DNA from: Leucosporidium creatinivorum
Taxonomy: Eukaryota; Basidiomycota; Microbotryomycetes; Leucosporidiales; Leucosporidiaceae
Assembly: GCA_001600635.1 (NCBI GenBank)
Contig: BCKL01000027.1
Location: forward strand, 273,289-337,288
Length of the DNA: 64,000 nucleotides
Reading direction: 5' to 3'
Part shown: in pieces, positions 1 to 64,000 of the stretch
Numbering within the stretch: the first letter of the stretch is position 1
How the letters are laid out: each line of letters opens with the position of its first letter
Notes under the pieces: generated by a model
Database searches by the model: none
Seen by the model: the letters and a program-made list of their open reading frames with translations, nothing else
Told to the model about the DNA's origin: nothing
Made by a program: the position numbers and the translations under genes

Positions 1-209
1 GAATTATGAGATTAGGTGGGTGACAGCAGTTGATGTTACTCTACATAGTAAGAGCTATAGCAGGAGGACTACACTGCAGCAAAAAGGTCAGCAGCAGAGA
101 CTCCCGCCGAGTCCCCCCCACCCCCTGCTCGGCGAAGTGTGGCCGCAAGAAGTTGTACATCGAATTATGAGAATATGCTTGTGGTAAAATCGACTGGACC
201 AGCAAAAAA

Positions 210-215
210 TGAAGC

Positions 216-249
<34 letters not shown>

Positions 250-306
250 CGTACATATGATCATGTCACCTTAAGCTGGCGCCTTAGACCGCTCGGCCAA
301 AGCTCC
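210..306 (-). tRNA. tRNA-Leu (anticodon AAG) with an intron
   Basis: Read on the minus strand this is a class II tRNA. The 7-bp acceptor stem (GGAGCTT with AGGCTTC, two G-T wobbles) is followed by TGGCCGAGCGG, the D-arm typical of leucine tRNAs. The anticodon stem is CCAGC/GCTGG, the loop begins TTAAGG (anticodon AAG, reads CUU and CUC), and there is a short variable arm and a T-arm with GGTTCAAAT. About 17 nt interrupt the loop after position 37, the canonical site for a nuclear tRNA intron. The discriminator base is A, and a run of six T follows the 3' end as a Pol III terminator. The intron length may be off by a base or two because the loop boundary repeats. Confidence 0.93.
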
Positions 307-330
307 TTTTTGTTGCTATTAAAAAACTGT

Positions 331-386
331 GTGGCAATACCATGGTGGCTAGTTTGCCGTGGCAGTACCATGGTGGCTAGTTTGCC
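331..386. repeat. Direct tandem duplication, two 28-bp units
   Basis: Two head-to-tail 28-bp units (331-358 and 359-386), each containing ACCATGGTGGCTAGTTTGCC and differing at one base. They lie just upstream of the tRNA-Leu gene (which reads leftward). CCATGG is palindromic, so each unit can form a small hairpin. No function is known to me. Confidence 0.9.
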
Positions 387-951
387 TCACTGGACATTGT
401 GGTCCGTTGGGAGGGTGTGACTGCCGAGAGACGAGGGATGGACAGCTCATCACCGAGCCTGCACTCCGGGGCTCCCTCCTTTCGACCTTGCTGCGCTCTC
501 AGGCTCCTTCTTCGTTGAGGCGGGACTCGTAGTCGGAGTGATGGATAATGGAGTCTTTGGTGACTCTGGTGTGTTGTCGTATATCGGGAGGGATCCTGGT
601 GAAGTCCTGACATCCCGCTCACCAAACCGCCTCGGCTGGTGACTAATCTCTCCGAGCTTCGGCGACGGTGGAGCTGGACGTAGCCAGGAGGAGACGGCCT
701 GGCTTGCTGAGCGTCCTGCATACGGTCATACTCCACTCTCGACGCCTGAGGAGTAGTCGAGACGCTCACTTCTGCTCTCTCCGTGCTCACACTCGGCTGG
801 CAGTGGCGCTCGCTCGGCTTCGTACCTCGCGCCGCCTCGGCTTGAACCCTTCGCGCTCCTCCCTCCCCTCATCTGGTACGCTATAAAACGAAGTGGAATG
901 CAACGCACAGAATAATGACAAACGAGGGTANAAAGGAGTGGANGNNNCAGC
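387..951. other. Intergenic stretch, no gene I can support
   Basis: Minus-strand frames are open here. One runs about 90 codons from near 730 to near 450, rich in Ser, Pro and Thr, but it has no ATG start and no recognisable domain. A TATAAAA string sits at 882-888 on the plus strand with no convincing plus-strand gene after it. Ambiguous bases (N) occur at 931, 943 and 945-947. Confidence 0.5.
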
Positions 952-1681
952 TCAGGNGAGCCAGACAGCTCCGACGACTCCAGCAAGCGCCAACGCCGAG
1001 CCAGCGACGGAAGCCTCCATCTTCACCCCAGCACCCTTGACAGCGTCCGAGCAAAGGTTCTTGAANTCTGTTGAACGATGGGTGGTCGAAGGAGAGCGGA
1101 GGTCAGCTTGCTGCAGGCGAAAGGAGGAGCGTGGCTACTNACTCGAAACTGAGTCGTCGGCTTGGAAGCAGGATCCACAGGCTCCCATGTCGCCGAGAGG
1201 CATGGCTCCACAGGCGCAGCGTCCGATTTGCTCGTCCGAGCCCGCGCTGGTGCAGGACTAGCTCCCCGAGATGCAGCTCNACAGTCAGCTCCCCGTTCTG
1301 CCCGACCGCTCGGACTTCCCTCCCCTCGCCCGCCGCTAAACACTCACCTGCATGTCGGTAACCCAGGGCCCACATTCGGTGGAGCACTGTCCTCCACTGC
1401 TGACGGCGGTAATAGCCTCAGACATGAGGTTCGAGAGTCCGCTGATGGCGTCGGCTTGGTGGTCCCTCTTGACGAGGGGGGGAGCGGTCTCGAGAGCGCG
1501 GGTGAGGGTCGAGCCGATGGCGGTGACTTCCTTCTGGGGCGCGGCGAAGCTCACAGCTGTAGGAGAGTCCAGAGAGGTCAGCGCGACGTCTTTCAAGTGG
1601 TCGTTGAAGCCAGCTCGTCGAGCGCTGCAGAGCTCGCCACTGACCTGCGAGCGAGAGGGCCAGAAGGAGCGTGTAGAGCAT
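952..1681 (-). CDS. Small Cys-rich secreted protein, probably GPI-anchored (158 aa)
   Basis: Four exons on the minus strand: 1681-1645, 1556-1348, 1257-1143 and 1067-952. Phases join exactly, and the introns (88, 90 and 75 nt) have GT-AG ends with GCTGAC branch motifs. The product starts with a signal peptide (MLYTLLLALSLA, then AVSFAAP). Its Cys-rich core holds QCSTEC, SCTS, RCACG, CGSCF and NLC. It ends in a hydrophobic tail (SALALAGVVGAVWL) without following charge, as in GPI-anchored proteins. I do not recognise a named family; Cys-rich GPI-anchored wall proteins of this build are common in basidiomycetes. Three ambiguous bases fall in the gene (957, 1066, and 1140 inside a splice donor) and a fourth in intron 2 (1280), so two residues are uncertain. 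It probably acts at the cell surface. Confidence 0.75.
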
Positions 1682-2271
1682 GGCTGAAGGTGAATAGGGC
1701 TGAGATCGAACGAGTGCGAGGAGGTGAAGAGCTGAAGAGACGAGAACGAGGTGATGGTAGGAGGAAGAGAAGCGATCCGCTCGAACTCGCTTCTCTTCAC
1801 TCGGCATTGAGAGGTGCAGTGTGGCTCCGAGAAGAGCGCTAAATAGCGAAAAGAGGTACAGAGATATACGCGGCGTCCCAGGGGCTCTTCGAAACACTTG
1901 CACCCGCCTCCCATCGCCTGCTCAAGCTGCGCCGAGCCATCGGCGTCGTCGCGGTGGCCCTCAATCGCCGTTCGTGCCCGCCGTGGGAGTGTCACAAGCT
2001 AGCAGCACGAGCGAGAGTTACGGAGAGCCGAGCCGAGCCCTTTTTATGCTGCGAGACACGCTCTTGCTCGAGACAGCTGCGAGATCGACCAGCGCCGAGC
2101 GGAAAAACGCTCGCTTCGCCTAACAGGCTCTCATGCGAACAAGTAGCAACAGATCAAAGCAGTAGCATAGCAGCAGTGTCATCCGCTCACACTTGTGTTA
2201 TCCCAGCAGCTGCGTAGGGCCCTTCGTCGACTCATGACCCCGAGGCGAGCTCTGCGAAGAGGCGAGAAAGG
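1682..2271. other. Intergenic: upstream region of the secreted-protein gene
   Basis: About 590 bases between two minus-strand genes. It holds the 5' region of the secreted-protein gene and the 3' flank of the F-box gene. Open frames here lack domains. I see no RNA gene or repeat. Confidence 0.4.
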
Positions 2272-3468
2272 TCAGCAAGGCGGCGAAAGCCCAGAGGGAA
2301 GGAGATACACACTAGGACACAGTACGAGGCTCTCCCACGTTTCCAAGGCGTCTGGTACCCAGTCTTGGTACTCCACCAAGGCTCCTCGTTGAGCACATAA
2401 GGTCTCAACCTCGGCCTTGACCTCGTCCTCGTAGAAGGGGAAAAGCACCAATCGTGCAAGAGTGGACATCGCTGTCGGCCACTCTTGCAACAGCTCCACG
2501 ACTCCTCCCTCTCCCTCGCCATCGGCGTTCGGGAGGAGGCGCAAGGCCCTCAGCGTCGTGGGAAGCTTGCGCAGGATTTCGACTACGTTCCCGGCACTCG
2601 GCAGCTCAAAGGCGAGGGAATCGAGCGATGTGAAGTGGGACCATTCGAGGTCCAGGGCTTTGAAGCCGAAATCGGTGCAATTGGTGAGGACGAAGCGCTG
2701 GAGGCGAGGACCAAGACGTCTTAGCACGTCAGTGAGGGGCTGTGCATGCGGCGAGGTAGTGAGTTCCGACCACGAGACGAGTCCGAGAGCGCGCAGACTG
2801 GGGAAGTCGGTTTCATGGAGGAAGGCGAGCGAATTCTCGACATCGATAGGTTCGGAGATGGTGAGCTCGACCAGGGAAGGAAAAGTGGGGACCCTGGGAT
2901 GGTAGTCGAGCGGGATGATATCGAGATGTAGCCGCGTCAGATCTGTGATGGAACCAAGGTCAGCGTGATGAGCCGCAGGAGCTGAAGGAAGCGAGGACTT
3001 GCTGTCAGCAATGGGGGCTAGACGCGGAAGCTCCTGCTCCTTGCCTCGGTAACGAGTGCGCATCCAAAGCTCCTCGCATCTGGGCACCCACCCTACAATC
3101 CTCTCCAGGTCTTGCAGCGTCCACGGCTGCCAGACACCTATCCTGACCGAGCGAGCGTGCCAAGAGACTGAGGCGGGATCCGAGCCTTGCGAAATGGCCT
3201 TGAGAGCATCATAACCAGTACTGCTAACGAAAAGAAGGTGTCGCTGAAGCTCTGACTGCGCCATCGAAGTCCAGCTCTTGCTGACGAGGGCGAAGCGAAG
3301 AAGGATGTCGTAGCGCTCTCGGAAGGTGTTGAAGCGGACGGGAGGAAGGCTGAGCTTGATGATGTGGTGTAGGAGCTCCAGCGGCAGCGACGGCGTCGAC
3401 TCGGCTACAGCTTCAGCGTCGATGGGAGGAGGGAGCGTCGTGTCGTCCATCTTTGGGCGAGCTTCCAT
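2272..3468 (-). CDS. F-box / leucine-rich protein (398 aa)
   Basis: One uninterrupted frame with an ATG at 3468. An F-box-like segment lies at about residues 27-70 (LPLELLHHIIKLSLPPVRF, then RFALVSKSW), followed by irregular leucine-rich segments to the C-terminus. F-box proteins of this type are substrate receptors of SCF ubiquitin ligases: the F-box binds Skp1 and the leucine-rich part binds the target, which cannot be told from sequence. It is a paralogue of the next gene: both have SLVELTI or SLVELYI, LDLEWSHF or LDLDWTHF, and GNVVEILRKLP or GNLVEDLRRVP in the same order. The paralogue has an intron where this gene reads through. No SCF partner is encoded nearby. Confidence 0.8.
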   Translation of the reverse strand: MEARPKMDDTTLPPPIDAEAVAESTPSLPLELLHHIIKLSLPPVRFNTFRERYDILLRFALVSKSWTSMAQSELQRHLLFVSSTGYDALKAISQGSDPASVSWHARSVRIGVWQPWTLQDLERIVGWVPRCEELWMRTRYRGKEQELPRLAPIADSKSSLPSAPAAHHADLGSITDLTRLHLDIIPLDYHPRVPTFPSLVELTISEPIDVENSLAFLHETDFPSLRALGLVSWSELTTSPHAQPLTDVLRRLGPRLQRFVLTNCTDFGFKALDLEWSHFTSLDSLAFELPSAGNVVEILRKLPTTLRALRLLPNADGEGEGGVVELLQEWPTAMSTLARLVLFPFYEDEVKAEVETLCAQRGALVEYQDWVPDALETWESLVLCPSVYLLPSGLSPPC

Positions 3469-4074
3469 AGCGATTCGAGGTGGTCGAGGGGTGTAGAGCG
3501 AGTGTTATGTAGTCCAGCAGCTTCCAGTCTGAGCTTTCCGTGCTTCCCCAGCAGCGCAACGAGGAGGGAGCAGCGAGACGAAGTTGTGGCAGGAAGTCAA
3601 GGAGCGAGCGGCGGTCGAAGCTCTGTAGTCGACATCGCAAAGTGGACCCTGTTCGCTCCTGGTAGCATCTCTGAGCAGTCTCTCGGCGAACCCACACCCT
3701 CGCACCGAGCCGCACTCTCCAGCAAGCTCGGTGACCGAGCTCTCGGCGCCTCGTCTTCGATGTGAGCATCTCTAACGTACTTCGCGAGTCGCTGAGGTAC
3801 AAGAGAGATATCAATGACAAGGAGAATCGAGCTCCGCAGCTGCGCCGGCCGAGCTGAGGCTGCTCATGGAGCTCGGACCGAATTCGAGCAGCACCGAGGC
3901 GAGACAGCTCACTTTCCTCGTCGCAGTTCAGTTTTCACGGAGCGAGACCTCGTAGTCGAGACGAGTAACTTTCGGCTCGCATAATTGCGTAGTTTTCCGA
4001 CTCACAGCTTCCATACTGATCCCTCCCTATCGAAAGCGAGTTCTGCGAGAAGGGGGTGGGTCAACGATCCGAGA
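3469..4074. other. Intergenic between two F-box paralogues
   Basis: About 600 bases holding the promoter side of the upstream-reading F-box gene and the 3' flank of its paralogue. I see no further gene, repeat or RNA structure. Confidence 0.4.
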
Positions 4075-5242
4075 TCAGAAGAAGGAGAGACGCGCGAGAA
4101 GAGAGACTCGCCAGTAATACAGGACGAGATCCTCCCTCGCCTCCCACCCATACAGATCGACATTCCGATAGAGCACCGACGTCCCTCGCTCGGCGGCACG
4201 CTCTTCAATCTCCACCCGCTCAGCTTTCGGGCACCACGGCAGCGTCAACGTCTTGAGGCCTGACATGGGCGGAGGCCACTCCCGTACGAGGTCCATGAGG
4301 CCTCTCTGAATCCCATTTTGACTTTGGAGAAGGCGCAGAGTCGTGAGATTCGAGGGGACTCGGCGCAGGTCTTCGACCAGATTTCCGACAATGGGGATGG
4401 CGAGGGTGAGAGAGCGGAGGGAGACGAAGTGTGTCCAGTCCAGGTCGAGGAGCTGAAACCGCAGTTGTCGCTCGAGGGTGAACAGAAAGCGGTCGAGGTG
4501 ACGACCGAGGCGCCAGATTACCTCGTTGATGAGCGGAAGTCCCAGTGCGAGGTCGAGTATGGTCCACGAGGCAAAGCCTAGTGAGCGCAATACGGGGAAC
4601 CTGGTCTCGTTCAGGAAGGCGAGCGCGTCGAGGGGGCGGGAGGGTTCGAAGATGTAGAGTTCGACGAGTGATGCGAAAATTGGGACACAGGGATGCGGCC
4701 TGAGCGCGGTGACGTCGAGGTAGAGACGTTGAAGGTCGGTGTAAGTGCCAGAATCAGCTGGGAGAGTAGGACACGGCGAGAGAGAACGCCCAGGACGTAC
4801 TGACCGCGACGAGGGCGAGATTCGGCGTCTCATTGCGGTCGCCTCGGAGCCATAGCCATAGCTCCTCGCAGAAAGGCAGATTCCCCAGCAGTAGATGCAG
4901 GTCGGGCGGCTCCCATCGCTCCTCATGGCAGCTGAGCCGGAGAGACCGAGCGCGCCGAGCGATGGTGGCTTGGCGAGGCGTATCGATAGCGCGCTCCAAC
5001 ACACGGTAGCCCTCCGATGTCTGTGCGTAGATGTGTTGCCCGAGCTCAGCCTGAGCCCACCGTGTCCAGCTCTTGCTGACGAGGGAAATGAGGCGGAGAA
5101 GCTTGTAGCGCTCCGGAAAGGTCTCCAGGCGAATGGGTAGGATGGCGAGTTCGAAGATATGTTGTATGACTTCAGTCGGGAGCGTAGGGAGAGGCTCGAA
5201 TACAGTTTCCGGCTCGAAAGAGGGCGAGCGCGTGACTTGCAT
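4075..5242 (-). CDS. F-box / leucine-rich protein, paralogue of the neighbour (374 aa)
   Basis: Two exons, 5242-4801 and 4757-4075. They are joined by a very short 43-nt intron with donor GTACGT and acceptor CCCAG; the phase fits and restores ALVAVTDSGTYTDLQRLYLD. The start is the ATG at 5242, because the open frame further upstream has no ATG. The F-box lies near residues 19-60 (LPTLPTEVIQHIF, then LISLVSKSW), followed by leucine-rich segments. It is collinear with the gene at 2272-3468. The role is inferred to be an SCF substrate receptor with unknown target. The intron lacks the usual GCTGAC branch motif, so its exact ends are a little less certain than others in this window. Confidence 0.78.
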
Positions 5243-5529
5243 CGTTGAGTGAGCCGAAGCGCTGTATAGAGGCGAGGGGGACTCGAGAAGCGGGCTCGGA
5301 GTGCTGTAGATGATCCAGAGTGTCCGATCCACTACAGCGAGCTGAAATCAGCGAGTCGAAGCAATTTGTCGAGAGACAACCCTGACTTGCTCTAGCTGAG
5401 CGCTGCTCGAGCGCTGCTCTTCCTCCTACCACAATTTCCTCGCGCTTTCAACTCTCGACTTCGGCCGTAGACAGCTACAGAAAGGGACAAGCTCCGTCGA
5501 GCTCGAGTACATCCCAGCACAAGCCCACC
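5243..5529. promoter_or_regulatory. Divergent promoter region, F-box gene / PRP5
   Basis: 287 bases between two divergent start codons. The PRP5 ATG sits in a good context (CCCACCATGG). No TATA box stands out. Confidence 0.5.
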
Positions 5530-8500
5530 ATGGCTCGCTCACCCTCCCCCGCCCATTCCTCCTCTTCAAAACGTCGCCGGTACGATGGCGACGAGGACGG
5601 CCATTCCAGCTCGTCTCGCGGCGACAGGGAGCGTGGAAGCAGTAGACGAGACCGCTCGAGGGACCGCGACAGCCACAGGGACAGCAGGCGAAACTCGGAT
5701 AGGACGCACGAGCGGACTCGAGAGCGCCCTCGCGCTTCGGATTACGACAGGGCCTACAGCGAGAAGGACAACAGGGGCGGAGATAGGACAAGGGATAGGG
5801 ACTACGAGCGCGACAGCGACCGCCACCGCTCGTCTCGTCACTACTCGCCGAGGGAGGAATCCAGTCGCTCCAACGGCTCGTCCTCGCGAAGGGATCGTGA
5901 CTACGGCCGCGAGGACGATAGGGACTACCGGAGTCGGGACGATCGTCGCTCAGAAGACTATCGGCGGGAGGGCTCTGCCCGTCGCCACGAAGGCTCACCC
6001 GGATCCTCCCACCGCCCATCTCGTTCGCGCTCGCCTGACCCCCGTGGATACTCGCCTGCTGCAGAGCTCGTCAAGAAGCCTGCATTCGTCTCCACTTTCG
6101 CCGCCTCTTCCGCCCCTCCCGCACCCGCTGCATCCGCCCGCGCCGAGGAGCGCAAGCCCAGTCTTCCGCCAGGCTCGCCTCTGAGCCTCGATTCGCCGAA
6201 GGAGGGCGCTTCGCAGGACGAGGAGAAGCTGAGGATCAAGAGGGAGAAGCTCGCTGCGTGGAAAGCCAAGAAGGCTGCCGAGGCAGCTGGCTCGCCTGCT
6301 GCTTCGCCTGCCCCCGCTAGCCCAAAGGCAGCGGCTCCCCTTCCCGCCAAGCCGGTAGCTCCCGTCAAGGCTGGTGAGTTGCATCGCCTTTTCAGCTCGG
6401 ACAAAAGCTCATCGCGCTCCCTCACAGGCCTCCCTCCCAAGCCGGCAAGCCCCACCAAGCCCCAATCCTCCTCGTCCTCCTCCGACCCCGCCGCCCTCGC
6501 TCTCGCCGCTGCAGCAGCAATCAACAACCGCCTCTCCTCTTCCGGCTCTCCGGCTCCCGTTTCAGCACCTCTCAAGACCCCCATCTCCGCCTCCCTCCCC
6601 GCCAAGCCCACTTTCTCCTTCAACTCGACCGCCTTCCGTCCTTCGGGCCTCAAGAACTCACTCAAGCTCGGCATGGGCGAGGAGGACGACAGCGGCGACA
6701 AGAAGGTCGGCATGCTCAAGTTTGACGATGCGGTCGATATGACTGTCAAGGGAATCGAGGAGGATGACGGAGACGACGAGGATCTCGAGGGCGGCGCTTC
6801 GTACAAGGCCAAGGAGGGCGTTCGGGATGCTCGTATCGCCGCTCTGATGGACGGCGATACCGACATGGCCAATGGCGCCGAGGAAGAGGAAGAGGAGGAG
6901 AAGCCCGAGGCCAAGATGGAGGTCGACGGCGAGGAGGAGGAAGAGGAGGACGAGCTCGAGGCGTTCATGAACAACGTGCAGAAGCAGGTCAAGAGCGTCG
7001 ACAAGGCCGACAAGGCCAAGCTCGGCGCCAAGGGTAGTGCGCTTGATCCTGAGGCAGTCGAGGAGGGAGAGGATGAGGCCGAGTCGGAAGATGAGGTCGA
7101 GAAGGTCGGCATGTCGGCCGCCGAGATTCTCGCGTACGTCTCTCTTCTGCTTTCTTGCATCTCGGACTCTCACTGACTTCTTCTCATCGCAGTCACGCCG
7201 CCAAGAAGGTCAAGCGCGGACGCGAGCTCGCCTCCATCGACCACTCCAAGGTCGAGTACGAGCCCTTCAATAAGATCTTCTACCGCCCACCGCCCGAGGT
7301 CGAAGCTCTTACCGCCGAGGAGGTCGACGAGATGAGGCTCGAGATGGACGCCATCAAGGTCCGAGGAGCCGACCCACCAAAGCCCGTCGCGAAGTGGAGC
7401 TACTGTGGTCTGCCTGCGCCTTGGTGAGTCGGTCTGCCTTCCTAGTCTTTCGCTCTCTCGCTGACCTTCTTCCGCTCACAGCATCGACGTCATCAAGGGT
7501 CTCGAGTACACCGCACCTACCTCCATCCAAGCGCAAGCCATCCCCGCCATCATGTCGGGTCGCGATATCATCGGCGTGGCCAAGACGGGATCCGGAAAGA
7601 CGATCGCCTTCCTCCTCCCCATGTTCCGCCACATCAAGGATCAGCGGCCAATTCGGACGATGGAGGGACCGATCGCCATGATTATGACCCCTACTCGCGA
7701 GCTCGCTACTCAGATCCACAAGGAATGCAAGCCCTTCCTCAAGGCGCTCGGACTGAGGGTGAGTCGCGACTTCTTCATCCCCAGTAGAGCAGAGCTGACC
7801 TTACTGCTCCCTACAGGCTTCTTGCGCGTACGGTGGAACGCCGCTCAAGGACAACATCGCCGACATGAAGCGAGGATCCGAGCTCATCGTCTGCACGCCC
7901 GGTCGCATGATTGAGCTCCTCACCACCAACTCGGGTCGCATCATCAACCTCCACCGCGTCACCTACCTCGTTCTAGATGAAGCTGATCGCATGTTCGACA
8001 TGGGCTTCGAGCCGCAGGTGGGTTTCGTCTCGCTCCGAGATTGCGAGCGGCGGCTGACTCGTCCCTCACATCCACAGGTCATGAAAATCATCAACCAGAT
8101 CCGTCCCGACCGCCAGACCGTTCTCTTCTCCGCCACCTTCCCTCGTCAGATGGAGGCTCTCGCTCGCAAGATTCTTCGCCGACCGCTCGAGATCACCGTC
8201 GGAGGTCGTTCCATCGTCGCCGCCGAGATTGAGCAGATCGTCGAGGTCCGCTCCGAGGACAGCAAGTTCAACCGCATGCTCGAGCTCCTCGGCAAGCTCT
8301 TCAACGAGGATAATGACGCCCGAGCCCTCATCTTCGTCGAGCGTCAAGAGAGCGCCGACAAGCTGCTCGCCGACCTCCTTCGCAAGAACTACTCGTGCAT
8401 GTCGCTCCACGGAGGAATGGAGCAGGTCGATCGCGACCAGACCATAGCCGACTTCAAGACGGGAGTCGTCCCCGTCGTTATCGCCACCTCGGTCGCCGCT

Positions 8501-9968
8501 CGAGGACTGGACGTCAAGCAGCTCAAGCTGGTCGTCCAGTTCGACGCTCCCAACCACATGGAGGACTACGTTCACCGAGCAGGACGGACAGGCCGAGCAG
8601 GCAACAAGGGAACCTGCGTCACGTTCCTCACGCCCGACCAGGATCGCTACTCGCTCGACATCTACAAGGCGCTGCAGGCTTCCAGCGCTCCTATACCCGA
8701 CGACGTCAAGGCCATGGCCGAAGGTGAGTCTCTTTTGCTCGTTCTCGCGTCGTCGAACCTACTTATGGAGCTTCGCTTGGTGTTTTCTCTTACTCGCAGG
8801 CTTCGCCGAGAAGGTCAAGGCCGGCAAGGCTTCGGGCGCCGGATCCGGATTCGGCGGCAAAGGACTCGAGCGCCTCGATACGGAGCGTGACGCCCAGTCT
8901 CGAGCCGAGCGCGCAGCTTACGGCGAGCCAGGAGCCGAGAAGAAGGCCGAGGGCGAGGGAACGGCTGGCGAGGAGGCGGCGCCTCAGCCTGTCGATGTCG
9001 CCGATCTGGAGGTCGAGATCAGGCGTGGACCTGCGCCGGATACCAACAAGACTTTGCGAGGTGGAGTGGCCGGTGCTGCTGCGACCCCCGTCGACGCGGC
9101 TGCTGCCACCGCCGCCGGACTCGAGGCTGCGAAGGCTGCCGAGGCCGCTGCTCTCGCTGCTGGGTACGTTCTCCCTCACCTCTCACACAAGAGTAGAACT
9201 GACCTCCCTCTTCCACAACAGCAAATCCGCTGGAGCCGCCAAGGCGCAGAGTGTCATCGCCAACTTCAACGCCATGCTCAAGGCCAAGTCTGCAGCTCGT
9301 TCGAGCGAGCCCGATCACTCCACTGACGCCGCTCGCCGTCGTGATCCCGATGCAACTGATTACCACGTATGTCTCCCTTCCCCTCGCTCTTCTTTCGCCG
9401 AGCGGAAGCTGACTCGACGCTCGCCTTTGCTTCACAGGCCATCATCTACATCAACGACTACCCTCAGAAGGCGAGGTGGAAGGTCACTAACAAGGATACG
9501 ATGGTTCAGGTGAGCTTTCTCCTCTCTCGGCATGTCGGCGTTGTCGCTGAGCACTCGCTGACCCTCTCTCCTCACACCTCGCAGCTCGTCGAGTCGACTG
9601 GCGCTTCTATCACAAATAAGGGTGTGTACTACGAGCCTGGCAAGGAGCCTGGACCCGATGAGCTCCCTAAGCTTCACCTCCTCATCGAGTCGAACGAGGA
9701 GTTCCGCGTGAGTCGCTCTCGCTACCTCCGTCTCCGTGAGCGACGAGAAGCTTACCTGTTCTCCTCCTCCCTCATTATAGGTCAAGCATGCCATCTCGGA
9801 GATCAAGCGCGCCCTCATCGAAGGAGCTACTCTGGCCCTCGAGGTGCGTCCGCTTCTCTCGCCTTACGCCCTCGTCTTACGAACAGCTGCTGACGCCCAT
9901 TCCCCTTCACGCAGGCCGAGCAACGTCAACCAGCCGGAACGGGACCTACAGGACGGTACACGGTATGA
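5530..9968 (+). CDS. PRP5: Pre-mRNA-splicing ATP-dependent RNA helicase Prp5 (DDX46), 1241 aa
   Basis: Twelve exons: 5530-6373, 6428-7133, 7193-7423, 7482-7758, 7817-8017, 8078-8723, 8800-9163, 9222-9366, 9438-9509, 9585-9707, 9781-9843 and 9915-9968. The N-terminus is an RS/RD-rich tail, then acidic stretches. The DEAD-box core has the Q motif ([12 protein letters not shown]), [43 protein letters not shown] and [10 protein letters not shown]. The C-terminus holds the KH-like part ([26 protein letters not shown]) and ends PTGRYTV. Prp5 remodels U2 snRNP so that U2 pairs with the branch site, so it acts in the nucleus in early spliceosome assembly. Intron 1 (54 nt) is in frame and stop-free, so its removal rests only on the GTGAGT donor and CACAG acceptor. 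Confidence 0.95.
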
Positions 9969-10409
9969 GCCTTCATTCCGCGCTCCTTTCCTCTCTCGAT
10001 CTCCCTCGGCTGTTAAAGCGCTATGCAATAATCCATCTTCGAAGCTTACAGCTTTTCTTCCTATCATCGAGCACCACCTCACAGCCGAGTCGAGATGCCA
10101 CCGCCATCTCGTCGATGCAGAGAGCTGAGCCACGTGCCCCCTCGCTTCCCCTCGGCGCCGCTTTTCAATACCGCTGCGCTTACCCTCCCTCTTTCTCATC
10201 TCCCGGCCGAGCGAAAGCAGCAGCATCCGCTTCAGCGTCCCCGTCGTCGTGTTCTCGTCTCGGCTGGTGAGCCGGCGCGAGCAGAGCTGCAGATGATACT
10301 GTCTCACACACACCTTCGTCCGCAGCTTTGCTTCTGACACTATATACGAGAAGACAGTATGTACCCTCAGCTCCGTCGACGCTCGAGAGCCTCGGCCTTG
10401 CTGAGCCCA
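9969..10409. other. Intergenic, 3' flank of PRP5
   Basis: About 440 bases between the PRP5 stop and dispersed repeat copy A. It is pyrimidine-rich, and I see no gene or repeat. Confidence 0.4.
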
Positions 10410-11875
10410 GCTCGAAGCGCGGTTCGGCGATGAAAGTTGAGGTCAAGGGAGCGGGGTCACTGACACCGAGGGAGCATGCGAGGTGGACGGAGGGGGTGAG
10501 TCGCTCTCATATCACTCTCACGACTGTTGTTGACCTTCCCTCGTCGCACAGTGCATTCCCTGAGGCGTTTTTCGAGGATCGACTTTCGGCGCTCGATTCG
10601 GCGACGGTCAAAGGAGCACAGAAGCTGCTCGCGAGAGATTTTCGTTCAGAATGACAGATGCTGCAGTATTGTATCTCACCCTCTCCTTGTACCGTGCGAG
10701 TCGAAACGAGGCCTGTGATGCGAGAGTGAGCGAAGGAGAGCAGCTCGGCGCAAGAGCCTGAGGTCGAGCGATGGACGACTTCCGCTCCTAGAGAGCCTGA
10801 CTTGCGTGCTGAAGTATTCAGGTCATGGTGAACATCTCTGCTCCCTGCTTGTAGCTTTACGGAACTCGCAGAACAAGCTACATCCCTCCTCGTAAGATGA
10901 CCGACGCCGCAGCGAGGAGAAGGGGGCAAAGGCCGACTTTGAGTGAATGAGGCTCTTGCTCCTGCCATCACCTCGACGTCTCGTCGGCTCGCTCGGCTAA
11001 AGCACACATCCTTATGAAGTCGTAGAGTGGGAGGCCGTCCTGCGCGAGATTGCCGAGGAGGTGAGCATCTTCTTTCTCGTTGGCGCTCTCGCTCTCGCTA
11101 ATCTCGGATCATTTTACAGGTTGCATGGACGGAAAGACGGATAGCTTCCCAGTAGACCCCACCACTTCAATCTCATCCCTCCCTTACGCCATCTCACCCC
11201 CTCCTCAAGCCATCGCCGAACCCTCTCCTGCCTTCTCCTCCTCACCCTCTCACCGCACTCTCTCGCCTCCCCTCCCACCCACACCTCTCCATCCCTCCTT
11301 TCCACCCCCCAGCACTCCCATCAAAGAGTTTCCTGACCCTTCACCTCGAATAGCTGACCTCTTGGCAACTCTACTTTTGATGCGCCGAGACTGGGGAGGA
11401 AGGGGGTGGGGATGGGTGGGAAGGGGGGATGGGGAGGGCGGGAAGATGGAGCAGGGGAGAGGGATGGATTTAGAGTGCTTTGGAGAGTGGGGAGCGGGCA
11501 GAGACGAGGGGAAAGGGGGAGGGAGGGTGGAGAGTTTGCAGCGGAGAGGAGAGCGAGCGCGAGGGAGATAGTGCGCTGTAGATGGGTTGCTGTAGCTGAA
11601 AGGTGTTCTAGAGCTGTGTATCGATGTCTCCAAGCTATCACTGATCTCCGATAGCTCACAGATTGCTGTCGAACGGCGAAGTTATCCTTCGGCGCCGAGC
11701 AGCTCTCCTCCGGCTCTACATCACTGTAGCTTCCTCAGGCATTCTTCAACAGCTGTGGCCGAGTGTAACACACTCTTTCGGCCTACAGGAAAGTGTTTCC
11801 TGACCTGTAGGGACTGCAATAGCACTGACAAGGCTTGGCGGCGAGAGCCAATTCGGGCGTTGCGTTGCGTTGCGC
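10410..11875 (+). repeat. Dispersed segmental repeat, copy A (MYND-gene 3' end + spacer + F-box-gene 3' end + flank)
   Basis: This segment starts in the last coding exon of a MYND-type gene: GSLTPREHARWTEG matches GMLTPKEHARWRDG near 41895. It keeps the gene's last intron (10496-10551) and the short final exon ending TGCATTCCCTGA. A spacer follows (near 10739-10930, containing CTACATCCCTCCTCGTAAGA and GACCGACGCCGCAGCGAGGA). Next comes only the tail of an F-box gene: an exon ending GAGGAG, an intron at 11061-11119 and a last exon GTTGCATGGACGG ending in a stop. The segment from about 11119 to 11875 matches the part downstream of copy C almost continuously. Neither gene is complete here, so these are gene remnants. 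Confidence 0.8.
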
Positions 11876-12240
11876 CGAGATTTGTGAGGAGGGGCGCGAG
11901 GTGGTGGTGGTGATGAGGCAGCCGGGGAGGATGGCGTGTAGTGGAGTGGAGGAGAGCGCTGCTGACTCCCGAGTCCAGTGCGCTACAGGAGCGGGAAGAG
12001 CTCGGCGAAAGGAGGAGGGAGGAGTCTGAGTCGGCGGAGGGGGGCTGAAATTGCAGACTGAGTGCAAGAGGAGACAGAGGCCGTTCAAAGCTCGCTGAAG
12101 CTGTACATAAGACCCGCTTGGAGCTGAGCCCCTCTTTTTCTGGCCAACTTGTGAGATTCGATTCGACCCCGCACCTCTGGCTCTCCTTCTCTTGTTCCAC
12201 CTCGCTCGTCTCCTAACGCTTTCGACTGTGCTGCAAAGGA

Positions 12241-12933
12241 ATGTTAGCACGTACACGACTACTCGCTCGACCTCTCCTCTCCTCGCACTGGACTCCCACT
12301 CCCTCTGCCATCGCTCGACCTCTCTCCCGCCCAGCTTCGACCTCCTCCAGCAGCACCAACAAGAAAGCCAAAGCACCTCAGAAATCTACTACACTCCGAG
12401 ACGAAGACATCCCCCATCAACTCATCACCCTCGTCGACCCTTCCACCTCGTCCCTCCTGCCCCCAGCATCACTGCACGACATCCTCGTCCAACTCGATCG
12501 TACACGTTTTACCATCGTCCTCGTCGACTCCAAGGCAGAGGTACCCGTCTGTAGGATAGTCGACAAGAAGGCCGAGTTCGAAAGGGCTAAGAGCAAGAAG
12601 AGCAAGCCTGTCGCCGGAGCTGGGGAGGGAGACGCGCCGCAACCCAAGGCCAAAGCACCTACAGGACCTCCTAAAGAAGTGCACTTGACTTGGGGTGTAA
12701 CGCCGCATGACCTGGGGCATAAGTTGTCTAAAGCGAGGGACTTCCTCGCGAAGGGCAGTCGAGTGGTCGTCGTGTTGAAGGATAAGAAGGGGGTGGAGAA
12801 AGTTGGAAAGGGGCAGCAAGCGAGTGTGGTGGGTAATGTAGGGGAGGCGTTGAAAGGTAGTGGAAGGCTGGTTAGAGAGCAGGGGAAGGGTGGGGAGTGG
12901 AGGGTCGAGTTCGCGCCGAGTGAAGGGCAGTAG
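12241..12933 (+). CDS. Mitochondrial translation initiation factor IF-3 (230 aa)
   Basis: A single exon. The N-terminus is rich in Arg, Leu and Ser without acidic residues (MLARTRLLARPLL), as in mitochondrial targeting peptides. The IF3 N-domain follows at about residues 55-115 (DEDIPHQLITLVDP, then FTIVLVDSKAEVPVCRIVD). After a Lys/Pro linker comes the C-domain (KEVHLTWGVTPHDLGHKLSK, ARDFLAKGSRVVVVL). IF3 binds the small ribosomal subunit, keeps subunits apart and checks start codon and initiator tRNA; fungal mitochondrial forms are distant from bacterial IF3 but keep these blocks. Yeast AIM23 is the likely counterpart, though I do not assign the symbol. It lies downstream of repeat copy A on the same strand. 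Confidence 0.88.
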   Translation: MLARTRLLARPLLSSHWTPTPSAIARPLSRPASTSSSSTNKKAKAPQKSTTLRDEDIPHQLITLVDPSTSSLLPPASLHDILVQLDRTRFTIVLVDSKAEVPVCRIVDKKAEFERAKSKKSKPVAGAGEGDAPQPKAKAPTGPPKEVHLTWGVTPHDLGHKLSKARDFLAKGSRVVVVLKDKKGVEKVGKGQQASVVGNVGEALKGSGRLVREQGKGGEWRVEFAPSEGQ

Positions 12934-13598
12934 TAGAGGTGAGTCTCGGGGGTGGAGAGCTGGTGGAGGAGGAGGAGTGCTCATCGTTTGCTTGCGTCCT
13001 GTGCAGAAGAGTGACGCTCAATTCAGCATCCATTGAGCGAGATCCAGCTTCGGCGGATCCTTCATCGCCGAGGTCGAGCGAGAGCGTCGCTGAGCGGCAG
13101 ACAAGAGAGCCAAGGGACGGCCAAATGAGCTAGGATGCCCTGCGTTGCTCTTCTACAGCTCTAGGGACGTGCAGCCTCCCCTGCTGTGGACGAGAGCACG
13201 CAAGGCGACCTTCGGCGATGGCAGCCAGGGGTCGGTCGGCGCAAGGTCTCTGCGAGCGAAACCGAGGCTGCAGTGCTCTAGAAATGCTGTCTGATCCTGC
13301 TTGGTAGCAGAGCAGTGAGGTGCAAGTCACGTGTTTCGTCCAAGTACAAGTCCCAAACAGACGATCCCTCCCCCCCTTCCTCGGCTTGTCAGTCTCCTTG
13401 CTCCTGTGCTACATTTTTCACTCGGCTTTCTCCATTCTCGACATCTGTAGGCGACGGCCGAGCATCAAAAGCTACGTTAGGATCGACTATCGCTGTACCC
13501 GACTAGGCCTCATGCACTAGAGCAGCCTCTTACGCGCATCACTCAACTCGACCCTCTCCCACTCCTCCCTCCCGCCAGCTCGGCATAGTAGGCTCGCT
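12934..13598. other. Intergenic between IF-3 and MPS1 genes
   Basis: About 660 bases: 3' flank of the IF-3 gene and promoter of MPS1. No RNA gene, repeat or supported small gene seen. Confidence 0.4.
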
Positions 13599-16500
13599 AT
13601 GGCTCAGCCTTCGACGCCCGGAGGACGTACAGGATCCTCTACACTAGTGGGCAAGCTGTTCAACAAGCTGCGTACGCCCAATTCGTCGTCGCCTCTCTCC
13701 TCGTCGTCAAACAACAGCACCAGCAACAGCCGCACCTCATCGCGCTCCCCTTCCCCTTCCATCTCCCTCCGACGCTCCTCCTCTCGCTCTTCGTTTCATT
13801 GCTTGGGATCAGGGCCTTCCTCTACTTCCCTACACTCCAACGCATCCTCCTCGACCCTCCCACTCGCAACCGCGTTGAACGGCCTCAGCTCCTCAGCCTC
13901 AGGCTCACAGGACGACGATTCAGACCTCGAACTCCCTCAATTCGAATCAGACTTTCTCAAGAACCTACAGAGGAGTACAGGAGAGCGCATCACCGTCGGC
14001 AACGCTTCGCCTTACTCTACCCAACTCGACGCGACGACGCAAAGACCCTCGCTCGATCAACGGCGTCGAGCGGGCTCACCGCGCTCTTCGTTGGACACGG
14101 AAGCACCTACTACGAGGTCCAAATCTACCTTCCTTAGCAGAAGCGCCACCTCCTCCTCCACTTCAACCGAGGCCGCACCGCCCAAATCGTCCCTCGGCAG
14201 GACTTGGGCCAAAGGACGAGATGCTCTGACCGGCGCGTCGAGCAGACGTGCGGCCGATGCGAAGAGTATCAAGAGTAAGGGGGAGAGCGCTAGTGAGGGC
14301 GAGGAGGAGGATCGGACGGTCAATGCGGTGAGTTTGAGTCTCGCCGCCGAGCCCGAGCTTCCCAATGTTTGAGGATGCAAGGAAGGGGCGTGTAGGGCTG
14401 TAGAGTGGAGCTAACTCTCTTCCGCCGTATCTGATTGAACAGGTCATCAAATCCCCACCCATGCTCGGCGCTTCTCTCCCCCCGTCTTCGACCACCTCGA
14501 CCACCTCAGCCCGTCCCCGAATCCCCTCCTCCACCGCCACCTCTTCCGCTCTCTCCTCCTCCCAGCCCGCCTCATCCACCTCGCTAGAGACCACCACTCC
14601 CGGTCTACCGCGCCAAGGTCTCCTCGGGAAAGCTACGGGAACATGGCTCGAGCGCACGGCGAGGAGTGGAGCGGCTGCTGCCGGGGAAGGGAGGAAGGTC
14701 GCGAGGAGGGCGCAGAGGGCTCCGCCGACGCAGGTGGCTAGTGAGGTTCCGTCGGTGATGAGTGGGAGTGAGATGGAGGATAACGGAGGTGGTGCAAGCC
14801 AGAGCGAGACTTGTAAGCTCTCGGCTTCTTCTTCTCGGCGTCTCTTCCGGCGGTAGCTAACCCTCCCATGCACTCCACAGCACCCGACCATCCCGCACCT
14901 CTCCCTCCTTCCTCCACTTCCCACCTCTCCAACCCCCGCCGCCCACCCACCTCCCCCGTCATGCACGGCCGCTCGCGCTCCGAGCTGACCCCCTCGTCCC
15001 CCCGCATGGAAGGCGTCCCACCGCAAGGATCCTCCACTCGGGAATCCTCGACCGTGACTATCTCCTCGCGCGATTACCTCCGGAAGCATCAACTCGTCGG
15101 GGATGATGTCGGCGCGGGGATTGGGTTGGGGAGGCCGAGCAGCTCGCTCGCTGGGAGTTATGGCAGGAGACCGTCCGAGGGGAGTGAGACGAGTCCCGGG
15201 GCGTATGAGTTGGGCGTGCAGAGGCCAGGGAGCGCTATGTCTGGTTCACTCAGGTCGAGGAACCCCAGCCACGGCTCGCACGCGCAGATGCAGCCTCAGT
15301 CGTCGGCGGCGCTGCGGCAGAGGATGCTCTACTCTTCCTCCTCGTCGGCCAACGCCTCTCCCGACCTCCTCTCTTCTTCCCAAACTCCTTCACCTTCCCT
15401 CTCCTCCTCCACCTCGACCTCCCAACCCTCCTACCGCCTCCCCTCCTCCGGCTCCTCCTCCCTCTCCTCCTCCTCCCAAGACCGCGAGCAACGTCGCAAA
15501 GAAGTGATGGAGGAGACCGCCTCCCGTCTCTCCCACGCCCAAGACCCTCCCTCCACCACGACCACGACCACGCGAGACGAACGCCGAACCTCCCCCAAAA
15601 TGGTCCCCTACGCCAAGCGCAACTCGCTCGCTGGCAATTCGTCGGGCGAGTTGGACTTTGGGAGTAGCGCGATCGCCTCCAGTCGATCTGCGGGAGGAGC
15701 GAGTCTGTCGAGGAGCGCGAGTGGAGCGACGCTCAATGGCTCGACCGGCAGGGGCGAGGAGGCGACGATGCAGCCGACGATTCGGCCGGGGAGTAGTACC
15801 GCTATGTATCGGGATCGGGATCGAGAGGAGCCCCAGCAGCAGCAGGCGAGGCCGAGGATCGGCCAGTCGGCGTCGTTCGTCGCTCAGCAGCAGCGGGAGC
15901 GACAGGCTCAGGCTCAGGCTCAGGCTCAGGCGCAGGCGCAGGAGGAAGAGGCGTACCATCCCCCGAGGGCGGGGTCCGCGATGTCGTCCTATGGGGACGA
16001 GAACGACTACCGCCCCCACCCTCAACAGCAGCAGCAGCAGGCTCAGGCCGTTCCCTTCCCCTCCGCTTCGGCGAGAACTCCCCTCGCCGAGACGTACCGC
16101 GCCAATCCCGCTCCTCCTCCTCCTCCTCCTCAACACCAGCAGAACGGCTACCCCAAAGAGCGCATCTCCGTCGACCACTACGCTCCACAACAGCAGCGCC
16201 AACCCTCCCCTCCCTCGCTCGACCCCCAGCCTCAGCAGCAATACTCGATGCCCCCACCCCACCAGAGCATGTCCACCGCCACTCCGTCGATGACGCACCA
16301 GCAGCAACATTATGTTGGTCAGCAGGTCTCGGAGCAGAGGTTTCAGCAGCCGTATCAGCAGGGAGGAGGGCAGCAGACGCCCATGTATGCTGGTGGACTG
16401 GGGGGAGGAGGGATGGGCCAGCAGGAGTATCAGGTGCCGATTCAGAAACCGGTCAAGAAGGGGCCGGCGGTGATTGTGGTGAGTTTCGAGCAGTTTGGGG

Positions 16501-18182
16501 CGACGAGGTGGGCGGAGCTGAGGAGGCGCCGAGAGTCGAGCTGACGTCTGTCCTCCTTCTTCGTCTCGCCCTTCGTCCCTGCCACCCTCCGACTCGTTTC
16601 GCCCCCTCTCTTCCCCTCCCCCGCGCGGCTTCCCATCTCCTCCGCTCTCCTCCCTCCTCACTCCCAGGTCAACGGCAAGCCCTACGCCCGCGCCGGTATT
16701 CTCGGCAAGGGCGGTTCCAGTCGCGTCTACCGCGTGTTGGACGAGAAGAACAACCTCTTCGCCATCAAGAAGGTCGACATCTCCAAGAATGACGCCGAGT
16801 CGAGGGCGAGCTTCATCAACGAGATTCATTTGCTCGAGAAGTTGAGGGGGAACGCGCAGATTATTCGACTGGTCGACTCGGAGATTAATGATACGAAGAA
16901 GGTGCTGTTGATGGTGAGTCTTGTCGAGTTGACTTTCTTGAGCGATGAAGGAGAGGAGAGCCGAGCTGACCGCATCTTCGCCCATCTCGCAACAGGTCAT
17001 GGAAGTCGGCGAGACGGACCTCAACAACCTCTTGATCGAGCATTCGGGCAAGGCCATCAGCATGAACTTCATTCGCTACATCTGGGAGCAAGTGAGTCGA
17101 GTCGAGCTGGCTTCTCTCTTCGCCGATCGCTGATCGCTGACCTCGCTCTCTCTCCTCGCCCCTCGCTCGCAACAGATGCTCGAAGCGGTCCAAGTCATCC
17201 ACGACGAAAACGTCGTGCACACGGACCTCAAGCCCGCCAACTTTGTCCTCGTCAAGGGCCGGCTCAAGCTCATCGACTTTGGCATCTCCAAGGCCATCGC
17301 CAACGATACGACCAACATTGGGAGGGATCAGCAGATTGGGACGGCTAATTATATGCCGCCCGAAGCGTTGATTGATTCGGGGTTGGGAAGGGATGGCAAG
17401 AGGTTGATGAAGGTGGGTTTCGAGGCTCGGTTCGAGCGAGCAGAGCGCGGTGTGAAGAGCAAGGATGGACCGCTGACGTTCCTCTCCCCTTTCTTCTCCT
17501 CCCCTCCCCTTCACTCTCGCCCTCTCACGCGCCTCTGTGCTTCGTCCTCTCCTACTACAGCTCGGCCGAGCCGCCGACGTCTGGTCCCTCGGCTGCATCC
17601 TCCACCAAATGGTCTACGGCCGCACCCCCTTCTCCCACCTGCGCGACGTCTCGCACAAGATCATGGCCATCCAGAACCCTCGGCACGTCATCCAATTCGC
17701 CGACTTCAGCTGTCCCGTCGATGAGCGAGGGGTCGAGAAGAAGGAGCTTGAGGTTAGGGTCGGAGAGGAGGTCAAGGAGACTATGAGGAGTTGTTTGAGG
17801 TTTCATCAGAGGGAGAGGATGACTATTCCGGAGCTGTTGGTCGCGCCGTTCTTGAGAGGGGAGGGGAGGAGAGGAGAGTCGGCGGGCAGGGAGGACAGCA
17901 AGAAGTCGGGTGAGTCGATGGCGATGGGCGACGAATGACGAGCAATTACTGACCCTCTTTTTTTGGTGCAGACCTCCCCACCATCGACGACGAGACGATG
18001 CAGGCTCTCCTCAAGCGCGTTTCGAAAATGCTCACCGGCGAGGCGCTCGAGGCCAACCAAGGTCGTCAACTCTCCGCCGTGAGCCTCCTTCCTCGTCTCG
18101 CCTAGTCTCGAGCGACTCGCTGACCGCTTTTCGTCGACAGAAACTCATGAACGAGCTCCGAGCAACTCAGGCCTCGGTCTAA
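13599..18182 (+). CDS. MPS1: Dual-specificity protein kinase Mps1/TTK (1257 aa)
   Basis: Nine exons: 13599-14327, 14443-14812, 14881-16478, 16668-16913, 16996-17091, 17176-17412, 17561-17909, 17972-18078 and 18141-18182. The first 900 residues are disordered, with Ser-rich, Gln-rich and QA-repeat tracts. The kinase domain follows: glycine loop GKGGSSRVYRV, AIKKVD, the catalytic loop HTDLKPANFVL, DFGISKA, an activation segment with GTANYMPPEA, and DVWSLGCILHQMVYGRTPF. HTDLKPANF and the TANYMPPEA stretch are typical of Mps1, which recruits checkpoint proteins to kinetochores and acts in spindle pole duplication. The intron before the kinase domain (189 nt) is long for this genome. After the kinase domain a short tail ends at the TAA at 18180. 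Confidence 0.94.
15903..15941 (+). repeat. In-frame CAGGCT hexamer repeat (Gln-Ala tract) in MPS1
   Basis: Hexamers CAGGCT, then CAGGCG, encode a run of alternating Gln and Ala in the disordered part of Mps1. Poly-Gln runs (CAG-type) and a poly-Pro run (CTC-type, near 16111-16130) follow. Such tracts commonly vary in length between strains. Confidence 0.85.
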
Positions 18183-18599
18183 CGCTTCCTCCCTCCCCTT
18201 CGCATCCCACTCATTCCCATCGGACCTCGACTCATACCACCCCCCTTCGCTCTTTCGCTGTAACCCCCATTTTTCTATACACATCTTTGTTCTCAGTTTA
18301 GGCTTAGGTTTCTCGGACGCTCTCGCTCTCTCTTTGCTCGGGCAATGCCTCGCGCGCGCGCTTGTGCATGTTTTGTGTAGTTCTTGTGGATCGGAAAACA
18401 TCCCCATTTGATTGGAGATGGAGGCGAGAACGAAAGAGGGAGGGGAGAGCGAGCGACCAGACAGAGCGAGTCCGAGATCGCGCTTGATCAACCCCGAACC
18501 GAGCAGTGCGTGCAGGCTCGCGGTATCGGACAGTACGACATCCCGGTAGGTCGAGACGACGTACGCTACCTTGCGGCGCGGTCCTGTCCACGAGAACGA

Positions 18600-19445
18600 T
18601 GGAGGAGCGTGCAGTAGACCCTGCCGACGCTTCTCGGCGATGGCTCTCGGCGAGGCAGATACGACGTAACACACGCTGAGATTGAATGCGCAAAGTCTAT
18701 TGTGAAGCTACCCATTCTTCTGTCCAAGCGACCTGTAGAGCGAGGTTTTCGGTTAGCGAGGACGTCGAGGACAACAGAAGCGACGGGCTCACCTCCTCGC
18801 CGACCTCCTCCAGACCAACTTCTGCTGCTGAAGTGAGGTCGTCCGTCCGTGTTGACATGGCGTGGAGGAAGAGGAGCAAGTTTTGGCGCAGGGAGGGTGA
18901 AGGAGGGCTGGCGAGAGGGAGGAGGATGTGCTGTAGGATCGTAGAGCTGAGCTGTCCTGTAGCCTGTGCTGTAGCCGAGCAAGTCGACGATACGGGGAGC
19001 GAGATGAGGTGATGGCAGGAGCAAGAGCCTCGTTTCGCTCGGAGTCGGCCTTTCTCCCCTTCTCCTCGCTGCGGCGTCGGTCGGCTTGAGGAGGGATGTA
19101 GCTTGCTCTGCGAGTTCCGTAAAGCTACAAGCAGGGAGCAGAGATGCACACCATGAGCTGAATACTTCAGCATGCAACTCAGGCTCACTAGGAGCGGAAG
19201 TCGCCCATCGCTCGACCTGCTTGCGCCGAGCTGCTCTCCTTCGCTCACTCTCGCATCACAGGCCTCGTTTCGACTCGCACGGTACAAGGAAAGGGTGAGG
19301 TACTACTGCAATATCTGCCGTCCCGAACAACAATCTCTCGCGAGTTATTTCCGTGCTCCTCGACCGTCGCCGAATTGAGCGCCGAAAGCGGGATCTCGAG
19401 AAACGCCTCAGGGAATGCACTGTGCGACGGGAGAGGGTCAGAGTA
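18600..19445 (-). repeat. Dispersed segmental repeat, copy B (reverse orientation)
   Basis: Read on the minus strand from 19445, it begins inside the last intron of a MYND-type gene, keeps the acceptor CGCACAG and the final exon TGCATTCCCTGA, and passes through the same spacer as copy A. It ends with the 3' end of an F-box gene: an exon ending LEEVGEE, a 60-nt intron (18733-18792) and a last exon VAWTEEWVASQ followed by a stop. Similarity to copies A and C continues to about 18600 (AGAGCCATCGCCGA). Copies A and B are closer to each other in the spacer than to C and D. It sits just past the 3' flank of MPS1. Confidence 0.75.
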
Positions 19446-19768
19446 AATGCTCAGGTAGCCCGGCAATGCCACACGCAGCTCACTCGACGACATTCTGCAC
19501 TCGTCTGAGCCGGCGAGCAGTCTTCGCCGAGCTCCCACGCTGCCTGCTCTCCAGTCTAAACCTGCTCAGTGACATGCTGAAACTGCTTATTGTCATTCTA
19601 TTAAACCGAGTATGATGTGTGACTGCTTCTATAGTGAGTGCGTGGGTGGTATGGGAAGAGAGTGAAACGACGAGGGAGGGGTAAAATGCCGAGGGCTAAG
19701 CGGAAGGGTTGAGAGGGTGTAGAGAGGTAGCGAATTATGTGCAGAGAAAGTGAAAGAAGTCCTCCTGC

Positions 19769-22435
19769 TTATTCGTCTGGACGGACGATGCTGTAGAACG
19801 GGAAGAGGGAAGTCAGCGAGGTGCTCGGCGGAGGTCTCGCGCGGGTTCTCGCCCATGAAGGGTTCGAGGCGACTGAGAGGGAAGTGGGAGGAGCAAGATA
19901 GTGACGCAAAGACGTACGCATTCTTCGACAACGCGCGAATCTTCTTGCCGTATTTCATCAGGAGGAAGGGGACGGGGACGAAAAGGAGAGCGAGGCCGGC
20001 CAGCAGGCCTGAAGCGCCTGGTGTACTGAGTTTACGGTACATCTGACCAGCGAAGAGTGGGAAGCCTAGGAAGGGGACAAAGATAGGTTAGTAGTGTGCT
20101 TAGGCTCGGAGTTGGGCTCGGTAGCGCCGTCGCCGAGCATCGTCGCTCTACCCTCGAGACCCGACAACGCAAGGGCCGGATGGAAGCCTTGATCTCGACT
20201 CACCAGCTCCGAATGTCGATCGCACTACCGTGTTGATGGCGAGAGCCGAGGCAGCGTTCATGAGGTAGCAGTCGATCAAGTACTGAGGAAGAGGAAGAGC
20301 TCAGTCAGCTTGCTGTCGAGGGTAGAGACGCCGTAGAGGCTGCTGGAGGGGATTAGAAGCGGTGAACACTGTGTATGATACTCACGTTGAAGCAGGCGAG
20401 GAAGACGAAGCTGTGGGAGCGTACGGCGGTCAATTCTGGCGTGCGCCGAGCACGGGGGGGAGGTCCACTCACAGAACGCAGCCTCCCAACAGCCAGATTC
20501 CGATGATGGGCCCAGCAATAGACAAATGGGGGTAAGAGGTGAATGCGACGATTAAGATAGCGACCACCATCAAAGGTGCAGCGTAGGCGAGCGCCTTGAG
20601 GCGAACCTCTGGTGGGACTGAGCGACCGTTGAGCGAGTGGTGAATCTTCTTGTAGTCGGGGTTGAAGTAGAAGATGTAGAGGAGGACGGCGCAGACACCA
20701 CCGAAGAGGAGGGCGAGGAACACGAGTCCAGCCTCGCCGGCGTTGAGACCGTGCTGCTGGACGAAGATGATGGGGATGGCCTCGAAGAGCAGGTAGCTGT
20801 GAGAGGGCGAGTCAGCTACATGCCTTGCGATAGACTAGCCGAGCGTAGAACATACACAATGCCGTAGACGAAGGACACTGTGAGAGAGCGAGTCAGCTAC
20901 AGATCTCAAGGCTGAGAGGATCGGTCGCGAGGCAGAGAGGCGCCGAGCTCGTCTTCTTGACTCTCCTCTGCCCCCTTCGTCCGACCGTGCAGCACAACTC
21001 ACTGTAAAGGGTGATGACAGCAAGCATGGGCTCCTGTACAATCATACGGAAGGGCTTGAGGACGGTTCGGTCGAGGACTTGCGAGGCGGTCTCCTTGGCT
21101 CCGTTTCCCTCGAGAGCGGCGTGGTAGCGAGTGTCACCAGACTCCTTGCGAACACGCTTGGCCTCCTTGTAGAGGATGTAGGGGACGTAGGTCTCGGGGA
21201 GGATGACGAGGATGGCGATGAAGCATACTCCGGCGAAGACTGCGAAACGGCGCCGAGGTCAGTGGGAGATCTTAAAAGCGGTAGAGAGATGTAGCTTACT
21301 CGTCAACACCCAAAAGATCCAGCGGAAGTTGGTGCCGGTAACATACATGTAACCCGAGATGATGGGAGCGAGCGCCGGACCCGCGAAAGGCATGAGGGCG
21401 AAGATTGCGAGGGCATCACCACGCTGGTCGGGTCCCCAAAGGTCGGCGATGACTCCTCCCGAGTTGGTGAGAGGTGCAGCAGCGAAGATGCCACCGAGGA
21501 AGCGGAAGACGATCAGACTTCCAATGTTCGGCGCTGTAGAGAAGAGGGCCGTCAGCTCGGCCGGCTTGAGGCTGGGCGAGATAGCAACGTACAAAGAGCG
21601 GCTCCAATTTGGAAGCAGAAGTACGGGATCCAGCTGCCGATGAAGACGAGGCGGCGACCATATCGCTCGGAGAGAGGTCCCCAGACTGCGAAAGAGGGCG
21701 ACAGGTCAGCTCGGGCGGTTCGGATACGGTGGCTAGAGACGTACGGAGAGGTCCAACACAGTATCCGGCAACGAAGACTGTACAGAGGAAGGAGGACAGA
21801 AGAGCGAAGTTGGTCAGAGAGCTGAGTCGGTCGACGGGTGCCTGGTCGGAGGCGGCGAGAGAGCGATGCGAGGCTGGGGAAGGGAGAAAGGTGCAGTGCA
21901 AGGAGAAAAAAACTCACTGGAGATGAGGAGGATGCCGACCTCTTCAGAGACGCCGTAGTGAGCGATGATGGCAGGAATCAAGTTGGAGGGAGCCGACGAG
22001 GCGAAAGCTGTGAGGGGAGGGGCTGATGTCAGCGGCATCTCGGTGGAGGTGGAGAGAGGCGGCAAACTCACTGGCATTGAGCACGAGGAGACCGGCGAAT
22101 CCAGTGAGCGCCCAGCGATATGTAGTGTTCCAGGTGTGAGGGTTGAGGTGCTCCCTGCCCTTCAGAGTAACGAGGAACTCGTCCTCCGGCGCCGCAGGTG
22201 CTGCCACCTGCTTCTCGCTCTTCTCCTGCGCTCCTGCTTCGATATCGACCTCGGCCAGGGTGGCAGTAGAGTGGTTGGACGACGTTTCAGCGATGGGTGC
22301 TGGGCGAGAAGCGGAGGGCGCCATGGCGGTGAAGGGCGGGTTGCGAGAGGATGCCGAAGCTGAGCGCTGGCGAGAGAGCTCAGCGGCGGAGTGCTCCTGC
22401 GAGGCAGTACGGGCGAGTGATTCCCCTTCGAACAT
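19769..22435 (-). CDS. MFS drug/polyamine-type transporter, DHA1-like (556 aa)
   Basis: Twelve exons on the minus strand: 22435-22072, 22007-21918, 21777-21745, 21685-21593, 21533-21300, 21239-21003, 20877-20856, 20796-20473, 20410-20386, 20282-20204, 20065-19918 and 19790-19769. All phases agree, and three exons are only 22-25 nt. After a cytosolic N-terminus with a short NPHTW-type motif come 12 predicted membrane segments. The A-motif loop GPLSERYGRRLVF and the motif-C region FAGPALAPIISGY place it in the DHA1 proton antiporters (Flu1, Tpo families). It likely exports drugs, polyamines or related compounds across the plasma membrane; the substrate is unknown. An in-frame ATG at 22606 would add 57 residues, but the 22435 start gives the usual N-terminus. 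Confidence 0.92.
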
Positions 22436-23599
22436 GGTTGATGAGATGCGAAGTTGCTGGTGAGGCGAGTGGACGGAGAACAAGAGAGGCGAGTGGACGA
22501 AAGCGATTTTGACCCTTTCATGCCTCGCCGCCGAGAGGACCGAGATCCGAGAATCCCGTCTCTCAATCTTTTGACGGCTCGCTGACGCACCCTCGGGAGT
22601 CGGCATGGCTCTGATTGCTGCAAAGTCAGCAGGATATCGGGGAGAGACCGCCCGGGATGTTTCGATGCAGATGACACGCGGCCGAAGTGCTGAGGCAGCG
22701 AGTCTGTACTGAGCTGCAGCCTGTTTGGCGGCAAGTGAAGTTGTTGCATGCCAGCTTCAGTTGAGCGATGATGGGCTACAGGGTGCAGAACGAGGCGCGA
22801 GGTCTTTCGGAGATGATCTTGCGCCGAGAATCGAGTCTCCGCTGCCTGAGAAGGTCGTGCGGCAGCATCCATCACTGCTAGAAGTTTTTGATAGAGTAGA
22901 CTCCTCTGAAGCGATACCGACGCCGACAACCTACAGGAGCTGCGAAATGAGGAGTATGCGGAAGACGAGGACGTTCAGACTCGGCGACGACGACTCTCGA
23001 CCCCAGGAAGGACTGTAAGCTAGACTTGGCGGGAGGAGGCATAAAGCGAGGATAGCGTAAGGTAGACACTCTCGCATAAACCCTGCGTGTCGAGGTTGAA
23101 GAGGAACGAAGAGGTGGAGGAGTGTGGGAGAGACGACTCGGCACTCGATTCGGCGATAGTTTGCGGTGAGCAGGACGGGTTCAGATCCGTGGCTGTGGCC
23201 ACGATGGAAGACATAGCGTCAAATTAGTACTCTAGCTTTTCCTCACGCCACTCGAGCAAGCTGTCGGGACGTGAAAGCGAGCGAGACACGCTCGGAGGAG
23301 AGCTCGGCGAAGGTTGCTCGCTGGTCTAGTCACTCGGCTGAGAGATGCATGTGCGAGATCAACAGCACGTATGCACTCAGAAAGCAAGGGCTGACGCCCG
23401 ACTGGTTCATCTTCATGGAGACCCCTCTCGAAGGACGACTTGGCCTGAGGGGCAGCTCGACACTCCCTGCCTCTTGCTTCACTCGCTCGTCATCAACCCC
23501 GACTCGCTAGCAGCACAGGAGCACTCTAACTAAAGCTGTACACCGCGATACCACGTACCAAACACTCACCATCAGTTCCGGCTCCCACTCACTCGCAAG
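22436..23599. other. Long divergent intergenic region
   Basis: About 1160 bases between the divergent starts of the transporter gene and the FBXO9-like gene, the longest spacer without a repeat in the window. Short open frames exist, for example a 64-codon one near 23020-23214 on the minus strand, but none has a domain. I see no tRNA or repeat array. The length leaves room for regulatory sites of the transporter. Confidence 0.4.
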
Positions 23600-25662
23600 A
23601 TGACGCCTCCACCCGGAACGGAACCGCCTGAAGCAGTGCTCCCCGAGCTGGAGGAGGAGCTGTCCAACTTCCGCAGGGAATGGATCGAGGAGAGCAAACG
23701 TCGCAAGGCTGCACCCCAAGCCCCTACGCCTCGCTCGCCTCCTCGCGCTCCTGCCGCTGAGCTTACTCAGGCGGGCAAGGACTCGTCGCCGCCTGCTGCT
23801 ACTTCTAGCTCACCAACGCGAAGGAAGACGAATCGAAGGGATAGCACTGGAATCGAGGAGCGGCTGGAAGGCACCGTGCTCGAGGAGAAGTGGAAGCCGA
23901 AGGCGCCTCAGAACGCTCTCGAGCTGTACGCGGTGGCCGTCGCTTCTGAGCGGGAAGGCAGGCTTAACGATGGTGAGTTATGTCACAAAGACGATGTACC
24001 TGCTGTCTGCTCCGTCCCCCTCGCTTCTACTGCTGGAGCTCAAGAGCTGACCTTGTTGTCGTCCTCAGCGCTATCGAGCTATCGCCAGGCCTTTCGACTC
24101 GACCCCGACGTCGACAAGGCGTACCATCGAGCTGTAGTAACTCCTCATGCTTCGCGCGGAAGCGAGCCACATGGCCACCTTCCCTCGACTTCGACGTCGA
24201 CCTCCGCCGATCCAAAGCCGAAGCCATCGCTGCTGGAGAAGGAGCCGATCGATCCTCACGCTTTCCAATTCCAGCGGACGCTACAGATGCATGCCGACTA
24301 TGCGGCCGAGTCCGAGCATCGCAGCGTAGCAGCTGTCGAAGAAGGCATGGGAGCGGGAACGGCGCACGAGGACACCACTCACCCATCGAGCACGACTTTC
24401 CTCTTTCAATCGCTCATGCGGTCCATCGCCGCCAATCCTTACGAGCGACCCGCTCCCGCCATCGACGTCTCCTCCAGCGCTACTTCGCCGCCCGTCGAGC
24501 CATCGCCGATGAAAGCCAAAGCCGAAGCGCCGCCCTCGACTGCCACCCCCGACGAGGCTCTGGCCGACCTCACCTTCATCCCCGAAGACCCAGAACTACC
24601 TCTCCCACTTCTTGCTCTCCCTCGCGAGGTCCTTCTCCTCATCCTTCGCTTCCTCGCCCTCACCTCGGTCATCCCTCCCCCTCGGCCATCGCACACCAAC
24701 GAGGGAGCGCCCCCGTTCAAGAGCAAGCGAGGAGCTCGGAAGAAGACTTTGAAGGAGGAGATGAGCGCCATCGAGCTGGATCTGGATCTGGAGGACGTCG
24801 AACGGCCGTGGAAGATGGACGTCGAGGCGTTGGAGCGATTCGCGAGGACGTGCCGAGCTGGTCGGATCCTAACGCTCGACTCGGGTATCTGGCGAGCTCT
24901 CTGCCGACAGAGCTACGTCCCGCCGCACCAGATCAGTCGAGAGGAGGATGCTTTCCAGATTGTCAAGTCGCACGGGAGCGATTGGAGGCGATGCTTCATC
25001 GAGCAGTGAGTAGGCTGCTGTACGTCAGCGACACCTCGCTGACTTCTTTGCCTCTCACAACAGCCCTCGGCTACGCTTCGACGGCTGCTACATTAGCGTC
25101 GTAACCTACCTGCGCCGAGGAGAGGGCGCCTCGTGGTATGCTCCTTCGCATCTCATCACCTTCTACCGCTACTTCCGCTTCTACGCTTCGGTGAGCAGCA
25201 TCTTCCCCTCGCCCCCAATGGCCTAGCTGATCTCTGAGTCTCGACAGGGGCTCGCCATCTCCCTTCTCAGCACCGACGCGCCCGGCTCGGTCGTTCGGAA
25301 TCTCAACCCTTCCCTCCGCGTCAAAGGCCTTACGTTTGGCCGATGGCGGCTACGAGGCGAGGAGGTCGAGCTGTGGGGACTCGAGGATCCGTCGGTGGAG
25401 GAGAGCAGGAGGAAGTACTCGTTCAGGGTGAATTGTCGGCTCAAGAGCTCGACGAGGGGCAGGATGTGAGTCGCCGAGCTTCTCAGCTTCGCTCCTCGAC
25501 GTCGGCTGATCCTCTCTCATTGCACACAGGAACAAGCTAGAGATGCTGTCGATGGCTACGGAGCATAGGACGACTTTGGAGCTCGAGGGTCTACCCATAA
25601 AGCCCACCAAGCCCTTCTTCTTCTCCAAGGTGGCTAGCTACGCCGGCGAGGACCTCGAGTAG
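23600..25662 (+). CDS. F-box only protein 9 / Hrt3-type SCF subunit (595 aa)
   Basis: Five exons: 23600-23972, 24069-25005, 25064-25190, 25248-25465 and 25530-25662. A TPR-like pair of helices lies near residues 110-145 (ALELYAVAVASEREGRLN, then SYRQAFRLDPDVDKAYHR). After a disordered stretch comes the F-box (LPREVLLLILRFLAL). The conserved FBXO9/Hrt3 C-terminal region follows, with CRQSYVPP, FDGCYISVVTYLRRGE, ITFYRYFRFY and GLTFGRWRLRGE. Family members are substrate receptors of SCF ubiquitin ligases; yeast Hrt3 binds Skp1. Intron 1 (96 nt) is in frame and stop-free, so its removal is inferred from its GTGAGT and GCTGACC motifs and from the TPR fit. The gene is convergent with the next F-box-like gene. 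Confidence 0.9.
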
Positions 25663-25822
25663 AGCATCGCAATAGACATACAGGTAGACAGTCACAATTG
25701 ACGCCAGCGAAGCGAGCCGCCTCTTCGCAGCCAACGCCTTTAGCACGCTTCTCGGTCCGCCCCTCGCTGGACCCTTCGCGCTAATCGATGATCAGGCCCA
25801 AGAATGTGTCCAGTGCATCGTA

Positions 25823-27568
25823 CTAATCCAACTCGACCTCCCTCCTAGAGTTCAAAGGCCTCACCAGCTCGATCAATTCCTTCAACTTGGCTCGGTCTTT
25901 CGTCCTCTCGCACTCCTCCCTCAACTTCTCTCCATACGCCAGCGTATCCTTCACATCCTGCACCCAAATCCCGCTCTCAATCTCCTCCTCCTCGTCTGCA
26001 TGCGGCTCCCAGCGTTCCCTGTACTCGTCCACTCCCTCCGTTTCGTCGAACGCGTTGCGAAGCCTCGGTCGTCCCCACGGCCCAGCGGAGTTGGCGAAGA
26101 CTCCGAGCTCCTGGGCCATCTGCGCCACCCGAACCGATATGGAGGGAGGGAGCTGGGCGTCGCAGCAGAGGTTCTCGCCGAATTCGAAAGTGGAGAGCGT
26201 GCGCACGGGGAATACTCGGCGGTGGAGGAGTTGGTAGAGGCCGCCTTCTGGGAGGAGGTGAGGGAGGAAAAGTCGGTGGTAGGTAGATATGATGTCGCCA
26301 CCGGCGTCGATGCTACGGGGAATGGTGGAGCCGATGCCGATAGTGAGGTGACGGAGGGGAGCGGCGGCGAAAGCCGAAAGGAGGGCGTGGACGTGGAGGA
26401 CTCCGCCGTCGAGGGTGAGGCTGACGAGATGAGGCAAGTCCGGGAACTTGGACAGCCTCGTCCACACGCGTTCGTCGAAATGGTCGAAGTTGAGTTCGAG
26501 CGAGACGAGGTTTGGAGCCAGCTTGCCAACGAATCCGCAAAGCTCGTCGGTCATGTCGAAGGTGCTGCAGGAGAAGTGGCGAAGGGTTTCCATCGACGCC
26601 CATTCCGACTTCCAGGCCTCCTCGAGTCGTAGTGGACCTCCAAGGTCCGAGACGATGGCCACGCTGAGCTTGACGAGACCTCGGAGCTGGAGCAGCGCGG
26701 CCTCGAAGTCCTTGTGCTCGGTTTGACCGACGGGAGAGGCAGGGAAGGTGTCGTTTCCTTCGATAATGAGCTCCTTGAGGTTGGAGAAGCGTTGCAGCAT
26801 CACGGGGAGGCAGCGTGGCGGGAACTCGACGAGGCGCAGCCGCTGGATTTTGGCGGCGAGGATGTCGAAGGCGGCCTGAGGTGCTGTACGAGACTGCCCT
26901 TGAGCCGAGCCTCCAGACTCGCATGCGACAAGCCATCCTGCACCGACATGATCGAGCTCGAGTTCGTGTAGTCGAGGGAGGACGGGGAGGACTCGGAGCA
27001 GGTCGCCGAGGATGTCTCGCGCGGGGCGCGCCGACCTTGCGGATCGAACGTCGACGAGTACCACTCTCTTGATGTAGTGAGAGTAGCGTGGGATGATGGA
27101 GTAGTTGAAGTAACTGTCGACGGGCTGCAGAGCGCTGATCGTCTGTTCTCGGCGAATCAGCTCAGTCGCAGATTTGAGGTCGGGCGAGCTTACCTGGAAG
27201 ATGAGAGGAGCGGAGATAGAGTTGAACTCTCTGTCCACCGCAAAGAGCGCGTTGGTCGTCCTGCCCCACCAGCTGTTCAGCACCTTGCGTCTCGTTTGGC
27301 CCGAAACATCCTCATCGTCCCATCTCTCCACCTCATCATCCGACTCCTCTCCCGAGGCTCCCGGAACGTCACCTACAACTGGAAGGCAGCTGTTTCCTCC
27401 TGCACCAAGGCGCTCTCGAAACGCCTCGTCGGCGGCGTGTGCGAGCTCAGCGATCCGAACTTTGACGTCGAAAGGCAGCTTGAATCTCGGGGAAGGGGGG
27501 GAGGGTGCAGCTGTGTTGCTATCGTTGCTGTGGTCGCTGATCCAGCTTGTTCCGTCGTCGTCGTCCAT
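25823..27568 (-). CDS. F-box-like leucine-rich protein, tandem copy 1 (564 aa)
   Basis: Two exons: 27568-27194 and 27142-25823. The intron is 51 nt, a multiple of three and stop-free, with donor GTAAGC and acceptor AACAG. The start is taken at MDDDDGTSWISDHS; an in-frame ATG at 27703 also exists, and the segment between them is conserved in the tandem copy. LPFDVKVRIAELAHAADEAF and then AVDREFNSISAPLIFQ form the F-box-like N-terminal unit common in basidiomycetes, where a short helix block is followed by LRR-like repeats. Repeats include LPRLHELELDH, FSNLKELIIEGND and PNLVSLELNF. The C-terminus ends with a charged helical tail. The function is not known; SCF receptor is an inference. Confidence 0.82.
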   Translation of the reverse strand: MDDDDGTSWISDHSNDSNTAAPSPPSPRFKLPFDVKVRIAELAHAADEAFRERLGAGGNSCLPVVGDVPGASGEESDDEVERWDDEDVSGQTRRKVLNSWWGRTTNALFAVDREFNSISAPLIFQVSSPDLKSATELIRREQTISALQPVDSYFNYSIIPRYSHYIKRVVLVDVRSARSARPARDILGDLLRVLPVLPRLHELELDHVGAGWLVACESGGSAQGQSRTAPQAAFDILAAKIQRLRLVEFPPRCLPVMLQRFSNLKELIIEGNDTFPASPVGQTEHKDFEAALLQLRGLVKLSVAIVSDLGGPLRLEEAWKSEWASMETLRHFSCSTFDMTDELCGFVGKLAPNLVSLELNFDHFDERVWTRLSKFPDLPHLVSLTLDGGVLHVHALLSAFAAAPLRHLTIGIGSTIPRSIDAGGDIISTYHRLFLPHLLPEGGLYQLLHRRVFPVRTLSTFEFGENLCCDAQLPPSISVRVAQMAQELGVFANSAGPWGRPRLRNAFDETEGVDEYRERWEPHADEEEEIESGIWVQDVKDTLAYGEKLREECERTKDRAKLKELIELVRPLNSRREVELD

Positions 27569-27881
27569 TTGAGCAAAGATGTGGCAGGAAGAAGAGCGAC
27601 AAACGGCTGGAAGCCTCCGGCCTTTGCCCTCCGCCGTCTCCTCTCCTCGAGGCTCGCGGACGAGGCTCCAGTTGCGTCTCTCTCCCTTTCCACGCAGCAG
27701 CATCTTGCCGACGGGGACTTCGAGTAGAGTATCGCATTATAGACGTACGGGTCGACAATCAGACCTGGTGGCAGCGAACTGAGCCGCTCTTCGCAGTCAG
27801 CTCGCTTCTCGGTCGGTCGCTCGCTCGCCTCTTCACCCGCTACTCGACTCCCAGGCTCAGGAAGAGATCGAATACACACTA

Positions 27882-29621
27882 CTAGTCCAACTCAACTTCC
27901 CTCCTAGAGTTCAAAGGCCTCACCAACTCAATCAACTCCTTCAACTTGGCTCGGTCCTTCGTCCTCTCGCACTCCTCCCTCAACCTCTTCCCATACGCCA
28001 ACGTATCCTTCACATCCTGCACCCAGATTCCGCTCTCGATCTCCTCCTCCTCGTCTGTATGCGGCTCCCAGCGCTCCCTGTACTCGTCAACTCCCGGTCC
28101 GTCGAAGGCGTTGCGAAGCTTCGGGCGCTTCCAGTACTCGGTGGGAGCGGCGACGACCTCGAAGTCCCGAGCCATTTGCGCGATATGGACCGAAAGGGAC
28201 GGGGGAAGGAGGGCCTCGCAGCTGAGGTTGTCGCCAAACTTCAACGAGAGGAGGGTGCGAAGAGGGAAGACTCGGCGATAAAGGAGTTGGTAGAGGCCGC
28301 CCGAGGGAAGGAGATGAGGGAGCACGTGCTGGTGAAGGGCCGAAATGACATCTCCGCCGTCGTCGACGTCTTGGGGGAGACTCGCAGAGAGGCCGACCGA
28401 GAGGTAGCGAAGAGGGGCGGAGGCGAATGCCGAGAGGAGCGCGTGAGTGTGAAGGATGCCTCCGTCGAGGTCAAGGTCGACGAGATGGGGGAAGTCGGGA
28501 AGCTTGAGTAGTGCGTGCCACGCTTGCTTCTCGAAGTGCTCGTAGTTGAGCTTGAGCGTGACGAGGTTTGGCGCCAACTTGCCGAGGAAGATGAACAGCT
28601 CGGCGGTGAACACGTCGGCGCTGCAGGCGAAGTGGCGAAGACTTCCCAACGATGCCCAATTCGACGTCCAAGCGTGTTCCATGCGGAGAGGACCTCCCTC
28701 GTCGGTGACGATACCCAGCTCGAGCTTGACGAGACCTCGGAGATTGCGCAAGGCATCCTGGAACTCCTTGTGCTCGGTCTCGTCTTCTGGACGAGCGGGG
28801 AATGTGTCGTTTCCTCGGATGGTGAGCTCCTTGAGGCTGGTGAACCGGCGAAGCATCATCGGAAGACAGCGAGGAGGGAAGTTGACGAGTCGGAGGCGTT
28901 CGATCTTGGTAGCGAGGAGGTTGAAGGCGGCCTGAGGTACCGGCGTGCCCGAGTCGGACTCTTCACACTCTACAATCCATCCAGCGCTGGCGTGGTCGAG
29001 CTCCAGCTCTTGCAGCCGAGGGAACAGGGGAAGGACTCGAAGGAGGTTGGCGAGAATCGTTTGCGCGTGCTGCCCAGCTTTCTCCGCGTGTTCGACGTCC
29101 AGGAGCACGGCCTTCTTGATGTATTGGGAGTAGCCGGGAACGATGGAGTAGCTGAAGAAGTTGTTGACGGGATGCGAGACGCTGATGGTCTGTTTCGGCG
29201 ATTCGGTCAGCTCGGCGCTGCTGTTCTGATGGCTCGTTCGACTCACCTGGAAGACGAGAGGCGCCGCAATAGCGTTGAACTCCTTGTCCACGGCGCGGAG
29301 AGCGATTGTCGCCTTGCCCCACCAGCTAGTCGCCGCCTTCTCCTGCCTTGGCTCGCCGTACTCATCCCACCGTGCGTAGTCGTCCTCGTCGTCCTCGTCC
29401 TCGCGAGCGTCCGCCTCGTCCCTCTTCATAGTAGGAAGACTCTTGTCTCCCTCCCATCCAGTACGCGTTCGAAATATCTCGTCGGCGGCGTGTGCGAGCT
29501 CAGCGATCCGGACTTTGACGTCGAAGGGCAGCTTGAATCTCGGGGAAGGGGGGGAGGGTGCAGCCGTGTCGCCATTATCGCTGTGGTCGCTGATCCAGCT
29601 TGTTCCGTCGTCGTCGTCCAT
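27882..29621 (-). CDS. F-box-like leucine-rich protein, tandem copy 2 (560 aa)
   Basis: Two exons: 29621-29247 and 29189-27882. The 57-nt intron is again a multiple of three and stop-free, and carries GTGAGT and GCTGACC. The protein is collinear with copy 1 over its whole length. The starts (MDDDDGTSWISDHS) and the ends (IWVQDVKDTLAYG, KELIELVRPLNSRREVELD) are nearly identical, while the middle has diverged, for example LRLVNFPPRCLPMMLRRF against LRLVEFPPRCLPVMLQRF. Similarity continues upstream of the start and into the 3' flank, which indicates a tandem duplication of the full gene. It is divergent from the ubiquitin protease gene. The function is unknown. Confidence 0.82.
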   Translation of the reverse strand: MDDDDGTSWISDHSDNGDTAAPSPPSPRFKLPFDVKVRIAELAHAADEIFRTRTGWEGDKSLPTMKRDEADAREDEDDEDDYARWDEYGEPRQEKAATSWWGKATIALRAVDKEFNAIAAPLVFQVSRTSHQNSSAELTESPKQTISVSHPVNNFFSYSIVPGYSQYIKKAVLLDVEHAEKAGQHAQTILANLLRVLPLFPRLQELELDHASAGWIVECEESDSGTPVPQAAFNLLATKIERLRLVNFPPRCLPMMLRRFTSLKELTIRGNDTFPARPEDETEHKEFQDALRNLRGLVKLELGIVTDEGGPLRMEHAWTSNWASLGSLRHFACSADVFTAELFIFLGKLAPNLVTLKLNYEHFEKQAWHALLKLPDFPHLVDLDLDGGILHTHALLSAFASAPLRYLSVGLSASLPQDVDDGGDVISALHQHVLPHLLPSGGLYQLLYRRVFPLRTLLSLKFGDNLSCEALLPPSLSVHIAQMARDFEVVAAPTEYWKRPKLRNAFDGPGVDEYRERWEPHTDEEEEIESGIWVQDVKDTLAYGKRLREECERTKDRAKLKELIELVRPLNSRREVELD

Positions 29622-29789
29622 TCGAGCAAAGATGTGGCAGGAATAAGAGCGACGAACGGCTTCAAGTCGTCGAAGGAGGAGCTTCGGGCTTTGCCCTCCG
29701 CCGTCTCCTCGCGGACGAGGCTCCAGCTTTGTCTCTTTCGCTTTCACCACATCAACAACCGTCTAATACACACTCGACTACAGTACAGG
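29622..29789. promoter_or_regulatory. Divergent promoter, F-box-like gene / ubiquitin protease
   Basis: 168 bases between divergent start codons. Part of it (near 29625-29720) resembles the sequence upstream of the tandem F-box-like copy 1, so this promoter side was duplicated with the gene. Confidence 0.5.
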
Positions 29790-32501
29790 ATGGCCTTCTG
29801 GCGCTCCATTCCAGTAGCAGTCGACGTAGGAAGGGCGCCAATGCCTCCGCCCGAGCTGCCCTCCGCGCTCGCTCCTCCCCGCGCCAGCAACAGGCCGCCG
29901 TCGCCGTTCGAGGTCGAGCAACGAGCAGCCGGACGACCGGATACAGCGCACCATCCGTCTCTGCGCGACGCTGTACAGACAGTCATCGACGAAGGACGGG
30001 AGCAGCGAGGCAAGATGGACAAAGGCCGACCTCGAGTGCATCCGCGCACCATAACACGGCAGCCGTCGTTGACGAGGGTGGTGCAGGAAGCAGTGCAGCA
30101 GGATAAGGAGACGAAGAAGCGATTGGGATTAGGACTAGGAAGCTTGCTTGGCAGGCGCAAGTCGCGGGAAGCCAAGGAGGCAAAGGGTCGGCGAGCAGCG
30201 CCAGAGTCAGCTCAAATGGAGGCCGAAACTCACCTCAGCACGCAGCAAGATACCAGGGAAAACGAGCCGTCGTCGTCAGAGTCGAGCGAGAGCGAGGAAG
30301 AGCCCGAGCCGCTCGTCGACCGCTCTGCTCAGCGCCGAGGATCGCTCTCCCGCCCTTCCGCCACAGCCCCTCCCCTCTCCCGCTCAAACTCTACATACAC
30401 ACCAGATCATTCCTCTGCTTCACCGCCACTCTCGCCTCCACCTCGTCCTTCTTCCCTCAACCGTCGTTCCACCATCGCCGAAGTCCCCTCCGAGCCGGCA
30501 CATGCTCGGTCTTCCTCTCTCTCCAGATCATCTCACCAGGACGGAACGGGAAGAGTAGCCAGCTACAGCATCTATCAAGCGTCACGGAACGTATCAGGCA
30601 GCTATACGACACGACCGCCTTCGCATCGAGTGAACGCCGAAGTCGACGAGGAGGATCGATACTACGCTACCGCCACTCCGTACCTCCCATCTCGAGAGCA
30701 GGCCCCTTACTCTCCTTCTCATCTCCCGCCTCCCTCTGCAGCTTATCGCAGCCGACCGATGAGCCCTCGAATGCCACCTCCGCACCTCATCGCTCCCTCG
30801 GCGCCTCGCCCGACTTCGAAGTCACCGCCTCCTCCCCTTCGACACCTCGAGGACGGGATGGAACGACTCTCGATCGACTCTCGTCCGGCTTCCGAGCGCC
30901 TTCCGCCTCTCCCTCTCTCGCAAAACCGAGCCCCGCCGTCTTCCGCCGCCCGCCCCAGCCCGAGCAACGGCTTCTTCGGCATCACCGGACTCACCAATCT
31001 CGGCAACTCGTGCTACATGAGCTCTCTTCTGCAGTGTCTATCCGCTACCGAGCAATTTGCCTCCTTCCTTACGAGTGAGCTCGCTTTTTGATTCGTCGCC
31101 TCTCTCGGTCGGCAGCTCACGCTTCTCTCATTGTCGCAGGTGGCCGTTACAAAGCTGAGATCAACACAAAAAATACATGGGGAACTCGAGGCGTGCTAGC
31201 GAGGGTACGCGCACCTCTCGCTGCTTAACGGCGGGAGCTCACCTTAGCGCCGAGCTGACGAATATATCATTCAGGCTACGGCGCAGCTGGTTCGAGTCCT
31301 CCAAAGCGAAGAGATGATCGAGGCAGCTCCCACCACCTTCCGCGTGAGCCTCAGATCTCTGCTACTCCTCCGGTTCCTCGACTGACCCTTGGCTCCATTC
31401 GCAGAACACCTTTGTCATCTTCAAGCCCGACTTCCACGGCAATGCGCAGTACGACGCTCAAGAATTTCTCGGCTACCTCCTCGACGGACTGCACGAGGAC
31501 CTCAATCTCGTCCTCACTCGCCCACCGCCCCCGCCGCCCGACTCGCCCGAGATGGAGGCGAGGTTGGAGAGGCTACCGGAGGTCATTGGAGCCGATCTGG
31601 ATTGGGAGAGGTATCTTGAGCGAAACTATTCGATTGTGGTAGAGTTGTTCCAGGGTGAGTTCTCATCAGCGTCGACCTCGCTCGCTTCCGAGCTGACCCT
31701 CGTTTCTTTGCAGGCCAACTGAGGAGCAAGCTCACTTGCTTGATCTGCAACAGAGTGAGCTGAGCTCGGTTCGGCCTTCCTGTAGCTCTCTTTGACCTGC
31801 CGCCCATCGACAGACCTCCACCACTTTCAACGCCTTCCAAACGCTCTCACTTCCAATTCCGACGCCGACTCGCCAGCACCCCAATATCGACCTCGCCGAC
31901 TGCTTCAACTCGTTCCTCAAGTCGGAAGTCATCGAAGGCGAGGATGCATGGTACATTCGAACGAGCCCTCCTCTTGCTCGACGCCGTTAACACTTCAGCG
32001 CTCGTAGGAATTGCCCTCGCTGCCGCTCGCCTCAGCCCTCCAGCAAATGGCTCTCTATCTCCCGCCTTCCTCCAATCCTCATCATCCATCTCAAGCGCTT
32101 CGCTTCGTTCGACACGGTCTCGGAGAAGGTCGAGACGTCCGTCGACTTTCCGTTCGACCTGGACCTCAGCGACTTGCTGCCGAAGGTACCGAAGGGCGTC
32201 GTGAGGCCGATACCGGACGACACGGAGTGCGAAAAGAGCTACTCCCTTTTCGGAGTCATCAACCACTATCCTCATCGTCGAGGAGATGAGCTCGGATCGG
32301 GGCATTGTGAGTTCGGCGCCGAGCTTCTCATCTCATACCGGGCGCCTGCTAACACCTCCGCTCTCCACAGACACCGCGATGATCAAGAGGCAAGACGAAT
32401 GGTTCGAGTTGGACGATGAGCTGATGGAAGTGATAGACGCAGAAGTCGTTTCCGAGGCTTCTCAATCGGCGTACCTCCTTTGGTACAGCCTCCAGTCGTA
32501 G
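29790..32501 (+). CDS. Ubiquitin-specific protease, Doa4/USP8-like (758 aa)
   Basis: Eight exons: 29790-31074, 31140-31204, 31275-31343, 31405-31654, 31714-31754, 31814-31950, 32008-32306 and 32371-32501. The N-terminal 395 residues are disordered and Ser/Pro-rich. The C19 peptidase domain then starts GFFGITGLTNLGNSCYMSS, with the catalytic Cys at about residue 408. It goes on with DAQEFLGYLLDGLHEDL, two Cys pairs of a zinc site (LTCLICN and NCPRCRS), and the His box GSGHYTAMIK with WFELDDE, and ends SAYLLWY. The block order resembles USP8 and yeast Doa4/Ubp5, which remove ubiquitin from endosomal cargo. That specificity is inference, since the N-terminus has no recognised domain. It is convergent with the sorting-nexin gene 63 bp away. 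Confidence 0.92.
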
Positions 32502-32564
32502 ACATTCGTCAGCGATGCAGAATCAAAGCTCGATGTGCAGATCATACTACGAGCCGAGAAGAGG

Positions 32565-35500
32565 CTACCAGAACCTCGCCGTCCCGAAGAAGCTCTCACG
32601 CCAAGTGCCCCTCGCCACGCTCGGCTTCTGCTCCTCCTCGTCCTCCTCTTCCAGCACCGGCGCTCGAATCGCCGACGCGTGCATCGACGAGAGCATCTCC
32701 CTAGCTCCCCTCCCCACTGTTCCCGCCGTCGCAGCGTAACCACCTCCCGACCCTCCAGCACTCGCCCTGCGAGTCCCGCTGTTCGACCTGCCGAGCCCGA
32801 GAACGCTGCCGACAGCGTCTCCTACGCCGAGGCCGGCGATAGAAGAGGGTACTCCGTAGGTCGATGGCATGGGAAGAGGTGCGAGTGCGGTAGGTGGTGC
32901 GAGAGGCAGAGGCGAACGGAGACGAGGGCCGGTTTGCGAGAGGGAGGCGAAGGCCGAGGGGGAGAAGTGGGAACGGGCGAAACGAAGGTGGGTGAGAGCC
33001 TGTAGGAGGAACGAGAGCTTAGTCAGAGATGTGAAGACGTGGGGGCGAGAAGCGGGAATGGACAAGGCAAGAAGAGGGCGACCGACTCACCTCCTCATAC
33101 CTCGCAATCTGAGCATCCAGATACTGCTCCGCCACCCTCTGCAAATCCTCCCTCTTCTCTTTATCCACTCGATCAATCTCGGCAGAGGTAACGTTCAACA
33201 CCGTCTCGCAGCGAGCGATGTCCTCTTCATCCTCTTCGGGCGAGGCGCTGAGGAGCGAGTGTTCGGCGAGCGCGAGCTTGTGCGCTTCGAAAAGGGTCTG
33301 GAAGCGGCGAGGGGTCAGCTACGAGCTTCAACGAGAGTGAGCGAAGCGCGGCGTACCATGTGCTGAGTCCAAGGGTACGACGACTCGCGTAGGAGCTCTT
33401 GGACGCTGAGAAGGTCGTTTCGCGCCTGCAGTCGAACAGCTGGTCAGCACCACCATTCGACTAGGCCTCGGGAGCAGCCGAGTAGAAACTTACACTATCT
33501 TCCTCCAGCTTTGCGACCTTGCTGATAGCCTCGGCGGTAGCTTGAACTGCCTTGGTCGTGCTGAGGCTTTCTGCTCGGCGAAGATGAGATCAGCGCCGGC
33601 TGGTTCTCTCTCCCCCTCTTCACAAGAGAAAGAGAAACGCTCACCATCATCGCCATCCCTCCAGCTCATCGCCCCACGACCATTCTGCAGTCCCCAAACT
33701 CGACTCCTCTTCCCATCCCCATCCCGCGCCGTCTCAAGATCTGCCATACCGTCGTCTCCGAGGTTGGCGACCGTATCGAGCGAAGTAGGGGGGAGTGATA
33801 CGCCAGCGACCAGCCGAGCGAGCGAGTGCGCGAGCTGCTGCTGCCGGAGGGAGGAGTCTGCTCGGCGAGGAGCGTCAGCGAGGCGTTGGCGGTGGTATGA
33901 AGCAGACAAATACGCACCGAGCATACCCTCCCTGACTCCCTTGATTCCATCTTCCACCGCCAAGACTCCACCTCCCAGCTCGACTCCCTTGGCATGCCGC
34001 TCGAAGCGTTCGAGGAGCTCGGCGCTGTCGGCAGCGTCGACGTTGAACTCGGGGTGATAGACGCGGGAGAGGAAGGAGGTGTCCGTTAAGAGATTTGACG
34101 AGCTACCGAGAAGGGACTGCAGCTCCTGCTCGTTCAGAAAGTGGGTCAGCTCTCCTCTCCCACTGCTTCTCGGCGCGTCCCAGCGAAGCTCACCTTCCCC
34201 TCCTCCTCCTCAACCATCAAGAACGCCCTCACTTCCTCCGCCCCTCTCAGCACCTCATGCCTCCCGACCCGACTCAACCACCTCTCCAAATCCCTTCTCC
34301 TCGTCTCCACAAACTCCTCCTCGAAGCGACCTTTGCCCCATCCTCCTGCTGCCCGGGGGAGGGAGGGGATCGAGAGGAGTGGATAGCGTGCGATGAGAGT
34401 TGAGTGGAGGTGGGTGAAGGTGGAGTACCGGCGAGAGACGGTGAGAGTCGAGGGAGAGGTTGGAGGGGAGTCGGAGGAAGGGGACGATGGCGGGGAGTGG
34501 AAGAGCGTGGAGAGCTGGTAGGTGGTATAGTCTCCTCCTGACGAGGTTTGGCGCTCGGGAGAATGGACGACGACGGTGAACGTAGGCGTATCCTCCTTCC
34601 ACGCTGGGCCGTTCTGTCGGTCGTCGAGGTCAGCTCTCCATCGCCGAACTGGGTCGAGTGGGGGCTACTCACCTCAATATACCACCTCGCTTCTCCCTCC
34701 TTCTCCTCCGCCCCAATAGCTCCCGCACCATTCCTGATCCACTCCTGCACCCTCCCAAGCACACCCCTCGCCGTAGCCTTGTTGCTCGAGCTCATCTGAC
34801 GGCCGAGGGGAGGTCTTCCTTCCGCGAGCGAGAGCGAAGACGTGCCAAGCCCGAGCCGGTAGAGCATCGATGAAGTGGGTGGAGGAGGAGCAGAAGGCGC
34901 TGGAGGAGGAGGTGGCGACGAGATGGGCTCGAGGGTCGTCGGCGTCTCAGGTTCGGGCTCGGGTGGTCCCTGCTGCTCCTCCTCCTCGCTCTCGCTCAGC
35001 TCTACCTCTCCCTCCTCTTCCGAAAGCTCATCCGACGATCCCCACAGATCCACCTTCCCCACTCCCATCCTACTAGCCCTCTGCTCAGCCTGCTCAACGA
35101 GCGCGGACCACCGAGCCGAGACGTCGTCCTCGCTCTCCTTGCTCGGGCGGGTGGTGCTGGACTCGGAGGTGGTGGAAGGAGGCAGAGGAGACCAATGCGA
35201 GGTCGGGAGGGTGGGGAGGTCTGATTCGGCGAGAGGAGGTGGAGCAGAGGAGGACGAGGAGGGGCCGAAGAACTCTCTCATCTCCTCCCTACTCGGCGTC
35301 TGCACCTGCTCCTCTCCACCCCCACCCGCCTCCTGCACCCCCCTCCTCCGTTCCTCTTCCTCCCGCTCCTCCCTCTCCATATTCCTAATACCCTCCGCCT
35401 CTATCGCCCGTAACTGTTCAAGGAAGTCCTCTACTACAAAAGGAGTGGGTGGAGACGGCGCAGCAGGGACCGCGGGCTCGAACTCGATGCCTGAAACTAT

Positions 35501-36864
35501 GACATTTCGACCGAGAGAGCGCGAGGCGTAGGAAGGTGATTGGGGAGGATCGGAAAGGGTGAAGGTCGGGGGTGGGGAGAAGGCGGCGGAGGAAGGGGAT
35601 GGTGCTGAAGGTGGAGGCATGGGAAGGGAGCGGGTCGGAGGAGAGGATTTCGGCGAGGGAGATGGGGAGGAACGAGAAGCGACTGTGGGTGCGCTGGAGG
35701 CTGTGGTTGAAGGAGGAGGGAGCGATTCTGTGGGCGCTTCGGGCGCGGGAGTTGGCTCGGCTGGCTCGATGTACTGCAGAATCCAAGACGACGAGATCAG
35801 CACTCATTCCCGGGCTCCTTCTTCTATAGACGGCTCAGTCGGCTCACCGCATAGAATCCCCTCGGCACCAAACCCCTCCCACCCTCACCCTCATCCTTCA
35901 AATAACCCAAACTCCAGCCACCTCCCAAGTCTTCCACCTCGATACACAGCTCCACGCCACGCGCAAAGGAGAGTTCGCCGAATGCTGTCTCGCCAGAGAA
36001 GGCGTGCAGGGAGAGCGCCGAGAGCGGGATCGGAGGGATGTCGAGGCAGGGAGTGTCGTCGATGATGGCTGGGGACGAGGAAGGTGAAGAGGGTGCTGGA
36101 AGGGGTTGAAATTCGAGAGGCGGAGCTGCGGAGGGCGAGGAGGACGAGAGGGCGGCCTCTTGAGCGAGCTCGGCTTCGGCGAGAGCGAGCAATTCCTCGT
36201 CCGAGGGTTCGTCTGCGAGGCTTTTGGGCGGTGAAGCGCGACTGGGGGACGTCCAACTTGGCGAAGATGTTGGCGAGGAAGTCGAAGCCTCCTCCGGCCG
36301 GAACGGGTTGGCCAATGTCGGATCAAAGAAGATGGAGTTCCTCTTGCCGGCGAGCTTGATTGCGCTTCCTCCTCTTCCACTTCCTTCACTGTTGGGCGTG
36401 AGCGTCCCCACAGCGCTCTTGTAGCTTCCACTGCCGCTGGTACCCTGCTTCCTCCTCAGCTTCCGACCCTCGACGCCGACGAACGCTTGCGAGTAGCTCG
36501 GCGTATCCCAGCTCGCACCTTCTGCTGCTGCATCACCGGCGAAGAGGGCGTCCAGCGAAGTAGCAGCTGCTCTGCTCTCATCCTTCTCAGGCTCCTCCGA
36601 TCTGGCTGCTTGACTGGCTCCCCCTGCTCCGCGCACAGTCCCCCCTGCTCGCTCATCGTCTTCCTCCCCATCTTCCAGCTGGGACTCAGCCCTACTCCAT
36701 CGAGGCATGGCGGGATAGCTGGAGCTGCTCTTGCTCGCTGCTGGCGCTCGTCTTCCGTCGTCGAACTGAGAGGACGGGCGCGAGCGAAGCGACATGGTCA
36801 AATGCAGCGGCTTGGGAGGGGGAGGCGGTGGCGGTAAGCGGAGAGTAGGCGTTTGGGTTACCAT
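32565..36864 (-). CDS. SH3 and PX domain protein with helical C-terminus, sorting-nexin type (1248 aa)
   Basis: Nine exons on the minus strand: 36864-35848, 35773-34673, 34613-34194, 34125-33918, 33857-33645, 33570-33494, 33425-33357, 33297-33091 and 32999-32565. After a disordered N-terminus, an SH3 domain lies near residues 285-340 (SLHAFSGETAFGELSFARG, then GWSLGYL and GLVPRGFYA). An acidic linker follows, then a PX domain near residues 705-845 (TFTVVVHSPE, RRYSTFTHLHSTLIARYPLL, ETRRRDLERWLSRV). The last 400 residues are helical and BAR-like (VEDGIKGVREGML, IDRVDKEKREDLQRVAEQ). The order SH3-PX-helical matches SNX9-type nexins, which bind phosphoinositides and shape endocytic membranes; this assignment is inferred. 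A start at 36795 is possible. Confidence 0.83.
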
Positions 36865-37150
36865 TTTGCTGGGCTGTAGGTCGACAGGTTGCTGCCGAGC
36901 CCAGACGAGCGAAGGCAACAGGAGAAGAGAGACGACGGGCGCGTTTCGCACCGACACCTCCCTCTGTCGGCGCTCGAGAGCTGAAGAGCTACAGGTTGGC
37001 CAAGGCAGAGCAGCAGCAGCTGGATCAGCTACAGAACAGCGCTCTCCTTGCTTGAATCCGCTCTTCGAGCCTCACCCCCAATCGCCTCGACTCACCCCAC
37101 GTCTCACACGCGCTTCTCTCCCTTCGCCTCATTTCCTGCACCTCATCAGC
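36865..37150. promoter_or_regulatory. Divergent promoter, sorting-nexin gene / serine racemase gene
   Basis: 286 bases between divergent start codons. It is pyrimidine-rich near the racemase start. I see no clear TATA box or repeated operator. Confidence 0.45.
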
Positions 37151-38623
37151 ATGTCGCTCCCACCTCCCTCTCTCACGCGCTCCTCAATCGAATCAGCGCA
37201 CGCCATCATCCAACCACACATCCACCAAACTCCCCTTCTCACCTCCAGCTCTCTCAGCGCTTCGACCGGCTCAGGCGCGAATCAACTGCTCTGGAAGGCG
37301 GAGAACCTACAGAAAGGCGGGGCGTTCAAGGCGCGAGGAGCGTTTTACAATGTGTATGGCTGCTTGACGGAGGAGGAGAAGAACAAGGGCGTTTGCACTC
37401 ATTCGAGTGGTGAGTCCAAGTTGGCAGCTGGACGGGCCGAGCCGACGGCGGGGGTTTGGCCGGGGGTAGATGGGAGTGAAGCTGAGGAAGAGGTATGCGA
37501 GGTGTCTCGGTACAGAGGAAACGGACGGAAGAGCTCGCTCGGGAGGCAGAAGCTCAATGCCGAATCACCCTTCGGCGAAGGCTCGGGAGTCGACTCCGGG
37601 CACAGGCTATGGCGATGGAGTGCAGCCTGTGGAGCAACTCAGAATCTACCTCATACGCTCTCATCTCCCCGGCAATCCGAGCACCACCAGCACCTTTTCT
37701 CCCTCCCTTCGCTCACTCGCTGACCCTCCTCCCTCTCGCCCTCCCAGGCAACCACGCCGGCTGCCTCGCTCTCGCCGCCTCAACCCACAACATCCCCTGC
37801 CACCTCGTCATGCCCTCCAACTCTTCACAGGCAAAGATCACCGCCGCCCGAGCCTACGGCGCCCAAATCACCTTCTGCGAACCGACCGCTCCAGCACGTC
37901 AAGCCATGCTCGACGAGGTGCAAAAGAGGACGGGAGCGGTCTTTGTGCCGCCGTATGACTCGGAGAGGACGATTGTGGGACAGGGCACGGTGTGGTTGGA
38001 GGTGGAGAGGCAGGTGAGGGAGATGGGGATTAGTTTGGACGAGGTGGGTGCGGTGGTCGTCCCTGTGGGTGGTGGAGGATTGTTGGCGGGTGTGTGTATC
38101 GCTGCTGATAAGAGCGGTGTGCCGGTGTACGGTGCAGGTGCGTATCGCTCGTCTTTCGTCGCTCGACTCGAAGCGCCGAGCTGACCCCGACTTTCGGCCG
38201 AGCAGAACCCGCTGGAGCAGACGACTGTGCTCGAGGGATCGCTTCCGGCGTACACGTTACAGAAGTAACACCCAACACCATCGCCGACGGTCTTCGCACT
38301 CCGACAGGAGCTCTCAACTTCCCTATCATCAAGAAGCACGTCAAGGGGATCATCACCGTCAGCGAAGACGTACTTCTTTCCATCCTCTCCTTCCTCTCTT
38401 CCTCGCTAAATCTCCCTCTACCTCTATCGAACAGGAGATCCTCCAAGCCCAACGCCTCCTCCTCGAGCGAGTCAAGACCCTCGTCGAGCCGAGTGGAGCC
38501 GTCTCGTTCGCTGCTGTCAGGTCGGAGCAGTTCCAGAAGCTGGGGATCAAGGGCCCGGTGGTTATGATTATCAGTGGTGGGAATGTCGATTTGGAGAAGC
38601 CGTTTGGGTGGATGAAGGCGTAG
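37151..38623 (+). CDS. PLP-dependent serine racemase / hydroxy-amino-acid dehydratase (333 aa)
   Basis: Four exons: 37151-37409, 37748-38137, 38206-38369 and 38435-38623. The protein has the fold-type II signatures. KAENLQKGGAFKARGA holds the PLP lysine, SSGNHAGCLALAA clasps substrate carboxylate, PVGGGGLLAG is the glycine loop for PLP phosphate, and ISGGNVD closes the C-terminus. The length fits serine racemase and yeast Sry1 (3-hydroxyaspartate dehydratase), which are one family, so the exact substrate is open. It is expected in the cytosol. Intron 1 is 338 nt, several times the local norm. Splicing it joins HSSG to NHAG in phase, and the branch motif GCTGACC lies about 23 nt from its end. 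Confidence 0.93.
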
Positions 38624-38779
38624 AAGGGGAGGGCTTAGACGATTGGGAGGGGGTGAGTAGAAAGGGCGGCAGGAGAGGGTAGACCTGACTTAGAGGCTTT
38701 GAATGAAGTTCAAGCATGCTTCATCGACCTTCTTGGAGGGCTTCTAGCGAGTCTTGTGGTGGCCTCCTGACGTCGAGAG

Positions 38780-39915
38780 CCAACGCCGAAGTCTGAGCTC
38801 GGCGCAAGCAGGTCGAAGGAAGGGGCAGCTCTCGCTTGGGGCGACCCTGGTTTGGCCGGTGGAGTACTAGGTCATAGCTTTACGTTCTTGTCTCTGCTCG
38901 CAGCTTTGCAGAACAAGCTACATCCCTCCTCAAGCCGACCGACGCCGCAGAGAGGAGATGGGGGCTTGGGACGTCAGCAAAGAGCGGGAGGAGATCAAAG
39001 GGATCTGTTGGATGCGGGGAGTTGATGTTCTAGAGGTTGTGAAGCCCCTCAGCTTCGAGGACCAGCTGTGGGAGATTCGTGAGGAGGTGAGCTTGGACTG
39101 GAGCGCCGAGATCGTCTCCTGCATTCGCGCGCTCGCTAATCGAGACCCTCGTTCTGCAGGTTGAGTGGACAGAGATATATATTGCTGCACAGTATACCCC
39201 ACCACTTCAATCTAATCCCTCCGTTACGAGACGCCTTTTCAGCCCCGCCGAGAGCCATCGCCGAACCTCTCCTCCTTTCTCCTCCTCACCTCTTGCCACT
39301 CTCTCTCGCCTCCCCTCCATCCACAACGCTCCAAGACCTCTCCATCAAACCCCTTCAACTCCCCAGCAGCCTCTACAAATCGTTTCCTGACCCTTCACCT
39401 CGAATAGCTGACCTCTTGGCAACTCTACTTTTGATGCGCCGAGGCCGGGGAGGAGGGGGTGGAGAGGGCCGGAAGGGGGGATGGGGAGGGCGGGAAGATG
39501 GAGGAGGGGGAGGGGATGGATTTAGAGTGCTTCGAAGAGTGAGGAGAGCAGGGACTTGGTACAGAGGGGAGGCAGGGCGGAGAGTTCGGCAGGGGAGGAG
39601 AGCGAGCGGGAGGGAGATAGTGCGCTGTAGATGGGTTGCTGTAGCTCAGCAATACTGTCGAGTTACCCATCAATATCTTCAAGCTATCACTGACCTCCAA
39701 TAGCTCACAGATTGCTGTCGAACGGCGAAGCAAGCCTTCGGCGCCGAGCAGCTCTCCTCCGGCTCTATCTCACTGCAGCTTCCTCAGGCATTCTTCAACA
39801 GAGGTAGCCGAATATACACGCTCTTTCGGCCTACGGGAAAGTGTTTCCTGACCTGTAGGGACTGCAATAGCACTGACAAGGCTTGGCAGCGAGAGCCAAT
39901 TTGGGCGTTGCGCCG
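38780..39915 (+). repeat. Dispersed segmental repeat, copy C (spacer + F-box-gene 3' end + flank)
   Basis: The spacer (about 38790-38945) matches the one between the intact MYND and F-box genes: GGGGCAGCTCTCGCTTGGGG, TTTGGCCGGT, then AGTACTAGGTCA. It runs straight into an F-box-gene tail (WDVSKEREEIKGICWMRGVD, compare WDVSKEREEIKEICRARGVT near 43670), a 73-nt intron (39087-39159) and the last exon VEWTE. In copies A and B a stop ends this exon after SQ; here that codon reads Tyr and the frame stays open for about 60 more codons. The following 700 bases match copy A closely, including AATAGCTGACCTCTTGGCAA and TGACCTGTAGGGACTGCAAT. No full gene is present. Confidence 0.8.
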
Positions 39916-40372
39916 AGAGGGGGCAAGAGTGCAGTTCAAGGGGAGAAGCTCGGCTGCTGGGAGAGCAGAGGGCGCATGTTAGAAGGTTGAGCTACTCGAC
40001 TAGTATTCAGAAGCAAGCGAAACGGCTGCAGGGAGCAAGGAGATGGACTTTCGCGCCGAGCAGCGAGGTAGCCGTCTGAATCTGTAGTCAATGAGGGGGG
40101 CAGGCAAGTGGCAGAAGCAGCTAGAGCACCTTCTGACCTCTGCACCATTGCAGCTCTTGCCCAGACCCCTCTCAGCTGTAACTCCTCCAATTAGCCCTCG
40201 CTGCCTCTCTACTTCTCCCCGCTCACCTCGTTTCGCTCGCTTCCCGACTCGCTGGCTCGCTGCTTGAACGAGCTGTACAGGACTAGCTGGTGAATGTTAT
40301 GCTACTGTAGCGAGATCTCAGCTGACCTTGAGCACTCCCGAGCAGCTGGACGCGCTTCTCGAGAACGACACG
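39916..40372. other. Intergenic, upstream of the MYND gene
   Basis: About 450 bases. An intron-like end (GCTGACC, then GAGCAG at about 40345) lies just before the start used for the MYND gene, so an upstream exon may exist; I could not find one with a fitting phase and ATG. Confidence 0.35.
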
Positions 40373-42001
40373 ATGAGCTCGAACGAGGTAGGCAGTTGTT
40401 GCTCGGAGCAGAGGGGACGAATTGTGCTGACTCGTAAACGCTCCACCAGACTCCCAACCCCGTCAGCGCCGAGCTTGGTCGACTGCTCTCGCACGATGGG
40501 ATCCGCGACGTTCTGCTCGACGCCCTTGGCTCTGCGCTCCGAGCTCCGAACGGTCAGCTCATCAACAAGACGCATGGACTACACCTCACCTTCAGCATCC
40601 ACCCGAAGCCACCCTCCGACTGCCTCTCAGCCAAGTACCTCCTCGCCAGCGCCGAAGTCAAGCCTATCGGCGAGCTAGGGGAACTGCCTACGCTCAAGGG
40701 CCTGCCTCTCGCCGAGCGGAAGAAGCTCAAGCTGCACCTGGAAGACTGGCAGAAGAAAGCGGCAGACTCGCTCGAGACGACCGAAACTCTAATGCTCGTC
40801 GCTACCGCCGCTCCGCCGAGGGTAAAGCAAGCGTCGGGGGCTACAGCTTCTCGCGTGGCCTTGAGAGACGACGAGATGACTCCGATCGCTAAGGACTGGC
40901 TGTCTCGTATGAAGGAGAGCTACATCGAGGTCAGGGACCTTCTCGGCAAGGTGAGCCATCGCTGACGCCGGTCTCGACTGTGCGCTAACGCTGAGCCAAC
41001 CTCTCGCAGTATCGGGAAGTGGCTCTTCTTCGCTCGAGAACGCACCGCAAAGACGCTTGCGGAGGATGCGGCAAGATGAGTGGGTCGAGCTCGGCGCTCA
41101 CTCTGCTCGGCCGCCGCGGACCGCTCTCCCGCGCAGGTCCTCCTCACAAGCTCATGCTCTGCTCTCGCTGCAAGAATGCCAAATACTGCAGCGCAACGTG
41201 CCAGCGGGGCCAATACGCTAGTCATCGCCAGTTCTGCTTCTTGCACAAGTCTCGTGAGTCTGTCCTCGCTCTCCTCGCCCCTGTGCGGCGCTGTCTCGGA
41301 CCCACGCTGAGCGCTGATCACCGAATCCTGCACAATTGGCCTCCACCCAGAAAACGACAGCACCATCTCCAAAGGCCACCCCGCGGACGAGCGCATCGTC
41401 TCCTTCATCGACACGCTGATCGACGACACTCACTCCGCCTTCGCTTCGGCAACCAGCCTGTACACCCCTCACCCGCTGCAAGACCACATACTCGTCGTCG
41501 AGCTTGCTGAGCTTCGCGCTAATTCGTCGACTCTGAGCCCTGCCCAACTGCTGGAGGTTCGCTCGGCGGTCGCCCTGCCCGAGGACGACGTGCTCCACCA
41601 CCTCGCCTCCAGGATGAGCAACATCACATCGGTGATTGCAAGTGTTCCCTTGCACATCCGAGCTCGCACGACGTTCGATGCCGGAGGTTCGGCTGGCCTG
41701 GCTCTCTTCTTCCTCGCCCAGACTGATCGCTTCCAGGCCCAACTCCTTGCCTTCGGACCCGACAAGAACATCGCGCCATGGGCACTGAGAGCTTTGCTAG
41801 ACGTGCTCGATAGGGACGAGGACTGGGTTGAGCTCTACAAGTCGAGGCCGAAGCTGGCGGATTCGGCGAGGACGATTGAGGTGAAGGCAGCGGGCATGCT
41901 AACGCCGAAAGAGCATGCGAGGTGGAGGGATGGAGTGAGTCGTCTGTTCTCGCTACCAAGAGCGTCAATGACCTTCCCTCGTCGCACAGTGCATTCTCTG
42001 A
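40373..42001 (+). CDS. MYND-type zinc finger protein (about 451 aa)
   Basis: Five exons: 40373-40387, 40450-40950, 41010-41253, 41351-41934 and 41990-42001. The MYND finger is in exon 3: CGGCGKM, then CSRCKNAKYCSATCQRGQY and SHRQFC, giving the C-x2-C, C-x2-C, YC-x3-C, H-x3-C ligands. The parts on either side (LSHDGIRDVLLDALG and LDRDEDWVELYKSRP) match no family I know. MYND fingers bind proline-rich peptides in partner proteins. The last exon encodes only three residues before the stop, and the same intron and mini-exon survive in repeat copies A and B, which supports this end. A first exon upstream may be missing. An intact F-box gene follows on the same strand. Confidence 0.78.
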
Positions 42002-42149
42002 GGCGTTTCTCAAAGCTCGACTTTCGGCGCTCGGCTCGGCGATGCTTAGCAGAGAGAGGGAGTAGCTTACCGGTGCCGGTAGCTGGCGAGGAAAGCAGCG
42101 TGACAATACTTTGACTCTTTCACCCCCTTGCACGACGCCTGCGCCTATG

Positions 42150-42345
42150 GTCGAGGTCAGGCAGAGCGAAGCAGAGCAGCTCGGCGCAAGCAGGTCGAGG
42201 GAAGGGGCAGCTCTCGCTTGGGGCGAGCCTGTTTTGGCCGGTAGAGTACTAGGTCACAGCTATACATTCTTGTCTCTGCTCGCAACTTCGCAGAACAAGC
42301 TACATCCCTCCTCGTAAGATGACCGACGCCGCAGCGAGGAGAAGG
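42150..42345 (+). repeat. Spacer segment shared with dispersed repeats (locus D)
   Basis: This stretch between the intact MYND and F-box genes contains the motifs found in copies A, B and C: CAGCTCGGCGCAAGCAGG, GAACAAGCTACATCCCTCCT and GACCGACGCCGCAGCGAGGA. It is closest to copy C in its first half and to copy A in its second half. Because both flanking genes are whole here, locus D looks like the parent arrangement or a close relative of it. Confidence 0.75.
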
Positions 42346-42442
42346 GGACAAAGGCCGACTTTGAGCAAACGAGGCTCTTGCTCCTGCCATCGCCTCATCT
42401 CGCTTCCCGCCGGCCGGTCGCTCGGCAACAGCAGAAGCTACA

Positions 42443-43902
42443 ATGATTCAGAGCGTAATGAAGCTCTACGCCGTGCTCCTCGATCTCGTTCCCCTCCTCC
42501 TCGTCCTGGGCGTCGCCATGCTCACTTTTTCGGCTTCAGCGCCCGTCCCCGTTCGCCGTGTCAAGTCAACAATGAGTCACCAAGTCTCTGCAGCATCGCC
42601 AAGCAAACTAAGGCGCAAACCCTCCCTACCTATCGAGCTCTACCATCGGATCATCCTCCTTGCCCTTCCTCGACTCTCCTTCGCCACCTTCAAGGAGCGC
42701 TACGAGCTGCTGTGCACCGCCTCGCTCGTCAGCAAGAGCTGGAGAAGGATCGCGTTGAGGGAGCTCATCAGGCATGCCTACCTCCCGACTATGCTCGCCG
42801 AGGACATGTTCTACGAGATAGCGTCTGAGGTCGATCCCGGATTCTCGGCGGAGGGGAGTGACGAGCCAACGCCGAAGGGATGGGTCGAGTCGCTGTGGAT
42901 GGTCGAGGGGCAAGATTGGTGTATGGGGATGCAAGCAGGCAGCACCGTGCCCTACGAGGTAAAGGTGTGGGTCGCCCGAGGCCCCGGCGAAGAGCCTGTG
43001 GTCATTCAGCCGAGTGAGTGGGGTTCAGTCTGCTCAGCTTGCTGGAGACTGATCTCTCAATGCGTGTAGACGTCGCCGAATACTTCGGACTCGGCTGTGT
43101 TGGCGGTGTCATTTCAGCCACAGCAACATCTCGCTACAAGGGACCACCGCTCGCTCTTCGCACCCTCGCCCTCCACGACGCTGGCGAGCACGGGTACTTG
43201 CCCACGGACCAGCTCACCGCCTCGGCAGCTCCATTCTTCAAGAACTTGATCCTACGCTCCCTCATTCTCGGAGCGGACAACGCCTGGAGCGACTTCCTCG
43301 ACAACTCTAAGGGGGTACTTCCCCGCCTCTCCTCCTTCGTCTTCGAGTCCCGAGCGGGATTCCACCGAGCTAGGGATCTGCCCGGATGGATGAGCAAGAT
43401 GTTCTCCCACCTTCGCTCCATCCGCCACTTGGACCTCACTCTTCAAGACGATGACTCCAACCCGGTGCTCCTTCGTCCGCTCCTGCGCTCCCTTCCTCCT
43501 TCGGCGAAGCTCGTTTCGCTTCGCCTTCGCCTTCCGCTATTCGGGTCGCACAATAGCCACTTCCCTTCAATTCTCAACGCCATTCGAGCCGCACCTCCGG
43601 CCCTCAGCAGTCTCGAGCGCCTCATCCTCCCGCTCCAGCGCCCGCCCATCGCAGGCGAACAGCTTTGGGATGTCAGCAAGGAGAGGGAGGAGATCAAAGA
43701 GATCTGTCGAGCGCGCGGAGTGACTGTGATCGAGAGGGATGCATGTGGCCGCACCGCCGATGCCGACCTCGAGGAGGAGCTCGGGCAGATTCTTGACGAG
43801 GTGAGCTCCGAGCTCTACGTTCCGGACGCGAGGGGATTGCTGAATTTTACTCCCGGGATCATACAGATTGAGTGGACCGAAGCGCACCCTAACTCCCGTT
43901 GA
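42443..43902 (+). CDS. F-box / leucine-rich protein (about 445 aa)
   Basis: Three exons: 42443-43013, 43070-43800 and 43867-43902. The F-box is LPIELYHRIILLALPRLSF, then TASLVSKSWRRIALREL. Leucine-rich segments follow, for example LRSIRHLDLTLQDD and SAKLVSLRLRLPLFG. The last intron (66 nt) is in frame and stop-free. It is called an intron because the same position is an intron-like, non-conserved stretch in copies A, B and C, while the flanking exon ends are conserved. The first ATG gives a hydrophobic N-terminus (AVLLDLVPLLLVLGVAML); a second in-frame ATG at 42572, in better context, gives MSHQVSAASPSK and a normal F-box start, so the hydrophobic part may be untranslated. Confidence 0.78.
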
Positions 43903-44449
43903 CCTACGACTCGTACCGCTGCATAGTGAACCTCGGCGATGCTCAGTGACGAAAAGCTCGGGCTCGAGCGTCTGACTCTGAGAAGGAAGAGGAGAGACGC
44001 GAGCAGATACAGTGACTTCGAGCGCTCTCTTACAGAGCTACAGCGAGGCTCACTCTTCGCTGTTGCTGGTGCAAAGCGGCGTTGTCGCCGGAAGAGGCTT
44101 ACGCCGAGCGAAAAGGGATTCGGGCCCTTTGCTCACCTCCAAGAGCACCAAGAGGCGACTTATATCACTACGTGCTGTATCGCTTCAATCTGCACCTTGC
44201 TGCCCCCGTCTGCACAAGTCCGGATCCCTTGTCTTCGCCGTCCTTTCTCTCCTCTCTTCGCTTCTCGCTACAACCTCGTCTTTTCTCGTCGCCAGCTTTT
44301 CTCGACACTACTAGCACAGGCTCAACAGCTACAGCACCGGCCACAACTCCACCAGCTCACGCCCACGCCTCGGTCTCGCTGCCGTCAAGCCCGAAGCGAC
44401 ATAAGCAGCGACCTCTCGGGCTTTCTGAGCTCTCTGCAAGCTACCAGGA
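43903..44449. other. Intergenic, promoter region of the transcription factor gene
   Basis: About 550 bases between two plus-strand genes. No supported gene, repeat or RNA seen. Confidence 0.4.
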
Positions 44450-47400
44450 ATGGACCACCTCGGAGGACCGCATCTGCTGATGGAGTTTGCTCGTGCGGGA
44501 GTGTCCAACCAAGCCTCGCCCGTCGCTGGCTCGTCGACGATGCATTCGTCGCATCATTCGACGCCGGACGGAGCGAGCAGGAAACGGGCCCGAGACGACG
44601 GGAGCAGCGGCGAAGATGGAGAGGGAGAGGAGGATCAGGATATGAAGCCCATGGGAGGAGCCGGAGACCAGCAGGGCGGAGGAGGGCAGATGCAAAGAAG
44701 CTGTGAGGAATGCAAGGTGAGTCTTAGCTAGCCGAGCTAACAGCGTGAGATGTAGCTGACCATCCTACTCCCCTTCTAATGCATTTGCTCCCTTTTGAGC
44801 AGAGGAGGAAGGTTAAAGTGAGGAGCCCAGCTTTCGCTCGAGCGCTCGCAAGCTGAAGCTGACCTTTCGCTGCTGCACAGTGCGATCGTCTCGTCCCGTG
44901 CGGCAACTGTAGGAGACGTGGAACCAGCGCTTCTTGCAGTGCGGAAAGCACCAAGCCTCGCCCACCGCGCCGAACCAACTACGCGCTCGCTTCGGACGTC
45001 GACCGACTCACCCAGCGACTGGTCGAGGTCGAGAAGATGCTCAAGATTCGACCAAACCCTTCGTCCAACACTCCAGCATCGGCCACGACTACACCACACT
45101 CGCACCTCCAGCAACAGCACCCCAATCCTCACCTGCCTCGCCGCGCTCCTTCGGACCTCTCCCACTCCAACCCCGCTACTCCCTCTGTCCTCCAGCAACC
45201 TCACCGCGACTCTCCCGCCGCCATTGGAAGCGTAGAGCACGAAGTCGACGAGCTCGACTCGGACCCGGATGTCAGCAACCTCGAGCGAGCAGCCACGACC
45301 CTCGAAGCAGCGGCCTACGACTCTCGCGGCGCCGCCAACCACCGCGCTGTCGATTCACTCCCCTTCTTCGACAACCTCACCTCCTACAACCAAGTCGGCG
45401 CATCCGTCCTGCGCTTGACGCGCAACGGCGGCGGTCCCGAGGAGCTGGAGCTCACTTCGGCCTACACCAGCATCCTCGCGCCGCCGATCGAAAGCTGGTG
45501 GAGCTGTGCCGCTGAGATGGGACTCGACCTGCTGTATACCAAGGAGGAGGATATCGCTTTGGCGAGAGGACGAGCTTTGGCCGAGGTCCTGAAGCTGCTG
45601 CCGAGAAAGGAGGACTCGTTTGCCCTCGTCAAGAGGTACTTCGCCGACAGTCCGTCGTGGATGCTCAACTCGACTCATGCAGTCTTCTTCTATCCTGGTG
45701 AGTCTTCCTATCTCCCTTGACATCTTGAACCTAGCTGATGCCCTCTCGCAGAGCACGAGCGACTTTGGGAGATGGTCGAGCAAGGCCGATCGCTCGAGGT
45801 CGATTGCCTCTGGCTCAGCGTCCTCTTCATGGTCTACGCCCTTGCATGCGGAGGAGGCTTTCGCGACGAGCAGCCCGTCTCCGAGTCGTACACTGGACCT
45901 CATTCGTCCGTCTTCTACGGCGCTGCTCGTCGGCTTCTCCACCTCGGCGACTGGAGTGGTGCGCCGAGAGTCAGGACTATCCAAACTGTCGTGCTCATGT
46001 GCCAGGTCAGTCGAGCTCTCTCTCTCATTTTAAGTCACTCGCTGATGCCCTTTTACAAACAGTGGGTGCAAACGGCTTCCTTCGGCGGCGAGGCCGGTCG
46101 CCTTCTCACCTGGCTCGCTGGCGCTGTCCGCGTCGCTCAAGCTCTCGGCCTGCACCAACTTGGCGAGGATCCCGAGATCATGCCACCGGACGACCGTGCT
46201 TGGCCGCCGGGGAAGAACGCTCGCAAAAGGCAGATGGCGCTGAGGCGTAAGTCGCCGAAGCAAGCCTTCGTCCGCGCAGCTGACTGACCTTCACCGCCTG
46301 CAGTCTTCTCGAGTCTGAGGCTTGTCGACTAGTATGTGCTATCGTCGACTTCTCTCGCACACTCTCCTAATCTCTGCTCGTCTACAGCTCAACATCGAGT
46401 CGCTACCGAGCCTACGTGAGCCCTTAGCGTTCTACAGCTTATCGCCGAGCTCACTTCGTCACCCCCTACTACAGCTCCTCAACCCCAACCACATCACTAC
46501 TGCTCCCATCGACAACATCGACCTCCCCGCCGCCTCCCCGACCGACTGGCAACTTCAACCGCTCTCCCGCGATGTCATCACCGACGCCTCGTTCGAGTTC
46601 GCCAAATGGAGGATGATCGAAGCTGCTCTTGAGATCTTCGAGACGTTGACCAACAAGTCGACCTTCTCCTACGACCAAATCCTCCGCCTCGACGCCCACT
46701 ACCGAAAAGTCCTCGCTGAGCTTCCTTCGGTCTGGCAGCCTGTACCGCCAGGCGCTCCTCTCGGTACGCCCGAAATGCGTTGGAAGCGCCATGCTTGCCA
46801 GGAGGCCATCCACAACCGCCTCGCTCGTCTCCATCGCCCTTTTCTCACCAAGGGCTTCCAGGAGGGCTCGCCGTACCGCTTCTCGTCCGAGGTATGTCTT
46901 CTACTGAGCTGAATCGATGTAAGTAGAGTGCTGACGAGCTCGTGCGCGAATACAGGAGTGCGTGGCTTCCGCTCGGGTGGTCATCAGCTCGCATCATCAA
47001 ATCATGGACGTCACCAACTGCATCTGGTTTAGCTACAGTCATGCTCTGAGTGAGTTGAAGCTGAAGCTCTCTCGAAGAGCTGTTCCCGTCTACCGGGCGA
47101 GCTTTCGCTGACCGCTCTCCCTTCGCAGCTGCTGCTCTCATCCTCTTCGCCGACCTCTTCAAGTGAGTCGTCACTTCTCTGCGATCCCTTTCACGGCGCC
47201 GTCCGAAAAATCGTCTTCTCCTGCAGCTGCTGACCCCCTTCTCGCATCTAGCGCCATCGACACCGGCTTACCCGCCGCCGAGCTCGACAAGCGCAGGTGC
47301 GCTGCTCTCTGGTTCTTTTCTACCACATGGAGAAAGTCGAGCTGACCTGTCGCACTCGCAGTGAATTCCTCGTGCTCGCTTCGGTCATCTTCTCCCGTCA

Positions 47401-48150
47401 TCACGAGATCGAGTCGTCTATTCTTCGAGGCGTTGCTCAGCAGGGAGCGAAGGTCATCTCGTGAGTCTCCTCGCACGTCCTTAGGGTCCAGCTCGCTAAT
47501 ATTGCCGATGCGCTTCAGTGGGCTCTTCATGGCGGAGCAGAAGCGCCGTCACATCCGTGACAACAGCGCCGCTGGCCCCTTGCCCGAGACGTTCGCCCAG
47601 GTGAGCATCCGAGCTCGCTCGCCGGCTCTGTAAACCTCGCTGACCTTCCCTCACTCCTCTATAGATCTTGCAACAGATCACGCGCGAGCTCGACCCGAAA
47701 TCGCCGTCCCAGCCGACTTCACATCTCGAGGAGCCGCTGCAGGCGACAGCAGCAAACCGGCTCGCTCCGTTCGCCTCGGCCCAGGTCTATCCTCCCCAAA
47801 ACCACCGGGCTCCACCCGCCCAAGCCTCATCACTCTACCCTCCCTCTTCTTCCGCTCCTTACCCCGGCCCCGTCGCCCCTTCTTCGCACCAGCAGCAGCA
47901 ACAACAGCCTTCGCAGTCCTTCCAGAGCTACGACCCGACTCTCGCGCCGTTCGGAGCGGCTCCACCTCAGCAGGGAGTCAACGGCGGTGGCTACTACCCT
48001 GGTACCTACGACCCTGCATATACGGAGGGCATGTTTGACTGGAGCTGGTTGGATGTGGGAGGCGATGGATCGCTGTTGGCGGGAGCGGGGATTGATGGAG
48101 GCGCTATGGCGGGTGTTTCGCAGTTCGACGAGGTGCTCAGCGGTTGGTGA
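44450..48150 (+). CDS. Zn2Cys6 fungal transcription factor (949 aa)
   Basis: Fourteen exons: 44450-44716, 44803-44817, 44881-45697, 45752-46005, 46063-46246, 46304-46331, 46388-46415, 46475-46891, 46956-47049, 47129-47162, 47252-47296, 47362-47460, 47519-47600 and 47665-48150. The binuclear zinc cluster is SCEECKRRKVKCDRLVPCGN then CRRRG, and it is assembled from three exons, the middle one only 15 nt (RRKVK). The fungal-specific middle homology region follows, with SASFGGEAG-like ASFGGEAGRLLTW, AQALGLHQLGEDPE and YSTSSRYRAYLLNP. The C-terminus is rich in Gln and Pro. It should bind DNA with CGG half-sites in the nucleus; targets are unknown. A 2-oxoglutarate oxygenase gene lies convergent 152 bp away. 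Confidence 0.92.
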
Positions 48151-48302
48151 GCGGTGTGGACGAGGTGTCGTAGCTGTAGATATGCGCAAGACGGACAGGA
48201 CTTTTCGCAGATCATACTCGGCTTGGGAAGCTCCGCTGCTGGGTGTGGCCTTTAGCGGCGGTAGCGCTGATATGTACAAGCTCTCGGTTCCATCTCGCGC
48301 TA

Positions 48303-49702
48303 TCAATAAGCAGCAGCAGCCTTCATCCGCTCCAAGAAGAACTGCTCCGAGGTCAGCGCGCCCGGAGTCTCGGCGACCGAGCCATCTGCGCCGACCGGAT
48401 TGAGTACGACTTCTAGCCTCGGTTGACTGAAGAAGGCGATGGATCGGCGACCAGGGAATCCGCTCGACTCGGATGTGGAGGGGAAGACGACACGGTGGAG
48501 GGTGGCTTTGTCTGATGGTGAGTAGTGAGAGGGGGGCAGATTCGAGGGCAAGGGTTAGCTTGTTCTAGTCGTCGCAGCGGATGCAACGCGACGCACAGAG
48601 ACCATTCGTCCATGTCTCGAGCGCCAAACCGACGTTAATGAGGACCGAGCCGGCAATGACAGGCGCAGCGACCCATCGACCTGTCGCCGAGCAAGCGCCG
48701 AGAAGCGTTAGCTGCAGTCATTCCTCTTAGTCGAGCTTGAGCAAGTCATCAGCGTACCTCTACTCAAATCAGTGTCCTTGGTGAGCACATAAGGCTTGTC
48801 GGACTGAGCTGCGACGACGTCGGCGTCGGGGAGGAAGACCTCGAGGCCCGGCGTGCCATTTTCCTCCTGCAGAGCGAGGCAGGAGTCAGCTGTAGCTTCG
48901 ACGCCTCCTTCCTCGATGTCCTCCACTTACTTGAAAGAGTAGCGTGATCGTGCCCCAGTCCTGGCGAGGTTGAGACGTCAGCGAGGTGAACGCCGAGCGC
49001 CGAGTGAAATGCGAAAGCTGACCTTGTGCGCTCCAGCACGAGACCCTTCAGCCGACGCTGACCCACTCTCATCTGAAGCAATAGGTGGGTAGTTGATGAA
49101 TGAGATCGAGTTATTACCGATGAAGTGAGCGTCGGCGAAGAACTTGACGGGGAGCTGGAGGACGACCGCCGAAATCAGCTCCGCTTCTGCAACTGAAGTC
49201 CTCGACTCACCTTCATCGCAATGCTCATTTTGTCCAACAACTCGCAGAAGGCTGCATGGCACGTCTCCTTGAACCGCTGCACCTCCTCCCTCCTCCTCTC
49301 CAGCGCCGGCGGAAGCGGCTGATCCGTCTCCTCGAGCTCAATGCCGTGATGGCCGTAAACGAACGCTTCCTTGCTGTCTGCTCCTCCTCCCTTTTCTCCT
49401 AGAGACATGTCCTTGAATCGCTGATGCCCATTGCGAGTGGTAAAGTCATGCGGGCAGGCAAGCCGCTCGGCGACGGGCGAGTCGTAAAGCTCCTTGTGCT
49501 GTACTGAGGGTCAGCCGTGCTCCGAACATCAAAAGAGAGCACGCACAATACTGAGTGCATTCGCGATCGTCTCCTTGTCCAATCCCGGCAAGCCAACAAC
49601 GTGCAAGAAGCCGACCGATGAGAGCGCGTTGAGAATCTGCTTGGCGAGCTGCCCAGAGGTCTGAGGAGTGCTGAAGTCGATCAGAGGGATTGGCGAGTCC
49701 AT
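48303..49702 (-). CDS. 2-oxoglutarate/Fe(II) oxygenase, isopenicillin-N-synthase-like (333 aa)
   Basis: Seven exons on the minus strand: 49702-49547, 49498-49211, 49154-49023, 48960-48931, 48866-48758, 48680-48603 and 48511-48303. The N-terminal DIOX_N part begins IPLIDFSTP and has LHVVGLPGLD. Iron ligands are visible as H-x-D in GAHKDWGTITLLFQ (split between exons 3 and 4) and the distal His in ATLHRVV. The 2-oxoglutarate-binding Arg/Ser pair is in GRRSIAFF. GSVLINVGLALETWTNG is the usual link between them. The family oxidises small molecules in the cytosol; substrate unknown. The intron after WTNG has an unusual donor (GTCTCT), but splicing it restores WTNG-DKATLHR in phase. Confidence 0.9.
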
Positions 49703-49907
49703 AGTGAGGTTGCGAAGGTGTAAAGCGAGGAAGCAAGGAGCAGATCGCCTCGCCTCGTTCTCGTTATCACTCGGCCTTGCCTCGGCCGAGTCGTTCTGGT
49801 ACTCATTCGGTTGCACAAAAGGGGGGCGGGGATCTCGAACGAAAGAAGAGCTACACGAAAACGAAACAAAGCGACACACACAAGCAATGGGGGAGCCCTA
49901 CAGTCCC

Positions 49908-51063
49908 TCAGTCCGAGTCCTCGTCGGCGGCCTTCTTCTTGCTCGCACCCTTCTTCTTGCTCGCAGCGGGGAGGAGCTCGGGGTGGAGGTTGGGGAGGAC
50001 TCCACCTTGCGAGATCTGTTGCAGGACGAGAGGTTCAGCTCTGAGCGTAGAGGCGAGGGAGGACGAGAGAGACGAACCGTAGCGTGCGCGAGCAACTTGT
50101 TGAGCTCCTCGTCGTTCTGCTCGGCCGAGTGAGATCAGCTCGACTCGAAAGGCTGTAAGCTGCCGCTACTGACGCGGATGGCGAGCTGAAGGTGACGAGG
50201 GATGATACGAGACTTCTTGCTGTCGCTGAGGGCGCGAGAGGGTCAGCTTCGGCTTCGGCGCCGAGCGGTCTGCCTCTTTCGACTCACCGAGCAGCGTTAC
50301 CAGCGAGCTCGAGTATCTCGGCAGTGAGGTACTCCAGGACGGCCGACATGTAGACCTGCAAGACTAGAGGTCAGCTCGTATCATCGTGGCGAAGAGACGG
50401 CGAGATCTTACGGCGGCGCCTGCGATTCCGAAGGTCAAATTCGGTCAGTATAAGAGCGTACAGGATCTCGTCGAGTGGGAGGATGTAGTACATACCAGAT
50501 CCGATGCGGTTGGCATAGTGTCCCTTCTTCAAGTACCTCCTGATTCGAGCGACTGGGAATGTTAAGCCAGCTTTGGCTACGACGGCAAAGAAGGGCCGAA
50601 TTGGACCGGAATTGTCAGTTTCATTCCCTAGAACGACAATCAGGTGCTCTCGGAATGTTGGTCTAGACGCCTACATCGCGCGCGAGGCTGGTACGAGCTC
50701 GCTTCGGTACAAAAGGTGCAGCGCGAAGGCCCCTCAACGCCGAGGTCAGCTGCCGTCCGCCCTGGGACTTTCTGCCACACCCTAAGCTCTACCACAGTCG
50801 GACACCCTCGTCTGCACATCTGTAGTACATTTACAGACCGCCTGCGAGCCATCAGCTCGACTGAAGTGGCGTCGTCACCGCTTTTGAGCTTTTGAAGCAG
50901 TGCTCAACCCTCTTGCTGGACGCTTCTTCGTGTCCCCTTGTCCCTAACGAGCAGCAGAAACGAGAGAGCGATCCTGCTACTCACTAGACATGCTCATTCC
51001 GCTCCCTCCCTCGCCCTTGGCCTTGCCCTTGCCTCCCGAGACCTTGCCAGCGCTAGTCGACAT
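49908..51063 (-). CDS. Histone H2A, divergent form (144 aa)
   Basis: Seven exons on the minus strand: 51063-50985, 50576-50496, 50419-50412, 50355-50288, 50225-50174, 50116-50078 and 50015-49908. The histone fold reads [20 protein letters not shown], then [37 protein letters not shown] and [21 protein letters not shown]2A pairs with H2B in the nucleosome. Several positions differ from usual fungal H2[15 protein letters not shown] where PVGRVHRLLRKGNY is typical, [13 protein letters not shown] for VYLAAVLEYLAAE, and NLHPELLP. The tail ends [10 protein letters not shown] and lacks the SQ motif. It is not H2A.Z, which has LKVKRITPRH. Exon 3 is only 8 nt, and intron 1 is 408 nt. Confidence 0.92.
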
Positions 51064-51687
51064 GATGCTGTGTCGTGTGAGGGGGTTTTTGAGGAGGTGG
51101 TGAGGTGTAAGCGAGTACTGCTGTGCTGTACTGTGTCGAGTCGATTCGAGCTGCTCAAGTCGAGTCGAGTCGAGAGCGAGTGTGTGGCAGGAAGGCAAGA
51201 GGCGTCAGGTCGTTTTTCGAGCGGGAGGACGGTCGACTCGGAGGGTCGAGCGTCCGAGCTCCTCTCCGACTGAAACTGAAAACTGATGGAATCGACTGCA
51301 GTTCACTCAGAGCCCGAGATACATCTTGATATGACCTCCAGCTGGAAGGACGCTGTAGGACACGCGTTATTCGGGCAGCTAGCTCGACAAGAGCGCCGAA
51401 GGCTTAAGGGCGCTGTTGCGGTACAATAGACAGGCTTTGACGCGCCCTGACAGTCCGAGGGCGCGTAAAGCTATCTCACTGCCCCCTCGGAGCTGTCCCG
51501 AAGCCTGCACCAAGCCCCAGCGGCGAAAGCAGCCGTTCCTTCCTCTGCGCCGAGCTCGTCTTCTCATCTCGGCTGCGTTCTACCTCCCAAGCTGACTCTC
51601 TGTAGCGTACCAAACACGTCTATTACCTTCATACATACTCTACGATCGCAACCCTCCTCTCTGTATCCTCGAGCAGCCCTTCGCTGG
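51064..51687. other. Intergenic with a GTCGA simple repeat
   Basis: About 620 bases: promoter and 5' leader of the histone gene and 3' flank of the FAD enzyme gene. At 51134-51180, GTCGA pentamers recur in an imperfect run close to the histone start. Nothing else is supported. Confidence 0.5.
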
Positions 51688-53661
51688 CTACCACCCCACT
51701 CCCCTCCAAACCGCTTCCTCACTCTCCACCACGCCCCTCACCGCCTCCCTCGCCGAGCTCACACATCCTTCCAGCAGCGGTATTCCCTCGGCACACCAAC
51801 TTCCACAGAACCAGACCCCCTTCTCCAGATTCTGCAAGCCACCTTGCTTCGGCTCGGCAGAGGAGGAGAGAAGGAAGCCGGGAAGGACGGAGCGAGAGGA
51901 GGAGGTGATGTAGGCTCGTTCGTACCATGTTGAGGAGAGGATGTGGGATGGTGAGATGGGGAGGAGGGGGTTGGTTGTTTGCAGGAGGAGGAGCGGGGTG
52001 CTCGAGGAGGAAGAAGAAGGAGAGGCGAGCCGAGGATGCGTACGCGAGATGATGTGCGTCGCTTGAATCGAATGCACCGGCATCGTGCGTTCCGATCCTT
52101 GGTCCAGAGCATCGAGCTTGGCTTCGAGGGGAGAGGAGGTAGGGGCGAAGGAAGCGAGGTTGAGGTCCCGCCGGTCGAGAGGATTGGGAGGGAGCATGGA
52201 CTCGTCGGTGTGGTTGACGACGAGTGTGGGGATGTAGGAGAAGGTGTTGAGGGCTTTGAGGAGGGTCTCCCGCGCAGAAGAGGAGGGGAGGAAGGAGAGG
52301 AGCGAGGCGGCTTGGTTCGCTTGGGTTGCGAAGATGAGGTGGTCGAATGGTGCTGGTTGAGGTGCAGAAGAGTCCGATAGGGTGAGCGTGATCTGAGAGC
52401 GCCCGGCCGGGGATTTGGTGCGTGCGATGGAGGTAATGGTCGACGAGAGATGGATCGCCGAAGATGGAATCGGAGCGCTCAGCCGCTGGACGACCTGTCG
52501 GACCCCGACTTCGGCGACGTAGTGGCTTGATCCGAAAGTAGAGACGATGTAGTCTGTTTTGATCAAAACGCGTCAGCTTCAGCCCAATCGCAAGCCAATG
52601 GAATTGGGACAGAAGCGTACCGAGACACTCGGCGATCGGCATTGACCTGGCCTCCTTCCTCCCGACAGTGCTGACCGCTGCATACAGTGGTACAAGCACC
52701 TCATCCTGCATCCCTTTCCATACCCAGTGTCTCCTGCACCACTTCTCGAGCGACTCGTCGGCTACGCTGCTCAAGCCGAGCAGGTCCGCTATCCGCCTTG
52801 CCCAGTTCGGCTCGGCTCTTCTCGATGCAGAGGGGCGGAGAAGACCAGCCGAGTCGTAGAAGAAGGCGAGGAGGAGAAGGTGGATGTAGCTGAGTGAGAG
52901 GAGAGCGAGGTGGAAGAGGTAGGCGAGGCGAGTGAACATGGAAGCCGAAGCGACGGGTGAGGGGAAGGCAAGGGGAGGGAATTTGAGGCCATTTGATCCT
53001 TCGTAGAGGTAACAAGAGGTCTGTTCTGGTCGTAATGGCGGTTCGGTGATGTCCGGTGGTGGTGAAGAAGGTGCAGCGTCGGAGTACGGAGGCGGAGGAG
53101 GCGAAGTGGGTCTCGGAGGAAGGCGAGCGAGGCGGGAGAAGGAGTAGGAAAAGTCGGATCGGCGGAGAGCAATGTCTAGATGCTTGTACAGGCAATGCAC
53201 GTTGCTGTGGGAGCCTGCGAGAAGACGAGCGAAGGTTCAGCAGGTGACCTCCGGCGCTGGCGACAGGGAGGAGCAGCAGGGTATTGCTCACCTCCGTTGA
53301 TAGACCGCATAGGTGTATCCAGTCGGAACGAATATCCCTCTGCTTCTACGGAGATGGAGCTGCTGTCCATGCCCAAGGTAGCGCTCTGACGGCGAGTTGC
53401 TCGAGGTCAGCGCCCGGCGTCAATTTGAAGATGCGCGTGAGCTCACCTTTTCGAAGAGCTCGACGTGGAAATGTAGTAGAGTACCATCCTTGGAGTACAG
53501 CTGTAGCGTTTGGAGCAGGTAGCCGGTGACGAGGCCAGCGAGACTGGGAAAAGCAGGACGCGCCTGGGTGAGCTGCTGCTGTGGGGAGGGGGTTGAAAGC
53601 GCTGCGAAGCTGTAGCTTACCCTGTACCGACTACCGCTACTCGTACCGTCTCCTTTGACAT
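51688..53661 (-). CDS. FAD-dependent amine-oxidase-like protein (563 aa)
   Basis: Five exons on the minus strand: 53661-53621, 53543-53447, 53385-53292, 53214-52621 and 52553-51688. The N-terminus is a Rossmann FAD fold assembled across intron 1: VRVAVVGTGLAGLVTGYLL, then HVELFEK. TPMRSINGGSHSNVHCLY is the usual second block. A hydrophobic stretch near residues 155-185 (LAYLFHLALLSLSYIHLLLL) suggests a membrane segment. Later blocks are YIVSTFGSSHYVAEVGVRQV, FDHLIFATQANQAASLL and the FAD-closing GVWFCGSWCAEGIPLLEGCV. The family includes amine oxidases, desaturases and uncharacterised oxidoreductases; the substrate is not evident. It is divergent from COQ9 across 178 bp. Confidence 0.88.
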
Positions 53662-53839
53662 CTTTAGAAAGGTCCAGCCAGCAGCGAGCGCCGAGAAAGC
53701 AGAGACAAGCGAGACGGAGGAAACAGAGAGTCGAACCACTCGCCAAGTCGAAGGTCGAAGGCCGACGACCGAGAAAGGCTGAGAAGGGCCTGCCTCCGAC
53801 CAGATTTTCGTTCAGACTCAGCTACAACTCGCAAAAACG
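53662..53839. promoter_or_regulatory. Divergent promoter, FAD enzyme gene / COQ9
   Basis: 178 bases between divergent starts. Shared regulation of the oxidoreductase and the ubiquinone gene is possible but not shown by any motif I can name. Confidence 0.5.
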
Positions 53840-54765
53840 ATGGCAGCTTCTGTACCTCAACAGCTCCTACGCCTCGCCCTGCCTCTGATCCCCAAATCAG
53901 GCTTCACCGCGCACGCGCTTCAAATCGCCTCTCTCTCGCTCCCAGCCCCTCACACGCCGCCAGCACCAGGCTACACTACTCAAACCCTCAACGGACTGTT
54001 TCCTTCGCCTCCGCCACTGCCTGCTAGTTCGGCGCGCTCGCTTACAAGGGAGGAATTGAAGGCGGATGCTCAGGGTGCGAGTCTGGAAGGAGAGCGCGTG
54101 GGACCGGCGAGGGCGCTGGTGCAGGAGTGGTTGGAGGAGGGAAGGAGGGATATGGTTGGTAGGGTCAGAGAGGTCGGGCTGAGGGGCGAGGCAGGCGTGA
54201 GGGAGGGACTGAGGCAGCGAGTACGATACAACGAGCCGGTGCTCGGTCAATTGGTGCAGGTGAGTCGTCTCATTATCTTGATACAGATACAGGAAGCTGA
54301 CCCTTTTGCTCCTGCTCTCGGAGGCTCTCGCGCTGCTCGGCGCACCAACCACCACCGCCCTCTCTTCTCCCTCCGCTCTCCTCCCCTTCCCCTCACCTGC
54401 ACCACACCTCACCCACGTCGCTCGGATCGCACACGACCTCGCCAAAGTCTCAGGCGACGAGTCCCAGGGTGTAAGCTCCCCTTTCCGCGCTTCGGCGTTC
54501 CCTCGCTGATCTCTTCTCCTTCGCACAGGCCGACTGGTACCTCACGCGCTCTCGCCTGGGCACAATTTACGGCCTCGCCGAGCTACACCTTCTCTCCCCT
54601 TCCAACGCTCTCACCTCGGCCGAGCGCGTCGAATCGACTCTCGAACTCGTCGATACGCTGTTGGAGCGGTCTCGGTCGATGCAGAAGAGTGTGGAGGGAG
54701 CGGGTCAGTTTGCTGAGTGGGTGGGGAAGAGCTGGATGGGGATGGGGAGGAGTTTGGGGCTGTAG
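53840..54765 (+). CDS. COQ9: Ubiquinone biosynthesis protein Coq9 (267 aa)
   Basis: Three exons: 53840-54259, 54324-54470 and 54529-54765. Visible blocks are RLALPLIPKSGFTAHAL near the N-terminus, VRYNEPVLGQLVQALALLG spanning intron 1 (compare RLRM-P-I-W-ALSIL in animal Coq9), and ADWYLTRSRLGTIYGLAEL, the most conserved part of the family. Coq9 is a lipid-binding mitochondrial inner-membrane protein that works with Coq7 in the late hydroxylation step of ubiquinone synthesis. The acceptor of intron 1 is GGAG, less usual than CAG, chosen because it gives the family sequence in phase. A targeting peptide is expected; the first 20 residues are amphipathic without acidic residues. Confidence 0.9.
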
Positions 54766-55002
54766 ATGGAGCTGGGGCCGCGGATGAGTTCGCCGAATGA
54801 TCAACTCGGCTTTCGGCTCGACTCGGCTCGGCGCTGCCTTTAGCGAGCGGACATCCACTGGTCTCGGAGACTACAGCTCTGGCGTACAGCCCGTCTCCGC
54901 TCGCGCTCTCGCTTCGGCTGCTTCCTCGAGTCCAATCATTCTCATCACAGCTCTGCCCGAGCCGACAAGGCGCCTTCGGGTCTCCCTTTCCCACCATCAA
55001 GT

Positions 55003-56391
55003 CTACTCTGGGATCCCGAACAGCGCACAAGTATTCCTATATGTCTGCTCCGCGACCTCCTCCACGCTTACTCCCTTCAACTGACTCACGACCCACGCGA
55101 CCTGCCCCGTCGAGCAAGGCTCGTTTCGGCCTTTGACGCCCTTGCCTGCTACCCAGCGCTCCTTCTTGACCATCGGAGGGATGTAGAGAGGCGCAAGATG
55201 AGAGTGGGTGGTAGAAGAGGTGATCGTCGATAGGTGAAGGTGGGAGGCATGGGAGGGTCGGATCTGCGAAGGCAACAGGGTAAGGACGAGCCGGCGAGAG
55301 AAGAGCAAAAAGACCGGAGAGCATACCTCGCACCATGGGCAGTCGGACTCGATCATGATCTTGTCTAGAGGTAGCTGACGAACGCACTCGACGTTCTCGG
55401 GCGTCTTGAGCGAGCAGCTGCGAAAGGGGAGGAGGTTCAGGCTCGGCGAAGAGACGGCGCTAGGTCTCAGCTTCAGGCTCACCCACTGCAGGAGGGAGTA
55501 GGTTCAGCTGATGTTCTTCTACGCTTATCGCGATGCCTCGTGGACACTCACTTGATGCCAATGTAGAAGCCGAGCTCGATGCACTCCAGCGCCTGCTCCA
55601 AGCTCTCCGAATGCGAGTGCACGACACCCCGCAAAGGCTTGCCGTGGGCTTTGATGATGTCGATAAAGTCCCGATGAGCGGCTCGGGAGTGGAGGAAGAG
55701 GGGAAGGTCGAAGCGTGAGGCCAGCTCGAGCTGAGGTGGGAAGTGCTTGAGCTGGACGTCCTTCGGGCAGAGGTGGAGGCGATCGTAGTCGAGTCCACAC
55801 TCACCGACTGGGAGGATTAGAGATCGTCAGTTCGTGCGGGCTGGGGAGCAAGGGAGAAAACCGAAGCTCACCAGCCAGCACTCGGCCCTCCGGACCCTTG
55901 TTCTCCTCGATGACCTTTGCCAGAGCTTCGAGATACGCATCGGGTCCACCAGGGTACTCGTCAAACTCCTTTGCTCGACACGGGTGGCATCCAGTCGTCG
56001 CGTAGAGGCCGGCTGAAGGGGGAAGGTCAGCTCATGAGCGCCGAGGACGGGCCGAAATCGTGCTCACCGTGCTCCTTCGCCAGCGCGATCACTTCCTTGC
56101 TCCCACTCAAGCAATCTCCCGTCAACAGTTGAGTTCCTACACCGGCTGCTCGAGCTCGCTCCAGGATCTCGAGGAAGTCGTCTGCGCACGGGCGGAGAGT
56201 GAGCTTTGAAGGCGGGATGAGAGGCTGTACGAGCTCACCTGAATGAGCTTGCTTTCCATGATAGTTTCCACGGAAGACTGGGTCGCCTAGGTTGCTGCCG
56301 ATGTCTGTAGAAGCAAGCACAGTGAGCTCGAATCTGACACAGCCGGCGAGCGCAACTCACCGACGAGTTTGGGAGGAGAAGGAGCAGCCAT
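55003..56391 (-). CDS. TatD-family metal-dependent DNase, TATDN1-like (320 aa)
   Basis: Eight exons on the minus strand: 56391-56361, 56304-56239, 56181-56068, 56012-55872, 55807-55552, 55485-55483 (3 nt), 55417-55327 and 55263-55003. Family blocks are DIGSNLGDPVFRGNYHGK, GLYATTGCHPCRAKEF, VGECGLDYDRLH, LFLHSRAAH, GVVHSHSES, GFYIGINGCSLKT and MIESDCPWCEIRPSHA. The metal ligands (Glu in GECGLD, His in LHSR, His in VHSHS, Asp in ESDCPW) are all present. TatD proteins are 3'-5' exonucleases linked to DNA repair and apoptotic DNA breakdown. NGCSLKT needs the 3-nt exon TGG between two canonical introns; skipping it would give NCSLKT. The gene is divergent from the next across 119 bp. Confidence 0.9.
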
Positions 56392-56510
56392 GGTTCTAGA
56401 AGCACGAGAAGCAGATCTAGCGGCCTGTAGCAGTGTACGAGTCGAGGCGAGAATGGCGAACGAATGACGAAGGAGGCGAAGGAGCGAATGTCGGTTCTTG
56501 CCTCTTGCCA
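56392..56510. promoter_or_regulatory. Short divergent promoter, TatD gene / leucine-rich gene
   Basis: 119 bases between start codons, the shortest divergent promoter in the window. The start of the plus-strand gene is uncertain, as its open frame extends upstream without ATG. Confidence 0.45.
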
Positions 56511-57776
56511 ATGATCCCTGCTCGGCGCAACACTTCGACAGTCGATGTACCGCAACCAGAAACGATCTCTGCTCGCCTAGCTCGTCTTCGCTCGGAACAA
56601 CGAGGAGCTCGGCGCCGCTTCGACTCACCCGCGTCCATCGCCTTCACCTCGCGCCCTCGCCTTCTACCGCCTCTGGCACCGGCAGTCGAAGCTCGGCCTA
56701 CAAGGAGTGCTCCAGGTCCCCCTCCTCCCCGGTCATGGATCGCTGCGGCTGCTACCGATGGCGAGAACCGACGCGGGACTTGGATCCGTGAGGCTCAAGC
56801 CAGCGGCAAGGGACCTTCACCGACGAAGGAGCGGATGCTCGCTCCATTGGACGACTCCAAGGATACGACAAGAGCGTACTGTGCAGTCCCACGCCCGCCG
56901 AGCCTTCTGCAGTGCGTAGGGGAGGTTATCGCTTGCGATCTGAGCCTCCCGCCGGCCGCGTCGCTCCTCCTGGAGCATGTCCACCTCCTGCCGCCGCATT
57001 TGAGGTTGCGTGTTATTGATATCGCAGCCTCGAGCTGGCCGCTAGAGGAGCGAGCGATCGTGGAGCTGTTGAGGGAGGACGACGAGGGTTCGGCGGAGGG
57101 AGTAGCGGGGATTTGGACTGGACAGGAAAGTGACGAGGCTTCGGTGCTGAATGTAGACGAGTCGGAAGGCGATTGGGAGGACGAGGAGGAGCAAGGAGGC
57201 GCGTCAGCATCCTGGGACGTCAGGCTCGGCGATGGACGGGGCAGCTTCTCGCTCTTCGCAACCCTCACCTCTCTCAACTTCGCCTACTCGCCAGTCAAAC
57301 TCCCCTTCCTTCGATCCCTCCTCATCAACCAATGCAATCCCTCCAAGCCCATTCCCACCTTCCCGCACCTATCTGATCTCAATCTCGCCGCAACCCCCTC
57401 CCTTCACTTCACCGAAGCCTTCTTTGCCCTTCTCACCCTCCTCATTTCACTCCGACACCTCTCACTCGCGGGCAAGACTCTGGACCATCCGTCCTCCGTT
57501 CCCCAATCCACCTTCCTCCCTCGTCTAGCAGCAGCGACGCCCACTCTCCTCTCGGTCGACCTCTCTTACACGACCTGGCCGCCAATCCTCATCCGAGCCG
57601 TCGACTGGGATATAAAGTGGCCAAGTTTGCGGCAGCTGGGGATGAGAAGGGATCTAGTGGACTGGAAAGGGGAGGCGATTAGCGAGGTCAAGAAGGAGAA
57701 GATTCGCAAGGAGGTTTGGGCGATGATCTCTACAGGGAGGAGGAAGCCTAGAAGATGGATAGAGGTGATTGTGTAG
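56511..57776 (+). CDS. Leucine-rich-repeat-like protein of unknown function (421 aa)
   Basis: A single exon from the ATG at 56511. The N-terminus is basic (SARLARLRSEQRGARRRF), followed by a disordered region and an acidic patch (DESEGDWEDEEEQ). The C-terminal half has leucine-rich segments: LFATLTSLNFAYSPVKLPFL, PHLSDLNLAATPSLHF, SLRHLSLAGKTLDH and TLLSVDLSYTTW. These look like irregular LRRs of the kind in F-box/LRR proteins, but I see no clear F-box; RLRVIDIAASSWPLEE near residue 170 is not one. No function can be named. It shares a promoter region with the TatD gene. Confidence 0.75.
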   Translation: MIPARRNTSTVDVPQPETISARLARLRSEQRGARRRFDSPASIAFTSRPRLLPPLAPAVEARPTRSAPGPPPPRSWIAAAATDGENRRGTWIREAQASGKGPSPTKERMLAPLDDSKDTTRAYCAVPRPPSLLQCVGEVIACDLSLPPAASLLLEHVHLLPPHLRLRVIDIAASSWPLEERAIVELLREDDEGSAEGVAGIWTGQESDEASVLNVDESEGDWEDEEEQGGASASWDVRLGDGRGSFSLFATLTSLNFAYSPVKLPFLRSLLINQCNPSKPIPTFPHLSDLNLAATPSLHFTEAFFALLTLLISLRHLSLAGKTLDHPSSVPQSTFLPRLAAATPTLLSVDLSYTTWPPILIRAVDWDIKWPSLRQLGMRRDLVDWKGEAISEVKKEKIRKEVWAMISTGRRKPRRWIEVIV

Positions 57777-57930
57777 CATATAGAGCCTTCTCACGTGCCC
57801 GGGACAAGCTCATCTATCGCCGAGATCGTCTCGACCCCACCTGAGAGGCGAAAGTCACGGGAAGCCCTTCTCCTCCTCCTCTCTCGTCTCGTTCGCTCCC
57901 TGCTCTCACAAACTCACCGGGAACCACAAC

Positions 57931-59419
57931 ATGACAAGCACCAGTACCTCTGAATGCCCTCTCGTACTTGTCACCGGCGCCTCAGGCTATCTCGGCTCCG
58001 AGGTCGCGCTCGAAGCTTTTCGAGCAGGCTACTCGATCCGCCTCGTCTTCCGCAAGCTTGAGCAGGTCGAACAGTGGCGGGAGAAGTATCCTGAGCATCT
58101 TTCGAGAACTCAGACGATCGTAGTACCCGACTTCACGGTCGAGGGAGCGCTGGACGAGGCGACGAAGGGAGTGGACTTTGTGGCTGCTTGCGCGTTTCCC
58201 ATGGCATTTGCGCCACAAGTGAGTGATCACTGATGTATATATAAGCCCGCAGACGAGCTAACGGCCCTTCCCGTAGGACATCAAGCGAGATTTGCTCGAT
58301 CCCGCGCTGAAAGGAGTGCTCGGCGTGCTCAAAAGTGCGCAGAAGGCGGGAGTCAAGAGTGTGGTCATCACCTCCTCGTGAGTAGATGAGTCTCTTCTGC
58401 AGCTCACTGCTCCTCTGACCCAAGCCGCTTGCAGTATCGTCTCCTACATCAACTTCGCCGATTTACCGCCGAGCGACTATCTCATCACCGAGAGGGACTG
58501 GGCTCCCTACACTGTAAGCTCCCCTTTCCTCGCTCTGACTTCCTCTAGTCTCTTGGGCTGATCTCTCGTCGGACAGTATGAGCAGGTCGCTGCCTGGGCG
58601 CCGCAAGTTGTCGGTCGCCTTCCCTACTGTACGCTGTCATGCTTTGCACCGTTCAGTCGATGTTCTGCTGAGCCTATTTTTCTTCTTCACCAGTCGCCGC
58701 CAAGATGCTCACCGAGAAAGCTGCATGGGACTACGTCGAGCGTGAGAAGCCGAACTTTACCCTGACAAGGTTGGTCCCCTCGCATTCTCCCTTGTCTCCC
58801 TCTTCTCCCGCTAAGAGCAGAGCTTGACTGCATCGCTCCTGCGCAGCATCAACCCCGCCTTCATCCTCGGCCACAACAGCGCACCTTCCCTCAGCTGGAC
58901 CTCGGCGACCTCTTCTTACGGCTTCACCACGGCCCTCGTCGATGCACCAGCTTATACGCCTCATCCAGTTGGAGTGAGTAGCTCTTTCTGCCACCCTCTT
59001 TGCATCGCTGACCCTCAGCCTGCCGCACTTCGTTCGCAGCTCTTCGTTAACGTCCTGGACGTCGCCCGCTCCCACATCACCGCGTTCACCACTCCAGCAG
59101 CAGCAGGAAAACGCTACGCCCTCGTCGCCGGACAGTTCACCAACGAAGAGCTCGGCCGACTGGCTGGCGAGGCAGTCCCCGAACAGGCTCATCGCTTCCC
59201 TCCCCAACCCAAGCAAGCGCCGAAGATTGAGGCGAGGCTCAGATTTGATGCTGGGGAAGCGGAGAGGGATTTTGGGTTCACTTGTGAGGTCGTGGAATGT
59301 TTCCTGGAGAGCGTGCAGGCTAGCTGATGACTCGTTTCGGTGCAGATATCGGCCTCGACGAGACGATCGACTCGTTCGCGAAGCAGCTCTTTTCCCTTCC
59401 CGGCGCAACTCGAGCTTGA
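57931..59419 (+). CDS. NAD(P)-dependent extended SDR reductase, GRE2-like (346 aa)
   Basis: Eight exons: 57931-58218, 58277-58377, 58435-58513, 58577-58628, 58694-58769, 58847-58973, 59040-59283 and 59346-59419. The nucleotide site is VLVTGASGYLGSEVALEA. The acidic segment KGVDFVAACAFP and the helix VKSVVITSS with IVSYIN match dihydroflavonol-reductase-like enzymes. The catalytic Tyr and Lys lie in PYFAAKMLTEKAAW, joined across intron 4, and LTSINPAFILG follows. The 346-residue length matches yeast Gre2, a methylglyoxal/aldehyde reductase. Without the last intron the frame would end 15 residues later at 59327; splicing gives FTYIGLDETIDSFAKQLF, the usual family ending. Confidence 0.9.
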
Positions 59420-59482
59420 TGAACTTCAAAGGTACTGCGATTAGGTAGCTGTACAGGTTCTCTGCGATGCGATTATGCTACT

Positions 59483-60384
59483 TTACTCGTAATTGCCCAA
59501 CGCCGGCGCGCCCTTGACCCACTGGCCTTGCTCCACTTCGCCGAGCACCCACTTGGCGAGACTGCCCCGACTCAGCTCCCTCGTGCCCTCCCATTCCGGT
59601 CCGAGGGGACCAGCCCACACTTTCTGCTCCGCTTTAAGATCGTTGAGGTGCGGCACGCGGAAGACAGTGTAGTCGAAAGCAGGGTCAACGGCGAGGCGAG
59701 CCATAGCCGACATTTCGGCGTTGGCGGAGGGGATGAGGAAGCGGATCATGGCGAGGTAAGCGGCCCAGGTCCAGTTGCGCTGTGGGAAGGGAAAGGGAAC
59801 AGAGTTAGCGGAGAAGCTCGGAGCAGAGAGGGACGATATGGCAGAACTCACTTGATCGCCGGGGACGAAAAAGTTGGGCGTGGACAGAGCAAGGATACGC
59901 TTGACGTTCTTCTCCTTCATGACCTCAGTCACCACCTTGAAGGAATTGGCGATGGGCTGTAGTGAGGTAAAGAATGTCAGCGACGAGCTTTTCGGCGAAG
60001 AAGAGGGCGGGAGAAGGCTTACCGTCGCTTTTGACCTCGTGAACATTGCGACGAATGCACTGAGATCAGGATAGGCGCCGAGGAAGCTGACGACCGTATC
60101 CACTCCTTCCATGGCCTCCTCAATCTTCTCCCGCTTGTTCAGCTCGCCGACGACGATTCGGACTCGCTTGTTCTCCTCGATGCCGGCAGGGAGCTTGCCC
60201 GGTGTACGGACGTAGAGGGTGAGTTGAGGCGGTAAAGGGAGGGAGAGAGCTTCTTGAATGAGGAGGAGACCGGTGTTGCCTGTAGAAGAGCAAGGCGTCA
60301 GTCATGTTCGGCGATGAGATGAAGAGCCGACTCGGTGAGCTCACCTGTAGCGCCAAAGACGAGGATGTGCTTGTCAGAGAGCAT
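59483..60384 (-). CDS. NmrA-like NAD(P)-binding protein (232 aa)
   Basis: Four exons on the minus strand: 60384-60345, 60279-60023, 59956-59852 and 59779-59483. The dinucleotide motif HILVFGATGNTGLLLIQ is split by intron 1. Next come LTLYVRTPGKLP, MEGVDTVVSFLGAYPD, NVKRILALSTPNFF and FDYTVFRVPHLND, all in the order of atypical SDRs of the NmrA / NAD(P)H-binding group. The Tyr-x3-Lys catalytic pair is absent, which is normal in this group. Members sense redox state or act as reductases; no role can be fixed here. It is convergent with the GRE2-like gene, with 63 bp between stop codons. Confidence 0.87.
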
Positions 60385-61112
60385 GTTGGTCGTGATGAGC
60401 GAGTGAGGATGAGGAGGAAGAGAGTCGAAGAGCCAAGCGGAGCCCTTTTGTAGTCCGCTGAACGCCTGGGGGACTTGCGAAGGCAGGCGGCTGGCCCAGG
60501 CACCTGCTGCCTAAGCCTCAGCACCTGAGTAAGCTGCTCACCTCCGCCGAACTGGGTCGTCGGGGGCTGGTTCCGTGTCCGAGATCATCGGCACTGCCTA
60601 TCGGGGAACGGAGTAGTGAGCGGCGCGCCAGCTCCGGCGACCGGCAGAGATGAGAGAGACCTTCACCGAGGCTGCTCGAACGGAAGCTGGAGGAGACGCC
60701 GAGCGGTCTCCTGCAGAGTTTACTGATGTGTGGAAGTAACCCAGAACTCTTTACACAATAGCTCTCGTTCTGCCTACGCCGCTACAGCGCTCCCCGAGAT
60801 TGCAGGCGTCTCCGCCGAGCCTCACAAATCTATCTTACGCGCTGGTCGAAACCGCTTCTGGGGTCTCTGCACCTCAACTGCATACCTGATATGCTTCTTG
60901 AGAGAATGGACGGGCTCCTTACGTGTCTCGACGAAGCTCAGCGCTGTTAAACCAGCCGACTGGACTCGCTCGCCGAGCACAGCGGCCACTCTCCTTCCCT
61001 CGCAGCGAGCTTCGATGGGTCAAACTAAAGATGATCTTACAATACTACTACAGCCCTAATTAAGCGAGACAACCCTAGTGAGTAGCAGACGGAGAAGAAG
61101 CGAGAGGAGGAC
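60385..61112. other. Intergenic, 5' side of the NmrA-like gene
   Basis: About 730 bases between two minus-strand genes. I see no supported gene, RNA or repeat here. Confidence 0.4.
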
Positions 61113-64000
61113 TCAATCATCCTCGCGAGTGCGAAGGAGGACTGGAGGAGGGAAGATGGTCCCAGAGGGTGTGGGTCGGCCAGAGCCGTTTTCGCGCTCG
61201 CTACGACGACGATCGGCCATGATTAAAAAACGACGGAGGTCGCCCTCGAGAACGGGCTTGGTGAGGACGGCGGTGGCGCCTTGCTCGATGTAGTCTTGTT
61301 GGTCGGAGATGACTGCGAAGGGGAGAACTATCAGCTCGGCGGTCGATGGAGGAGAGTTGAAAGCGACGACTCACGAGCACTGTGGAAGGGGAGCGAGAAG
61401 AAGGCGAGCGAAAGGGACGAGCGGCGGAGAGAGCAAGAAGTCAGCGTTGAAGACCAGATGTCGGCCAGCGAGAAGGCGTACTTTGCGGTCACTCCACAGA
61501 CAAGATCGTCTCGTCCGAGCGACCTCAGGCGATTGACGCAGCCCAATCCCGACATGACCGGCATCTGCAGCGTCTCAAGGCAAGTCAGTTTCGAACGCTC
61601 GCCCTCTAGAGTCGACTGCAAAACGCACCTGGTTGTCAAGGAAGGTGATGTCGTAGTTCTGCGGTGCCGAAGACCGAGGGTCGATGCCATCCTCCGAGCC
61701 CGAGGGCGACTCGTCGTGCGCCAGAAGCATGTCGAGGGCGACCGCTCCATTCTCGGCGAAGCTGACCTTGCAGCCAAGGCGCTGCATCATGCGACCCATC
61801 AGGCGTCGAGTGAGGGCATCGTCGTCGACGATGAGGACTCGTAGCTGGGGGAGCAGGAGGTCAGCGTCGGCCCAAGTCAAGCGTAGAGAGCCCAGAGAGG
61901 GCGACTCACTGGGCCATCGGGGAACTCCAACTCTTGGGACCGTTTTGCTGGTGCTGGCGTTGGTGGAGGCGGTAGGGCTGGTGGCGCCGAAGACGACGAG
62001 AGGTTCTCTTGTCGCGGAGGGAACGATGGCCTTCTTAGAAGGTCGGAGCCGCCCTGCAGCGTTGAAGTCTGAGACGAGTCGCCTCCCAGCCTCGGCTCGC
62101 CTCCCAGCCTCGGCGTGCTCGTAAGGGGGGGAGTCATGCCGTCCATTGGAATGAAGGCAGCCGGCGCCTGTAGAGCGGGCGAGCCTGGCGGTGACGAGAA
62201 GCGGTAGTGGGTCGGGGTCATCTCGATCTCCGAGTGGTTGCCTTCGCCGATGGAGCTGAGGGTGGGGTCGCTCGTGCGTCGCGGTTCTGCGCCAGAGGTG
62301 AGGGAAGGAAGGAAGCGGTAGTCGGAAGGCTCGGAGGAGGCGGAGGGGGCGTTGAGCTCCTTGTCGAGGGTCGAGCTGACTCGACGATGAGGTTCGAGGT
62401 GGTCGCTGGAACGTACTTCGGTGCCGATGACGAAAGGCATTCTGTAGGAAGATGGGGTCAACTATCTTTCCACAAGCACGGCCGAAAGCAAAGCGACTCA
62501 CTCGACCCAGAACGTTGAACCTTGGCCGACCTTCGACTTGACTCCCAGCCGACCACCGGAGAGCATGACGATCTGGCGAACGAGGGAGAGTCCGAGTCCA
62601 GTACCCTTTCCACCCTGCTTGCGACCGATCTCCGTTTGCACGTAGCTGTGAGAAGGGGAGGAGGATTAGCGACCGAGGCTCTCGAGATGAAAGTTAAGAA
62701 CGTACGCCGAGAAAAGTCGACTCTCAGCCATATCCCTACTCCTGATACCAACTCCCGTGTCGGTAATTTCTATCCGAGCGACGAGGACGTTCTCCCCCTC
62801 CCTCTTCTCCGACGTTTTGGCCTCGTGCTGCAGCAGGCGGTTCTGCGAGAGCCGAGGCGAATGCGTAGCGGTCGCAGAGGTGGTGTCCGAATGAGCCGTA
62901 TCGTTGTTGGTGGCGACAGCGGCGTCGTAGCGAGCGAGTCCATCATGAGGGTAGACGAGCGTCGTGCGAATTGTGATCTTGCCGCCGGCCGAGGTGAACT
63001 TGGCGGCGTTAGAGGCGAGGTTGTTGATGACCTGTCGTAGTCGCATCTCGTCGCCCAGCATGATCCCGTCGCCCTCCTGCACTATCGCTCCGTCCTCTTC
63101 GGGGAAGGCAGCCTTCCTCGCCACCTCGTCGATCCTCGGGTCCAGCGACGTCTCGAGGAGAAGTCCACGAGCGTTCGTGTCGATCCGTAGCGGTACAAAG
63201 ATGGAGCGCATGACGTTGTGGAAGGAGAAGGGGCGAGAGACCGACGAGAAGCCGCCGCGCTCCATTCGAGAGAAATCGAGGACGTCCTGTGCGGTAGAAT
63301 AGGTCAGCGCAGCTCAAAGAAGTGTGAACAGATGACCCACGTTCAGAACTTGCGACATCATCTGCAGCGAGCCTTCCAGCGCAGCGTACTCGACGGCCTG
63401 CTCCGAGTTCTTGTCGAAGACGTTGGCCCCTTCGAGGTTCTGGACGGCAAGGAGGGCGGTGTTGAGTGGTACTCGGACCTCGTGGAAGATGTAGCTCGAG
63501 AACTGGATGAAAAAGCGAGGTCAGTGAAGCTCTCTGTCATTCGGCTCTCGTCACGCCTCAACTCTTCTCTCAAGGACTCACCCTTCGCTTCGAATCCATC
63601 GCTTTCCGTTCGTTGATCTGGCTCTTTTGCTTGGCGCGGAATTGTACCTGCGAGAAAAGGTAGCGAGGCAGGTCAGCAAAGCTCTGTGATTCGGGCGTCC
63701 TTCGACTCGTTCAGACTCACCTTCAACTCGGCACGAAGCGTGTACATCCTCCTCGATCCCATCTCCTGCATGTAGTGGATGAAGAGAACGAATCCTTGAA
63801 AGAGGGCGACGTTGAGGATGTTGCGAATGAAGCTCGGGCGAGAAGGGATGATGAGGCCGAAGACGAGGAGGATCCAGGCGAGGGAGGCGGAGAACATGAT
63901 GATGCGGCGTTGGTTGAGGGCGAAGAGGGCGATCACGGGACCCGCACTGCAGTAGTACAACGTTCCCATGAAGTCGCGGTTGGCGCAGTGTCGAGTCGGG
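61113..64000 (-). CDS. Hybrid histidine kinase, 5' part beyond the window
   Basis: Exons on the minus strand: from beyond 64000 to 63721, 63647-63582, 63502-63341, 63286-62706, 62645-62502, 62441-61910, 61844-61629, 61564-61482, 61379-61375 (5 nt) and 61312-61113. Two or three membrane segments (WILLVFGLII, NILNVALFQGFVLFIHYM) precede a coiled linker. The HisKA phospho-His is in IFHEVRVPLNT. The ATPase has RLRQVINNLASNAAKFT, ITDTGVGI and GKGTGLGLSL. The receiver has VLIVDDDALTRRL, phospho-Asp in FLDNQMPVMSG and LTKPV. It phosphorylates itself on His and passes phosphate to its own Asp, usually on to an Ypd1-type carrier. The 5-nt exon restores VTANALISDQQDY in the receiver. Confidence 0.9.

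Follow-up and report, generated by a model that had tools for sequence, protein, structure and literature searches.

The gene for a TatD-type nuclease in Leucosporidium creatinivorum, a basidiomycetous yeast of the Microbotryomycetes (Leucosporidiales), raises the question of whether three nucleotides can stand as an exon of their own. The window analysed here is a 64,000-nt stretch (C27:273289-337288); the genome comprises 63 contigs and 27.7 Mb. Its minus strand carries a gene that is modelled with eight exons and a TATDN1-type product of 320 aa (Table 1), and an interval of 134 nt between exons 5 and 7 can be read either as a single intron or as two introns separated by the trinucleotide TGG. 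A preliminary description of this DNA had placed TGG between CTGCAG and GTGAGC, with introns of 66 and 65 nt on its two sides, and exactly this arrangement was recovered on the minus strand, where the order is ...GGCTTCTACATTGGCATCAA/GTGAGT...CTCCCTCCTGCAG/TGG/GTGAGC...CCCCTTTCGCAG/CTGCTCGCTCAAG (slashes mark splice borders). Both flanking introns are in phase 2, with 608 and 611 coding bases upstream. Judged by its sequence context, TGG (55485-55483) is very probably a genuine spliceosomal exon that would normally be included, because it stands between ordinary GT-AG introns and, when included, gives back a glycine that nearly all listed relatives have. By size it is a micro-exon, 3 nt long between canonical introns whose splice-site scores are ordinary for the genome.

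Table 1. Features of the TatD gene and of a second candidate micro-exon, in window coordinates.
Feature	Position	Strand	Length	Basis or remark
Exon 1, ATG start	56361..56391	-	31 nt	gene model
Exon 2	56239..56304	-	66 nt	gene model
Exon 3	56068..56181	-	114 nt	gene model
Exon 4	55872..56012	-	141 nt	gene model
Exon 5, ends ...GGC ATC AA	55552..55807	-	256 nt	sequence and gene model
Intron 5, GTGAGT...CTGCAG	55486..55551	-	66 nt	CTGAA at -22
Exon 6, putative micro-exon TGG	55483..55485	-	3 nt	completes AAT (Asn203), gives GG of Gly204
Intron 6, GTGAGC...TCGCAG	55418..55482	-	65 nt	CTGAA at -23
Exon 7, begins C TGC TCG CTC AAG	55327..55417	-	91 nt	sequence and gene model
Exon 8, TAG stop included	55003..55263	-	261 nt	end counted from the 320-aa product
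Probable micro-exon AGGAGGAAGGTTAAA (RRKVK)	44803-44817	+	15 nt	ab initio model, gene about 44450-48211

The coding consequence of the trinucleotide is simple. Joining AA, TGG and CTGCTCG gives Asn-Gly-Cys-Ser, while skipping TGG gives Asn-Cys-Ser with the frame kept and Gly204 lost, as the preliminary description had argued on both counts; the protein reads GFYIGINGCSLKT with TGG and GFYIGINCSLKT without it. Retention is not compatible with a full-length product, as a stop codon is met at codon 204 if intron 5 or both introns are kept and at codon 205 if only intron 6 is. It is conceivable that splicing from the outer donor runs to some other acceptor further downstream; single introns with GT-AG, GC-AG or AT-AC borders, at least 40 nt long and keeping the frame through SLKTPENV, were enumerated. 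Besides the plain skip there are four, all leaving from the donor at 55551, yet with them the Asn is followed by an insertion of 8, 14, 16 or 20 unrelated residues and none yields Asn-Gly-Cys-Ser, which makes use of such an acceptor extremely improbable. A recursive splice site, in which no nucleotide would be left between acceptor and donor, was also considered and ruled out, as TGG separates the AG from the GT and serves both frame and motif.

The protein family provides the measure of how much this glycine matters. Pfam identifies the product as a TatD DNase (PF01026, 182.7 bits over 27). Its best relatives among solved structures are those of human TATDN1, and the (G/A)xN motif of Class I is present as GSN at its N-terminus. 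In human TATDN1 the metal ligands are given as Glu112, His149, His174 and Asp222 (PMC10085689); the corresponding residues here are E120, H157, H181 and D229, as read from alignments with the human numbering matched by motif. On this sequence evidence the product is assigned to the TATDN1 group of Class I TatD nucleases, with predicted exonuclease and AP endonuclease activity. Other TatD-domain matches in the same genome (L002 and L003, on C5 at about 799-802 kb) apparently represent one or two further TatD-like genes. Glycine occupies the position in 118 of the 120 homologues listed, out of 2963 found, and the Asn before it and the Cys after it are present in all 120. It is likewise found in 38 of the 39 relatives in alignment A1, and in the structure entries for human TATDN1 and a yeast 3'-5' exonuclease. 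The comparison with red-yeast orthologues that the preliminary description had proposed thus comes out in favor of TGG, and the residue appears to be one that the family requires. The two listed homologues lacking it are the deposited L. creatinivorum protein P0001, with a gap, and P0083, with Phe. The latter, a public record from Sympodiomycopsis kandeliae, reads VNFCSMKT and could reflect a mis-modelled intron at the same position. The restored Gly lies just after a β-strand, between metal-ligand residues of the nuclease; in the AlphaFold model of P0001 the site is at the end of strand 198-202, ahead of helix 209-217. From its position between H181 and D229, Gly204 would face the active site.

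P0001 itself ('tatD related DNase [Leucosporidium creatinivorum]', a public record of 319 aa) is the closest listed relative of the window product, to which it is 95% identical in A1 while being shorter by one residue. It lacks exactly Gly204 and reads Asn-Cys-Ser, so that it is the precise skip product of the window gene. The preliminary description is supported by the sequence, with the qualification that this deposited protein speaks against a micro-exon. At face value, P0001 could mean that the 134-nt interval is one intron, that TGG goes unused and that the TatD protein of Leucosporidium has truly lost its glycine. The frame is kept in such a protein, Pfam still matches P0001 well (176.7 bits), and its AlphaFold model is confident overall (mean pLDDT 96.7, with 97.3 for P0002). 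The Pfam score of the window product also changes little, from 182.7 bits with Gly to 178 without. Against a true loss stands the conservation of the glycine and its neighbors described above. The pLDDT of the deletion block is 92 in P0001 as opposed to 98 in P0002, but this is weak evidence, because block 181-190 is lower too (88 and 93). Alternatively, TGG may be real but regulated, so that both forms of the protein are made and splicing toggles a single residue. An exon whose length is a multiple of three can be skipped in frame, P0001 shows the other form, and in Trichoderma micro-exons have been reported to switch isoforms (PMC11121469); conservation of the Gly, on the other hand, speaks against a common need for the short isoform, and we consider regulation of this kind very unlikely. 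That a one-glycine toggle beside the nuclease active site is conserved in Leucosporidium, with splicing tuning the enzyme and P0001 a real isoform, has in our view only a slender chance of being right. The annotation of P0001 probably joined the outer splice sites and missed the 3-nt exon, the alternative being a real skip form. An annotation error is favored because the Gly is conserved and because micro-exons are known to be missed. The authors of a study on Fusarium CYP621A state that all gene-model transcripts but one are wrong at a 1-nt exon (PMC12940212), and the smallest micro-exons of plants are described as mostly unannotated (PMC8831610).

If TGG is an exon, its introns should look like those of the rest of the genome. 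A simple gene finder was trained on 264 kb (the window and C5:1-200000). Its first run merged genes and over-called introns, and the counts from that run were discarded, although this cruder run, which had called introns 5 and 6, seeded the starting splice matrices. For the final matrices and length table, 318 introns predicted between exons of at least 45 nt were used, with introns 5 and 6 excluded; these reference introns are predictions with errors among them, and the codon table took in the TatD gene itself. The finder calls TGG as an exon, although in its second run it still gives the gene a false last intron (55089-55003). Relative to the 318 reference introns, the donor and acceptor of intron 5 fall at the 91st and 85th percentiles, and those of intron 6 at the 43rd and 83rd. 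Inclusion of TGG scores 10.57 (introns 11.27, coding -0.70) and skipping 3.96 (introns 4.17, coding -0.21), under a fixed penalty of -9 per intron that we chose and that is counted twice against inclusion. This preference argues against the reading of the interval as one intron. Length points the same way, as introns 1 to 7 of the gene model measure 56, 57, 55, 64, 66, 65 and 63 nt and the reference median is 65 nt; a single intron of 134 nt would be long here given that the gene's other five span 55-64 nt, but 29 of the 318 reference introns reach at least 134 nt, so length does not exclude it.

The putative branch motif is less typical. An exact CTRAY motif is absent from the tails of introns 5 and 6 and present in 221 of the 318 reference introns; the genome prefers CTGAC (157 of 318 tails) over the CTGAA that both carry. 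It was also considered that the two introns, which have CTGAACCTNCTCCC in common, are recent copies of each other; the idea was dropped because a score as high is reached by 9.7% of 5,000 random intron pairs. Two further 3-nt exon calls by the gene finder were rejected. One, AGG at C5:183267, relies on a GTCCGT donor that scores low and, lying near the N-terminus, could apparently be skipped without a frame change as well; the other, CCA at C5:58709, belongs to a low-scoring model (33.7).

Could so small an exon be a chance arrangement of splice signals? If at least 45 nt must remain to either side, the 134-nt interval contains no AG-N(1-30)-GT exon other than TGG. When the interval was shuffled 20,000 times with its dinucleotides preserved, any YAG-N3-GTRAGY so placed arose in 41 shuffles, and one that restores the Gly (TGG or CGG) in none. 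The 55 other reference introns with a length of at least 98 nt all lack an internal YAG-N(1-15)-GTRAGY core with 45 nt on each side. Both strands of the 264 kb were scanned for the complete architecture (GTRAGY, 45-90 nt, YAG, N3, GTRAGY, 45-90 nt, YAG), with the reversed sequence as control; it occurs twice in the former and not at all in the latter. The second match, TCG at 55807-55805, also lies in the TatD gene and is regarded as a coincidence created by a GTGAGT within the coding sequence for the G-E-C motif, where exon 5 begins. That hexamer (55804-55799, minus strand), inside the stretch coding for this metal-site motif and 3 nt past the intron 4 acceptor, is a possible cryptic donor in its own right. 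Summed over exon lengths of 1 to 12 nt there is no excess in the 264 kb, with 9 matches in the real sequence and 10 in the reversed control. Architecture alone is for this reason weak evidence, and we make no claim that the genome is rich in such exons. It is the coding requirement that turns weak evidence into strong. Good splice sites midway through the interval, placed so as to bring back precisely the missing Gly, leave it very unlikely that the interval is one intron and the residue truly lost.

How, then, would a 3-nt exon be spliced? Short introns in this fungus are presumably recognised as units (intron definition), and with introns of about 60 nt it would be natural for splice sites to pair across each intron. 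Only 3 nt separate the intron 5 acceptor from the intron 6 donor, so that the two could hardly be occupied together, and the two introns would consequently be removed one after the other. Should intron 5 leave first, TGG would become the tail of exon 5, and its donor would then follow an exon of normal size. Should intron 6 leave first, TGG would become the head of exon 7, with normal use of the CTGCAG acceptor. By analogy with published cases, stepwise removal in either order is the most likely scheme. Recognition across a micro-exon has been argued to be sterically infeasible, with intron definition and PRP-40 invoked instead (PMC8378409), and intron definition with one-after-another removal has been proposed for a 1-nt exon (PMC4674806).

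A second micro-exon is probable in the window, in the ab initio model of a transcription-factor gene on the plus strand, where a 15-nt exon encoding RRKVK would lie within a Zn(II)2Cys6 cluster. It sits between CEECK and CDRLVPC and is flanked by introns of 86 and 63 nt. With it the product matches Zn_clus at 27.8 bits against a Pfam cut-off of 21; for the form without it, which was cut to 397 aa, no Pfam family was reported. The same kind of domain is reported to be affected by a micro-exon in Xlr2 of Trichoderma (PMC11121469).

The preliminary description considered 3 nt to be near the lower limit for spliceosomal exons; it is not the published minimum, as 1-nt exons have been described from Arabidopsis (PMC4674806) and Fusarium (PMC12940212). 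A close parallel is the P450 gene CYP621A of Fusarium, where the tiny exon also belongs to a fungal nuclear gene, completes a conserved Gly codon, lies in a gap roughly double the normal intron size (139 nt, against 134 nt in TatD), and is missed by nearly all deposited models (PMC12940212). That exon is 1 nt long, breaks the frame if missed and was confirmed by RNA reads (PMC12940212), while the putative exon TGG is 3 nt long, frame-neutral, part of a TatD gene in a member of the Basidiomycota, and predicted from sequence. The 1-nt exon of Arabidopsis APC11 is similarly ultra-small, constitutive and mis-annotated, and its authors favor intron definition with stepwise removal of two introns; it differs in being from a plant, 1 nt long and experimentally tested (PMC4674806, PMC8831610). 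Exons of the same length, 3 bp, with canonical CAG-exon-GTRAGT-like borders have been described in Drosophila homothorax and others, although these are animal genes and in homothorax the 3-bp exon is a shorter alternative version of a larger exon (PMC7392893). Among basidiomycetous yeasts, bglA genes with introns of about 60 nt contain micro-exons that were determined against cDNA, the shortest being 5 bp in Sirobasidium magnum and 6 bp in Rhodotorula minuta, where ten exons are below 30 bp; these are longer than TGG and belong to another gene family (PMC9142197). The matches listed in our literature searches on micro-exons included none from a TatD gene and none from Leucosporidium.

If true, the 3-nt exon of this basidiomycetous yeast joins the few ultra-small fungal exons reported. 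Because the frame stays intact when TGG is omitted, automatic annotation gives no warning, and P0001 appears to carry such a silent error. This suggests screening the proteomes of fungi for proteins in which one conserved residue is absent at the site of an intron. The locus also offers a compact test of how splicing deals with two introns 3 nt apart in a short-intron organism, where recognition across the exon seems impossible.
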